Made by a program: the position numbers and the translations under genes
Source: Triatoma infestans
Lineage: Eukaryota > Arthropoda > Insecta > Hemiptera > Reduviidae
NCBI GenBank assembly: GCA_011037195.1
Contig: JAAEAF010003133.1
Location: 37,019-101,018 of the forward strand
DNA length: 64,000 bases
Reading direction: 5' to 3'
Notes under the pieces: generated by a model
The model's input: the letters and a program-made list of their open reading frames with translations, nothing else
Databases searched by the model: none
Told to the model about the DNA's origin: nothing
Part shown: piece by piece, positions 1 to 64,000 of the stretch
Layout: each line of letters opens with the position of its first letter
Numbering within the stretch: position 1 is the stretch's first letter

Positions 1-940
1 TTTTTCAGTATGATTAAGAAACCTACATAATTTTTTTTTTTTAAACGATAAACGAAGATTTATTAATTATTTTCTTAAATGTAATAATTCATTTTTATGA
101 AAATATATGGAGGGTATAAATTCTTGCGTGCCCCCCACCAATAAAAAACTTCATTTTTTTTTTAATGTACTTGATTTTTTTTTTTTTTTTTTTGGTATTG
201 CGCAATAATAGTGTAGGTTCATCTATCATTTTGAACGTTTTGTAATTAATAGCACTTAAATATTACGAAATAGCTTATAACTTTTATTGAATATCTCTAC
301 ATTTTACTATAAGTTATGTGTGTCACAGAACTTCTTTTTGAGATAAGAACGTATATTTTTACTCTTATTACATCTCGGTTTTGAAACATGATGAAATAAT
401 ACTTCTTAAGATAATTTAGTTGTTATAATTATTATCGTCAAGTTGTTAGTTGATAAATGCCTTCTATTTTAACGACAGTATTATTTTAAAACTAAAACTA
501 AACACTTAATCGTGAGCCACGATAGCTCAAGAACGGACAGATTCCCTGTCCGACGATGACTGCTTTTTTGGAAGGCTTCCGCGGTTCTGTTTATCATTTA
601 GTTTTGACCTATATGCTGCTAAACTGTCGAATCTTGTCGAAAATCGCAACTTCATATTTTGCTCCCAAAAAACGATTGTTTAAGACAAACTCAATTAAGC
701 TACCAAATTACATTTTAGTTTAATTATGTATAATTATTAATACTATGTTACGTTTCTTTCCACGCACTTATATAAAATATTAAATAATTTTTTTGCCGCA
801 CATTTGCCACGTTTGCTAATATTCCAATATTTTGATTTAATGACAGGGAACCAATCAATACTTCATGATGTCCAAAAATATGTTTTATCAGTTAATCTTG
901 ATCTGTAAATTGTTTTGTTTATTTTCATACCAGGAAATGT
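1..940. other. AT-rich sequence without recognisable gene
   Basis: I see only AT-rich sequence with homopolymer T-runs (about 166-194) and no open frame with protein-like composition. Nothing here matches the repeat families found later in the window. Confidence 0.6.
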
Positions 941-944
941 TATG

Positions 945-1079
945 AAGAAATTTCGTGAGGATCGGTCAAGAAAGAAACATTCAATTATGCCAACGTTTCG
1001 ACAGAGTTTCCTGTCTTTATCAAGGCTTAATATATGTGGTGCAGATGTGGAGAAAGAATTTTTAAAACATACACATTTG
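945..1079 (-). repeat. Hammerhead-like interspersed repeat, left arm
   Basis: The reverse complement matches 1174-1312 and the 3' half of 17155-17350. At 989-1026 it carries, on the minus strand, GCC-TTGATAA, a GACAG/CTGTC hairpin, GAAACGTT and GGC. This resembles a degraded hammerhead ribozyme core (CUGANGA, stem II, GAAA, short palindromic stem III). It forms a large inverted repeat with the next copy, separated by about 95 bp. Apparent open frames here are antisense readings of this repeat, not genes. Confidence 0.5.
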
Positions 1080-1173
1080 CTATATCGCAGAAACATACCA
1101 ATCTACTCAATCTATCTCATTTGCAGATGATTTGAGTCAAGTAATAGTAACTATCAATTTTGAACGTTAACTA

Positions 1174-1312
1174 CAAATGTGAATGTTTTAAAAATTCTTT
1201 CTCCACATCTCCACTACTGTCTACATATTAAAGCGTTGATAAAGACAGGAAACTCTGTAGAAAGGTTGGCATAATTGAATGTTTCTTTCTTGACCAATCT
1301 TCATCAAATGTT
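1174..1312 (+). repeat. Hammerhead-like interspersed repeat, right arm
   Basis: This is the same unit as 945-1079 in opposite orientation. The hammerhead-like motif at 1233-1270 has decayed: GCC became GCG, and the GAAAC segment reads AGAAAGG. The unit begins near ACAAATGTG, as in the copy at 17222. Confidence 0.5.
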
Positions 1313-1466
1313 TTCAAACCATAATTTATTTAACGGTCAACAAATATTTTATATCAGAAAATAATTACTGTACACATGAACACGTACGGCCCAAACAGCG
1401 TGAAATTTGTGCAGTAAACTTTTCTTATTGCTGGACGCTTATTGTCTAAATAAAAATATATTTTTG

Positions 1467-1668
1467 GAATTCAGGGTTCGATTCCCGTAAAGGCAAATCG
1501 GCGTTTGCCCAACATCATAAAAAAAAGCTACAGTTGATAGCGCACCTAGGTAGCGATGGTCAGAACTAAACGGCGAGGTAACCGCGGCCTGCTTACCACA
1601 AGCCCTCCCCCCCAAAAATCGTCGTCTGGCAAGCCTTGGTCTTTCATGAGCTGTTGCCGCCATATGTT
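1467..1668 (+). mobile_element. tRNA-derived SINE, family 2, 5'-truncated
   Basis: The copy starts within the tRNA-like head at the B-box (GGTTCGATTCCCG, about 1474-1486). It continues through the family-specific body and ends at the tail CATGAGCTGTTGCCGCCATA. The A-box half is missing. Full-length relatives are at 3597-3851 and 5163-5409 on the other strand. Confidence 0.7.
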
Positions 1669-1679
1669 AGGTTATATAA

Positions 1680-3140
1680 CCTTTCAATTATGGCGAGCCT
1701 ATTAAATCAAAGGACGACCAATTTTCTTGGACATATAAGCAAAGAATCTGCTTCATCAAATCCTCGAGAGAGTCTGCTTAATAAAATAGGACATATGGAA
1801 TTCTGACAAGAGAGGACCCGCTCCAAAGAAATTATACAAATCTTTCACTAAACCATTTTCTTAAAGGAACTGACTTTTACCAGAGTCCCTGGGGTAGATT
1901 TAAAGATGACAGGTTTTTACCTTATATTGCAATTTGAACAAATTTTAGATTTATATCTGGTAAACCAGAATAAGAGAATGCTATGTGATTATTTCACTTG
2001 AATATATATATATATATACGATCCAAGTATTAAATACAATGTCACCTACTCTCCAGAGTACCTCTACTATATATATATTTATGTCACCAGATGGCACACC
2101 CTAAGACACTCCTCTTTTATATTTATTCCTTTTTAATTTTCTGTTAACATTTAGAGCATATCGATACTTATCTAAAAAAAATTCTGAAAGTAAAAAAATG
2201 CATTTTTTTCGGATCAAGGATAATTGGATTGCAGTTTTTTCCCCCCTTCAATATTAAAAAAAAAAATTATAAATCTGTTTAATGCGCTGGGAAATTTAAA
2301 AAAAACTAAATCCAAATATGTTTTTTTCTATAAAGTTTTATATTTTATTACATTCAATTTATTTTTTATTCCGATTATTAAATATTTCGATCCATATATA
2401 TATACTATATATTTTATATATATATAAAAATGAACATAATTTGCTGAATTATCTGATTATTTGCATTCAAGTGGAAAGATGTACGTTATTTGTTGGAATG
2501 TTTAATAAACAGCTGTTAGCAATTCGTGCCATTTAATAACATTTTTTTCTCTCTTTTTTTAACCGCTCTATGATTGTGTTGTTTGCAATGTTTCTGCAGT
2601 TTATCAATTTTTTCTTGTCGGTTCTGACTGTTCTTAGTGAAAATATAGCAAAACATAGAATAAACCTATCTCTCACGATTTTCTTCGGCATTTTATTAGC
2701 AGACCGTTTAAAGGCATTTAACCGAGTATTTGTGTGATTATTAGAAGTGTAAGGAATAAGCCATGCTGGAGCTTAAAGTTAGTCAGTGAATCTACTCTGA
2801 AGTATTATATAATGTAGCCGATTTTCTAGTCGATAAAATAGTTAGCTAGCAATTTCTACAAGAATACTATGGTTCCTGCGTGGATCCGTCCTTAACAATA
2901 CGGAACAACACTTAACCACTGGACACCAACTAATATGCTCAACAATACTCCACAAGAGCCTGCAAAAGAATCAATGTGTGTTTGTATGGGTGCAACTACA
3001 TAGGCGTAAACATGGGGTAAACTACAGGCTCACAACCACAAACACATAACATTACATTTTGCAGACAAGTGACTACATGACTATATTCTTTATACAATCA
3101 TGATGATATCTGTAATTCGAAACATTATAGATTCAATTAA
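1680..3140. other. Unassigned AT-rich sequence
   Basis: No gene recognised. There are TA-rich microsatellite stretches near 2004-2020 and 2390-2430. The short open frames around 2224-2536 are low-complexity Phe/Ile/Tyr readings of AT-rich DNA. Confidence 0.5.
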
Positions 3141-3146
3141 ATGAAT

Positions 3147-3314
3147 CAATCCCTATCTCGGCCAGACAATATGCTGAACATTGTATAATAACAAGAACAC
3201 ACAAACTGCAAACACTTAACAGTAAAATTGAATTAGAAGTTACTTAGCGGGAGAAATATAAAGATACAGACTGGCTGAGTAGATAGGTTGCTGACTGGTC
3301 GTAAACTTTCCTGA
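3147..3314 (-). mobile_element. LTR-like repeat fragment (family L1)
   Basis: It is related on the minus strand to the complete L1 copy at 5741-6542: the GTTTGTGTGTTC segment, the TATTATACAATGTTCAGCAT segment and the CAGCAACCTATCTACTCAGCC segment. It lies head to head with the fragment at 3330-3570, forming a long imperfect inverted repeat. Confidence 0.6.
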
Positions 3315-3329
3315 ACTGAACTGTTCCTA

Positions 3330-3570
3330 AAAGGGATAGTTCGATTCATATAAATAGAGCGACAGCAGTACATTTCAGGAAAGTTTACGACCAGTCAGCA
3401 ACCTATCTACGACCTATCTATCACTCAGCCAGTCTGTCTCTTTATATTTCTCTCGCAATCTAACTTCTAATTTAATTTCAATGTTAAGTCTTGCCAGTTT
3501 GTGTGTTCTCTTCATTTTACAGTGTTCAGCTTATTATCTAGTTAATTTCTCTGAAATCCATTCTCTCTAA
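3330..3570 (+). mobile_element. LTR-like repeat fragment (family L1)
   Basis: The plus-strand partner of 3147-3314. It contains the TATA-like CATATAAATAGAGCGACAG, the CGACCAGTCAGCAACCTATC segment and the terminal TTAATTTCTCTGAAATCCAT segment seen in other L1 copies. Its 5' terminus is absent. Confidence 0.6.
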
Positions 3571-3596
3571 TTCTCCATCCATCCATTATATATATA

Positions 3597-3851
3597 AAAA
3601 AACCTATGGCGCAACAGCCCATGAAGGACCAAGGCTTGCCAGACGGCGATCTGAATAGGGGCACGTGTGGTAAGCACGCCGCAGTTCCCACGCCGTTTAG
3701 TTCCAGCTTCGCTACCTAGGGGGCTACTAAGTGTAGCTTAACACTTTTTATCACGATGCTGGGTCAACACCGATTTTGCCCTCACGGGAATCGAACCCTG
3801 AATTCTCGCACGAAAGGCGAGTGCGCTAGACACTAGACTAACGCATGAGGA
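3597..3851 (-). mobile_element. tRNA-derived SINE, family 2, full-length with 14-bp TSD
   Basis: Read on the minus strand it begins TCCTCATGCG, has an A-box-like segment (GTGTCTAGCGCACTCGCC) and a B-box (GGTTCGATTCCCG), then a non-tRNA body ending GGCGCCATAGG with a short T-run. It is flanked by a perfect 14-bp direct repeat, CCATTATATATATA, at 3583-3596 and 3852-3865. This marks target-primed insertion by LINE machinery. It was inserted into L1 LTR-like fragments. Confidence 0.85.
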
Positions 3852-3865
3852 CCATTATATATATA

Positions 3866-3990
3866 ATTTACAGCATTTACAGTAAAATAGAAGTTAGGTA
3901 GCGAGAGAAATATAAAAAGAATGAATGAGAATGATTAGGAGGTAGTAGATAGGTTGTCGACTGGTTGCAAACTGGTCTTAAACTAACTTA
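3866..3990 (-). mobile_element. LTR-like repeat fragment (family L1)
   Basis: Minus-strand L1 piece: the segment reading TAGAAGTTAGGTAGCGAGAG on the plus strand, followed by the TAGATAGGTTG and GACTGGTTGCAAACTGG segments. It may have been continuous with 3330-3570 or 3147-3314 before later rearrangement. Confidence 0.5.
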
Positions 3991-3999
3991 GACCTGTGG

Positions 4000-5150
4000 T
4001 TTTTTGGGACCTTACAGCCACATCCTCTACATACCTAACATCTAATCCGCTACCGAGAGATCAGATCAGGACAAAATATCAAAAACCGGTCAGAGATTTG
4101 AACCTGTAAAATCACGGTTCAAGCTGAGATTTATGGTCCTAACAATAATCAATCAAGGTAAAAAAAAAAAAAAAATGATAGAAGTCAAGTATAATTCATA
4201 TTTATTTTATTTCTATTAAAACTTATTAACATAATAAAATGTTTGAACATGTTGCAATTAATGTTTACATAGTCCGACTTGGTAATAATTACAAGTTACT
4301 ATATATTTATTAGCATTCATTTTTGGTACTAACTGCAGTTTGTTTTATGCACCATTTTTATACTATAATTATATTCGTTGAATTATTCTTACATATTTCT
4401 ATACAATCTCTTGTTTTATATATATAAAGTAGTTGTGGATCGTATTACATCATGATTACCGTGGCCTATATTTTAGTATTACAGTGTAGATATTATTTAC
4501 CATTCCAAATATTACAAAGAAGCTTCATGTTCCACATCTGTTAATAAAATAAAAAAGGAAAGAGAGAGAGAGAGAGAGAGAAAAAAAATAATCCATGTAA
4601 TTTGAAAAATAAATTAGATTACGACAAGATATTGAAATCCTGAATTATAATCTCACTCACTCTTTTTTAAAAGAAAAAGAAAAGAGGTATACAATATGAA
4701 CGTTGCACGGCCTTCTGTATTGTGTTTTACTTTTAATATGTTGTGACAGTTTGGGAAGGTTACATACAACAATGAGTTTATAAAAAAAATCAATATTATG
4801 TCTCTTTTATTGTCCCTCAAATAAAAAAAATGTTAACCATATTATATTACCTTGTCGTCCTGAGTTAATTCAACAGTTGGTTATGTTATTGACTTCTTGA
4901 CGGTTTCTTTCAGTTTTTAGAAACTGAGATGGATTTATATGGCAATATTCGAGATATTTTATTTTTTCTTTACTAATATCAGAGTGGAAATATTATAATG
5001 TCATGTTAGAAATTCAAAAATTGGGATGTGTGTGTCAGCGGAAAAATAACTTGCAAAAATATCTGCGAGTTCAAATTTGATATGTTTTGTTTGAATATCA
5101 CAACAGGATTTCACTAGAAATTATCATTTTACGTACTACATTTGAATTTT
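4000..5150. other. Unassigned AT-rich sequence with (GA)n
   Basis: No gene seen. A short (GA)n microsatellite occupies about 4560-4580, and poly-A tracts occur near 4160 and 4580. Nothing else is recognisable. Confidence 0.5.
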
Positions 5151-5162
5151 CATCCCTACCCT

Positions 5163-5409
5163 AACCTTATAGCGCAACAGCCTATGAAGGGCCAAGGCTT
5201 GCCAGACGGCGATTTCAATGGGGGGGGGGAAGCACGCCGCAGTTCCCACCCTGTTTAGTTCCAGCTTCGCTACCTAGGCCGCTACTAACTGTAGCTTACC
5301 ACTTTTTATCACGATGCTGAGTCATCACCGACTTTGCCCTCACAGGAATCGAACCCTGAATTCTCGCTCGAATGGCGAGTGCGCTAGCCAGTAGACCAAC
5401 GCGTGAGGA
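5163..5409 (-). mobile_element. tRNA-derived SINE, family 2
   Basis: A second near full-length minus-strand copy with the same head (B-box complement CGGGAATCGAACCC-like at about 5344-5357) and tail (TATAGCGCAACAGCC). A G-run replaces part of the body near 5220-5229. Direct repeats at the ends are not clear. Confidence 0.75.
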
Positions 5410-5429
5410 TACTGAATTATCACACACTA

Positions 5430-5735
5430 CATAAATAGTTTTTTTGCCGGAAAATCCATTTAAGAGGAGTTTTTGGGAAAGGGGAATGGGGTTATTTTCC
5501 TTCTAATGTGTCATTGCATTTTATCATACTACTCTGTAGTGTATATAATATTGATAATACAAGTAAATGTGACGTCAAAATTCCGAGTTGAAGAAAATCG
5601 GTTGATTCATCGGAAGAGCAATTTTCTGAACAATTTTGTTGTTTTTTTTCATTTTTCACGCGAGATTCTCTCCATAAAGACACCACTTAATTGGTTTCAT
5701 TAAACTTAGTATATTAACTATATATACAGAAATCT
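5430..5735 (+). mobile_element. HINE-like element fragment, left part of a nest
   Basis: It contains HINE-like internal modules: GCCGGAAAATCCATTTAAG, a G-rich stretch, AAAATTCCGAGTTGAAG, and the TCATCGGAAG equivalent of ACCGGAAGTG. It is interrupted at 5741 by an LTR. Related modules resume at 6549 and continue to about 6680, where GACGCCACCTGGTTTCATTA repeats the sequence seen at about 5678-5702. Confidence 0.6.
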
Positions 5736-5740
5736 ATCAG

Positions 5741-6542
5741 TGTAATAGGATCCGAATCATCAAAGATTAATAGGATCCGAAGAGCGGAAAAGCATGTTAA
5801 ATGAATCCAATTTAGTTACTCCCCACCTGGACCTGACTAGGAGGGATAGTTCAATTCATATAAACAGAGCGACAATGAACAGTTTTACAACAGTTTACGA
5901 CCAGTTAACAATGAGTCAGCAATCTTCTATCCCATCACTCAGCCAGTCTGTCTCTATATTTATATCTCTTGCCACCTAACTTCTATGCCCGCAAGAGGTA
6001 TCTGTTGCATGAAGTTACTTGGGGGAGTAGCGACCCCACGGGTTACCACAGCTCAGTACTCCATGCACTTCGTCAGAACAACACTTAAACAACATACACT
6101 CTACACTTTACACACAAGGACAAACAAAGTACCCAAACTAGGGTCTCCGCCCCTAGTTAATTGGCGCAAGCCAAGGGAGAAGAAAGGGATTAGCTCAGCG
6201 GTAGCACGCTGTACAAGCAACCGGAGGTCCTGGGCTGAACTCAGCATGCTGCCCTTAGATTTTCTCTATCTAGGAGCCTCTATAACTCTCACTGTCCGGT
6301 GGTGAGCAGTGTTATCTGCAGCTAGAGAACACTGCTTGGAGGCCGGAGTGAACTGAGAAGCCTCGGGGGGCAAAATAGATTTTTGAGGTCGCAGGGCGAT
6401 AATCCCCTACAACAATCTATCTACCTAACTTCTATTGTAAAGTCCTTGCAGTTTGTGTGTTCTATTCATTATACAATGTTCAGCATATCATCTAGTTTAT
6501 TTCTCTAAAAATCCAGTCTCTCTCCTTCTCACATCTATTATA
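5741..6542 (+). mobile_element. Solo LTR (family L1) with 5-bp TSD, itself carrying a SINE
   Basis: It starts TGTAATAGGATCC and ends CTATTATA, probably a decayed CTATTACA, giving short inverted termini. The flanks are identical: ATCAG at 5736-5740 and 6543-6547. Subtracting the SINE and its duplication leaves about 353 bp of LTR. Inside is a TATA-like CATATAAACAGAG. No internal retroviral genes are present, so this is a solo LTR or LTR-like element. The other L1 copies at 16178, 41804 and 43677 share ends and body. Confidence 0.75.
5987..6422 (+). mobile_element. Composite tRNA-derived SINE, family 1, with 13-bp TSD
   Basis: A 436-bp insertion in the L1 LTR flanked by a perfect 13-bp direct repeat, ACCTAACTTCTAT, at 5974-5986 and 6423-6435. 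The 5' part (from GCCCGCAAGAGGTATCTG) is unrelated to a tRNA as far as I can see. From 6186 there is a tRNA-like promoter: A-box region TTAGCTCAGCGGTAGCACGC and B-box region GGTCCTGGGCTGAACT. The body that follows (CTAGGAGCCTCTA and later segments) is shared with copies at 11033, 24352 and 34526. Confidence 0.85.
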
Positions 6543-6689
6543 ATCAGTATCCGAATTTGAAGTAAATCAGTTGACCGGAAGAACGGCAAAACTGATCTTT
6601 TTTTTTCTTTTTTTTTTTTTTTACTTTTTTCTTCTTAGTAAAGACGCCACCTGGTTTCATTAACTTTTTTCTATGCTCCCTCAAAAAAT

Positions 6690-7085
6690 AATTGAATTCA
6701 AAAAATTTAGCAGTACCAAAAATTTAGTAAAAATGATCAGTTTTGATGAAATTTTGTCGGTTGTCGTCAATACTGTCAATTGCAATGATAGAAAGTTATA
6801 CGTGTATTTCACCAATTTTTTTTTTTTTTTTTTTTTTTTTCTTTTATTGTTGGTGTGTTCAAGTCAAATTTTCCAACAACTTATAACTTATACCGTGTTG
6901 CTTAAGCATTTGGGAATTCAACTCCTCAGTGATCAGAAATAATATGAATGTTCTTCTGCTAAAATGCAGTTTAATCATTGTAGTAGTTGCCATCGTTGAA
7001 TAAGTAATAGTGGTAAAGTGTGAAAAGGAAGTTTTAAAAAAATGACAGTATTGCCAACTTATGAATACTAAAAGAATCGATATTC
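6690..7085. other. Unassigned sequence with T-run
   Basis: Contains a T-tract of about 24 bases near 6818-6840. The 89-residue frame over this region is a low-complexity reading with a poly-Phe run. No gene supported. Confidence 0.5.
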
Positions 7086-7092
7086 TTTTTTT

Positions 7093-8004
7093 ACTTTCTC
7101 TTATTCATAGTTGAGTACGAAAAATATGTTTTTTTAGAGAATGGTCCTGTTTGAGTGTATTTGTGTGTGTGTATATGAACAGAATATCTCAAAAAAAAAA
7201 GAAGAAAAGTCGCTGGAAGTTAAAACTTCCATATTCCATTTAGTGGTATTATGAATGCAACAAGCACGAAGATTTCCGGCAAAATCCATTAACCGGAAAT
7301 GCGTCTGTACAGAATGTATTTTTTTTCTTTCAGTTTTTTGGTGATTTTCTAAAAAAAAGGCTCCAATCGATTTTCTTTAAACTTCGAATACTATCCACAC
7401 ACGGATAAATAGCTATCATAGAAATTTTGAACACTTTCCCGGGAAAAATTGATTTTTAGTGGGAGGGGTCTGGGAGAACAGTAACGTTAAGCTTCCCCCC
7501 CCCCCCGAAGTACCACTTTAGATATATGGTTTTTATCACCTATATAATTATTAATACACATTTTACGAGCATTGATAGAATTCCAAAGTTTTGAAGTAAA
7601 TTGGTTAACCGGAAGTGAAACGATTTTTTCGAGTTTTTTGGGGGGGGAATTTTTTTTCGAAAACGGTTACAACGATTTTCTTTAAACTTGGACTGTTTGC
7701 TGCACAGACGGAAACGGTATCACGTTTATTTGAAACATTTTTCTGAAAAATATTGATTTTAGAAATGTATTGGGTAGTCTATCAGTTAGTTTAAAACTTA
7801 AATTTGCCCTAGATTTGTTGGTTTTTGACATAGAGCGCTCCACATAAGGCCCTCTCTCAGGTATACAAGTGAAATTCCCACCACCATTTTTTTTTTGTCA
7901 GCCTAACAGAACATTGTAACGTTACAGTTCTAAAGAAAATTTCTTGATTAAATTGTATTAATTAAAGTATGAGAGAGTCGTGTGTGTGAGTGTTTTACAC
8001 CAGA
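7093..8004 (+). mobile_element. HINE-like element, full length (subfamily 3)
   Basis: The 5' end ACTTTCTCTTATTC follows a T-run. A (TG)n-type tract (about 7155-7176), AACAGAATATCTCAAAAA and the first module (TTAACCGGAAATGCG) follow. A second module begins with TTAACCGGAAGTGAAA near 7605. The 3' end has GTATGAGAGAGTCG, then the hairpin GTGTGA-GTGTT-TTACAC and CAGA before a T-run. The element has no coding capacity and would need a Helentron Rep/helicase supplied elsewhere. Confidence 0.75.
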
Positions 8005-8009
8005 TTTTT

Positions 8010-8645
8010 ATTTTTCTACTCCATTTTGGGTTCTGAACTTTGACTTTATTGTTTAAATAACAGGTAAAAAAAAAAAGAAATAAAAAAAAAAATTACTAGG
8101 AAACCTAATTTTAGGTTTATACTTGTCCACTTCAAAACATAATTTCCCAATGGCTCGTCATAATCGACTGACTATAATAGGTTATATTACTAACTGTTGG
8201 CTATATATATAGCCTCCTTTGTCTCCATATTAAATGGAAACTGTAAATGGAAATGCGGGCGGCCAAGCACGTACACTCAAGTCCATCAGCAGCAGATCTA
8301 TAAGGTATTACTATGGTAACCAGCTGATATGTAACGTATATATTATTGGTAATGTTGCACAAATACAGCTCGCTCTATACATACATGTAATACTGAAAAA
8401 CTATTGGACAAACTTCTCTCTCTCTCTCTACATTTTTTTTTTTTTCAAAATACGTACAATATGGATAAAACATCTGGTTTAAATATACTTCATTCCAGCA
8501 AATAGACAATTTCTTTCATATTCTATAAATTGATATTGCGTTATAAATCAATAAAAATAAAAAAAAGAATAAGTGATAATGCGATATTGATATTGCGTCA
8601 TTATTTACCACTTTATTCCAAATTCTTCAAATAGTCTGATTTATT
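8010..8645. other. Unassigned sequence
   Basis: AT-rich with A-runs near 8068-8092 and a (CT)n/T tract near 8410-8440. The small open frame at 8234-8482 has no recognisable motif. Confidence 0.45.
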
Positions 8646-8650
8646 TTTTT

Positions 8651-8825
8651 ACTTTCTCTTACTCCTGGTAGGAAGAAGTATTGTAATCGTGTCCAATTTT
8701 CGATATCGAGTGAATATTCACCGGAAATACACGTTTTGAGGTCCCCTGAATCCAAAAAAGTGGTTTTCAGAAAATGGTCGGTGTGGCTGTGCTTGTAAAG
8801 AGTATATATTACCGGCAAAGAAAGG
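8651..8825 (+). mobile_element. HINE-like element, 5' fragment
   Basis: Begins ACTTTCTCTTACTCC after a T-run, then GAAGTATTGTAATCGTGTCC, TTCACCGGAAATACACG, and the AAAATGGTC stretch. It stops just after a degenerate TG region (GGTGTGGCTGTGCTTG). The 3' part is missing. Confidence 0.7.
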
Positions 8826-8829
8826 ATTC

Positions 8830-10015
8830 AAGCACAGTGTACAATGCCTAGGCTTTTCATACATTACCTGAAGACGTTAGGCAATGTGTAGAATTTATCC
8901 CAATTTCGTACTTTGCCTAGGCATTCTATTAAATGCTTATGGTAAAACAGACAAAGTTACCTTACTGTACAGCTAGAATGATTACATCATTTTCGCGAGG
9001 TTATGTGTTCGGACTTGAAATATATAGCGTTTTTTTATACTTTATTTGCATGATTTTTAAAAATATATATGAATCTAACCAAACATATCTTCGTAAATCG
9101 TAAATTCCCATCATTCGTCCTTCTGTAAGCCCCATAAACTCCCAAGTAATAAGCCGCCACGAGGTTGACCGCAAATCTTCTTCCTCTTCCTCCACCTTGC
9201 TAATAGGCAGAGTCTTGCGTGTATTGCGATAGCGAAGCGACGACAGAGTGTAGACTGGCTTCGAAGCACATAGTGATGTCGTTTCTTCCCGCTGCTTGAG
9301 AATCTTATATGCAGATTTCACAAATATACATCTCATCGAATTTTTCCTCTCAATGTTTTTCACTTGTCTGGCGTAGGAGTGATTCATTTAACTATACCTA
9401 TAAAGTCTTAAATATACCTATGAGCGAAGCAAAAAAACCAACAAAGCCAGTGACCGCATACAATACTGGTTAAGTTTTTAGCATTCAGCGGAATTGAGAA
9501 TGGTCAGAAACTGAGAAACACATATCCTCGGAACGGTTTGTTTTTGGGTTCCTTGGTTCTCCCTCCGTGATTGCTTCCACTTACGCGGGCGCAACAGCAA
9601 CTATGGAAGGGGACTTGCGGCCTTGAGGGCACGATAGCTGGTGGTAAAGAAGAGTATCCAAAATAAGCCTGTTTTAGTAAAATTATGTAGCAAATATATT
9701 ATTTTCTTGTTGAAAAAACTAACAAAACTTAAATCCACTTAATGAGCACCAAATAGTTGCATTGATTAATATTATTTATATAAATGAATTTATAGATCTT
9801 GAAAGAAAATATTATGTGTTATATAATTACGAATAAATATCATTGCAAAAGGCCACAAATATTATCATTCCTTCGGTAAAATTTAGGGAATGCCTCAAAA
9901 AAGAGTTTTATTAAGATTACATTCTCCCATTGATATTACAATGAAGACAACTAAACACATAGTAAGAGAATTAGAAATTAGAAGAAAATCTGTCAGTTAT
10001 AAGTGTGTAATTATT
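8830..10015. other. Unassigned region with one longish antisense frame
   Basis: A 128-residue frame runs on the minus strand at 9001-9387. It has an acidic run (EEEEED) but no family motif, and its terminal third is AT-rich, so I do not call it a gene. A GC-richer stretch at 9530-9650 may be an unrecognised repeat. Confidence 0.45.
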
Positions 10016-10020
10016 AGCAA

Positions 10021-10205
10021 TATGAGAAAGTCGTACGAGTGTACATTCACTCAGAACTTCACTTTCTCTTACTCCTGGTTAGAGGAAGTATTGTAATATT
10101 TGTGTTACGACAAATACGTAAGCTTTCAGTTTACCGAAAATTTGTTCATTATATATAATATAATTGTAATAAAAGGAGTAAGAGAATATTAAGAGAAACT
10201 TTCTC
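10021..10205 (+). mobile_element. HINE-like ends: a 3' terminus abutting a short deleted copy
   Basis: At 10021-10057 a decayed 3' terminus (TATGAGAAAGTCGTACGAGTG and following) is directly followed at about 10060 by a 5' terminus (ACTTTCTCTTACTCC). This copy is only about 145 bp long. It ends at a 3'-type sequence, GTAATAAAAGGAGTAAGAGA (10171-10190). So two element ends lie head to tail, the second copy being a large internal deletion. Confidence 0.6.
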
Positions 10206-10209
10206 AACA

Positions 10210-11030
10210 GATTTTCTTAAATCATGAGGTTACTTCAGGAATTCAGTAGGAATTCATTGATGTTTCATTAAGTTAGAAAATGGCTGGTTTTAAAACAAGA
10301 AAAGTAAAAATAACTTTTCCATTGTAACTTAAGGCTGCGGCCATTGGATTAAAAAAACAAAAAAAACAATGCATGTATGTGTAATTAGCTCATTAAATTC
10401 ATCTAGCACATATGGTCAAACAATTAGTTATAGTGTGAACTACACCTATAATCGACCACTAATCACCTTTCTGGGAGAAATATCACACTCTTATGTTTGT
10501 GTTTTTAAAATACTTTCTAGATCTTGGAAACTTACACAGCAAATAAAACTATAATGGCGCCATTAAATTTATTACATTGCTACCATCTCTGGCCAAACAG
10601 CACATGGTGGGTATTAATTTATTAACTGCAAAGCTGTTCTCGCTTTACATTCCATTAAATACGGCTTTCTCATTTACCCTCCCTCTCACTCTATGTCGGT
10701 GTGGTGGTAGTAGTAGTGTGTGTATGTGTGTGTCTGTATGTCTTTCAACATCTGATCGTATTTTAGAAAATGGTTTATAAATTAGATTTAGTAATTAACA
10801 TTAAATATAAAGTTTTGTTGGTTATAGCTGAAGAATGGATGTATTATGTTTGTAAAAGTTGAATGATTATGATTGAAGTTGACAGAATTGTGTTAAGATT
10901 GAATTATTATCGAATCTATTCAATGATGGAATGATGATATAATTGAACGATCTTAATACTGAATCCTAAAATATTTTTCTTCTCTTAAAGTAACTACCAT
11001 ATTATTATTATTATTTTTAATTTAATTCAA
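10210..11030. other. Unassigned sequence
   Basis: No gene recognised. A GT-rich patch lies near 10695-10740. The short open frames here have no domain features. Confidence 0.45.
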
Positions 11031-11032
11031 AG

Positions 11033-11228
11033 AAGCCGGAGCCTTCTCAGAGCACTGCGACCTCCGGACAGTGTTCTCTCGCTACGGACAATACTGTCCA
11101 CCACCGAACAATGTGCTGTAGAGGCTTCTAGGAAGAGAAAATCTAAATGCAGCGCAGGTGGACTTGAACCCGGGGACTCCCCGTTGCTAATCCAACGTAC
11201 TACCACTGAGCTAATCGCTTCTAACTTC
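11033..11228 (-). mobile_element. tRNA-derived SINE, family 1
   Basis: On the minus strand it has the A-box-like TTAGCTCAGTGGTAGTACG and the B-box-like CGGGTTCAAGTCC, followed by the family body with CTAGAAGCCTCTACAGCAC and ending GGCTCCGGCTTCT. It lacks the extra 5' segment found in the copies at 5987 and 34526, so the tRNA-like part can mobilise alone. Confidence 0.8.
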
Positions 11229-11569
11229 CCTCCCTTCTAATCACTTTCCGATATCATCATTATTATTATGATTTAATATTTTATACTGGTATCTTTGAAA
11301 ATTCAGTTTATCGTTAAATTTCAAAATTGGCAGCGAGTGAAAATTAAATTAATGAAAAAAACTGGTGTGAACCGCTCACACGACTTATTCTTCTCACTAT
11401 GGTTAATACAATTATATATAAAATGATATTGTAGTCCAGAAAAGAGCGCCAATTACATTGAATAAATCTCATAATTTGAAATAGAACGCCAGACAAAATT
11501 CGGCAGAACTATCAAAAATAAAATAAAAAAATTTTTGATTTCACGCAATGCTTTTAATATACCATAAAT

Positions 11570-11850
11570 ATTAGACATTTTTCTGTGGTGGCAAAGCTTA
11601 AGAGAAAAGCTTAAGGAAGGTATCCTAAGTTTTAGAGAAAATTGTTGGAACCATTTTTGAGAAATTTTGCGAAAAAGCTGTTGAGTAAAATCGCACTTCC
11701 GGTTGTTGGACTTTTGACCAAAAAGTTCGTGTCCAGTTCTCAAAACTACTGACGGCATAACTTCAGCTATCATGATCTCTATGTCGCGATCTATTATAAA
11801 ATCCGTTGGGTGACTTCTTCCTTCCTGTTCGTTATAAGTCATCTTATTTA
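11570..11850 (-). mobile_element. HINE-like element, internal fragment
   Basis: The plus strand shows antisense modules: AGAAAATTGTTGGAACCATT, GAGAAATTTTGCG, and TCGCACTTCCGGTTGTTGG (complement of ACCGGAAGTG). The 129-residue minus-strand frame at 11453-11842 is a translation of this non-coding repeat. Confidence 0.65.
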
Positions 11851-11859
11851 CTTGTTGCT

Positions 11860-12685
11860 GGTTATGCGCATAACAGCAGATCCAAGTTTACAAATAAATT
11901 GAAAAAAACAAACATATTTTTGTGAACTTTTTGTGGATGATGCGTAGCAATAATAAGAACGAGTGTTTTGAGAATGGGTGAGAAATTAGCCTTACAATAT
12001 TATCAGCACTGACTTAGAAACTCTTAAATAAAATTTCTACTTATTTAAATTACTGAGTAAAAAAAAAAGAAAAAAAAATAGCATGAAATAATTAAGGATC
12101 AAACAATTGAGCAACAAGAGAATACGTAAATGGTAAATGGACAAAAAGCAACCGACTTCAATTAGTGAAGAAAGTTGGGCTAAATAAAAATGCATGGAAT
12201 TCTTTAGTGAAGAGGTCAGACCGTATGAAGCAACACGCGACAGGAAGTTGGCAATAATCTGAAGGTGAGCCATTCAAATCAACAAGCTATCGTATTGCTA
12301 CAGATCTATCTCTAGATAGATTTTTAAATTAGAGGATATTTCTCAATTATTTCTGTTTTTTTTTTTTGTTAAATTAGATAAAATTAACTATTTGAACGCT
12401 TTCTGTTCAAATTTATTTTAATTACTAAAAAAATGAAAAACACAAAAAATAATCTTGATTTTTACTTAATAGATTATGTATCTGCAAAATCCAGATAAAT
12501 TTTGGAGAAGACGTGTTTTATCAACAAAAAAAAAGAAAGAAATTTATTTAGCTGGGCTACACTTTGGAGTGGCAAGACCAACGCTACAACTTAATAAATA
12601 TAAGCTTCCTACTGAGAGACTGTGAACTTAAAACACGAAGCTGGGCGAAGTTAAACAAACTGTACTTGGAATAATTAGATTAGAT
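11860..12685. other. Unassigned AT-rich sequence
   Basis: Nothing recognisable apart from short A- and T-runs. Open frames are low complexity. Confidence 0.45.
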
Positions 12686-12689
12686 TGGA

Positions 12690-13140
12690 TCGTGCGGCTA
12701 AGATTGTATGTCCACACTCCCAACAAAGACAAACAAGATAACACTGTCTATTTGGAAGAAACTGAAAACCATCATGGAAGCACCGCAGATATACTCAATA
12801 ACATAACTGATAATGAAACCAGTATGTATATACAGGTTTCCTTACGGAGCATTCAGGCGACTCCTGATGAAACTGAGCTTAGAATGTTCTGATATGCATC
12901 ATGTGATAGCATGTGCAGATTCTGTGGGAGATGGAGGAAATGCCATACACCTCCTAACAGACTGCGATATGCTACAATTCAAAGGGTAGCCTTGGTAGTT
13001 ACGAGGAGGAGGATGTACCCTCCCTAGAACCTTCCAGGATACTAAGGTTTTTTAGAGACTTCAATTTGGAAGGAGCTGAGCTATAGCACCCCATGGAGGT
13101 CGCAGTGCATCGAGCTTTGAGGCGATTAAAAAAAATCAAA
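12690..13140 (+). pseudogene. LINE 3' end, Cys-His motif region (I/Jockey-type), frameshifted
   Basis: Towards 12910-12965 two frames together read CRFCG, then AIHLLTDCDML. This is the C-x2-C ... H-x4-C motif found after the RNase H domain in I-group non-LTR retrotransposon polyproteins. A frameshift lies between the two halves. Downstream the frame reads EEEDVPSLEPSRILRFFRDF, also seen in the LINE tails at 52040 and 59860. A (CG)AGCTTTGAGGCGATTAAAAA tail follows. It is a dead 3' fragment; reverse transcriptase is not present here. Confidence 0.65.
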
Positions 13141-13144
13141 TTTA

Positions 13145-14550
13145 GCTCACTTGCTCACTCAAGTAATACGGTCAATAATATTAAGCAATATAGCTAATAT
13201 CTTCTACTAGTTTCAGCGATAGCTTACAGATTGAATTATAAGATGACATTTAACGTTTCCATTTCTGGACTTAATTACAACCTCTCTATATAGAAACCCT
13301 TATTTAGATTATTATCCATTCTCAACATCCATCATTCATGTTCAACGAATATTCCAGCGCAGGGCATATTAGTAATAAAGACGTAAAACGAAAAAAGTTG
13401 CAAAATTCAATGGAATGTCAACAACAAGATCATCTGTCAGCTGAATCCGATTCCGAGTTCTGGCATTATGAGGATTGACTCCACTTTATCAACATAAGAA
13501 AATAATGTTCAGGTTTCTGAAGTTTCATCATACATATCTTCTTTTTTTTCCATTAATAGAGCTTACTAAATTTATTCATATCCATAAGCTTGAAATTTAT
13601 TTCGCCATAAACGAAGTTAGACGATGTTAAGGACGAAATGATGATGGGTTTCATGAAATTGGAATAACTTTGTATGCAAAAAAGAATATATATATATATT
13701 CTTTATATATATATCTATATATATACATCTACATAATAAATTCCTGTAAAAAATGATTCGCTTATGTCCTTATATGGGTCATTTATTTTATTAAAAGCTT
13801 TGAAAGATGGGTCTAAAGTAGACAATTAATGAATGGATTAACTTCTAAGAATAAGAAACATTAAAAAAAATAAGAAAGACATTTTTAAGCAAATCCTTTG
13901 GAAATAAATTATCTGAAATATATTTCTAGTTTTTCAATAGGAGATGAAGAAGGGGAAAAAATTGTACTTTGGGATTATAAAAAAAAAATATAGCGAAACT
14001 ATATTCAGAATAGAAAAAAATTAACGGAGAAAATATAAATGTGTATATTAAATTGTGTTGAGACCCAATAATAATATGTATGATATATAATATCATGGCG
14101 ACAAGCAGACGGTCATTAATTAAAATTAATCTTCTCTTTACCACATTATATTTGTGGTAAAGATTTCTATAAATTTCAGCCAACTTTGTACGCACTCCAA
14201 TCCTTAATTAATATCACTTCTTTTATATTTGTTTATAAATAGAATTTTATTCTACTTAATTAGTATTATTATTCTTAGTTAATTTGTAAAATCTAATATA
14301 GGGGGAGGGGAATATAAATATGTACTTAGTTTAGTTCCTGTTAGGTAGCTTTATTCGGACTACCATTTTTTGCATTATTACTAATAAATAGTTACTAAGG
14401 CTCGTGTTGTTCAGCATTATTTAATTTAAAAGGCTAAATAAACAATACAATAAACAAAAATTGAAATATTTCGTAATTTGTTCGTTGTATATTTAAAAAT
14501 AGATTTTTATAATATAATTACTTTTTCTTAATTATTGCAATCTTATACCA
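13145..14550. other. Unassigned AT-rich sequence with TA microsatellite
   Basis: A TA-rich, partly palindromic microsatellite lies at 13686-13730. The 89-residue antisense frame at 13926-14195 is a Phe/Ile/Tyr-rich reading of AT-rich DNA. No gene or known repeat found. Confidence 0.5.
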
Positions 14551-14554
14551 TTTT

Positions 14555-15475
14555 TGAAATTGAAATTTCGCCGGAAATACGTGTTTTCTGGTCTTCAGAA
14601 AAAGAGAAAAAAAGAAAATGTTTCAAGATTCAAGAATTTTAGTCTCTCTGAATCATCGTAATACTGAAAAAAAAAAAAAAAAATGGAAACTCGAAGATTG
14701 GATGTTATGCGAAGCATTTGTTTACGCTTCAATACAATGCATAGTTTTACCACTTACATAATATTAAGATATATTTAGAAGCATTGTTAGAATGCTTCCA
14801 AATTTAGAGAAAATCGGGTAAATCTGGTAATGCGACTTTATAAAATTATCAATTCCAAAAAAAATTATACAACTTGGAATGGCTAACTGGACACAGATAA
14901 TATACTGTAAATGCAGCGTCTAGTGCCATCTAGGGAAAGAAGCGGGCACCTCAAGTTCTCCTCGTGGCCGCTGGGAAGCGCTAGCGAAATGCTTCTAGAC
15001 TCTTCTACAGCGGACTTCCGCGGCCTAGATGTTCGAGAAACTTCCAGAATCTTCTGCAGTGGTATAAATAGGAAAGGGACAGCTCAAGTGACAGAGTCTT
15101 GTTACAAAATGGAGTGCGCGCTTGTTAAAAGTGAATAAAAAGTGAACTGAGAGAACTTTTGTTGGTTCACACCGGGTATTTAAGTGTTTTATTTGTAATT
15201 GATTGTGTTGAACAATACCTCTAACAGTTTTATTTCAAACACTTTTTCGGGAAAAGTTGATTTTAGCTTGGGGAAATCAGAGAAATCAAATTTGAAATAT
15301 TTATGGGGTTTGTTCAATATTCTTGACGCTGTCTTTTGGTCTACAGTATAATCACATTCATGTATTACCTACCATATATGAAACCAACATAGATTTCCAC
15401 CACCACTTTACTTATATGTTGGGACAAATAAGTAAAAATCTGATGTGAAACACTCATAAGACTGGACTGGTTTAT
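14555..15475 (+). mobile_element. HINE-like element interrupted by a solo LTR
   Basis: The left part has the CGCCGGAAATACGTG module, then GAAGCATTGTTAGAATG and GGCTAACTGGACACAGATAA. The right part resumes after the LTR with ATACCTCTAACAGTTTTATT, CGGGAAAAGTTGATTTTAG and CAGTATAATCAC. Removing the LTR restores the canonical order seen in the intact copy at 20240-21050. Confidence 0.65.
14906..15214 (+). mobile_element. Solo LTR (family L2), TG...CA ends, 4-bp TSD
   Basis: A 309-bp block starting TGTAAATGCAGCG and ending GTTGAACA, flanked by ATAC at 14902-14905 and 15215-15218. It contains a TATA box (GGTATAAATAGG, about 15061) followed by AATAAA-like GTGAATAAAAAG at about 15130. This is the promoter-then-polyadenylation layout of an LTR. 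It is clearly GC-richer than its host element. No internal region remains, so it arose by LTR-LTR recombination. The open frame at 14911-15138 is incidental. Confidence 0.8.
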
Positions 15476-15488
15476 ATTAGGCTCTTAC

Positions 15489-15523
15489 GTTAGGTTAGGT
15501 TGGGTTGGTTAGGTTAGGTTAGG
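15489..15523 (+). repeat. TTAGG-like short tandem run
   Basis: Several GTTAGG/GGTTGG units in a row (GTTAGGTTAGGTTGGGTTGG and further). TTAGG is the ancestral insect telomere unit. This short interstitial, imperfect run is not a telomere. Confidence 0.6.
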
Positions 15524-15534
15524 ATTTTTGTTGT

Positions 15535-15690
15535 TTTTAATGGTTTTCTTCTTTTTTTTCTGAATTTTGTTGTTTTGGTGGTTTTTATTGTTTTTGGTGA
15601 TTTTTCGTGACTTTTGTTGTGTTTGTGATTTGTTTTTGTTTTGGATGGTTGTGATGGCTTTGTGGAGATTTTTTTTTTTTTTGAGAGCGG
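15535..15690 (+). other. GT-skewed tract
   Basis: About 140 bases composed mostly of T and G on this strand (TTGTTGTTTTGGTGGTTTTT type), with very little A or C. It follows the TTAGG-like run. Function unknown. Confidence 0.5.
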
Positions 15691-16177
15691 AGTCTCTGCG
15701 TGACTGGATTTTGGGACGCTCAGTCTCCCGGTGACACGACTAGTTTGAATGGACAGGCATGCTGTGTGTGACTAAATATGCTCTTTAAGCCTGGGGCAGG
15801 AGTGGGTTAACATAAGTAGATTTTTTTATTTTCCTCTAAGTACCGGAGATACTGTGCCAAGTTCTCGTAGCGGGTGGAGAGACGCTGGCCGGCACAAGGT
15901 GACTTCAGTACACGTAGACTGAGCCTAAGTTCATTTTAAGGATACTTTTGGAGAATTGGGTTACACTACTCAAAAGTGATGTTTTATTTGTAGTTTATGT
16001 TTTCCTACGTATAAAATATTGAAGTCACTAAATATGTAGTAAAAATCCCAAATTTTTGAAAAGAAAACTGTCGTCTATTATAACTGTCTAAATTGCAATA
16101 GAATTGAAACTAGGTGACAGTTTCCTACCAGATTATTCTCATAAATATCTTTATTCCCAAGTAAATCCCATTAAAAT

Positions 16178-16499
16178 TATAATGGTATAAGGAGGAGAGA
16201 ATTGGGTTAGCAAGATAAATAAACTGGAAGTAAAGTTGAACACTGTATATGAAAAATGTAACACAAACTGCCTGAACTTTACACGTAATATATAAAATGA
16301 TAGTGAAAGATTTAGAGTGAGTAAAGAGAGAGGTTGTTGACGCGTTGTGACTGCGGTATGAACTGTTGCAAGACTCCTGGAAGACTCCCTCATAGCAGAT
16401 TCTCCCACTTTAGTCTGGCCTAAACTAGAGAGTGATCCTGACAATTTTTATGTCTCTCTCTCTCTCTTCTTTGGACCCCTCTCTTCGGATCCTATTACA
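16178..16499 (-). mobile_element. Solo LTR (family L1)
   Basis: Read on the minus strand it starts TGTAATAGGATCCGAAGAGA and ends CCATTATA. It shares the CAGTTTGTGTTAC and ATATACAGTGTTCAACTT segments with L1 copies. The flanks show a likely direct repeat AAAAT (16173-16177 and 16499-16503), overlapping the last base of the terminus. A (CT)n tract lies within it. The 97-residue frame overlapping it is not a gene. Confidence 0.65.
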
Positions 16500-16504
16500 A
16501 AATA

Positions 16505-17150
16505 TTCCTTTGGCCGGTCTTAGACAAGAATCATTTAAATCATGTAAACACTATTGTAACAAAGTCCAGTATGTAAAAATCATACAGAGGCATTCCCTTC
16601 CTACGGTATACAAAAATTACCTCTAATAGTTATAGATTTTTTATTTTTAAATACGTTCCTAAAGTATTTAAAGTAAAACCAGTGGTTAGTTGTCACTAAA
16701 TTAGATATAAAGTGGATGATAGGCAATATCCTGTTGGATACAATAGACTAGACTACAAATCTACAAACTTACTAACCATAAAGAAGTCAGTTAATGAGAC
16801 AGGTAGTGCTTCTAGCTGTCTGGTTATATATATATATATACTTTAATTAACATGTCACATGTTATTTATATTATTGTATATATTTCTATACACAACAGGT
16901 GTCTAACGTTTCTATTGCAAAATAGAAATCAGCACTTTGTTTTCTAAAAAAAACAACTTTAACGAACCTGGATTCTATATAAAAGCTGTTTATGTTTAAA
17001 ACAGTCTAGGTCCCTGTCTTAATCATTGCTTGTGTCTTTTGAAGTCCGTTTTGTGTGATTACCATTCAGTTTAATTGATTAATGTGAAAGATATGATATT
17101 GTATTTTTGTCTTATTTGTATCCAAAAGTAGACTATCATTTTTTGACGGC
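16505..17150. other. Unassigned AT-rich sequence
   Basis: A TA microsatellite lies near 16826-16840. No gene or recognised repeat. Confidence 0.45.
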
Positions 17151-17154
17151 TCAA

Positions 17155-17350
17155 AAAGAAGCAGGCTATCACGGAAAATATCTCTGATACTTTCCAGCTC
17201 TGCGGAACCAACCACAGCAACAAATGTGTATGTTTAAAAATTCACTCCTCCACATCTTCACGACTATCTACATATTAAAGCCTTGATAAAGATAGGAAAC
17301 TCTGTCGAAACGTTGGCACAATTCATGGTTTCTTCCTTGACCGATCTTGA
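17155..17350 (+). repeat. Two hammerhead-like repeat units joined
   Basis: The left part (GCAGGCTATCACGGAAAATA to ACCACAGCAACAA) matches the 3' portion of the units at 54395 and 57362. From about 17222 it continues as the second unit type, seen at 945 and 1174. The junction is near ACAAATGTG. Confidence 0.6.
17280..17317 (+). ncRNA. Hammerhead-ribozyme-like motif, type 2
   Basis: Order read: GCC (stem I strand), TTGATAA (core, two changes from CUGANGA), a GATAG/CTGTC stem with GAAACT loop, GAAACGTT, then GGC pairing with GCC. ACGT could act as a palindromic stem III. Core changes make activity doubtful. Penelope-like retroelements are known to carry hammerhead motifs, so this may be a relic of one. 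Confidence 0.35.
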
Positions 17351-17619
17351 CCGATCCTCATCAAATTTCTTCTAAATTTTTATGTTTTTTTTTTGTGCTT
17401 AAAAAGTCAAGATGAATCCCGTAAATTCTGGCTTCGATATGCCAGAAATAATCATATATATCGATATGTCCAAAATCATATATACCTATATGCTACTCCA
17501 AAATCGACACTGGTGTGGGGTTTTATTTGTTAATCTTATAAAACTAATTATTATTAGAAATTATAATTAAGTTTTCCCTCTTAAGTGCTATTTCCGTTTA
17601 TTATCAAATTCTATCATCT

Positions 17620-17925
17620 AAACAATATTAATTAGAAATAAATAGACTGCCAAAATTCCAAGTTTCAAGAAAATGGGGAGGAAACCGGAAGTACATCTTT
17701 ACTGAACATTTTTTCCTTTTGTTTGAATCTTTTTTGCGTGTAATTCATTTAAAGATTTATGCTTTCCTCTAAAAAAAAATAGTCGTATTATTAAGTTTGG
17801 ATTCTCCAAATTGATATAAAATTGAAGACAAATAAACTTTTAGTAAAAATCATAAGTTTGAAGATTTGTGAATTACAATTCTGTAAACTGCAGCAAGAGA
17901 AAGTTTAATGATTGTTACACACCAG
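17620..17925 (+). mobile_element. HINE-like element, 3' part (subfamily 2)
   Basis: Contains the GCCAAAATTCCAAGTTTCAAG and GAAACCGGAAGTAC modules and ends GCAAGAGAAAGTTTAATG...TTACACACCAGA before T. The terminal hairpin is degraded here. Confidence 0.6.
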
Positions 17926-18417
17926 ATTTTTCCCCATTTTTCAATTTAAAAATAATTCCAAAGACCTAGTTTTATTACTTATGTAAATAAAAGGGTGATA
18001 AACGAGTATGTGCGGCCATTTTTTTTTTTTTTTTTTTTTTTAAAGATTTGCATGAAATATTAATCCATAGGCTTGTTGACATGCAGTAGCATGATATGGG
18101 TCAAATTTCATATTCTTTAGAAATCTGTGTGTGTCACACTCTTAGAAATTCTACAACGCCTTGCCAAATTCCAAATGCTTATGGAATTTCATTAGTTCCT
18201 TTTGTTGTTCAATAGTCATTTTCAAGTTCCTTTTGCCAACATTATTTGTGGGCACCCATATCGCTCTTCTTTAGGCATTAAAACCCGAAGAGGAAGTGGT
18301 GTAATTAAACAACAAAATAAATAAATTAAAGAACCCCAGAACTGCTTGACGGTGGCACTAAAATTAAAAGGAATCAAATGTAATGGAATAAACAGTTCTT
18401 TGTTGAGGAAAGTCGCG

Positions 18418-18684
18418 ATTCCGGTTGATGGATTTAACCCGAAATCTTCGTGTATGAGGATGGTGGAGCGGCTAAACTTAATACCAAGTTTGAGCTTCCT
18501 GTGACTTTTCGTTTTTGAGATATTCTGTTAAGACACACACTCAAATATTCGTATATATAGCCCATTCGCTAAAACTATTTTTTCCGTATTCAAGAGGCCA
18601 TAAAATATGTATTTCCGGTGAAAACTCAATTTCGAAAATTTGATGCGATCGCAATACTTCCTGTTACTAGGGTAATAAGAGAAA
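18418..18684 (-). mobile_element. HINE-like element, 5' end fragment
   Basis: On the plus strand it reads antisense: TTCCGGTTGATGG, TTTTCGTTTTTGAGATATTC, ACACACAC, TTTCCGGTGAAAACTC, GCAATACTTCC and finally TAATAAGAGAAAG, the complement of the 5' terminus. A LINE fragment follows directly. Confidence 0.7.
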
Positions 18685-19215
18685 GGGTTCGTAGGTCACC
18701 TTTATAGGTCCCCGAGTCCTTTTTACGGGTTGCCTAGGATATTGATTCAAGTTTGTACGAAGCAGTGGATAGAAGACCAGCGTCTGCAATGGTGGGAAAG
18801 AACACCAAGGCAGAGGCAGGCTAAATTCTTTATCAAAAGGCATTCACCAGGGATCTACTGATTCATAGCCCGAATGGACATAAGGCTATTAGTGAGTCTA
18901 TTATGAGGGCATTGTAGGCTGAATAGGCATATGCAACTAGTTACTACTTGCAGATAACGCGATATGCCGATTCTGCGAGGCCGAGAAGGAAACCCCGGTA
19001 CACATCTTTTGTGAGTGTGCCGGTCTGATGAAGACAAGGTTTGTACAACTGGGGACAAGCAATCTCGAAGCCACGAGCTTCATGAGGGAGCCACTTTCAG
19101 CTTTGCTAGGCCTGATTTTAACAAGGCGAAGCTGAAAGATGTTCTATAATCTTAGGGGATCCACAGGAGACCTCTTAATGTAGGTCGCAGTCGAATGAGG
19201 CTCGCTCTTCCCTTT
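18685..19215 (+). pseudogene. LINE 3' remnant with Cys-His motif
   Basis: Separate frames read KQWIEDQRLQWWERTPRQRQ near 18760-18820 and CRFCEAEKETPVHIFCECAG near 18970-19025. These are respectively the post-RNase-H tryptophan-rich segment and the C-x2-C ... H-x4-C motif typical of I/R1-group LINE polyproteins. Frameshifts and stops separate them. The block is bounded by GAGAAAG on the left (18678-18684) and GAAGTAAGAGAAAGT at 19232-19246 on the right, both resembling HINE-like ends. The minus-strand frame at 18855-19058 is an antisense shadow. Confidence 0.65.
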
Positions 19216-19249
19216 TAGTAATTTAATCTAGAAGTAAGAGAAAGTAAAA

Positions 19250-20235
19250 AAACAGCTGTTTTGAAAAAGCCACGTTAAGACCGAAACAACTGAATGTTTA
19301 AAATAGTTATGTATAAATAGATGATTAGGTGAGTACATAAATAAGCATAATTAACTAAAATTATGCAATTTAAAAAAAAAAAAATGGTTAATCATTATGC
19401 AGTAGACAAAAGCTACTTAAAATAGTAAAAAAAGCATGTGATAGGAAATATTAAACACCTAGCTATATCCCTGCGGTTATAAAAATAAAAAATAAATCAC
19501 CTAGAATGTCAGAAGGTGACGTTTAAACACCTTCATTCATTGATACTAATTTTTCTTCAGTCCACCAACCACTCATCATGTTGCCACTAGGGTCGCTGAA
19601 GTCATCAAATATGTTTAATATTACGACAAGTGGGAAGCTGCAACATTCCATCTATGGCATTAGCTTTAGAATAATAATAATTATTATTATATGTGTTTTT
19701 ATTTCGTAATTTTAACCGTTTCTTTATTTTATAAATATTTCAATCAATTATCTGTAAAATATCGTTTCGTTTATTGTTGGATTCCAGCCACCATTAATAA
19801 CCTATTAAATCCAAATATAAACTTTCTTTATTAAGATATCTAATTAATAAAAAAAAAAATACCGCATCATCTTTTTTTCTATTTTTAGCGACACTTTGAA
19901 TTATCTTTCGTTTCTTTCGGCAAAATGTTTTTTTTTTCCTGCCCATCATTAATTTACATCAATCATCTTTATTCCCGTCTTGATCTAAAAAGTTTTCTTG
20001 AAGAGAATTAGTGTTTAGCTTAAAAGTTTCTGCACCTTAAAATCAGGATTACTTTTTGTTTCATTCGCCTAAAATTGTTCCTAGGCTTAAAAGGAAGTGT
20101 GAAACGAAATCTGTAAATATCATCTGTACTGTTGGGTTTTATATTATAGAACAAAACCTATTTAAAATACGATTTGCAATCATTTTTGTTCCATACAAAA
20201 TTTGGATGCGAGGATGAAATTGTCATTCCCTTTTT
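19250..20235. other. Unassigned AT-rich sequence
   Basis: No protein-like frame or recognised repeat. Only homopolymer A/T runs. Confidence 0.45.
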
Positions 20236-20239
20236 ACGT

Positions 20240-21050
20240 ACTACCAAATTTCAAAAATTGTGTTTCCACCGGAAATACATGGTTTCAGGTTCGCGTGAGT
20301 TAGTAGGTTTTAGCGAATGATCTGATTGTATCGGAATGAGTGTGTGTGTGTGAACACAAAACATCTCAAAATCGAAAAACTACGCCCCAAAATTGGCATT
20401 CCGTCTAGGTACTACCACCGCATCTGTCACGGAAAGTTTCGGGCAAAATCTATCAGCCGGAAGTGCGAATTTACTGAACAGTTTTTTCTCAGTTTTTCAC
20501 AATGTACACTATCTATATACCTATCACTTTTATTTGAATCATTTTCCCGGAAAAATGGATTTCTGGGCGGTTCTGGGTGGGGAACAGAAGCGTTATGCTT
20601 CCCTCTAAATCATTAGATGTATCGTTCTATTTATTACATATATAATTGTATATAAATTGCAAGCATTTTTCCAAATTTGAAGAAAACTAGTTGAACGGAA
20701 GTGCCACTTTACAGAACAGGTTTTTGAGGTTTTTCGAGTTTTCTTGAAAAACGACTAAAGTGTTTTCTTTTAACTTTGATTGGCTAACTAAAAATCATTG
20801 ATTTATTAGTATTTTTGCGAATTTGTGGCGGCAAATTTTAAATTACGCGTTTTTATGAATGGCCTTTTTTTTCTGGACTACAGTGTAATCACCACTACTA
20901 CTTCTCCCTCTCATCATTTCTATTTTTATGTTCGTACAAATGAGTAAAATTTCAAATTTAAAAACTTTTTAAAATTTAAAAAATTATTTTATATACAATT
21001 GTTCTAACAAGAAGTAAGAAGAGAAAGTTGTGTGAGTGTTTCACACCAGA
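20240..21050 (+). mobile_element. HINE-like element, nearly complete (subfamily 1)
   Basis: Only the 5' terminus is lost. It contains CCACCGGAAATACATGG, (TG)n at 20339-20352, GGTACTACCACCGCATCTG, CAGCCGGAAGTGCG, CGGAAAAATGGATTT, a second module, then GAAGTAAGAAGAGAAAGTT and an exact terminal hairpin GTGTGA-GTGTT-TCACAC followed by CAGA. The two overlapping short open frames at 20326-20616 are readings of this repeat. Confidence 0.75.
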
Positions 21051-21180
21051 TTATTTTGTTTGTTTGATTCTTTTTTAACATTTAAATCCCCTAACCTTTG
21101 CTTTGGGTCACGTGTGTAATTTCGAGATTTTTTTGCAATAAGAAATAAAAATAGGGGAGCAACAAATCACTTCAGGCATT

Positions 21181-21321
21181 TTCTATTTGAACTCACGTGT
21201 TACATGACTTAGTATCACCTACATTTCTATTTGAACTCACGTGTTACATGACTTAGTATCACCTACATTTCTATTTGAACTCACGTGTTACATGACTTAG
21301 TATCACCTACATTTCTATTTG
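21181..21321 (+). repeat. Three exact 44-bp tandem units plus a partial fourth
   Basis: Units start at 21181, 21225 and 21269 and are identical. A 9-base partial unit starts at 21313. Each holds one CACGTG palindrome within AACTCACGTGTTACATGAC. There are no spacers between units, so this is a minisatellite, not a CRISPR array. Confidence 0.95.
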
Positions 21322-21639
21322 TACTAGGCGGGGGGCTTTTCACATGTGAATGCTTTAAATAAATCAAATTATAAATATTATCTTAATTTTGGCTACAAGA
21401 AAACCTTGTATAAAACAGGTTTAAAGAAGGTTAAAACAAAATGTGTTTTACTAATAATGTGTCAACATTAATTTACGATCAAATTTCCAATCGAATTCGT
21501 TTTTGAATATAAACCATGGCTTCTGTTCGAACTTTGGGGAGGCATTTTTTTTTTTTTAAATTCGATAGAGCTATTCGAAACTAAGCGTTCATTCGATCAG
21601 AATCCGCCGAATGTAGTTTAGTTTGTCGGTATAACGCGT

Positions 21640-21905
21640 AATCTACAAGTAGTCATTGGGCATGTACCTATTCAGCTTACAATGAATGGCCTGGTAATAG
21701 ACCCAATATTAGCCTTATGTCCGTTCGGCTATGGCTAAGTATGACCCTGGTAAATTTAGGTAAATGTCTTTTGATAAAGAATTTAGCCTGCCCACTATTG
21801 CAGACGCTGGTCTTTTATCCAATCCTTGGTAGATCCTTGAATCAAGATCCTGGCCAATCCGCAAAAGGGCTCAGCGGTCTATATAGGTAAACTTCGAACC
21901 CTTTC
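21640..21905 (-). pseudogene. LINE 3' remnant, same family as 18685-19215
   Basis: The complement aligns with 18685-18940: GATTCAAGGATCTACC, AAGACCAGCGTCTGCAATAG, TTCTTTATCAAAAGACATTT. It stops before the Cys-His motif. At its right border CGAACC meets CTTTCTCTTACTC, the same junction as at 18684 in the other copy. Confidence 0.65.
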
Positions 21906-21909
21906 TCTT

Positions 21910-22635
21910 ACTCGACACAAAATGCCCGTTAAACTTTATTCGCTCGTTTGAATAGTTGTCATTTCTAAATTCACTTCAGCTAGGTGCAGGATATTTTATC
22001 GCTAAGTGCAATGTTTATTCAATAAAATCATTTACTTTTAAGTGAGGTGAAATGTTATTGGTGATGTTGTGTGTTTGTGTGCTGGTAGCTTGTGTAGCAC
22101 GAGCGGTTTAGTAAAAGGGTTTGTAAGTATATATGTTTAAGAGAGAAGTATTAGTAATAAGAAAGAACTCACCTCTGCTAACAATAAATATAATTCTAAT
22201 AAAATGATAACTGCAAGTTATTGCAAAGATATTATAAACTTATTAATATGCACTGATGCTAAGAGAGTGAAAAACAAGTGTTCTGCTTCGGTGTCTACAA
22301 CCAACTATATTGAAGGAATGTCTTCTAATTGTTCGTTCAAATCCTCCCCTGTGAGAAGAAGGGGTAGGACAATGCTATCAAGGTTCATGAACTCTCCCAG
22401 GACTTCTTCTACCAGGACTTCTTCTACCAGGCGTACCCTTTTGAATGTTAGAATATTCTTGAAATAATATTTTTCAAATAAAATATGTGTGTGGCATCCA
22501 ACACAGAGGCATTAGTTCTAAAAATAGACTTAGAGGATACTTTTGCATGAAGTAGAAATTCTAATATAACTTCAGTATTTTTACTTATTTTAAGCATACT
22601 ATAGTTTATTTTCTGTTAGAGAATTATTTCTCGGA
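21910..22635. other. Unassigned; small direct repeat near 22393
   Basis: An 87-residue frame (22204-22467) includes a 15-base direct repeat encoding TSSTR twice, but it shows no domain. A GT-rich micro-frame at 22052-22111 would give a hydrophobic 19-residue peptide ending in a stop. Neither is convincing as a gene. Confidence 0.4.
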
Positions 22636-22639
22636 TTAG

Positions 22640-23310
22640 TCCTCAGAAGAAGTATGGCTATCGTGTCAACTTTTCCTATTTGAGTGTTCACCAGAAATAC
22701 ACATATTAAGGTCACCGGAGAGCAAAAAAAGAAAATGTTGAACAAAATATCTCAAAAATGAAAATACACTGGAAGCTCAGTTCTCAGTATACCGCAACTG
22801 ACGTCAGAATCCATCAAGCTGGAACAGCGACTTTAATGATTTTTTTTTTAGCATTTTTTTACTGGAAATCGGCTCCAGCGAAGTATTTTATTCTTTATAT
22901 TTCGTATACTATCTACGCACATAAATGGCTATCACTTGTATCTGCAATATTTTTCCCAGCAAAATTTTGGGATGATTCTGGAGGAACAGTAAGCACTAAG
23001 CTTTCCTTTAAAGTACAATTTCAGAACAATTTATAGTTCTACCCCTATATAAGATCAAAAGGTACATTGCAATCTTTGTTACAATTCCATAACTATAAAA
23101 AAAACGATTAACCGGAACTGCGATTTTACAGATTTTAATTTTTGTTTTATTCTGACGATAACGGCAATGATTTCCCTAAAACGTGGTTTATGAAATAAAC
23201 TATATACACCTATTACTTTTAGGAAATAATACTTAGAGCGAATTCTTGGGAAAGCTGAATATTGCCGATCCCCTTCCTTTTGCGGATGGGAATGTTCCAT
23301 CATCTGCTGA
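22640..23310 (+). mobile_element. HINE-like element, ends missing
   Basis: Diverged copy: GAAGTATGGCTATCGTGTC, TTCACCAGAAATACACA, GTCAGAATCCATCAAGC and GATTAACCGGAACTGCG modules in canonical order. The termini and TG tract are lost. Open frames over it (22758-23036, 23079-23303) are incidental. Confidence 0.6.
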
Positions 23311-23337
23311 GATTAAGGAAACTAAACATATAGTAAA

Positions 23338-24156
23338 AAATCTTGTGTGAAACACTCACACAACTTTCTCTTACTCCAGTACTCAAAATTATAATTGACA
23401 AATTTTATAGTTAGTGTACCAAATTTAATGAAATTCGTCGAAAAGTGAAAACACTGTCCAGTAACACTGTCCGGTTTACTAATTTCCTTGAAACTCGGAA
23501 TTTTGGCCATCTATTTATTTCTAATTATTTCGTTTGGATGATAGAATTATGTAATCAACTATGATAGCAATTAGAGAAAAACATAACCCCACCCCTCCTC
23601 CCCTTAAATGAATTTTCCCAGAGAAATGTTTTAAATAAAAGTTATAGATCTTTGTATGTTTAGTTTATATATGAAGTAAATCGTCGCAGACATTTTGAGA
23701 AAATCGCGAAAAAGTGATAAAAATCATTTTGTAAAGTGGTAATGTAAACGCACTTCCGGTTATCCGATTTTTTGGAACTCGGAATTTCAACAACATATTC
23801 AATTCTGATTAACATTATTTAGATGATAGAACTGTGTAATAAACTGAAATAGCACTTAAGATGAAAACCTAACCCCACTCCTCCCCCAGAAGTGCCCTTA
23901 AATGAATTTTCCCGGAGAATTGTTTTAAATAAAAGTTGTAGCTGTTAGTATGTGTAGTTGATATACTAAGTTTGAAGAAAATCGTTGGAGCGATTTTTGA
24001 GAAAATTGCAAAAACGTAAAAAAAAACTAGTAAAGTGGTACTTCCGGTTGAGGAATTTTGACAGATGACCCACTGTCAGATCCCATGGTGATAACTAAAC
24101 GGAATATCAAGTTTGAACTTTCTACGATTTTTCGTTTTTGAGCTATGCTGTTTAAA

Positions 24157-24200
<44 letters not shown>
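23338..24200 (-). mobile_element. HINE-like element (subfamily 2), 5'-truncated
   Basis: Starts on the plus strand with the complement of the 3' hairpin (GTGTGAAACACTCACAC) and ACTTTCTCTTACTCC. Two antisense modules with GCACTTCCGGTTATCC (about 23749) and GTACTTCCGGTTGAGG (about 24039) follow. It ends at a (CA)n tract, 24159-24197. The 5' terminal 150 bp beyond the microsatellite are absent. Confidence 0.8.
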
Positions 24201-24202
<2 letters not shown>

Positions 24203-24351
24203 CTGGATTGCCTTTATTTAAATAAAAATCTCTGGTAATAAAAACAGTTAACTCATTGCATACGGGCGTTTATTGCCGGCACTTGTAGCAAGAGTGGGAA
24301 ATATTTTGAAATATGTGTGCGAATATTAGAGTAATGTAAAAACTCTAAAGG

Positions 24352-24560
24352 GAAGGGATTAACTCAATGGTAGCGCGCTGGACTAGCAACCCGGAGATCC
24401 CGGGTTTGAAGCCCAGCTGTGCTACCCTTAGTTTTTCTCTTAGAGGAGCTTCTACAGCTCATTGTCCGATGATGGGCAGTGTTATCTGTAACGAGAGACG
24501 CTCGCCGGAGGCCAGCAGATGCAATGAGAAGGCTCCGGGCGCCAGTGACCACAGATATTG
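24352..24560 (+). mobile_element. tRNA-derived SINE, family 1
   Basis: A-box region TTAACTCAATGGTAGCGCGC and B-box region CGGGTTTGAAGCCC, then the shared body ending GAGAAGGCTCCGGGCGCCAG. This is the tRNA-like part only. The two open frames overlapping it on both strands are readings of the SINE. Confidence 0.8.
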
Positions 24561-24564
24561 ACGC

Positions 24565-25890
24565 GTTTTCTCATAAATTAAAGAAAAAATCTTTAAAAAT
24601 TGAGAACTATTTTGAATCCGATATAACTTTGATTTTCTTATCACCATTATTGTTTTAAAAACTTAAGGCAGTTTTGTATAAATTAATAAATATAGAACGT
24701 ATAGTAACCCAAATTGTTACCCTTCCCGCATTCTACTGCCAGTAGTTTAAAAAAAACGTGATCCAGGCACTACACGCAGTTTGCAACAACAAAAAAAACG
24801 TAATTTTACATAATCTCGCCAACAATGTGTTAATTTTTTTATGGGTCGCTAAAATTGACCTGTTCATAAAGTACTTGTCAATATAACTGTGCTATGACCC
24901 ATCAGACTTCTGGTCGACTCTAAGATCTAGAAATTTGATATGTAATTTAAAATTTAATATTAAGGATATAGAAATAAAAGATTTTTTCCTAATCATGTTA
25001 ATCTTATTACAGATAGACACACACATATTTAGAAACTCACATTCCACGCAGCAACATTTGCTTGCAACATTGTACACCAATGTTTGCCAACATTTAGTGG
25101 GTCGGCAAAAGATGAAAGAGGAGTTATTTTGTTACTACTTTCCACCTACAATGGGAAACATTGCACGGGTTGTATATAGTATTTCTTCATTATTTATCCT
25201 AGCGGCGGCTGTTAGAGGAATTATTGAAATCGTTTCAGTTTTCACCGGAAATATATGATTTGAGATATCTAGATTACGAAAGAAAAAGAAGTTTTTTTTT
25301 GCGAATGTTGTTTCTTTGTGCAAAGTGTATGTGGGAACAAAACTTTCTAGAACAAGAAATGTTCAGAAAGCTCTAAAATTGATAGTTTTCCACTTCCTGA
25401 AACGGATAAATAACAATGATTATGCTTAAATGATATTAACAAATAAAAAGAAAACATGTATTTATTTATAAAGCTAATTACTAGATTGACAAGGTGAGAG
25501 ATAATTGAATAATAAGCCAACGAGATCCAGTCGCTTATCACCCTGTTTTTTTATAGACAGTTGATTAAAACGGAATGACTTTGTTATTAGTATTAGTGCG
25601 TGCGTACGACAGTATGTGCCCTTCATGTATTGAATAAACCAATAATGGGCTTGCTGTCCTGTCCATTTATAGTATAAAACATCAAAGACGTACTTTTAAT
25701 CTTGTCTTTTATGTTATTTATTATTATTATTTTTTTTTCTAACTGTCGCATTTAATACTTGTTCTGTTCTATTGAACAGTTCCCTTGTTGTATCTAATTT
25801 AATATAGTATATTATATTGGTTTGTACAAGATAACTAATTGGATTTACTACTAGCTTAAGACGCTTTAAGACTATTAATTGTGTTACTCT
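24565..25890. other. Unassigned; a short HINE-like piece near 25225-25330
   Basis: At about 25226-25260 the sequence TTCAGTTTTCACCGGAAATA is HINE-like 5' material without a terminus. The 107-residue frame at 24935-25258 runs into this repeat and has no motif. Confidence 0.45.
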
Positions 25891-25899
25891 GGTTTTGAA

Positions 25900-26300
25900 T
25901 TAAATACAGTCAATAGTATTCAAGACTCTCAAAACCAGAAACGGCAAAAACTTTATCCATGCGAAGATTAAAAAAAAAATAGAGCTACTTTTGAGAAAAT
26001 CGCCTAAAACAAACAAACAAACAAAATCAGTGAAGTCTACACTTCTAGGTTGAAAAACGATTTTGATCGAAACTTTTGTATCCAAAACGCATATTGATAT
26101 CAAAAACAGCGTTTTAGTTAAAGCTTCCAGCAGTTTTTCGTTTTTTAAGATAATTTTTTCGCTCGCTCGCTTGCGCTTACACATTCGCAGGAAACAAGTT
26201 TTTTTTTTTATAATCAGAGGACCTCAAGACATGTATTGAAATTGGTTAAGAACTCAATATTCAAAATTGAGCTGTTATGCAATAAATATCAAATCTTATT
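25900..26300 (-). mobile_element. HINE-like fragment, degraded
   Basis: Antisense modules are visible: GAGCTACTTTTGAGAAAATC, CTTCTAGGTTG in the position of the ACCGGAAGTG complement, AGCAGTTTTTCGTTTTT, and a TTGAGC segment. A separate 5'-type end (TTTTCTCTTACTCCTAGCC) sits at about 26374-26392 on the plus strand. Confidence 0.45.
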
Positions 26301-26470
26301 TTAAATTATTTTTAACAATTTTGGCATGACAAACGTACTGACAAAAAAAAAACAAGTTTTGTAAGCTATTCTTGTTTTCTCTTACTCCTAGCCAGAGGAA
26401 TGATTGCCTTTCGTGTAAAATTTTCGAAATTCAGTAAAAGAAAGTTAAATAATCTAGTTGTAAAACTATT

Positions 26471-27215
26471 ATTTTCTCTCACTCCCATAAAATGTAATAT
26501 CACAGACTTTCATTTATTTTCAAATTTCAGTCATTTGTCCCAATAGAAATGTATTGTGGTGGGAGACAAGTAACAACCTAGTGATTATATTGTACGCCAG
26601 AAGAGTGTGCTGATAAGATTAAACCAAATCCGCGTATAACATTTGAAATTTAAAGTGATAAGGTTTATATGTGTGCTGTTACTATTCTAAGTTTGAAGGA
26701 AATCGTAGTCGTTTTTGAGAAAATTCCAAAACCTGTTCTGTAAAGTGGCACTTCTGGTTAACCGTTTTTCTTCAAATTTGGAATTCCAGCAATGCTTCTA
26801 TCATACAGTATCGTATGTATTGTATAGTTGGTAGTACCATAATATTGCACTAATATGGTACTTTATAAGGAAGCTTAACATTACTGTTCTTCCAGATCCT
26901 TCGTTTATATGTATGGATAGTATACGAAGTTCAAAGAAAACCACTGGAGCCGTATTAGAGAAAAATCTTTAAAAAAAACTAATCACTAAAAAGTAGCACT
27001 TCAAGTTGATGGTTCGGGATTTGCCCGAAACTTTCGTATCCATTGCGCTAGTAGTAACTAAACGGAACATCAAGTTTGAACTTCCTGCGATGTTTTGGGT
27101 TTTTGAGATATTTTATTCATGCACACATACACACTCAGGGGGCGGCCTCCAAAATATGTATTTCCGGTTAAAAGTTAATTACAAAAAAATACATTACTTC
27201 TTAGGAGGAGGAAAA
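26471..27215 (-). mobile_element. HINE-like element, both borders visible (subfamily 1)
   Basis: The left border TTTTCTCTCACTCCC is the complement of the 3' inverted repeat; the hairpin is missing. Inside are GGCACTTCTGGTTAACCG, CACTTCAAGTTGATGG, ACACATACACACTC and ATTTCCGGTTAAAAG. The right border is CTTCTTAGGAGGAGGAAAAAGT, the decayed 5' terminus. Confidence 0.65.
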
Positions 27216-27553
27216 AGTAATATAGGGGCAAGCAATTAATTTTTACACAAACATATCGTATATTCAAATTATGTAAATAAAGTTCTAAGACTTTTAATGT
27301 AGCTGTTAAAGCCCAGTGAAGTCTATATAATCATTACAGAATTGGCACTACCTATAATTACTGTACTGTACATAGATAGCATGATTCACCGTTGAGAAAA
27401 GCAATTGGCCGTAATAACTATGAAAGTTTTATTAACCTTCCATCTAGATAACAGTCTCACCCAACCAGTGGTAACTAAATTGCACTTCTGTGTATTATAT
27501 TTACAGCTGTTTATTCTTGAATTTATTATTATTATTATATACACACATATATT

Positions 27554-28271
27554 ACTTTCTCTTACTCCTAGTAAGAGGAAGTATTGTAATCGTGTCAAAT
27601 TTTCGATATCGAGTTTTCACCGGAAATATCCGTTTTGAGGTCCCCTGAGTCCAAAAAAGGGTTTTTAGCGAATGGTCTGTGTGTGTGTGTGTCTGTGGGT
27701 CTGTGTGTGTGTGTGTGTGTCTGTGTGTGTGTATGTATGTGAACAGCATAGCTCAAAAACGAAAAATCGTAGAAAGTTCAAACTTGATATTACGTTTAGG
27801 TATCACCATGGGATCTGACGGTGCGTTATGTGTCAATATTCCTCAACCGGAAGTACCACTTTACTAGTTTTTTTTTTACGTTTTTGCAATTTTCTCAAAA
27901 ATGGCTCCGAAGATTTTCTTTAAACTTCTATATCAACTACACATACAAAGAGCTACAACTTTTATTTGAAACATTTCTCCAGGAAAATTCATTTAAGGGC
28001 ACTTCTGGGGGAGGGGTGGGGTTATTTTTCTCTAAAGTGCTATCACAGTTGATTATACAATTGTATCATCCAAACAAAATTAATTAGAAATAAATACATG
28101 GCCAAAATTCCGAGTTTCAAGAAAATTAGTAAACCGGAAGTGCGCTTTTACTGAACAATTTTTTCAGTTTTCGACGAATCTTATTAAATTTGGTACACAA
28201 ACTATAAAAGCTGTCAATTATAATTTGGAGAACTGGAGTAAGAGAAAGTTGTGTGAGTGTTTCACACCAGA
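27554..28271 (+). mobile_element. HINE-like element, intact reference copy (subfamily 2, 718 bp)
   Basis: 5' end ACTTTCTCTTACTCC followed by TAGTAAGAG, which folds back on CTCTTAC. Then TTTTCGATATCGAG, TTCACCGGAAATATCCG, a (TG)n tract (about 27679-27732), AACAGCATAGCTCAAAAACG, CAACCGGAAGTACCAC, CAGGAAAATTCATTTAAG, TAAACCGGAAGTGCGC, and near the end GGAGTAAGAGAAAGT. The 3' hairpin GTGTGA-GTGTT-TCACAC and CAGA precede a T-run. It has no significant frame. It is the best template in the window for defining the family. Confidence 0.8.
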
Positions 28272-28279
28272 TTTTTTTT

Positions 28280-29335
28280 TCTTGAAATTAGAAAAGATAA
28301 TGTAAAACATTAACATAAAATTTACTTACAACATTTTATTATTATTCACATAAAGTTTCATGTAACATTTTCAAAGTAATGAAAACTTATGCTCTTCATA
28401 ACAAGAATTGTTATATTAATATCTACTTTTTCTTTCTAATCGTTAAATTTGCATTTTAATAACCTAGCCGCAGGGTAATAATAGAATTGAATATTTATTT
28501 TAATTTCTTTCGAGATTTTAAATAAAATTTTGATTTTTATCTGTCACTGAGTTTATTTGTCTTTTTTTTTGTTTTACAATTTTTTTTTACTTTTTCTTTG
28601 TTTAGTTACTTTCACTTATTCCTAAAGGATCCAATGACATTAGAAGATATGACGCAAAAGTTTCTTGCGATGCTATCTATACGTATATAAATCTATTGTT
28701 TTCATTTGGATATCTTTCCCAGGAAAATGATTTGAGGGGTGGGGTATGGAAGATGCGATATTAGACCTCTTTCTAAGCTGCAATTTTAATGTAATTTACG
28801 GTTCAATACATGGTTGAGTCCACAATACTGGATAACAAACGGGATTTTATTCACCATAGCTTGGGTTAATTTTTTTATGTCTTATTCGAGTTTCGTATCC
28901 TAACCATCGTCAGAGCATTGTTACCAAGTTCGTATAGAGAGTTGACTTCAAGTTTTTATTTTGGTTGCAACCAAAGGTGATTCGTGCAACAATTAACCAG
29001 TGTGCTATTAACTTGATAAAACAATACTCTGATTATAGATGAGAATTTGAAACCGGTCAGAACATACCTACAACAGAAGAAGCATGCTATAGCCTTACAG
29101 GCCTTTATTTATTTTTTAAAACATTTTCTAGAAAAAATACTTTAAGGGCATTCTGGGGGAGATGCAAGTTTAGGATTATCACTCCTAAACATTCTTTGCC
29201 GACTTTCTGACAAAGAAAGCCGCTGCATCCCTCCCCCCGTTCATGTGTCAAGAGAGCAGGACAAAGAATAATCTTGATAGCTATTTTCTTAAAAATATCT
29301 GAGGCGTGTTCTGAGTACAAATTGGCTTCTTATTT
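28280..29335. other. Mostly unassigned AT-rich sequence
   Basis: Isolated HINE-like words (CCCAGGAAAATGATTTGAGG near 28718) suggest old fragments, but no border can be placed. The 71-residue antisense frame at 29105-29320 is not recognisable. Confidence 0.4.
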
Positions 29336-29339
29336 TGGC

Positions 29340-29680
29340 GGATTCCCTCAAGAGTCATAGTAGACACCAAGGGAGTTTTGAAATAATGCTCGGCCTGGAT
29401 TAGCAGCTATAGATTCTGTGGGGCGTTAGACGGGATTCCAATACAACGCCTGACGGCTGCCACACTATCATGTAGAAAAAATTTAGACTTCATGATATCT
29501 ACCGGATATAGGAAGGATCCTTGCCAAATTTCTCAGACCATTTATCCTGGAAGGGGTGGTGTAATTTGAGTTGTCTCATCCTAGCACCAGTAGAGAGGCT
29601 AAATAGACTTTTTTTGGAGGCACTATACTCCTCCAAAAAAAAGGCTTAGGACGGACTAATGTACGGTTCAACTTCGATAA
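29340..29680 (+). pseudogene. LINE 3' remnant with decayed Cys-His motif
   Basis: Around 29410-29470 a frame reads YRFCGALDGIPIQRL, which looks like the C-x2-C ... IHLL motif with the first Cys changed to Tyr and the His to Gln. The block ends in GATAATAATAATAG, a TAA-type tail like those of I-group LINEs. Upstream identity is unclear. Confidence 0.45.
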
Positions 29681-29839
29681 TAATAATAGTGAACTAAACA
29701 ATTAACAAAAATCCAAATTTTTGGAAGAACATTTGTCAGTTACATCTGTGAGATGTAATTTCAGCAAAAGCAGGTCGTGCACCACGCATTATTTTTATTT
29801 TTTTATAATTTATTTATTTATTTTTATTTATGTTCAAAA

Positions 29840-30560
29840 AAGGGATATCGAATCACCTTGTGAAAGTGATTAGAAGTTTTTATGACCAAACCACTTTTGT
29901 GGTAGGCAATTATAAGCAAATGACGCCTATTCGGACAAACAAGGGAGTACGGCAAGGTTGCCCTTTGTTACCAATACTCTTTCACCTGTATGTGTAAAGA
30001 GTTTGACTTTATACAAAATTGGCAAGCGAACCTACAACATGACTTCAACTGTAGTGATCAAGTCATAAATACGATGCTATTTGCGGACGACCAAGTATTG
30101 ATTTCGGATAGTGAGGATCGCTTACAAAAAGCCGCGCATCAGCTGCAGACACTCGGTAGAGCATTTAATTTAAGCATTTCCTCCACCAAAACGAAGGAAA
30201 GCTATTACCTTCGTTTTAGTGGAGGAAATGCTTAATGGTGGCACCTATCGCGTTCGATCAAAAATAGTCATAAATAATGGGTGGTCGAGCAAGTAGATAC
30301 ATTTAGCTATCTAGGCTGCAGTGTATCCTACATTAGGGATGTTGCCGACACCCAGGAAAAGCTTCGTCTCTTTCAAGCCATGTGCGGAACTATAAGGCGT
30401 TCCTTAGGTAAAAACGCGACCAAGGAAACTCAGGAAGTTTTATAAAGTAATGGCCCTTCCAAGCATTTTGCATGGATCAGAAACTTGGACCCTTACCAGA
30501 GCTCTTCGGCGAAGGATTGAGAATGCGGAGATGCGAATCCTTAGAATCCTTAGATCGGCA
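29840..30560 (+). pseudogene. Non-LTR retrotransposon reverse transcriptase fragment
   Basis: Reading across frames: VIRSFYDQT, GVRQGCPLLPILFHLYV (29943-29993, finger/palm motif), MLFADDQVLISDSEDRLQ near 30075-30127 (the catalytic F/YADD motif, both aspartates present), FSYLGCSVSY at about 30301-30330, and FYKVMALPSILHGSETWTLT (about 30437-30495). This order is the palm-to-thumb region of a LINE reverse transcriptase. Frameshifts are needed after LYV and around 30185-30290, so it is dead. One frameshift zone coincides with a 28-bp inverted duplication at 30170-30235. Endonuclease and C-terminus are missing here. RTE- or I-like clade; I cannot choose between them. Confidence 0.85.
30170..30235. 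repeat. 28-bp inverted repeat inside the RT fragment
   Basis: Arms at 30170-30197 and 30208-30235 are complementary except for one position (G opposite A), with a 10-base loop (AAAGCTATTA). It destroys the conserved reading after SSTKTK. Confidence 0.95.
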
Positions 30561-30747
30561 AAAAACTGATAGAACTATCGATCCATGTTGTTGATTATAT
30601 AGTATAAATACTGTGGTTAAATTTTGTTTGAAACCTTGGCATCTAATGCAAGGGCGATACAATGGAATATCGAATTTCAGCATCCAGCATGTTTTCGTTT
30701 TTGAAGTATTGTATTTATAAAAAAAAAAAACATACACAAATTATCAT

Positions 30748-30816
30748 TAAAGAAATCGAGTTTTCACCGGAAATACATGTTTTGAGTTATGAAAAAAATG
30801 TTTTTAGCGAATGTTC

Positions 30817-30868
<52 letters not shown>

Positions 30869-31336
30869 AAAAATGAAAAATCGCAGGAAGGTGGTTTAGG
30901 TCCTCCCACCTTATCTGACACGAAGGTTTCTAGGCAAAATCCATCAACCGGAAGTGTGGCTAAACTTAATGTTTTTTGTTTCTAGTCTTTTGGCGATTTT
31001 CTCAAAATGGCTCCCAACGATTTTTTTTTAATCTTTGCTATCTACACACATAAATGCCAATCAATTTTTCCCCCCAAAAAAGGATTTTTAGATTGTTGTG
31101 CGGAATTTTAGTGGCGTTAAATTTGTGTGTGGTATTGATTCAGTCCTATTGGCCCGCTTTTCTGGTCTACCTATGCTGCCTGATTTGACAGTTTAATACT
31201 TGTTACCCCAACACCACCTCTTTATTTATGTTTTGCCAAATGAGTGAATTCGAAGTTTAATAAAATTTATGATGTTATATGTATATAATTGTATTAACAG
31301 AAGTAAGAAAAAGTCGTGTGTGTATTTCACAACATT
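30748..31336 (+). mobile_element. HINE-like element, 5' terminus missing (subfamily 1)
   Basis: Begins TCGAGTTTTCACCGGAAATA, then a long (GT)n tract (about 30822-30864), TCAACCGGAAGTGTGG and CAGAAGTAAGAAAAAGTCGTG. The final hairpin is decayed (GTGTGTATTTCACAAC). An antisense piece of the same family lies immediately upstream, about 30600-30730. The 107-residue frame crossing the (GT)n is an artefact. Confidence 0.7.
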
Positions 31337-31339
31337 AAT

Positions 31340-32040
31340 TAAATTTCTTCATTAAATACATTTAACCCCCCAAAAAATATCATTGAAACTAATAATTTTT
31401 AAATTAGAACAGTTTTACTATTACCTGTTTCCACTTTTTATGAGTAATATCTGTATATTAAATTTCAATAGATATATTTCATAATCTAGCTGATTTCAAT
31501 TCTGTTATTACTTTTATCAATGTACACACACCCTTGAACTTTTAAATTTTGTTATAGATTGAAAGGAACTGATAGGAAATTGGTTAAGTAAAAATCGATA
31601 TTAGATTAATAGTAAATTTCATATTGTGATTATCTGTAAATATTTTTGAAAAAATCATTTATTTAATTAAAATAAATCGATGTAGCGATCGATATTCAAT
31701 ATTTTTGCACGTTTCATATCATTGAAGATTAATTTGATAAATTTTGTACACCTGCCGCTTTGTATGAAATTATGATTGATACATATAAGCTACTTTTTTA
31801 TTATTTCGGTACCGTACTTATTCAGCTACACTTTATATCTCTAGTGATCAGGTGTCTTATGCGTAACACACTTAATTTACTAATGTTACTCATAATATTA
31901 CTACTAAAATAAAGTCCAAGGCCAAACGAACCCATTATCACGCAATACACCACAGTTGGGCGATCCACGCCATGTGAATATAGAGTTTCACACGGCGGCT
32001 GCAAAGAAAACTAGTTGGATTATCATTTGTTTACTTTAAA
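31340..32040. other. Unassigned AT-rich sequence
   Basis: Nothing recognisable; the small antisense frame at 31822-32004 has no motif. Confidence 0.45.
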
Positions 32041-32046
32041 AAAAAT

Positions 32047-32700
32047 CTGCTTGTGAAACACTCACACTACATACTCTTATTGCAATTCACACAGTTAGAA
32101 ATTAATTATTTTTTTCTAGCACAACATCCCAAAACCTTTCCCACCACAAAACTCCTCCTTAAATGAATTTTCTCGGAAAAACTTTCAACCAAAAAGTGAT
32201 AGGTCTCTGTATTTATAATTTAGTATACCAGTTTGATGAAACTTGTCGGTGTTTCTATGGAGAAAATCGCAGAAAAGTGAAACAAAAAAACTGTTCAGTA
32301 GAGACATACTTCCGGTCAATTTGTACTAGAATTGTACAATAAAGCCTGGATTGGCTTTCAAGGTATAACGCGACCTTGAAGAGGCTTGTTGCAACATGGG
32401 CGATACGTCGGTTTTTAGCACACCACTGACGCGGTCTTAATGCGAAAAATTAAGTGTTTTTCATGAAAATGGCCGCGGGAACCTAAAAGATCAATAAAGG
32501 AACAATAAAACCTTATTGTCAAATATAATGCATAGCGAGCACACACACACACACTCTGAGGGTCCAATTTCTAAATACCACTTTTTTCGTCCAATGTTCT
32601 TTTCTTTTACCTCCAAGTATACATTTCCGGTGGAAATATATTTTCTAAAAACTGATACGAATGATGCAATACTACCTCTCAAAGCATTAAGAGAGAATAC
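32047..32700 (-). mobile_element. HINE-like pieces with intervening sequence
   Basis: From 32047 the plus strand reads the 3' hairpin complement (TTGTGAAACACTCACACTAC), then antisense modules to about 32330. After unrelated sequence, a second piece at about 32536-32700 has (AC)n, ATTTCCGGTGGAAATAT and GCAATACTACCTC, which is antisense 5' material. Confidence 0.6.
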
Positions 32701-32751
32701 TCACTAACATTTGTAATGCACAAAGTTGATGCAGACAGTATAAATTAGTAT

Positions 32752-33165
32752 TATTTGTCTGTGGGGAGGGACCAAACCCTACGCTATCCAAACCTTCTCT
32801 GGGACGATATAGCTACACCAAGAGAAAAAACAACAAACTGGGTCTAGAACAAATATCCAGACCTAGGTCTAACCCATCTAAGATTCACCGCAGTCCGAAA
32901 AAATCGGACAATAACCTTAAGGGGAAATAGCCTAAGCTCTTCCACGACCAAAGGTCTTGAACCTAATTTCCTCAAACCCAGACAATATGTTAAAAGGTGG
33001 ATGGGTGTTTCCTCCTCTATCTCACAGACTCTATAAAATGGATCCGGCATGAGCCCCATTACGTAGAGATGTCTCCTTAAACCAGAATGTCCAGTAAGGG
33101 CTCCAACCACATGCCTGAGAGGGCTCCGTGAAGACACAGCAACGTCTCACTAATAGCCCTGCCCA
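32752..33165 (-). pseudogene. LINE C-terminus and 3' tail (I/R1-like), family P
   Basis: On the minus strand the frame reads GHSGLRRHLYVMGLMPDPFY, RVCEIEEETPIHLLTYC, then VEELRLFPLKVIVRFFRTAV. This is the Cys-His tail after RNase H. The first Cys of the C-x2-C pair is Tyr here (FYRVC), while the sister copy at 39212 keeps FCRVC. The element's 3' end is ACAAATAATACT-like, a TAA-type tail. RNase H and RT are missing, as expected for a 5'-truncated insertion. Confidence 0.75.
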
Positions 33166-33329
33166 GACCCCCGATGAGCAGTAAGTATGTTATACGTATG
33201 TTAAATATGAAATATGTATGTGGGTCCGAAGTGAGCCTGTGCTATGTTTGATTTTATGGTCGTTTATAGGATTCTTAAAAATTAGTAAAATCGAGTTCAA
33301 TTTTCGTAAAAGTTAAATCCATCTCCATT

Positions 33330-33610
33330 TCAAGGTGTTAATTAAATCTTCATCGGTATCTTCAATGATATCTTCGGATACCATTCCTCTGCCTCTCTTT
33401 CAATCACATGGGTTAAATTTCTTCATCTATTTGGTTCCAAAGCTCATCTATACTCCTCCGTCAATCATCTCTGTCAGTTGCAACAACTTCCCATTTCCCT
33501 GCATTTAGTATCGCTCTCAAGATGTCTTTACTTCCGCCACCCATCCATCTTAGTTTAGCTTTCCCCGCATTCCTTCTATGATTTACCTTTTCCTTCAATC
33601 ATTTTTTTAC
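33330..33610 (-). pseudogene. LINE reverse transcriptase C-terminal tail
   Basis: On the minus strand: KVNHRRNAGKAKLRWMGG, SKDILRAILNAGKWEVVATD, RDDWRRSIDELWNQI. The K-LRW-DG ... W...A.DR..W motif is the usual end of RTE/I-type LINE reverse transcriptases, and could be the tail missing from the RT at 29840. It is separated from any RT core here. Confidence 0.6.
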
Positions 33611-33619
33611 ATATATCTC

Positions 33620-34520
33620 ACACACCAACATTCTTTCTTTGATTCATACGTCATACAGAATATCAATCTTCAAATTGGTTCTTCTTCTCCAGCTCTGGCC
33701 TTGCTTAACTGGACCGAATATTCCTTCTTAGAAACTCTCATTTCAAATATCATGAAAGTACTTTCTTCATTTTTGAAGACTATCCAAGTCTCATACACAA
33801 TATGTGAACTGGACGAATTAGAATTTAGTATAGCGAGATTTTCGTTTTTACGGAATTTCGTACCAATACTTATTTTAATATTCATCAATGTAGAAACATT
33901 CAAAAAATAAATTGAAAAAATTTCAGACAATCTTTACGTCCTTTAAAAAAAGACAATTATTTCAATGAAGCAATAAAATACAATTAAAACAAGTGAGAAA
34001 TAAATTAATATTCATTTTAGGTTGAAAGTATGCAAGAGGGCGGATATGTAGGTCAAGGTAATGGACAGTGCCGGCATTCATTTTAGATCTTTAGAATGGA
34101 AGAGTTCTGATATTTCTCTAAATTATTATAATAATTTTTTTCTTATTTTTTTATTTTTTTAAGGTGTGGGAAAAATTAAATGCATTTCTCTCATAGCAAC
34201 TCGTTATTTATGGAGCTGTATTGCAATTCGTGCAGAAAGATTACTTTTTTAACTTAATATCTGATTTCACAATACACTAACTATAATTAGTTCTGTAGTT
34301 ACAAATTTTTTTTGACCGTATATAAGATTAATATTACATACATGAGAGAGAAGAGAGAGAGAATGGATTTCCACATCTGGTAAAAATTAATCGAAGCAAA
34401 AAAAAATAATTTGTAGTGGGGATAAAAAAACATCGTTTATTCACACATAATCTAATGAATGAATCATCATTCTGTTGTAAGAAAAAAAGATTGCTATCAA
34501 ATCTTACCGCAGTAATTTAT
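33620..34520. other. Unassigned AT-rich sequence
   Basis: Two overlapping frames on opposite strands near 33578-33930 have no domain and exclude each other. A short (GA)n tract lies near 34346-34362. Confidence 0.45.
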
Positions 34521-34525
34521 TTATT

Positions 34526-34965
34526 GCCCGCAAGGGGTATCTGTTGCATGCAGTTACTTGGGAAGTAGCTACCCCACGGGTTACCACAGCTCAGTATTTC
34601 ATGCACTTCGTCAGAACAGTAGACACTACATACACTCTACACTTCACAGACAAGAACAAACACAGTACACAAACTAGGGTATCCGTCCCTAGTTAATTTA
34701 TTGGCGTAAGCGAAGGGAGAAGGAAGGGATGAGCTCAGTGGTAGCACGCTAGACTAGCAACGCGGAGGTCGCGGTTTGGAATCCAGCATGCTGCCCTTAC
34801 ATTTTCTCTTCCTAGGAGCCTCTACAACTCACTAGGAGCTGTCTGTAACTAGAGAAACTGCTTGGAGGCCGGCAGTGCATTGAGAAGGCTCCGGGAGGGC
34901 ACAATAGATCTTTCAGGTCGCAGGTCGCGATAATCCCCTACAACAATCTACTGATCTACAATCTA
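34526..34965 (+). mobile_element. Composite tRNA-derived SINE, family 1, second long copy
   Basis: Matches 5987-6422 over its whole length: GCCCGCAAGGGGTATCTG start, CCCCACGGGTTACCACAGCT, A-box region TGAGCTCAGTGGTAGCACGC at 34729, the body, and the CAGGTCGCGATAATCCCCTA end. Two copies with the same 5' segment show that the composite, not just the tRNA-like part, has moved as a unit. Confidence 0.8.
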
Positions 34966-35269
34966 ATATAATTATTAATTTGGAAAAACTTGGATTTATA
35001 CTTTCTTTTTTTTGTGTCTAAATAATATCATGCTCCCTCCACTCATCTGAGTACTATATGAATTCCTGTATCTGATGGATATTGAATATATTAGTTTTCG
35101 TGGTAGAAAGTGACAGAATCAAGAACGTTAAAGTGTCTATTAATACGGTAGTATTGTTGAGAATGTAAAGTCTAATTTTCTAGGAACTTGAAGATTTCGA
35201 CAATGAATTTTACTAATTCAGAAAAGAATTGAGGCTGTAGTAAAGAAAATTTTGTAGGAGGCTAGCGTA

Positions 35270-35893
35270 CGCTTTGATGCTGCAGGAGTACATGTCTCGC
35301 AGGAAGGATGCTTGTGCATTCAAACAACAAATGATCCACCGTCTGCGGCGAGATCTGATCGCAGGAACAAGCAGGGTTTAGAACAATGTATAGTCGATGT
35401 AAATAGGCAGCCATTTTTCTGTGCCCGGAAAGGAGCTGGGTGAAACTGAAGTGAGTACATGGACCATAAGCGGACGGCTTAAAACAGAGGGAAAGAACAC
35501 CCTAGTTAGTTGGCCAGTCAATGAGCTACGCCAGATCTGTTCTCATTTCTTCAAGCTACGCTGACCTATCCATTCTTTTACGGCTGACAGTGGAAACCAG
35601 CAAAAACTGCTGACGAGGTCGCAATCCCCAGAGGCCACCTTTGCCAACTGATCCGCTAATTCATTTCCAGCCGTTCCTGCATAAGCCTTCACCCATGAAA
35701 ATGAGATGAGGCAACGATTTTGGAGTCTAGATAAGCTCCGCCTTATTTTTTCTAATAGAGGAAGGTGGTTGCTGGCGTTTCTTATTGAATCTATGGAAAC
35801 TCGACTATCCGTAGCAATTCTAACATTTTGACCAGAGCCTAAATTTATTGGATTTATACTGTAGTGTAGTTGATGTATGTTTGATTGTACCAT
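35270..35893 (-). pseudogene. LINE RNase H domain and Cys-His tail
   Basis: The 116-residue minus frame holds IATDSRVSIDSIRN, where the D of TDS is a catalytic acid, and FSWVKAYAGTAGNELADQLA, with H replaced by Y in the usual VKAHAG and the final catalytic D kept in NELAD. After a stop near 35543 the tail continues in other frames: KMAAYLHRLYIVLNPACSCD then PQTVDHLLFECTSILPARH, the C-x-C ... H-x4-C motif. This is the end of an I/Jockey-type polyprotein; RT is not present. It reaches a separate repeat at about 35885. Confidence 0.85.
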
Positions 35894-36340
35894 GAGCGGT
35901 TTTTGAAAGGTAGCGTAATTTTAAGAAATATGATGTAAGAATTTAATGAGTTAGAAACTAGCAATTAACCACGATTAAAGTCAACTAATTTAATGACTAG
36001 ATATTTATACATAAAAACGTGCCAAACTAAATAAAACTAGGACAGATAACAGAAGAGAATGGGACCGAGTAGAATATTTCTTGTCTGTATGACTAAGACT
36101 GACAGTATAACTACGTGAATATGACTGCTTCTAACTTTTCATCTTTTGGCCTGCTATTTCTAAATCGCCGCATTTCAAAGGGGGTGAATTACAATAGAGT
36201 TTGGCCAAGTGCTTTGTCTTTCACTACCTGTCCCTTATGCCTCTTTTCCAGCTAACGTACAAATTTCTTGTAACTGATATTTTGAAAATGTGTTTAAAAT
36301 ATCTAACTCTCTTGCTTCTTGCTTTCAATTATAATGATAG
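35885..36340. repeat. Interspersed repeat X, copy 1
   Basis: It resembles 46645-47085 in the same orientation over about 440 bases: TGAGCGG...AAAGGTAG start, CGTGAATATGACTGC, AACTTTTCAT, TTGGCCTGCT, GCATTTCAAAGGGG, GGCCAAGTGCTTTGTCTTTC, and CTCTTGCTTCTTGCTTTC end. Identity unknown. Its left side touches the LINE RNase H fragment. Confidence 0.65.
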
Positions 36341-36419
36341 TTAAGATCATTGTTGCCCTAACTAAAATTTAGTGGAGGTTACTTAATAGTTCTATGTACA
36401 TAAGCGGATGAATATGCAG

Positions 36420-36754
36420 CTTTCGTGAAACCCCAATTTATATCTAATAGTGTTACTATTCCAAATTTAAAGAAAATCTTTAGTGCCGCTTTCAAGAAAA
36501 TTCCAGAAAACTCAGAAGTCGTCGGTTAATTGATTTTTGTCTTCAAGTTTTGAATTCTAGCAATATTTTGTTTTAATATATTTAGAGATGTTAAAACTAT
36601 ACATTACACCGAAATGATAATTTAGAGGAAAGCATAACTTTGCAGAGCTTGCCTCAAATAAAAAAATTAAAAAAAATGGCGTAAAACTAAGAAAAAAGAT
36701 CTGTATTCATGCGACTACAAACATGTATTTCCTCTTACTAGGATAAGAGAAAGT
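36420..36754 (-). mobile_element. HINE-like element, 5' portion
   Basis: Antisense modules (TTCGTGAAACCCC, AGAAGTCGTCGGTTAATTG) lead to TGTATTTCCTCTTACTAGGA and TAAGAGAAAGT at 36744-36754, the complement of the 5' terminus, followed by an A-rich flank. Confidence 0.6.
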
Positions 36755-36759
36755 AATAA

Positions 36760-37340
36760 AAAATCTGTGAGATCGATGATGGAATAAATTATAAAGCAGG
36801 TAGAAAATCATATAAAACAAACTATAAATAAATTAAACCCTTTTACTATGTAAATGCACGCACAAATCATATATTTTATAATCAGTTGATTACCGAATAC
36901 AAATTTGAATGTAATAAATTTGAAATATAATAAAATTAGAATTTAAACTGCCAAATATGTAATATTAATGGAATGTAATAGTTAAACTAAAATGATGGCA
37001 TTTAGTTCTATAGTTATAATAGACAACTATAATTCTAATACTAATTTCTCACAAATTAAGACAGATAATAGACTTAACTCTATTATCTTATTGAGATTAT
37101 GTTTAAGGTAAAGAACGGGTCCTGGTACTTTGTGTGAGTGAATGACTGAATGATCACATTTACTTTGTACGAAGATCAATCACTTACTAATAGATCCAGA
37201 CATTTCCTTATACTGTCTGACTTAGTATATAACCTTATAAATGGATAACCTTGACAGGGTTATTTACACAGTAATGAGAATACTTTTTAACAATTTAATA
37301 TTATTATATTGTAATTACAATTTTTTTTATACCAGAAGTA
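36760..37340. other. Unassigned AT-rich sequence
   Basis: No gene or repeat recognised. A short HINE-like piece (TCAACCGGAAGTGCC) follows at about 37410-37530. Confidence 0.45.
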
Positions 37341-37619
37341 TTTTGTCTTTAAACTTTAGAAATATTTTGTTTGGTCACCATCTTCTGATTGAAGGTTTCG
37401 GTCAGAATCCATCAACCGGAAGTGCCATTTCCTGATATTGTTTTTTTTTATAACAGTTCTTCAAGATTTTTCTTGACAATAGCATCAACGATTTTTGTTT
37501 TAACTTCGTTTACTAACTAAAAAGTTTTTTTTATTTATTCTGGGACTACTGTCTCTTAAGAGTAACTAATAGGAATAATAATAATACGGCCTTAATAATA
37601 CTTACAATTATATAACAGT

Positions 37620-38170
37620 TAACATTTTTAGGATGATTTAGAAGAATCAAATTTAGGATGATTGGGTAGATAGGAGTTGGAAGAAATAGCGATATTTGAA
37701 GGTGTAGAGGTTGGGAGAATGTCTGGATGTGAAGCGGAATGGAGTTCCCAGAGGTTAGTGGCACGGATTTGGAAGGATGAGGAGATAGCAGAAATACGGT
37801 GGAAAGGGATATAAAGGTCGGAGGGGCGGGATCTAGTGCGCAGTGGATATGAAGGAAAGCAGCTGAAAAATACAGAACAGTCGTTGGGTTTGGATACTTT
37901 GGCGGTATAGTAAGGTGGCGAGGAAGTATTGGCGACGGTAATAAAGGTAGAGCGACTTCAACTCGGTGTAGTAACGAAAAATGTGAACATCTCTTCGGGG
38001 ATCCCGAAGATAAAATGTAGGCAGCAGATCATGAAGCGTAGGAGATTAGCTCGAGTTCCCCGGAGAGGCCCCCCCTATATACCGAACAGCCATAGTCGGA
38101 AATGGGGGAAAAATCCCGAAAATGGATTTTGGTAGCGTTCTGAGAGGGAGAGGGGTAGCTGCGATATAAA
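37620..38170 (-). pseudogene. LINE reverse transcriptase thumb/C-terminus
   Basis: Minus-strand frames read PRRDVHIFRYYTELKSLY, LYIPFHRISAISSSFQIRA, then after a frameshift NSIPLHIQTFSQPLHLQISL. The R...S..NSF...A..LWN.LP pattern is the usual end of Jockey/CR1/RTE-type LINE reverse transcriptases. Upstream PTMAVRYIGGASPGNSS may be the preceding segment. It has a GC-richer composition than its surroundings. The catalytic domain is absent. Confidence 0.7.
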
Positions 38171-38336
38171 GCTTTCTTGTAAAGTGTCTCTTTATTACGA
38201 TCCATGGTTCTGGCACTACATTAATATTAAGCAATAAAACAGTGGTAGAAATTCCTGGTTGAAAGGAGATAGAATTAATAGGACATTGCAGAGTAGGTTT
38301 CTGAGATTTCCGCAATTTTCTCGAAAAGGCCTTTTT

Positions 38337-38965
38337 ACTTTCTCTTACTCCTAGGAAGAGAAAGTATTGCAATCTTGCCAAAAATTTCCAAATTCAATTT
38401 TCACCTGAAATACATATTTTGAGATACTCTGTGTATGAAAATAATGTTTTTAGCTAATGGTCTGCATCTGTGTGTGTTTTAACAGAATACCTTAAAAACG
38501 AAAAATTGCAAGAACCACAAACTTGGTATTCCGTTCAGATAACTATCACCGCATCTGTGACACGATGATTTCGGGCAGAATCCATCAACGGGAAAAGCGA
38601 CTTTACTAAGTGCGACTGTTTTTTGTTTTTTTTTTCACTTTTTCGCGATTTTCTCGAAAACGATTGTATGGATTTTCTTTAAACTGTACATAAATACCAA
38701 TCACTGTTACTTGCAACATTTTTCCGGAAAAAATGGATTTTTGGGGAGATTCTGGGGGGGGGGTGCAGTAGCTTTAAGGTTTTCGAATAGATTTTTGAGT
38801 TTTTGTTTTGGAATTTTCTTGAAAACCTCTATAGTGATTTCCTTTAAACTTGCAATACTGCACAGATATAAATCTAATCACTTTTATTTGTACATTTTTC
38901 CGAAAAAATGTTGTTTTTTTTTTTGGTTAGTTATGCGAAATTTGTGGCGTTAAATTTTGAAACAG
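38337..38965 (+). mobile_element. HINE-like element, 3'-truncated
   Basis: Begins ACTTTCTCTTACTCCTAGG after a T-run, then GTATTGCAATCTTGCC, TTCACCTGAAATACAT, TGTGTGTGTTTTAACAG, ATCCATCAACGGGAAAAGCG, CGGAAAAAATGGATTTTTGG and a second module. It ends near TTTGTGGCGTTAAATTTTG without the 3' hairpin. Confidence 0.75.
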
Positions 38966-39211
38966 TCTGACAAAATAACGGAGCGACAAATTTGGATTGT
39001 GAAACGACAGAATAAGACAATGACAACAAAATATCCATAGAACGAACAAATTTAAATTAATTAAGCGACAAACATGTAGTTTCTCGATAAAAAATAGAAT
39101 ATAGTAGAAAACAAATTTTAAATGAATGACAAAATATGTAATTCCAATATGTAGCATGTGTATTCCATACTTTATGTTATGTTATATTTATCATATGCAT
39201 TTTACTAATGA

Positions 39212-39720
39212 TTATTATTATTTGTCTGTGTGGAGGGACAAAACCCTACGCTCACTGCAAAGCCTCACTGGGCCCATATGCTACCCCAAGAAAAACAACA
39301 ACAAACTGGGTCTAGAACAAATATCCAGATCCGGGGTCTAATCCATCTTAGATTCACCGCAGTCAAAACTAATCGGACAGTAACCTTAACGGGAAATAGC
39401 CTAAGCTCTTCCACAGACATCCTGTTCCGACCAAAGGTCCTGAACCTACTTTCCTCACAACCCAAGCAATCTGTCATAAGATGGATGGGTATTTCCTCCT
39501 CTGTCTCACAGACTCTACAAAATGGATCCGGCTGAGCCCCATTATGTAAGAGATGTCTCCTTAAACCACAATGTCTCAGAACCTGAGAGAGCTCCTTGAA
39601 AGACACAGCAACGTCTCACTAATAGCTCTGTCTGGACCCCCGTTGAGCATCTTGGACTGCCGCCAGCCAACTGTGCTCATCCATAAGATGCTGTGAAGCT
39701 GTCTGCATTTTACTTGCTTC
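39212..39720 (-). pseudogene. LINE C-terminus and 3' tail, family P, second copy
   Basis: The minus frame contains GGPDRAISETLLCLSRSSLR, HCGLRRHLLHNGAQPDPFC and RVCETEEEIPIHLMTDCLG, with both Cys, the His and the last Cys of the motif present. It ends in an ACAAATAATAATAATC tail. Compared with the copy at 32752 it extends further 5' and is interrupted by a frameshift at LSRSSLR. Both copies have the same orientation. Confidence 0.8.
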
Positions 39721-39729
39721 TGTTGTTTA

Positions 39730-40335
39730 CTTTGTAGCATTTTTGTGATTTGTAATACCGATAATTGGCATAAGTGAATATATAGTACAAGTACATATTT
39801 AATACAATGATGATGAACCTTTTTGATGAATAGACAAAAATTCAATTTATTTATTTTTTTTTTATTCTAACCGGGTCAATTCATAATTTGGGTAATTATA
39901 AAATTAAATTAATACAAATTAATTAATAATATATGCGCGATAATATTATTTTATTTAAATTAAAAGTAATTTAATAAATTTTATTAACTTGACCTATGAA
40001 TTGTTATAAATATCGATTGAATTATCATTTTTAGAGTACTTTTCTGTCGAAAGAGGACGAGAGAGAGATAAAGAATTAAAAGCAGCCAATAGATCGCATA
40101 TTATTTATTGGGTAATTATACGAGAAAATGATAAAAAAAAATGCTGCTAAACCTGAGAATTACATTGATAACAGGAAATTAAAAAGTAGATTTGTTTTCT
40201 ATGCAGACAACGTAATTTGCTGCAGTTATCAATTATTGCCATTAGAAACATTTAATTTATCGTTAAATACCGGCAGATGGACATATTTTGCCGTACGGCT
40301 TTATATTCCAAATATATGTAAACAAATGATATATA
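39730..40335. other. Unassigned AT-rich sequence
   Basis: No gene seen; the 70-residue frame at 40128-40340 has no motif. Confidence 0.4.
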
Positions 40336-40339
40336 CATA

Positions 40340-40387
40340 ATTGGAAAAGGCGTAAGAGAAAGGTGTGCGAGTGTTTCGCACCAGATT
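40340..40387 (+). mobile_element. HINE-like element, isolated 3' end with altered hairpin
   Basis: Reads AAAAGGCGTAAGAGAAAGG then GTGCGA-GTGTT-TCGCAC and CAGA before T. Against the usual GTGTGA/TCACAC both members of one base pair have changed (T-A to C-G), keeping the stem. Confidence 0.75.
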
Positions 40388-40389
40388 TA

Positions 40390-41160
40390 TTCTTAATATC
40401 TACGACCTGAATTTTAAATAATAATTGTTCAAAAATGAAAGTTTGTTAATTATATTGATACATGAGTAATACCTTTCGGAGATTCTCATACACGCACTGA
40501 CCAGTATTTATAATAACTAGTCACTTAAATATAGGAATTTAGATCAGGGTTATTACTAAAAAAAATAATAAATAAAAATTAAAATAAATCATAAATTCTC
40601 TTGCAAATATTATAAATTGGATAAGAAGTTCACTAAATAAAACCATAATGAGTGTTTCACTAAATAAAGTATAATTTCTTTCTTTTTTTTTTAATATTGC
40701 GTTATCAGAAGAGAGTGTTGTACAATTGGAATGTTTGTGATTTCGTAAATTCTGATTTGAGCCAAGCACTAAACAAGAATTACGTTTTTATATAACTTAA
40801 GCTGATATAAGTTTACAATAATTCCTTTTGTGACATAATCATTATCGTATAGATTACGGGACCACCCTAAAAGAATTCTTTTTATTTTTTTAAAACTGGG
40901 TTAAGGCTAGCGGAAACTCTCCTCACTTCTAAGAATTAACTGAGCAATCTAAATGAATCATTTATATTTTAAATAAAAATATTCTACTGGATGTCGCATA
41001 TTTATTAGTGGGTATGAAAGCTGGCACCTATTGATTTCTCTTAAGAACAGGAAACTATTCTAAGAACAACTGAATCGTAATTAAAAAATATATTTTTGAT
41101 TTTTCAAAATATATAAAAAAAAATTAATTAACAAAAAATTGAATGTGGAATAAAGTTACG
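40390..41160. other. Unassigned AT-rich sequence
   Basis: Nothing recognised. Confidence 0.4.
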
Positions 41161-41164
41161 TAAC

Positions 41165-41530
41165 TTTAATCTGGCAGATTTATAGGGAACCTAATATCGT
41201 ATAGGCCAACCCCCCCTATTAAGGATCCAATAACTTCCGGTTGGTTAACTTGGTCTACTTTATATACAATTTTTTTGTTTTTCTAATTATTATATAGAAA
41301 CTTAAGATAATGTGAAAGACTTTATAAAGACACATGAAACACCACTTCCCCTCCAAAACCTCCATAAAATCAATTTTCCAAAAAAAAATCTCTTAAATAA
41401 AACTGTTACGACTTATATTCCAAAGACTTACTTCCGGCTGATGGATTTTGATCAAAACTTTCATACCGGATACGATGCTGGTACCTAGGACTGAAATGTG
41501 AATTTCGAGCTTTCTGCTATCAAGTTTTTC
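41165..41530 (-). mobile_element. HINE-like fragment
   Basis: Antisense modules AATAACTTCCGGTTGG, AAAATCAATTTTCC, TACTTCCGGCTGATGG and a TTCGAGCTTTCTGC segment. It meets an opposite-strand copy at about 41535. Confidence 0.6.
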
Positions 41531-41544
41531 TCTTGGTGCTCTAA

Positions 41545-42400
41545 GTAGTATTACGATCGGGTCAAATTTGGGAAATTTTGTTTTCACTGGATATATATAC
41601 GTATATGTTTTGAAGTCCTCTAAATCCGAAAGAAACGGTTTGTTAGAAATCTGCCTGGCATGAATGAATAAAATATCCCTAAAACCGAAACTTTGCAAGG
41701 AACTCAAACTTGGTATTCTGTTTAGGTTTCACCTACTAAATCTGACGTGGAAGTTTCGATCGAAATGTTATACACCGGTAGTGCAAACTTACTGAATGTT
41801 TTTTGTAATGGACCTAATTATTTGAATTTAATCACTCTTCAGGGAACTAATCACTCCCTATTTCAAGTTCGCTGCATTTCTCCTTCAAGCTCGTAGTGGA
41901 GGCAAACTAAGAAGAGCATCTGAGTAGTGGAAGGAGGTGGAAAGAGAGAGGGGCTAGTCCAGCCGTCTGTATAAACAGAGGCTACCTGCCTCTCACTCTC
42001 TTTCATTGAGTCACCATCAACCGTCAACATTCAGCGTACTTCGTTTTCATACCGTCACTCTGCCACTCAGTCGGTCACTCTCTTCTCACGCTAATTTTCA
42101 CTCTAAAATATTATAGTGTAAAGTCCTTGCAGTCTTTATTATTCGCAGTTAATACAAACAGTGTTCAATAAGTCTTAACTTTACTTAACCTAACTATTTC
42201 TCTTCTGTCCAAACCTCCAAAAAATCCGTTACAATTTTTTCAGTTTTAAAAAAGGATTCAACGATTTTCTTCAAACTTCTTGTATACCATATAATCACAT
42301 AAATGCCTATCACTTGTCTTTGAAACATTTTTTCAGGAAAATAGATTTTTCTATGGTGGGGGCGGTTTTAAGGAAACTTAAACGTTTAAATTTTACAATA
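41545..42400 (+). mobile_element. HINE-like element interrupted by L1 LTR
   Basis: The 5' part (TATTACGATCGGGTCAAATT, TTCACTGGATATATA, GGTATTCTGTTTAGG, TACACCGGTAGTGC, TTACTGAATG) runs to 41803. It resumes at 42234 with TTTTTTCAGTTTTAAAA, CAACGATTTTCTTCAAAC and CAGGAAAATAGATTTTTC. Confidence 0.65.
41804..42233 (+). mobile_element. Solo LTR, L1-related
   Basis: Starts TGTAATGGACC and ends CCGTTACA: perfect 8-base inverted termini with TG/CA ends. It has a TATA-like TGTATAAACAGAGG, AGTGTAAAGTCCTTGCAGTC and ACAGTGTTCAATAAG, as in L1. At about 430 bp it is longer and more diverged than the other copies. Flanks are T-runs (TTTTT and ATTTT), so the duplication cannot be fixed exactly. Confidence 0.7.
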
Positions 42401-42782
42401 TATTTTAAATAAATTTTAACAAGATTGAATTAAAAAAAAAATTTTTTTAACGTATTCAAAGTAGAGGTCAAAGTCTTATATCTTTCAATATTTGTATGTT
42501 TGTGCCTAACGGCAGTGAAATTCCTAGCTGAAGTGTTACGGCAAAGTATATTATGTAATAACAAAATACAATTATTTAAACTTAACATTATAATGATGGA
42601 AACCATTTAACTAAATACCTTTAATGTGATTGTGTAATTTAGTGTAGATGTACTGGATTCTAAATGAACGCACTTGTTTAGTTAAATGTCCATGTAAAGT
42701 TATCACTTTGTCACTGCCTTCATGTGCTACCTAATTAAATGTTCTGTAATTGTTTAAAATGTAAAGAGAATAATTTAAAATA

Positions 42783-42975
42783 TCCAGTGTGAAACACTCG
42801 CATCACTTTGTCTTTACTGCTGTTAATACAATTACTTTAAATTCAAATGTTACTCATGTATATTAACATTAATATAGGGGTGGTGGGGAGCATCTACCCT
42901 GGCAAGTATCTACTCAGGCAGGTAGTAGAAGTGATTACATTGTACTCCAGAAGATAACATCAATAACATTGTTGT
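42783..42975 (-). mobile_element. HINE-like element, 3' end
   Basis: The plus strand begins CAGTGTGAAACACTCGCATCA, then CTTTGTCTTTACTGCTGTTA, and continues to GTGATTACATTGTACTCCAG. Only the 3' part is present. One arm of the hairpin has the C change seen at 40340 but the other arm does not, leaving a mismatch. Confidence 0.6.
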
Positions 42976-43019
42976 TTGGGTTTATGTTCTAAAGATGCAA
43001 TGACAACATGCTCTTTCGC

Positions 43020-43500
43020 TATCTGTGTCACAGTCCCATCTGGCTAATCCTAATTGCCCTTACCATCTTAGTCCCTTAAGGACAATCCTAGGCTATATTT
43101 CGGCCAATTAGTCCGTACCAACTACGGACTACCCTACCTCTCCATCACATTTTGTCTATCAGGGAGGCTTTTTTTTTCAGAAGTTTAAAAACTTCTCTGT
43201 TTCTCGCTCTTTTTGCGAGAAAAATCATCTTCTCCGATTTGCCTTTAAGCACTATAGATAGGTCTTTCCTAATGATATTTCCCTCAGTGCTTAAATATAT
43301 GTATCATCGTGATGTGCAGCCTACATTCCTCACATTCTCTTGGAGGCTGTCTTAGGGCTGTCCTGTGCCAATTCTGCCAGCACTACTTCCTCCCTTGGTG
43401 ATTGTTGCAATGGCGGAATAGGTAACTTTTTTGTTCTTCCTCAGCTTATTTGATGAGTTCACTTCCCTCCATTACCGCATCCATTTCAGTAAGGTCATAG
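43020..43500. other. Possible antisense LINE-like repeat, unassigned
   Basis: This stretch is GC-richer than its surroundings and looks like a decayed repeat. Neither strand gives a motif I can name; the 67-residue frame at 43152-43355 is not convincing. Confidence 0.3.
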
Positions 43501-43676
43501 ACAAGAAATTTTCAAGTCAGTAAATATAAGTAGTAAATATTTATGTATGTAGGTGGTATAAGAAATTTAAAAAAATAATATTGAAACTGTCCCATATAAT
43601 ATATGATTTTAGCGCCACAAGTTCCACAAAACAAAACCAAAAACAATTTTTTTCAAGAAAAAGTTTCAATTAAAAG

Positions 43677-44046
43677 GGTAATAGATCTGAGAAGGAGAGA
43701 GAGAGAGAATTACAGAGAATGGGTTTTAGAGAAATAAACTAGATGATATGCTGAACACTGTATAATAAATAGAAAACACAAACTGCTAGGACTTTACAGT
43801 AAAACAGAATTTAGGTAGCGAGAGAAAAATAAAGAGGCTATAAGAAGGTAGAAGATAGGTTGCTGACAGGTTGTTAACTGGTCGTAAACTGTTGTAACAC
43901 TGTCCTCCTGTAGGGCTAGCTCAGCTGTGTATATATATATATAGTCTCCCACCCTAGACTGGCCTAAGTAGCGAGTAACTGACGTTTTTGAGCTCTTCTC
44001 CGCGCTTCGCATCCTAAAAATCTCTAATGATTCGGCTCCCATTACA
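43677..44046 (-). mobile_element. Solo LTR (family L1)
   Basis: Minus-strand start TGTAATGGGAGCCGAATCAT and end GATCTATTACC. It shares the CGACCAGTTAACAACCTGTC, AAGTCCTAGCAGTTTGTG and TATACAGTGTTCAGCATATC segments with 5741-6542. The flanks AAAAG (43672-43676 and 44046-44050) form a probable 5-bp duplication overlapping the terminal base. Confidence 0.7.
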
Positions 44047-44094
44047 AAAGTAAGAGGTTATACACTACGCAGGTAGCACTTCAAGTTTATAGTC

Positions 44095-44740
44095 GGTATC
44101 GAGAAAATTAAAACAAAGCAATAGTCAAAACGTTATTCTGTAAAGTCGCACTTCCGCTTAACCAATTTTTTTCAAATTTGTAATTCTATCAATGCTTCTA
44201 ATTTATATAACTACTGGCCTGAAATTTATCTGCATTACATATTTTCAGGTAATTGCTTTAATATTATATAGGTGACAGAATCATAAATTGTACTAAAATG
44301 ATACTAAAGAGGAAAGTTTAACGCTACTTGTTGCTATGAATCCACCAAAATTCAATTTTCCCCGGTAAATTTCAAATAAAAATGATTGATAATTAGGTCT
44401 GTAGGGAGTATACGAAGTGATAATCGTTGGAGCTGTTTACGAGAAAAATCATGAAAAACTGAAAATTTAAAAAAAAAATGTTCAGTTGCACTTCCGGTTA
44501 ATAGATGTTGCCCCCCAAACCTCCTGACCCTGTCAGATACTGTAGTAGTGAGGAATAATCAAATTTGAGTTTCCTACTATTGTTCGTTTTTGAGATATTT
44601 TGTTCACACATAACAGGTAGACCATTCGCTCAAAAAAAATTTTTTTTTTCGTATTTCGGGGACCCCAAAACATGTATTTCCCGGTAAAAACTCAATTTCA
44701 AAAATCTGGCATGATTGCAATATTTCCTTTTACTAGGAAT
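44095..44740 (-). mobile_element. HINE-like element (subfamily 1)
   Basis: Antisense order: GTCGCACTTCCGCTTAACC, TGCACTTCCGGTTAATAG, TTCGTTTTTGAGATATTTTG, ATTTCCCGGTAAAAACTC, GATTGCAATATTTCC, then TACTAGGAATAAGAGACGGT, the complement of the 5' terminus. The 3' end is missing. Confidence 0.7.
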
Positions 44741-44744
44741 AAGA

Positions 44745-45600
44745 GACGGTAAAATGTCAAAGATTCAGTTTCCGATTACAACAATCCGTTAACTTCGGAT
44801 TCTATAACACAGACCATCGTATAATATTAGTATTTAATAAATAATTAATTAATATGGGATTATGTATTTCTTATGTCTATGCGCAATAAATTATATTCTT
44901 AATTCTTTTTTAGTATGAACGCTGAATAACATTTTGAGATTTCAAAGTAAAATGATTCCTGTGCGAAGGCCTTCTATATCCGTTTGGAATTATATTCTGA
45001 TCTAATTATAATAGCACTAGAATTTAAAACAACCGGATATTTATTAAATGAGTCACCTATGTTTTTATTTTGAGAATTTCCTTTCATAAATTATCTGTCA
45101 AAAACACTTCAACTTGTTTTTAATAAGCTTAAAATTTTCTTTAAAAATAGGCATATTAGAAATGACTGATTGATTACCTTCTAAAATTATTCCAATTTCT
45201 GGGTTCTAATTAAAAAAATTCTTAATATATTATAGATAAGAGAAAAACTGAACGAAAGTATTCGTCAGTAAATCACCTGACAATGTCTGAACACTAAATG
45301 ACTTGTACTGGATGTTACGAGATTGAATATAGACGAACGACAAAAAAAGTTGTAGGTCTAGTACAACTTTGAAGTGCAGAAGTCAAGGCCATATACTAGA
45401 GGATATATAGTATATAATATATGGCACATATTGCGCGCGCATAGTTGATGATGTATTTTAAGGAAGCGACTTGTACCATGTAAGAACCACAAGGTCATTT
45501 CAGTCAGTTCTGTCAGTCACACACAATATTGAAGTCTGAACTTTCACTATTAAGTACATTCATATGTTTCCTTATTATATGGGTACAATATATATATGAT
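44745..45600. other. Unassigned AT-rich sequence
   Basis: Nothing recognised. A TA-rich patch lies near 45400-45422. Confidence 0.4.
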
Positions 45601-45608
45601 TTTTTTTA

Positions 45609-46102
45609 CTTTCTCTTACTCTTTGTTAGAGAAAGTATTGGGTCCGTGACGAAATTTTCAAAATTTAGTTCACCGGAAATCATATTTTTAAAGTACGAAA
45701 TAAACGTTTTTAGCGATTGATCTTTATCCTCTTTCCATCCCACCCTCTCTGTGAGTGTTCTTTTACTTTCTCTAACTGCGCCCGCGCCTGATTTTCGAAA
45801 TTGAGTTTTTACCGGAAATTTCAACATTTAAAAAAAAATATTTTGAATAGTTACACGCGGAATTTGTGGGGTTAATTTCAAATTTTATATGTAGTTGGTT
45901 CAGTGTTTTTAGAGCGCTCTACTGGGCCATAATATAAACATCACTTCTTTGTCAAGATTAGTAGGTTGGTACTTATCCTCCACTACCTCTATATGTATGT
46001 TAAGACAAATATGTAAAATTTGAGTTTAACGTAAATTTATCATTTTATATATAATTTTGTATTAAAAGGAATAAGAGAAAGTCGGTGAGTGTTTCACACC
46101 GA
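45609..46102 (+). mobile_element. HINE-like element with two successive 5' ends
   Basis: The first 5' terminus ACTTTCTCTTACTC is at 45609, and a second, ACTTTCTCTAACTGC, is at about 45765. Each is followed by 5' material (CACCGGAAAT at about 45674, TTTTTACCGGAAATTTC at about 45807). One 3' end follows: GAATAAGAGAAAGTCGGTGAG with TCACACCGA before a T-run. Confidence 0.7.
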
Positions 46103-46104
46103 TT

Positions 46105-46640
46105 TTTTTTTTTCTTCTCGATAGGGAGGAATCGATAAGGATTTCCATCGTATCCATTTTTCGTAATTAATTGAATCGGAATTATATGATTGGGTGCCTG
46201 AATGTCTGCTGTGTACGAAAAAAATATCTTACCTCTTAATCAAATGCATCTATATATTTACGATCAATCAAGGCAATTCTTTTACCAGACAGCTCGCAGG
46301 AATTTCCAATAAGATGTATTTTAAGAGTGGGTGGTACTACGATAGCAACATCAAAATAATACAGCCGTAGAGGAAGCATGAAGAAATACTGGGACCTTAT
46401 GGTAAACTCTGGCATATAATCCCTTATCGCCAGCAATATTATAACAAATCTAGAATGTTTTTCACATGAAATCCCAGAGCAATAGTGTTATCATTGTAGA
46501 AATAAATAAGAGAAAATAAGAAAGACAATCTTGATTTTAAAGAGTTACTAGAGAACTGTGGCATTGGACTCCTCTTTAAATTGTTGTCTGCTTTCCAGAG
46601 CGACCCACTTGTAGTGTAACTGGTGAATGGATTGATTTAT
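46105..46640. other. Unassigned sequence
   Basis: No gene. Possible traces of LINE RNase H sequence just before repeat X (about 46600-46645) by similarity to the left flank of copy 1, but too weak to call. Confidence 0.35.
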
Positions 46641-46644
46641 GTTC

Positions 46645-47085
46645 TTAGTGCAGCCTGAGCGGCTTTGAAAAGGTAGAGATTTTAAGAATTTATAGAAAAG
46701 TTTAAGTGAGTAAGTTGTTAGACTTTATTATTAGACTTTTAACTATGATTAAAAAGAAACTAAACGAGCTAAACTAGGATAAATAAATGAAATAAGAGAG
46801 TGACAGAGTAGACTATTTCATAAACTGTACGAGTAAGACTGGAATGTAGACTGACTGTCTAAAACTGCGTGAATATGACTGCATGTAGATTAACTTTTCA
46901 TTTTTGGCCTGCTCATTTTTGGCCTGCTAAATAGGCGCATTTCAAAGGGGGGAAATTACAATAGAGTTGGCCAAGTGCTTTGTCTTTCACTATCTATTCC
47001 TGGTACCATTTTTGCCAGCCAACTGTCCAACTTTTCCTTTAAACTGATATTTAACTCTCTTGCTTCTTGCTTCCATCATACGACC
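46645..47085. repeat. Interspersed repeat X, copy 2
   Basis: Same order of shared words as 35885-36340. It contains a tandem duplication of TCATTTTTGGCCTGCT (near 46898-46930). Unknown family. Confidence 0.65.
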
Positions 47086-47089
47086 CCTC

Positions 47090-47870
47090 TATTTATTGTT
47101 AAGGCGAACTAAATATTTCCTCAAAATCCCAACTAAAATAAAATTCTGTAATTTTGTTGAACCGTATGAAAACGTAAGGGAATCGTTTAAGATTCATTTT
47201 TTTTTTTTCTCAAATCTTGAAACAATTTCTCAGTATTGTTTATAATTTTTTTCTCGTTAAAACAAACAGAATTGCTATTTGTCCCAAGGAAAACTAACCA
47301 GGAGAAGATGAGGTGCAGATAGTAGATAAACGCTGCAACTAAAAAAAAAAAAAAAAAAGCCCAAATAAGGTAAACGTACTAGTTTCAAATAAACATAAAA
47401 GGACAATCGGTGAAGATCAAAGGTTTAAAATAAAAAAAGAGAAGGGCGACAGAAAAGAACTACAAAGAATGTTGTAAACTAGGGGAGATAATAGAAAATG
47501 TGCTTTGCACACAAACACACACTCACCCCCACCATTAAACCAACTTTTACATACAAACTAACTAGTTTCTTAAATTTAAAAAAAAAAAATCCTATTACCA
47601 ACTTGAAATTCCAGCTCGCCTGTTGCGAATATTTTAATGGGCTCCGTAATTAACTAAATATTTCTCATTTTGGATTTTACATGTATATACGTTTTATTAG
47701 CATCAACTCATTAATCAGATTAGTCATTTTGTTTTAATCTAGTAGTTCTGTTGCCACAAATAAGGCAAATTTATTCTGAAATGGTTAAGTTGGCTATCTT
47801 GATATTGTGGGTCAGTCTGTAATAACCGTTTAGGGCGATCGTGATATGATTTTTGCTGTGACAATATTGT
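47090..47870. other. Unassigned AT-rich sequence
   Basis: Contains an A-run of about 18 at 47341-47358. No gene or repeat recognised. Confidence 0.4.
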
Positions 47871-47872
47871 GT

Positions 47873-48065
47873 ATTTTACTTTCCCTTATTGCTGTTATGT
47901 CCAATTTCCGGAACTTGAGTTTTCCTTCACAAATACATGTTTTTCTGAAGAAAGGGTGAATCTACCACTTTAGTGATTACTTTTTTTCCTTTTCACGATT
48001 TTTTTCGAAAACGGCTCAATTTTAGAAAAATTAACAGGATCGTGATATTTCCTTTTACCAGTGAG
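47873..48065 (+). mobile_element. HINE-like pieces in opposite orientations
   Basis: A plus-strand 5' piece (TTTACTTTCCCTTATTGCTG, TCCAATTTCCGGAACTTGAG, CGAAAACGGCTCAA) runs into an antisense 5' piece (GGATCGTGATATTTCC, TTTTACCAGTGAGTAAG). The pogo-like element starts at the TA of the latter. Confidence 0.55.
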
Positions 48066-48067
48066 TA

Positions 48068-49188
48068 AGGGTGGGTAGGGCTTGTTGTTACAAATTTCAG
48101 TTAACATTTTTCAATTGATGAAAATTGATTAATTTGTAGTCTCATTTATATCTACTAATAATACATATTTTCGAGATGTTTCAAAATGAAGTAACATTTA
48201 AAAAATTCAAATACTATTAAAATGCGTATACAATAACAACGTGCCCTTCGGTGGGGGGTAAGTTACATGCGGAGGGTAAGTTGTTACAATGTATAAAATA
48301 CATGTTTGGGTATTTATTTTAAGGAAATAAACTGAAATATGTTCAATAAACAAATTATCAGATCTTTATTTTAATAATAATAGCAGCTTCATTATGATCT
48401 AAGCATGGATTATTACAAATTTAAATGCTTCAGCATTCATTATCTTTCTATTCACTGTCACTACGCATCTCTAAGTCCGAGTTACAATTGTGGCAAATAA
48501 ATCTAGGGTCATTTTTAACACATTTTTAATGGGCCCATCTTTTGCACTATTCAACCCAATTTTCTCCACCTTTTGACTGCGACCATGGTTTTAGACATTT
48601 CAGGCACATCCAGTCCTCATCTTCTTCGCCGGAACTTGTTGGTGGCAAATTATTTTTTTTGATTCTTGTTCGCAGCTTTGCAAACACAGATTTTCTTTTT
48701 TTTTTTGAATTGATAAATTTTTCGTTTTTTTCTTTTTGGTTTCATTTCTTTTAAGTCTGCCGTGATTTGATTTAAGATATGTAGTAGGGCAAGTTGTTAC
48801 ACCAAGTTGTTACACCAATGCTCCAACCAAGTGTAACAACTAACGGCGCTGACGCTATTTTACTAATTAATCCGTAAACACATAGGTCAAATAATACTAG
48901 CGCAACCAACCATGTTAGATTGAAATTATTGTTAAGGATGTATGAATTAACAGCATAAGTATGAAAGCCTTACCTTTAGTAGTTTTCAGATCACAGCTTT
49001 CGGTTTCAATAATAAAATATAGCTTTCACTATGTATTTCGAGGAAAATCACTTAATGCCGCCATATGCACAGAATCTTAGCGAGAACAAACAGCACTGGC
49101 ATATCTCTCAACTTTGACCACTTAGGAAGGTGCTTCTCTCAGCCGATTTTTTAAAAATTACAATGTAACAACAAGCCCCACCCTCCCC
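48068..49188. mobile_element. Pogo/Tigger-like DNA transposon, internally decayed
   Basis: Terminal inverted repeats: AGGGTGGGTAGGGCTTGTTG at 48068, and on the other strand GGGGAGGGTGGGGCTTGTTG ending at 49188, both continuing TTACA. TA dinucleotides at 48066-48067 and 49189-49190 fit a TA target duplication. Copies of GTTGTTACA recur inside (about 48274, 48789, 48801, and inverted at about 48831), which may be transposase binding sites. The coding part is the C-terminal fragment on the minus strand. Confidence 0.75.
48448..48697 (-). pseudogene. Transposase C-terminus with zinc-binding tail (pogo/Tigger-like)
   Basis: The minus frame reads RKSVFAKLRTRIKKNN, PPTSSGEEDEDWMCLKCLKP, WSQSKGGENWVE, then stop, CKRWAH, stop, KCVKNDPRFICHNCNSDLE and a natural-looking end. 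The W-x-C-x2-C ... W-V-E-C-x2-C-x-x-W-x-H ... C-x2-C arrangement is the cysteine/histidine-rich tail of many pogo/Tigger/Jerky-type DDE transposases. Two in-frame stops fall inside the zinc motif, and the HTH and DDE domains are absent within the 1.1-kb element. It is a dead, deleted copy and could only move with a helper transposase. Confidence 0.7.
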
Positions 49189-49194
49189 TAAATG

Positions 49195-50130
49195 AAAGTG
49201 AAAATTTTCACGATTGCGAACAGGTGTTATTATATTTTCTGCGATTCTGAAGGACACAATGAACCAGAATCTGAACCTTCTCCAAATACTGGTGGCTAAA
49301 TACAATGCAACAACATATTGCAACAAACACTTAATTATCCATCCAATTTAAGGGGGTCGTTCACCTTCATTAAACTCAAACCAATACTAAACTACAAGTT
49401 CCTCCCCCCCCCCCCCAAATCATTACTAAATATTGCCTAAAAATGAAACACGTATACATACATACATACATGGGACCAATCAACCAGAAGATAAATTAAA
49501 AAGCAACACCATAAATAGGCACCTTTAAATTCACTGCTAATTTTACGACTGGAGTTTTTAGTTACTTTTTTTTCAACTATTCCCACTTCCCGTCTTAAAA
49601 TTATTACTAAATTATTACCAATCAATGGGGCTAATTTGTTTTTTAAGTAATTTTCACTAATGTTTAAAAAAAAAAAAAAAACTAAAAAAGGATTTCTATT
49701 TATTTTATAATTGAAGTAAATTAGTTGTTTTATGCGCTGGTGTAGTTTTTACGTTTAACACGTCGCGTGTTTTTTTTTTTAACTTTCTTATTTTGTTGTT
49801 CAGTTGTGTTATTTTGGAAAAAATATACTGCATAAATATATAAATTTAATAAATAATAAGTATAAAGTATTAAATCATCGCCGGTGAAGTAAAGGGACAA
49901 AAAAAAAAAGCAAGCAAACCTTATAAACTAATATAACTAATAAATTATAAAGACAAGCGATATTTTTATTTAAATAAAAATGGGTGATAAATATATCAAA
50001 CTATTTTACAATCGTATAAAGCAATCTCTAAACTAATATACATATTAAAGTCCTCTATATGAACATAATTCTATATTTACTGAATGAGTGAAAGTGTTTG
50101 TGAGAGGAATAACAAATAAATAAACAAATC
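49195..50130. other. Unassigned AT-rich sequence
   Basis: C-run near 49403-49416 and A-run near 49667-49682. No gene recognised. Confidence 0.4.
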
Positions 50131-50173
50131 AGGTGTGAATGACTCACATAACTTTCTCTTACTGCTGTTAGTA

Positions 50174-50687
50174 TAGTGGGGGGTGAAAAGTTCTCGGCCT
50201 AATAGTGAAAATGAGTTTTTTTATTTTACCTTAAAAATGCATTTATTTCTCAATGTAGTCTTCCTTTAGTTCAATATACTTTTCTAACGTTTCTCCAAAG
50301 CTTTCTCATACTGAGTTCGTGTAAAATGTGCCATACACTTTCTTCTACAGCCTTAGCTATCTCATACACCTTTAATTGTCCGTTCATCTAGTACCATATT
50401 GTGTATCCTCTCGATATTTTCTACGATAGTTGCAGTTTTTGGCCGTACTTCACGTGGGTCATTTTCAGTTGATGTATGACCACGTTTAAACGCTAAGCTC
50501 CTCTTTTTTTTCCTATTGATAACGAAGATACAGACTCCTAATACTGAATTTCTATTGGCGACAAAAACCATCGAAAACGAAGAATTTCATGTGAGAACGG
50601 TATTTAATAGCCGTATACAAAACAATTTGTCTGATCAAATTCACATTTGATAATTACTTTTGCGGAGAACATTTCACCTTGCCCTAG
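50174..50687 (-). mobile_element. Internally deleted mariner
   Basis: Inverted ends TAGTGGGGGGTGAAAAG...CTCGGCC (50174) and, from the right, TAGGGCAAGGTGAAATG...CTCCGC (ending 50687), flanked by TA at 50172-50173 and 50688-50689. Only transposase termini remain inside, so about two thirds of the gene have been lost. Confidence 0.8.
50243..50571 (-). pseudogene. Mariner transposase, N-terminal HTH joined to extreme C-terminus
   Basis: On the minus strand GHTSTENDPREVRPKTATIV and ERIHNMVLDERTIKG match the second helix-turn-helix region (RSGRP.T...E.I..I...V..DRR.....IA) of mariner transposases. A stop follows at about 50362, but in shifted frames YEIAKAV and ESVWHILHEL continue it to about 50320. 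Immediately after, TLEKYIELKEDYIEK and a stop (50243-50296) is the typical C-terminal end. The catalytic DD34D core lies in the deleted part. DNA binding may once have been possible, but no enzyme can be made. Confidence 0.85.
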
Positions 50688-50741
50688 TAATTGGGTAATA
50701 TAGAATGATAAATTTATTTTAAACTCAAATTTTATATATTT

Positions 50742-50880
50742 ATTTGCCTTGATGTCTTGAAAGAAGAAAGATTGTCGTTCTGCGTAAGTGACTAGAACAG
50801 AAGTATTGAATGTAGGTATGTCGTGTGTGTAAGCCGTAAACAGGATAGGGCTAAGAACACAGCCTTGACGACCCTTAAAT
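50742..50880 (-). pseudogene. Jockey-type reverse transcriptase fragment
   Basis: The minus frame reads GRQGCVLSPILFTAYTHDIP then FNTSVLVTYAER. These are the G.PQGCVLSP.LF motif and the YADD active site, the latter mutated to YAER, so the catalytic aspartates are lost. Only about 45 codons are preserved. It begins just beyond the HINE-like fragment. Confidence 0.8.
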
Positions 50881-50884
50881 ATAT

Positions 50885-51476
50885 AATAGAAATTGCAAGA
50901 AAAATTTAAACAATATTTGTCAATTTAGAATTAGTGAGAGTTTTACTGAAGGCAAGAAAATTGTGAGAGTATTTCATTAAACTATTTTTTTAATAACAAA
51001 AAGTCCCCACCAAAAAAAAAAAAAAAATCAACTTACTGGATAATTAAAATATCAAACAGGTATGATGCAATTATATGGCCAATTGAAAGCTGGCCTTTAC
51101 ACTAATAGTCGTCGTTATATGAAGTTACTAGTAGTAATCTTCTGGGAAGGCCTTTTAAAAAACAGCTAACAGATATTTAATACAACTTTAATATTTTAAT
51201 ATGGATTTAGAACGTTCTCTTACTTATATCGCTTGCGTTATTAATAACAAACAACCTTTAATGCAGTTTAATTATCTAACCAATATAAATTCAATTATGT
51301 CAAATCTTGCCGCGAGAGGAAATATTTAATTATATATCATGTCTCTTTTTTCGCTTTAATTATTTCGATGACAGTTAATTTTAAATTGTCAATAACGTTG
51401 CGCTTTTATTATATATATTTTTTTTTTTTTGTATGTATTCGTAACTGATGGAAATACTAAATAAAATAATTAAAAA
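50885..51476. other. Unassigned AT-rich sequence
   Basis: Nothing recognised. Confidence 0.4.
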
Positions 51477-51926
51477 ATCATTTCGTGAGATAGTTCACTT
51501 CAACACAATGTTTTTGTTACACTCGACACTTGTGGTTTGTATGTGCGGGAGGTTATAAGGTTATGTTACTGTGTGTGAGTGTGTGTGTGTATTTAATGGC
51601 AAAAATGGAATTATTATAAATTATGATTAGACATTAGAAAATGTGTATAATAAATAATAGCATGTTTTGAAGGATTATACACTATTTTAGACATTAGAAA
51701 ATAGTGTATAATAAATAGTATGTTTTGAAAGGATTATACACTATTTTCTAATGTCTAATCGTAATTTATAATAATTCCATTTCGTCATTAAACACACATA
51801 TAGTAACATAACTTTATAACCTCACCGTACATACATTCCATCAACAAACTAACAAGTGTCGAGTGTAACAGAAACATTGTGTTGAAGTGACTAGAGAATT
51901 CACTTCAACAAAGAGCACGAAATGAT
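51477..51926. mobile_element. Fold-back (long inverted repeat) element
   Basis: Outer ends ATCATTTCGTG (51477-51487) and CACGAAATGAT (51916-51926) are exact complements. Further in, CACTTCAACACAATG (51497) matches CATTGTGTTGAAGTG (51877-51891), and pairing continues to about 51655/51740. The centre holds two direct copies of a segment with GACATTAGAAAAT and GTATAATAAATA. The right arm has an extra inverted piece (CTAGAGAATTCACTTCAACA). This is a non-coding MITE or fold-back type element; the transposase family is unknown. Confidence 0.8.
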
Positions 51927-52039
51927 GAAAATTTATTCTGATGGATGAAAATGGCGAAACCGGTCCAGGAATGTGAGAAATATGCATGCTTCATTCGGAT
52001 AAAATACACCAGATGTTATCCAGCATTGCGGACCCTTCC

Positions 52040-52340
52040 ATATAACAGTGTACTGTGACACTAAAAGAGATTAAAAACTCTGAGAAATCTCAGAATCTGG
52101 GAAGGTTCTGAGGAGGGTATCACATCTTCCTCCAACAACTGGTAACTACTTCCCAGGCTTTCAAATCGTAGTATTACAGTCCATTAGAGGAGGTGTATTG
52201 GAGACTCCTTTTGAGAATCCTTTTCCGCCCAGAATCTGTAGGTGCCGTCGTGTTCTACGCCCAGCTTCTTCAGATGCCCCCTGACGCACACTTCAGATCT
52301 TTTCTGGTTATAACCACCCAGATAGGTCTTAGCTTGCATT
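52040..52340 (-). pseudogene. LINE 3' end, family Q
   Basis: The minus frame reads QAKTYLGGYNQKRSEVCVRG, HLKKLGVEHDGTYRFWAEKD and KESPIHLL, then EEDVIPSSEPSQILRFLRVF in another frame. It is the post-RNase-H tail of an I-type LINE with both Cys of C-x2-C mutated (Tyr and Trp). It aligns with 59860-60400, where the motif is intact. Confidence 0.75.
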
Positions 52341-52344
52341 TTAC

Positions 52345-53950
52345 TAGTTCTAATTGTCTTAACTCCCTTCAAACATTACAATCCTTACTAGTTGTTTATG
52401 TTACCTCCAATTTATATGAGTTATATGAGACCATTAATAACATGTTTAATTAAACCGTCGGTGTTTTTATGGAGAAAATCGCAGAAAACTGGAGGAAACA
52501 ACTGATCAGTAAAGTCGTGACGAAAGGCGTGACGAAGAGGATCATAGTAAGAATATGGATGTATGGAATTTTTATAACAGGTTTTGATAACTTCTTAGGT
52601 CTAAGTCAGTTTTAATTGTTTAGTAGGGCGCATTGACAATGGTTCTAAAGATTCTGGATACATTTGTACGTTAGAACACATATTTTTGAACCCACAGTTC
52701 ATTCCGTATGCCCAAATAAATTTTAAAATTGCTATATAGACGAATATTTTTGGTTTGTAGGTTAAGTTTCACTGCCCCAGAAGTCTTTTGAGTAGTTTAA
52801 ATCGTTGGTTAAGTTCTTTTCTTTTGAGTCCTTTGTGTGAATTCCATGGACCAAACTTTTTGTCATTTATAAAGATTACATCATTTTTCATCATTGCATA
52901 ATTTACTTTGTAGATTTGTTTTGCGTTTAAAGTTTTGTATTTATGCAATAGCCTGGCTAAACGTTTTATTTTAATTTATGTTTTGTTTTTTTAAGTATTA
53001 ATAAATTTAGTCCCTCCTTAAAAATAAGTAGCTTTGTCACTACAAATATATCATAAATCTTACTTTACCAACCAGTGTTTACATATCCAATTATTATACG
53101 AGAATTTGTCATGTGTTTTTCCCCCTTCTTGTGGCTTAAAGTATACGCTAGCAGATTTAAGGCCGGTTATAACCTTACCAGTTGGCCAGCAGTAGCAGGT
53201 TAAGCAAGTTATCTGGCGTTACGTGCGTGTTTACATTAGTAACGCCCCACGTTGACGCACAAAACAGTTACACTAGTGAGCTATTTTACTAATCGAGTGA
53301 TTCTTATCTCTTTGTGTTATTCAACAAATATTTTGTGTATTATGTAAATTTTGTATTTGTAAAAGTCAAGTATAATGTAAACATAACATAATTTATTGAA
53401 AATTTAAAGAATTGGTCCGCCCAAAAAAAAGAACTTTTTCGGCATCCTTTGATGTTGACTGAATTGTTGATTAATTTGTGAGATTAAGATACTTTTTTTT
53501 TTTTAATGATTAAGATTAAAAGTTTCTGTTTTGACTTAAGATACACCATCAATGTTAAACAAAATTCATTTAGTTCTTCGTTTAAAAAACTTTATATTCA
53601 TTACGATGGAAGATTAAGCGTATACGACCAACTGTGAGCCGACAATGTATGTCTCAGATTATCATGCGTACGATCGACTTCTAAAAAATTCATTTTAAAA
53701 AGATTCTGGGTTAGAAATTCTCGTAAATTGCCACATCAGATTATTTCAAGGGCCCATGAACATATTTACTCGATATAATAATGAGAATTTGAATATAACG
53801 CTAAAATCCTGAGAAAATGAAGAAAATCAATTCAATTTGCAAATTTTCTGAATATTTCTTCTCAGTTTTCCACAGTTTTCTCAATACCATTAAATTTCTT
53901 TAAACTGACTTTAATAACTATTCATTTGAAGACTTTAGTTTGATTTTTCC
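52345..53950. other. Unassigned AT-rich sequence with small HINE-like traces
   Basis: A short antisense HINE-like piece lies at about 52450-52535 (AAACCGTCGGTG...GAGAAAATCGCAGAAAACTG). Degraded plus-strand modules are visible at about 53815-53950. No gene. Confidence 0.4.
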
Positions 53951-53958
53951 ATCAAGCA

Positions 53959-54294
53959 TTACAGTGCATCTTCTGCCTGCTGTATAAAATTAAAAACAAT
54001 TAAATATAGGGGAATAATGAACTGAACTACAAAACAAGCCCATCTAATGGTATTTTCAGCACGATAAAAGGGTCGCAATTCATTCAGAAATTCCGAGTAC
54101 TGATGGATGAGATTCGAGCAAATTTTATTGAAGTCACTTAGATCATCAAAAATGGATGATGTTATTTTGGTAAACAATGAAGCGGTATTTCTATTACCGT
54201 CAAGTATAATCAATAATTGATATGAATGAGTAACAGAAAGTATATGACTTCGATTTCCAACACTTATGATCTTACAACGTATCGTAGTTAACAT
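53959..54294 (-). other. 111-codon open frame of unknown nature
   Basis: A Met-initiated frame with balanced composition. It has one hydrophobic stretch near the C-terminus (WACFVVQFIIPLYLIVFNFI, about residues 85-104) that could span a membrane. A stop lies just upstream of the ATG in frame. It is not inside any repeat family I defined. I do not recognise the protein. It could be an exon remnant of a membrane protein or a chance frame. Confidence 0.25.
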
Positions 54295-54394
54295 TATTCA
54301 GTGATTACTGATTTTTCAAGATTTATTAATAACGTTAATGTATTAATCCTTTAATCAGTATTACTTTATTTAGTTAATGTATTAATCCCTAGTT

Positions 54395-54560
54395 AAATCA
54401 GTTAGTGTGAAAAACTAAGTTTGCTTTGTGCAAGTCTGTGTTGTCACACTATCTGAAAAACGCATCCTGAAGATGGGCGAACGCCCGAAACCGGTCGATG
54501 ACCACAAAATGAAGCATGCTACCACGGAAATTGTCTCTGATGTTAACCGAGTATATTCGG
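54395..54560 (+). repeat. Hammerhead-like interspersed repeat, type 1
   Basis: Matches the insertion at 57362-57560 in inverse orientation: GTGTGAAAAACT, TTTGCTTTGTGCAAGTCTGT, then the motif at 54463-54500, and CATGCTACCACGGAAATTGT. It ends near 54555. Confidence 0.65.
54463..54500 (+). ncRNA. Hammerhead-ribozyme-like motif, type 1
   Basis: Order: CATC (stem I strand), CTGAAGA (fits the CUGANGA core), one extra T, GGGC-GAAC-GCCC hairpin (stem II), GAA, then the six-base palindrome ACCGGT (possible stem III, likely dimeric), C, and GATG closing stem I with CATC. The extra T after CTGAAGA departs from the canonical form. Such minimal motifs with palindromic stem III are known from Penelope-like retroelements. 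Confidence 0.5.
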
Positions 54561-54897
54561 TCAGTTTAAACTTACAAAAAAGAATTTGCCCGAATTAACT
54601 CGGGCAATATTTTTCTGAATATAATGTGAATATTTGTCCTATTTATTATTTTGATTTTTATAACTTGCACTAATTACTGTTTTATTTCATTTAGTCGTGG
54701 TGGTAACTTCAACAAGAAATTGTACTTATATTATGTGCATTTTTTTTGGTTTCTAACTTTTCGATGTTTTTTTTTCCTTTTTAGTTTAGTTGTAATCCTT
54801 TCGGCATTTTATCATCAGTTATAGTAGATACTATGAGGTTTAAGCACGCTATACTATATTTAGCGTTATTAAAAAAGGTTATAATAATATAGGCACG

Positions 54898-55092
54898 ATG
54901 GATTTGGATAGCGATTACGAAGAAGAAATAGACTGTATTAGTGAATCTGACAGCGTAAGTCGTAATAGTTCTAGTTTGGAAAGTGAAGATGATGCTCCAT
55001 TATTACGAGAACAACTTTGGTGTGAAATAAATACTATAGTTGTGGCAAATCAATCGGATAGTAGATTTCTTTTTCAAGTGATTTTTGGGTAG
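54898..55092 (+). pseudogene. piggyBac-like transposase N-terminus, possible
   Basis: The frame starts MDLDSDYEEEIDCISESDSV, a strongly acidic Ser-rich start, then reads LWCEINTIVVANQSDSRFLF and stops. The acidic leader followed by a W-C-x-I ... RF-x-F block resembles the N-terminal part of PGBD4-type piggyBac transposases. The catalytic domain is absent downstream. No TTAA-flanked inverted ends were identified. It could also be a first exon of an unknown gene. Confidence 0.4.
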
Positions 55093-55099
55093 GTTTTTA

Positions 55100-56275
55100 T
55101 CAGAAAAATGCGACAGTGAAGTGGTTAATATGAGTGAAGGTGCTCTTAGATCCTGTAAGTTTTCTAGGGGAGTGCTGTAGTAGACCAAGGCGTTCCATCC
55201 TACCGTTTACACTCTGAGCGATACGCTCCAAGACGTGAGAAATCAATTATTAATACAGTTATTATACTCGGTCTAAAAAATATTATTTATTATTGAATTT
55301 AGCGCTATTTTATTAAATAGGGAGAATTTATTTAGGTTATAATTTAGAATAATTACAATGAAAAAGGCCACAAGATTATAAAATACCACATTAGTTACGT
55401 TATGTAAACTGTAATATGAACTATTACAGAAAATGAATCGCCTAGATATTTGCAAATGATTAATGAATTTTGTAAAAGTGACCGAAACAAATAAAATTAT
55501 ATTTCAATTATACACATAGTTCATTGAATATTATAAATTATAAATTACATTATATTATGACTGAATGACTTCTTTTCATTTCCATTCATGTCATAAAATG
55601 TTATTACATCTCAACTTACTTTATTTAATACAATACATTCAAAAGGCACTGTGGGTGGGAGTATTATTATTATTTTCAATAATAAAGAAGGCAGTGTTAC
55701 CAAGTGGAACAGTTAATTAGAGAATGATTAATTATCGTATTAATATTATCTCGTTTATTATAATATTGGCTAAGTGTTAATGTTTTAGAATATTATCTTT
55801 TTTATTATTACATTCATTAACCATTGGGATAATCTTTTATTTATTAATTATATTGTTTTTGTTATTGTTTATGAGAATAAGTATTCTAAAGTGGGTGTAA
55901 TAAAAATCATTATCAGATATACATCTCTCTTTAGATCTATCTGATTTCACAAGCTGAAAGTTTTGACTTTTGTTATATGTCATTTATAACCTGTCAGCCT
56001 TTCAGAACTAGTATCTCATGTTCTTAAGACATTTTCCTCATAACGTGGCCCCTGAGCACATCTTAACATTAAGCCAAATGTCCGTTCCGGGTATAATTAC
56101 AAGATACTGCCAGACACAAAGTTTTTCCGGCCGGTTAAATCGGGCCAGTGTTTAGCTGGAAGTATAGCTTTAGTTTTTTAAAAAATTTTGCTTTACCCCT
56201 TACAACACTAAATCGCCTAAATTACCTCACTTTGTATTTCCTTACAGCTTTTATTTACCATTTCAATTGATAAAT
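55100..56275. other. Unassigned AT-rich sequence
   Basis: No gene or clear repeat. Traces of an older element may lie around 55980-56210 but I cannot place them. Confidence 0.4.
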
Positions 56276-56279
56276 TTTC

Positions 56280-57060
56280 TTCAAACTTTGAACCAGACCG
56301 GAAATAAATGTTACGGCGTTCCCTGAATACGAAAAAAATGTTTTTAACGAATGGTGCGTGTGTGTGTTTTCTGGCCAAATATCTCACAAATGAAGACACA
56401 CAGAAAACACAACACATGGTATTCCATTTAGGACGTGGTGGTCCACGTCAGAGCACGAAGGTTTCGGGCAAAATCTAACAACTTTACAGAAAAGTTATTT
56501 TAGATTTTCGTGATTTTATTTAAACTGCATATGCTATTGCTAAACAGATAAGTACATCACTTTTATTTGAAACATTTTTCCGGGAAAATTGCTTTTTTTA
56601 GGGGGTTCTGGGGGGAAAAATAGCATATGCATTCCTCTAAAATGCTATATGGTTTTACTATCTATATACTATTAATTGATACAATCTATATAAAAAGTAT
56701 TCATAGAATTCCAAAGTTAAAACAGATCGTTTAACCGGAAGTGCGATTTTACAGAACAGGTTTTTTGTTGTTTGGGGGGGGGGGATTTTCTCTAAAACGA
56801 TTACAACGATTTTCTAAACTGCAATGTTATCTGCATAAATAGAAACGTATGACGTTTATTTAAAACATTTCTTAAAAAAATTGATTTCAATGGAGTATTG
56901 GGGGGGGGGAGTATATTAGTGAACTTAAATTTATATAATTTTTCTTGATTTCGACATCCATCATCACTTTAATGGCCAGCCCAACTAAACATTGTAACGT
57001 TGCAATTTTAAAGTAAATTTCTTGATTAAATTTTATTAATTAGAGTAAGAGAAATTCGTA
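56280..57060 (+). mobile_element. HINE-like element (subfamily 3)
   Basis: Contains ACCGGAAATAAATG, GTGTGTGTGTTTTC, ACGAAGGTTTCGGGCAAAAT, TTAACCGGAAGTGCG (about 56732), G-runs at about 56774-56784 and 56900-56910, and GAGTAAGAGAAATTCG as the 3' inverted repeat. It shares a 3' half with 7093-8004. The terminal hairpin is lost, and only about 20 bp separate it from the next copy. Confidence 0.7.
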
Positions 57061-57080
57061 TTAGTTTTCTTTTTTTTTTT

Positions 57081-58275
57081 ACTTTCTCTTACTCCTCCTA
57101 GTAAGAGGAACTATTGTAATCGTGTCAAATTTTCGATATCGAGTTTTCACTGGAAATATCCGTTTTGAGCTCCTCTGAGTCCAAAAAAGTGGTTTTTAGC
57201 AAATGGTCTGTTTGTGTGTATGTGTGTGGGTATGTGTGTGTGTGTGTGTGTGTGTGGTGTATGTATGTGAACAGCATAACTCAAAAACGATGAACCGTAG
57301 AAAGTTGAAACTTCATATTCTGTTTATGTATCACCATGCCAACCGGAAGTACCACTTTACTTGTTGTGGTGGTGGTTGGTTCGCAGAGCTGGAAAGCATC
57401 AGAGACATTTTCCGTGGTAGCCTGCATCATTCTGTGGTCATCGACCGGTTTCGGGCGTTCGCCCATCTTCAGGATGCGTTTTTCAGACAGTGTGACAATA
57501 CAGACTTGCACAAAGCAAGTTCAGTTTTTCACACTGACTGGTGTTTTTAACTGTATTTAAATACATAAATAATTAATTTTCTCAAAACTGGCTCTGACGA
57601 TTTTCTTCAAACTTGGTATATTAACACACATACAAAGAGCAACAACTTTTATTTGAAATGTTTCTCTGAGAAAATTCATTTAAGGGCAGTTATGGAGGAG
57701 GGGTTGTGTTTAAAAGATATTTCAGTCGTGAGACGTGGACACTGTTCAGTTATAAACAGCATTCTAGTCAGTAAAAAAGGGTCAATTAGAATTGAATATG
57801 TTGCTGAAATTACGAGTTTCAAAAAAATCTGTTAACCGGAAGTGCGTTTACTTTACTAAATGATTTTTTTTTTTCACTTTTCGCGATTTTCTCAAAAAAT
57901 GACTCCAACGATTTTCTTGAAACTTCCTATATAAATTAAACATACAAAGATCTACAACTTTTATCTAAAACATTTCTCTGGGAAAATTCATTTAATGACA
58001 CTTTTGGAGGAGGGGTGGGGTTATGTTTTTCTCTAAAGTGCTATCATATTTGATTATACAATTATTCTACTATCCACAAAAAATTAATTAGAAATAAATA
58101 GTTGGCCAAAATTCCGAGTTTCAAGAAAATTAGTAAACCGGAAATGCGCTTTTACTGGACAGTTTTTTCAGTTTTAGACGAATTTCATTAAATTTGGTAC
58201 ACAAACTATAAAATTTGTCAATTATAATTTTCAGAACTGGAGTAAGAGAAAGTTGTGTGAGTGTTTCACACCAGA
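57081..58275 (+). mobile_element. HINE-like element (subfamily 2) with an insertion
   Basis: Both termini are intact: ACTTTCTCTTACTCC at 57081, and at the end GGAGTAAGAGAAAGT plus hairpin GTGTGA-GTGTT-TCACAC and CAGA, between T-runs. It has TTTTCGATATCGAG, a (TG)n tract (about 57214-57255), CAACCGGAAGTACCAC, TTAACCGGAAGTGCG and GTAAACCGGAAATGCG. At 57362-57560 it carries a foreign repeat. Open frames across the (TG)n are artefacts. Confidence 0.8.
57362..57560 (-). repeat. Hammerhead-like repeat type 1 inserted in a HINE-like element
   Basis: The minus strand matches 54395-54560 and extends it to a GAACCAACCACCACCACAAC tail. The motif at 57439-57476 is identical in layout: CATC, CTGAAGA, T, GGGC-GAAC-GCCC, GAA, ACCGGT, C, GATG. 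Host sequence on the left stops at CCACTTTACT and resumes near AATTTTCTCAAAACTGG. Confidence 0.6.
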
Positions 58276-58279
58276 TTTT

Positions 58280-59300
58280 TTTTTTTTTATAATCACATGT
58301 CCTCAAAATACACATTTCCTGTGAAAACTTAATATAGTCGTAATACTTTTACTGTAAACTATGTTGAAGAGAAAAGTATGTATAGTTATTATAAATAATT
58401 AGTTATTTAGTTATTTACTATTTATCATTGGTGGCAGTAAACCTTATTAATAATAAACCTCCTACAGGTTATCCATCACATCACTAAACAAGTCACATGT
58501 TTACTGCTGTTTGCATCTCAGATTACAGATTGAATAATATTTTTTTAAATATATAGCTGAATATATATAATGTAGTAATATTATACATAATTGACAGTAG
58601 CCATATATATATATTAAGTAATACCGAGTGGAAGATGAAGTTGATAAATCTACTTAAACTGGTTGGATAGACAGAAGTCACTTCATTTTATCTGCTACAT
58701 TTTGTCTGGATTATGAATTATTTAAAAACTTAGGGAAATTAATAACCTGTACCTTGGTTAGCATGTAAACAGGTGGCCAATATTTTAGTACTTTTATAGT
58801 AATAAAGTGTGTAGAAAATTAAGTATAAATTTAGCATCAGTCTGGAGAGGGCGCTTTGACATTTTTAAATTACACTATTATTAATGTTAATGATTAAATG
58901 ATTGTATAATTAATAAAGTAATTAACTATCTTTTAAACATTTTAATTTGTTTCTTAATAACATATTTTGGTTAAAAAATAGAGTAAAGTAATGCCTACTA
59001 TGTCTTGCGATCGCATCAATTTTTTCAAAATTGAGTTGTCACCGGAAATACTTGTTTGTGGTCTCCTAAGTGAGTAAAACAATTTCATTAGGCAAATGAT
59101 TCCTCATCCAAATAAATGTAAGACATGCTCTCCGGAAACCAGCTGGCCGGGAAAATTTTAGGGTCTCTTTTGTAGAAATTCCAGTAAACCTTCCAAGTAC
59201 GAGTATATAAAATATAATGTTTCCGCCACATTTGGACATTCAGTTATGGTGAAACTCTGAAAACCAATATTTTTTTGTAAAAACCATTTCAATTAATCAA
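58280..59300. other. Unassigned, possible intron, with a HINE-like piece
   Basis: A plus-strand HINE-like 5' piece without terminus lies at 59008-59090 (CGATCGCATCAATTTTTTC, TTGTCACCGGAAATACTTG). The rest is AT-rich with no exon found. Confidence 0.45.
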
Positions 59301-59304
59301 TAAT

Positions 59305-59323
59305 TGTGTGTTTCATGTTTCAG
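59305..59323 (+). promoter_or_regulatory. Splice acceptor of the Duox exon
   Basis: TGTGTGTTTCATGTTTCAG: pyrimidine-rich tract ending in CAG directly before the exon. Confidence 0.75.
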
Positions 59324-59404
59324 AGAGGACTCATAGTTATACAGAAGTACAACGTTATGATGGTTGGTTCAACAATTTGGCGCATCCGCATTGGGGATCC
59401 GTCG
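59324..59404 (+). CDS. Duox: Internal exon of dual oxidase (peroxidase-homology domain start)
   Basis: The exon has 81 nt: 2 bases finishing a split codon, 26 full codons and 1 base opening the next, so both introns are phase 1. It encodes RTHSYTE followed by VQRYDGWFNNLAHPHWGSV. The (Q)R-Y/F-D-G-W-Y/F-N-N-L ... WG-S block is the conserved start of the N-terminal peroxidase-like domain of dual oxidases, just after the signal peptide. Duox is a plasma-membrane NADPH oxidase that releases hydrogen peroxide outside the cell, and in insects it acts in gut defence and cuticle cross-linking. The usual NNLAHPDWGS-type sequence of insects differs here by Phe for Tyr and His for Asp, both mild changes. 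It is bounded by a good acceptor and a GTAAGT donor. No other exon was found from 59405 to 64000, so the next intron exceeds 4.5 kb. No start codon exon was found upstream. Confidence 0.85.
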
Positions 59405-59410
59405 GTAAGT
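59405..59410 (+). promoter_or_regulatory. Splice donor of the Duox exon
   Basis: GTCG|GTAAGT, a consensus 5' splice site directly after the exon. Confidence 0.8.
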
Positions 59411-59859
59411 GTGCTGCATTCATTTAATAGTTCAATAGTTTGATCTGTACGAATGAATATATCTGAATATAGAAACACTTTAATGAAGCAGGATGCTTGT
59501 TCGTAAAATTAAAAGCTTGTAATCCTACCTCCTCATATTATCACTCGGACAAATCTTCGTTAATATTCGTGCTTGGGCGTACAAATCCCAAAAATCGTAC
59601 AGATTTTTACTGCTTTCCGGAAGTCAAGCTTCCGGTTCACCGATTTTCTTCTGTTTAACATTTTTTCAATACATTCAATGGGTCTTAATATTCCAATAGT
59701 ATGATAGAAATCGTACATTGTATTAAAGTACCGGTATAGAACAAAGTTTAACGTTGAACTTCGCCCAAAAATCCGCCTTCAATCAATTTTGTTGGACTGT
59801 AGTTTAGGTTAAAAATAGCATGGCTATAAGTGTGTGGGGTTAATTGTGTAGTGTGTAGA

Positions 59860-60400
59860 AGTGTGATTTATTGTGGTCCAATGCCTACACAAAAAGAAGT
59901 TTATTGTGCCACTTCACTGATGCCAGGAAGAGATCACTCACCCTAAAGCACCCCTTCCAGACAGAGGTCTTTGAGAAATCTCTGAGGATCTGGGAAAGTT
60001 CTGAGGGGGTATATCTTCCTGCATACCAGCTGGTAACTACCCGGACTTCCGAATCTTCTCTAGATAATAGCGTTGCACTCCGTTAGAAGGTGTATTAGAG
60101 TCTTCTTCATCTCCCCACAGAATCTGCAGCTGCTATCGTGTTGTAGGCTCAGCTTCTTCAGGCCCGATCAGTATGCGAAGCCTATTATTCTTACTCAGAC
60201 TGATGCATGCTTCGGGTCTTTTCGGGTTATAAATCCCCAGAGAAGTCTTAGGTTGCTTCACTCCTGGGAGTTTTTCCAGAGCTCCGCTATCTTCACTTTC
60301 TCCTCATTTCTGAGCTCTTCTCGAAGAGTCTGAACGCTTATCCCACAAAAGGGTTTCGGCTCCATAAAGCGCTTTTCTTTGCCAAGGTATCGGCCTTCAT
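59860..60400 (-). pseudogene. LINE C-terminus, family Q, with intact Cys-His motif
   Basis: The minus strand reads ADTLAKKSALWSR (end of RNase H), then in shifting frames GISVQTLREELRNEEKVKIA, ELWKNSQE, GLKKLSLQHDSS, CRFCGEMKKTLIHLLTEC and LRTFPDPQRFLKDLCLEGVL. This is the region after RNase H in an I-type LINE, with C-x2-C ... H-x4-C complete. Frameshifts and a stop show it is dead. It lies antisense within the presumed Duox intron, where it would be removed by splicing. Confidence 0.75.
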
Positions 60401-60499
60401 CAATTTCCGCCTGGAAGAAGGGCTGGGAAACTTGCTCAAAGGTAGTGAATATGAATCCGATGTATCCATGTGCTCCATCCTTACTGACTTATTTAAAAC

Positions 60500-60589
60500 T
60501 AGGATATGATATGAAATCGAAATTATACCCAAACTCAATGTCATGTGAATTGAACTTTCTACGTTTTTCCTTTTTTGAGCTACGCTATT

Positions 60590-60637
<48 letters not shown>

Positions 60638-60900
60638 AACACGTAGACCATTTTCTAAAAAGCAATTTTACGGTCTTAGGGGACTTTAAAACATGTACTT
60701 CGGGTGCAAAGTCGATATCGAAACTCGATCATAATTAAAGTGATGTAAAAAACGAATAAATTTACTCTGTTGGTTGATAGATTTTGACTTAAATCTGCGC
60801 GGAGGAACCCTTGGTATACTTATTATCCGAATATCAAGTTTGAGCTTCCTACGTTTTTTCGTCGTTTTCAGGTATTCACATATAAACACGCACACATACT
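60500..60900 (-). mobile_element. HINE-like pieces with (CA)n
   Basis: Antisense: TTTTGAGCTACGCTATTCTC, (CA)n at about 60592-60629, ACTTCGGGTGCAAAGTCGAT (decayed CCGGTGAAAA). A second piece at about 60766-60900 has GTTGATAGATTTTGAC and AATATCAAGTTTGAGCTTCC. The order suggests two overlapping or duplicated antisense copies in the Duox intron. Confidence 0.6.
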
Positions 60901-60904
60901 ATAA

Positions 60905-62260
60905 CTCTTGCAGTAATTACTCCTCTACAATAAATTACACCTCTACAATGTGTTTTATTTATTTTTTGTATTATTCGATAAAAATTGCCCTAGCAACCTG
61001 TTTCATAGCTAATCAGAAATAAGAGGAGTCCGAAGGTTGAATGGTTGAAATAGAAAGTTTATAAAAGCACTCAACATATTATTATTATTATTACATTGTG
61101 TTGGTGCAATACCTACTTTTATGTTACTTTATACTCTTTTATTGTTATTAAACTGCATAAAAGAGGAGGAGTAGAAATTGCAGAATGATGACGTAACAAG
61201 AGCCCGCACCTACTCACTGGGGCATAACCATGTTGAACTATATAGTTTTACTTTTAACACTTTTATATTTATTGAACCTGCATAATTATGATCATGTATA
61301 TATTATATATATATATAATATATATTATATATAATATTATATGTTATGTTGATTATAATCAATAGTATTATTAAGTCATAGTATTGAATTACCATATGAT
61401 TAGTTTGTCTTGCATAAAGGCGAGTGTATGTGTGTGTGAGACGTGAAAGTTAACAATGTAAAAGTGTAACAAGAATTTAGCTCCAAACTTGTGTCTCGAT
61501 GTGTAAAGGGTGTGGCTGGAAGCTATATTAACTGCAACGTAAAATTTCTGTAGTTACTTCTGACAGACAATATATGTAAATGTGAATGAGTATGTAGAAC
61601 TGAAACTATCTTTGCAGACCTCTAAATTGTGTCAGGATATTGAGTCTGCAAGTGTAAGTCTTGTTTAAATACGGCCAGGATCTCTGAAGAAGAATTGGCT
61701 AGTCTACTTCTCCGTGCGAGGAGTTTGAACTTATGATGATCTTATTGTTGGTTTACGTTTGGGTTTCATTTAATCATCACGTTTAAGGGGAACCGTGGAT
61801 GAACCAAAACAAAGAAATTGAAAACACATTACTTGGAAATTTCGTTCAACATGGTGGATGAATTTGCACCCTCAAAACTAATATAATCTTAATATTAAAT
61901 ATATTCAAAATGTTGCAATATGATTTTAATAATAATTATATATTTAATAGGGGTTGTAACCGAAATATATTATACCATCTTTACACAATACTGACCTTTT
62001 ATCTTTCCTGATCTGTATGATTTAATCATTCAATTTTCTCAATAAATCATTTCCATCAGGTAACCACCACAGACTAGAATAAAATATCAATTATAGGAGA
62101 TTTTTATCGCTACTAGCAAGGTGACGTCACAATTAAACTAATCTGACAAAATTTAAAAATCTCTGTACTGAAATAATCACATTATTACTTATTTCTCAAC
62201 TTGTAACTGAGAAAATCTTTCTTCAACTTGCAAAACTGTGAAGTTTGGGAAAAAATAATA
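60905..62260. other. Unassigned, presumed Duox intron
   Basis: AT-rich with a TA-rich palindromic stretch at about 61294-61344. No exon with Duox-like coding (for example the expected SRL...Y.DGVY segment) could be seen. Confidence 0.4.
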
Positions 62261-62264
62261 AACA

Positions 62265-63005
62265 AATCTGGTGAGAACATACGACTTTCTTTTAATCTCA
62301 AATTAATGCAATTTAATCAAGAAATTTTCTTTCAAATTCCAACTTTACAATGTTTAATTTGGCGGCCATAAAAGTGGTGATGGGGATTTTACTTGTATAT
62401 TTGAGCGGCCATAATGTGGAGCGCTCTAAGTGGAAACCAAGAAAGCTTGTTCATATTTAAATTTAAACTTACTGACAAGACCTCCAATATCCGTCTAAAA
62501 TTAATTTTTTCAGATAAAAGTGATACGTTTTAGTAGTCTGCTTAATATGCTTAATAAGCATTTCAAGTTAAAAGAAACTCGTCCTAACCTTTTACGAGGA
62601 AATTCCAAAAACCTATACTGTAAAATCGCACTTTCGGTTAACTAATTTTCTTCAAATTTGAAATTCTACCAACAATACTTTAGAGGAATGCGTAATGCTA
62701 TTCTCCCCCCCCCCCCCAGAATCCTCAAATCAATTTTCCCGGGAAAATGTTACCAATAAAAGTGATAAATATTTATGTATTTAGATAGTATGTACGAAGT
62801 TTAAAGAAAATCGTTGGAGCCATTTTCGAGAAAAATCTCGAAAAACTGAAAAGTAAAAAAAAAAAACATTCCGGCAGAAAATCGCATTTCCGGTTGATAA
62901 CGTTTGCCCGAAATCATAGTGGTTGATGCAGTGTGGTAGTGGTGCCTAAACGGAAATACCAAGTTTGAGCTTCTGCGAATTTTTTGTTTTTAATATATTC
63001 TGTTA

Positions 63006-63065
<60 letters not shown>

Positions 63066-63165
63066 CATTCACTGAAAATAATGTTGTTCATATTCAGCGG
63101 ACCCCAAAATATGTATTTTCGGTGAAAACTCAATTTAGAAAAACGTCAAGGAGGGGAAAATAGAA
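62265..63165 (-). mobile_element. HINE-like element (subfamily 3), 5' terminus lost
   Basis: It starts on the plus strand with the decayed hairpin complement (CTGGTGAGAACATACGACTT), then AATTAATGCAATTTAATCAAG, ATCGCACTTTCGGTTAAC, a C-run at 62705-62717, CGCATTTCCGGTTGATAACG, and a 54-bp (CA)n tract at 63008-63061. It ends TGTATTTTCGGTGAAAACTC. A lone 5'-type terminus in plus orientation follows at about 63273-63289. Confidence 0.75.
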
Positions 63166-63299
63166 CTCAGTACAGTGGTAGTACGGGTTGATAAGTTTCG
63201 ACCAAAAGCTTCTAGGCGGATCACTATCCATACATATTCAATAAATCCATAAATATTCAATTTGTAAGTTTTACTTTCTCTTACTCCTAGTTTTTTGTT

Positions 63300-64000
63300 G
63301 TTGTTGAGTTTACAATCACGCAGAACAAATTAATGCTGTACTCGCTAAAGAAAAAACAATTTTTTCGTCCTCACCAGTCTAGACAACGGACTTCCGGCGC
63401 AAACTCAATCTTGAAATCTGACACGATATATAGCTCGTCTTATCAGTAGTGAGAGAAGCAAGTGTGAAGTTAGCTCCTAAACACCAGTCCATTTCTCTTG
63501 TTCAATTTAATAAACTAAGACCTCTTACTTGCTCTAGCTATACTACCCAGATAGATACCCTAATATATAATCTGCAATTTTAAGTTCTTCCATAGTAAAA
63601 CCTGTAGCAGCGCCCCCGCTCTAGGGGCGTACAACCTGGATATTTGTATGGGCCGCCAAAATTTAGGAACGCCATTTTGGCTGTGCGAGAAAAATACACA
63701 GTGCTTAGCATATTTATATTGTTTATATTAAAAAGCTAGAAATATTTGCACTATAATTGAAAAATTGACGCAGAATTTGTAAAGGACAATGTTTGAACTT
63801 GTTTGTACATGCATGTACTTCTCTGAACAGAATAGCATTAGTATACGGGCAGAGCGCTGCTTCAGCTTGTGTATAGATTTGCTTTATATATATATATATA
63901 TATATTTAAGAGATGGCAATTTGTCTTTTTGTCCGGGGCGATGTAGCCGCTAGAGCCGGCGCTGCCTGTAGAGCCTAGGCTACTGGGATTGCTGACAAGA
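63300..64000. other. Unassigned, presumed intron
   Basis: AT-rich; TA microsatellite at about 63887-63905. A small GC-rich hairpin (CGCCCC/GGGGCG with 7-base loop) lies near 63611-63629. The last 60 bases are GC-richer but show no recognisable exon. Confidence 0.4.

Follow-up and report, generated by a model that had tools for sequence, protein, structure and literature searches.

The elements closest in plan to the repeat family described here are those of the HINE / DINE-1 group, known from Drosophila (DINE-1) and from a mite (HINE-Mo), which are described as having subTIRs of 12-15 bp, a 3' palindrome, a microsatellite and no coding sequence, and as lying at T-rich sites (PMC4067079). DINE-1 in addition carries an inverted repeat (IR) near its 5' subTIR, whereas in the mite element the subTIR itself is palindromic (PMC4067079). 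In Crassostrea gigas, Cg_HINE elements are outlined as a left module of subTIR, complementary IR and microsatellite, a centre of tandem repeats, and a right module of subTIR and palindrome, with oligo-T targets (PMC7492417). Helitron2 elements are described by asymmetric inverted repeats, hairpins at both ends and insertion between TTTT and T or C (PMC5148889), and one such family, Helitron2-N1, is given as about 1.5% of the Rhodnius genome (PMC7073582). A satellite of Triatoma infestans is reported to contain stretches resembling R. prolixus Helitrons (PMC5983683). The Helitron Hel-2 of Lepidoptera combines a 5' IR, subterminal inverted repeats, a microsatellite and a 3' hairpin, with 5'-TC and 3'-CTRR ends placed between A and T (PMC4344730). 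In a search for Helentron work in Hemiptera, the word Helentron was absent from the 20 literature matches listed of 3,533.

We describe here a repeat family in the window, by which we mean the whole stretch of 64,000 nucleotides of Triatoma infestans DNA that was analysed. It looks like a well-formed further example of the published HINE plan (PMC4067079; PMC7492417). With HINE / DINE-1 it shares subTIRs, 3' palindrome, microsatellite, T-rich sites and non-coding character, and with DINE-1 the 5' IR beside the subTIR; it differs in that the 3' subTIR lies 20-26 nt from the end in the five copies measured, as compared to about 38-60 bp in HINE-Mo, and in that the 5' subTIR stands at the terminus instead of two to four nt inside (PMC4067079), the comparison being one of descriptions and not of repeat-library letters. 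It follows the same module order as Cg_HINE, including the central repeats and the oligo-T targets, but the repeats here are few, about 0.3 kb long and strongly diverged, while those of Cg_HINE form satellite-like arrays with units mostly of 140-180 bp, and the microsatellite is TG rather than mostly four-nucleotide (PMC7492417). Like Hel-2, it has the 5' IR, the subterminal inverted repeats, the microsatellite and the 3' hairpin; the ends and insertion site of Hel-2 were not seen here (PMC4344730). Helitron2-N1 of Rhodnius is an abundant Helitron2 family of triatomine bugs (PMC7073582), and the family described here may be that one; it may also be listed in Repbase already.

Copies of the family in the window

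The reference copy (copy C), its parts and the other main copies and pieces are as follows.

27554..28271, plus strand: copy C, 718 bp, without recognisable coding sequence
27554..27568, plus strand: 5' subTIR of copy C, 15 bp, at the terminus, ACTTTCTCTTACTCC
27570..27583, plus strand: 5' IR of copy C, pairing with 27553-27566 (one flanking T included) in a 14-bp hairpin with a 3-nt loop
27678..27741, plus strand: (TG)n microsatellite of copy C, at the family's fixed internal place
27835..28193, plus strand: central region of copy C with diverged direct repeats (27835-27904 against 28122-28193, 65% alike, offset 287)
28235..28249, plus strand: 3' subTIR of copy C, exact inverse of the 5' subTIR
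28251..28267, plus strand: 3' hairpin of copy C, GTGTGA-GTGTT-TCACAC, 6-bp stem
28268..28280, plus strand: terminal CAGA of copy C (28268-28271), then a T-run (28272-28280)
57081..58275, plus strand: copy E, 1195 bp, exact subTIRs, 97% identity with copy C over the final 60 bp
23341..24202, minus strand: copy H, without a head, 95% identity with copy C over the final 60 bp, carrying the central repeat twice
7093..8004, plus strand: copy A, more diverged, 5 of 15 bases differing between its subTIRs
45608..46102, plus strand: copy D, 495 bp, 2 mismatches between its subTIRs, flanked by poly-T at either end; no central repeat found
10061..10211, plus strand: copy B, minimal, 151 bp, subTIRs with 2 mismatches, no T before the 5' end
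38337..38957, plus strand: 5' head, with an exact 5' subTIR, and body of a further copy
44120..44746, minus strand: 5' head and body of another copy
62277..63142, minus strand: one or more further copies, represented by body, microsatellite and 3' part

The initial annotation had named three intact copies as defining the family. Exact subTIRs bear this out at 27554-28271 and 57081-58275, whereas "intact" is generous for 7093-8004, because its subTIRs mismatch at a third of their bases (5/15).

Allowing for 3 mismatches or fewer, the 5' terminus, ACTTTCTCTTACTCC, has 38 matches in the window, as compared to a mean of 2.42 and a maximum of 7 in 100 shuffles; the 38 include 3' subTIRs on the opposite strand, and not all of them are element starts. 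The shared 5' terminus proposed from the first reading thus holds. Five seed copies and their matches (E 1e-4) cover 12,757 of the 64,000 bases (19.9%) in 42 intervals once short gaps are bridged, a coverage that includes the seeds themselves (about 4,200 bases), and with the low-complexity filter on, the same search gave 0 in the reversed window and 0 in three dinucleotide shuffles. The earlier estimate of about thirty copies or pieces was a fair one. The base composition has a G+C of about 33%, which is in keeping with a triatomine host, as are the LINE remains described below.

Over hundreds of bases, copy C is 87-90% identical to copy E and 84-86% identical to copy H, with other pieces of the family falling to about 59%, so that the family looks old and mixed; this divergence between copies suggests that it is inactive or nearly so. 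By the published rule of at least 80% identity over the last 60 bp, 4 of 17 3' ends, the reference included, form one subfamily, one of them at exactly 0.80; some of the 17 had been trimmed by eye slightly short of or beyond the true end, and their identity figure is lower for it.

Ends, hairpins and internal repeats

Over their 15 bases the two subTIRs agree throughout in copies C and E, with 2 mismatches in B and D and 5 in A. The 3' subTIR stops short of the element end by 22 nt in copies B, C and E, by 20 nt in D and by 26 nt in A. The inverse of the 5' terminus was therefore correctly placed just inside the 3' end, exact and 22 nt inside in C and E. We aligned 19 3' ends, some of them lengthened by a few bases, after dropping three (two were 5' subTIRs on the other strand and one, 57031-57060, was degenerate). 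Conservation in this alignment continues for about 22 nt past the subTIR, through the palindrome and up to CAGA-T, which makes the asymmetric inverted-repeat layout a real one.

Behind the 5' subTIR, the IR of copy C forms a hairpin (27553-27583, 14 bp, -9.1 kcal/mol) that no shuffled sequence equalled (z -5.50; 0/200 shuffles as good); its counterpart in copy E is weaker (z -2.34; 5/200). This IR and the diverged central repeats are features absent from the initial annotation.

The 6-bp stem of the 3' hairpin is found in copies C, E, H and others; for the best two, C and E, it is also the centroid fold. Its folding energy in these two is ordinary (z -1.18, with 26/200 shuffles as good, and z -0.46, with 60/200). 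Covariation in the stem was not above chance, with 2 pairs changed on both sides (reached by 179/500 shuffles), 79.1% of cells paired (134/500) and a covariation score of 0.090 (106/500); the stem does outscore six slid versions of itself. In copy B, different letters occupy the place of the hairpin and form a weak palindrome (z 0.02). Of the terminal GTGTGA-GTGTT-TCACAC followed by CAGA, the sequence as first read stands, directly legible and conserved, while covariation and energy lend its folding no support; since the stem does not covary beyond shuffles and its energy in C and E is ordinary, the pairing is plausible rather than proven.

Six period-2 TG/AC arrays occur in the window, one of them within copy C, about 120 bases in. 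Of the flanks of the other five, 9/10 map beside the array of copy C, and the tenth belongs to a copy without a head; 0/4 flanks of two AT/TA arrays map to copy C. The simple repeat therefore does sit at a fixed internal place, as had been suggested. Central direct repeats at an offset near 0.3 kb were seen in four of the five copies tested (identity 67% for copy A, 65% for C, 69% for E and 75% for H), being clearer in E and H than in C, and none was found in copy D.

Insertion sites

For the flanks we used 13 5' ends and 15 3' ends chosen by eye, with the partial heads at 25211 and 48069 excluded and a further 5' end at 19245 noticed later. T makes up 77/130 bases before the 5' ends, where one third is expected, and 0/20,000 random draws reach this count; TT stands directly before 10 of the 13 (background 12.7%), the exceptions being 10061, 18686 and 22625. 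After the 3' ends T accounts for 113/150 bases and TT follows 11 of the 15, a count biased upward because the 3' boundaries were placed before the T-run, so that the 5' count is the fairer one. On this count, the T-run flanks noted from the letters are a real property of the family.

Identical flanks, where present, consist of T only and measure 0 bases at copy B, 2 (TT) at C, 5 at A, 8 at D and 11 at E. Since the flanks of A, D and E share 5, 8 and 11 T, a poly-T duplication is possible there, and these flanks may be compatible with one. Comparing the joined flanks of 13 candidate end pairs within the window revealed no empty site; for F, G, I, J, K, M and N the pairing was a guess that probably mixes the ends of different copies, and H is headless. 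Four spanning matches, of which copy E accounts for three and pair J for one, were inspected and are not empty sites, because they are one-sided or align through the T-run or the shared subTIR. The remaining spanning matches are the pair's own ends, or weak.

Head-to-tail junctions and neighbouring repeats

At two places a copy begins shortly behind the 3' end of an older copy on the same strand.

57031-57081: junction in front of copy E, T-rich; copy E sits directly behind the older, degenerate 3' end
10016-10061: junction in front of copy B, not T-rich

Of 14 5' ends, two thus follow one of 20 3' ends on the same strand at a distance of 25 bp or less, where 0.06 are expected, and 40 of 20,000 random placements reach two such junctions. 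The family might seed its own arrays, the T-run behind a 3' end serving as preferred landing site for head-to-tail growth; we consider this rather unlikely, since the case consists of very few events, with ends chosen by eye, one of the two 3' ends degenerate and a single T-rich junction.

Other repeats lie among these copies. One is present at 18676-18970 (minus) and 21626-21910 (plus), 72% alike and both ending in CTTTCTCTTA, which at 18686 runs directly into a HINE head without a T flank and at 21910 does not; the join at 18686 could have formed at a chance homology. On the opposite strand, 18676-18970 shows by eye a motif like the zinc-binding motif of LINEs. The further 5' end at 19245 (minus) has a T-run and ACTTTCTCTTACTTC, and its short head is followed by sequence that looks LINE-like by eye. 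A tandem repeat at 21180-21325 has a 44-base unit in 3.3 copies and looks younger than the repeats around it because its matches reach 99%. Two repeat pairs of 81-82% identity lie outside the family intervals (5986-6440/34525-34971 and 32744-33180/39211-39649). At 15485-15523, an internal place, there are about eight copies of TTAGG, which we take to be the insect telomere unit.

Coding content of the window

A Pfam comparison of 58 of the 107 open frames of at least 70 aa revealed neither a Rep or PIF1 domain nor one of a transposase. A single match was helicase-related, OB_YrrC (a helicase OB-fold) at 33673-33933, and it is at chance level (E 0.06; 13.7 bits, where the cut-off is 27). The sole match above a curated cut-off in these 58 frames is an RNase H at 35543-35920 (minus), and a piece of reverse transcriptase at 29924-30232 (plus) falls just below its own cut-off (E 4.5e-6); this piece and weaker reverse-transcriptase and zinc-binding matches fit LINE remains. 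An open frame at 54844-55089, with no Pfam match, contains MDLDSDYEEEIDCISESDS, which resembles the acidic start of piggyBac-type transposases. The Rfam search gave nothing at the gathering threshold, and no tRNA was found. As expected for an insect repeat, the 3' end of the family had no match in bacterial, archaeal or viral contigs, and copy C had none in phage records, in searches from which records close to the window's own genome may have been excluded.

Discussion

A HINE is expected to have subTIRs of about 11-15 bp, the 5' one at or close to the terminus and the 3' one set inward, an IR complementary to the 5' subTIR or a palindromic subTIR, a T-rich target with TT or more on either side, and a microsatellite, central repeats or both. 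The family has these subTIRs, the 5' IR, the T-rich target and the microsatellite with central repeats. Since its ends, inverted repeats, 5' hairpin, microsatellite, central repeats and T-rich sites match the HINE branch in structure, we classify it with high confidence as a non-autonomous Helitron-like family of the Helentron/Helitron2 branch, HINE / DINE-1-like, a name that covers Helentron and Helitron2 together because the copies carry no recognisable protein by which to separate them. The initial annotation had preferred a rolling-circle class to a classical MITE, and this is supported, with every HINE feature on which the window gives a clear answer present. The canonical Helitron pattern (5'-TC, 3'-CTRR, insertion between A and T) was not found; the ends are ACTTTCTC and CACCAGA-T, at T-rich sites.

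An autonomous relative at another place in the genome would supply the Rep/Helicase that moved the copies in trans. This enzyme would nick at the element ends, and one strand would then be copied from the 5' end by rolling-circle replication, with the 3' palindrome as a putative stop signal; the product would be joined into T-rich DNA without a target-site duplication.

A narrower reading places the family in Helitron2 proper, whose Rep/Helicase has no endonuclease domain, and not among Helentrons. We regard this as possible, though somewhat doubtful; it is a sub-case of the classification given above, and the confidences in the two do not sum to one. Helitron2, too, is described with asymmetric inverted repeats and a hairpin at each end (PMC5148889), and the abundant family of Rhodnius is annotated as Helitron2-N1 (PMC7073582). 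Nothing in non-coding copies separates Helitron2 from Helentron, however, and it is for HINEs that an IR, a microsatellite and central repeats have been described in combination (PMC7492417).

Far less probable is a family of MITEs mobilised by a DDE transposase, in which the T-runs would be target-site duplications and the 3' hairpin incidental. Families of a similar kind were initially reported as MITEs (PMC4067079), the inverted repeats of copies C and E are exact over 15 bp, T-runs flank A, D and E on both sides, and covariation gives the 3' hairpin no support. Classical MITEs have terminal inverted repeats, however, and here the 3' repeat is not terminal, lying 20-26 nt inside in the five copies measured with about 22 conserved nt beyond it; moreover, copy B has no identical flank and copy C only TT, and no transposase domain was found in the 58 of 107 frames compared. 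We give practically no credence to the idea that unrelated T-rich and TG-rich low-complexity sequence mimics one mobile family, for although many copies contain poly-T and TG tracts, the filtered controls (reversed window and three dinucleotide shuffles) gave 0 matches and copy C agrees with E (87-90%) and H (84-86%) over hundreds of bases.

The 15-base terminus had one match in the literature searched, the forward primer of microsatellite locus Pm066 of Panstrongylus megistus (PMC8140489). In reverse complement this primer agrees at 21/23 bases with 4 of the 19 3' ends (C, E, H and 31288-31340) and at 20/23 bases with a fifth, the match spanning the subTIR into the hairpin. With 3 mismatches or fewer allowed, none of 100 shuffles gave a match. 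A further six pieces of the element (14-16 bases, one strand each) had no match in this literature, and the single match of the terminus therefore looks unlike background. The likeness consists of the 23-base primer only, and the authors report a GTG repeat, not TG (PMC8140489).

As a family, these elements are one more clean case of the HINE type and open no new question of mechanism. In a triatomine host, the primer match would tie a published microsatellite marker of P. megistus to a mobile repeat, in which case the primer might have numerous annealing sites.
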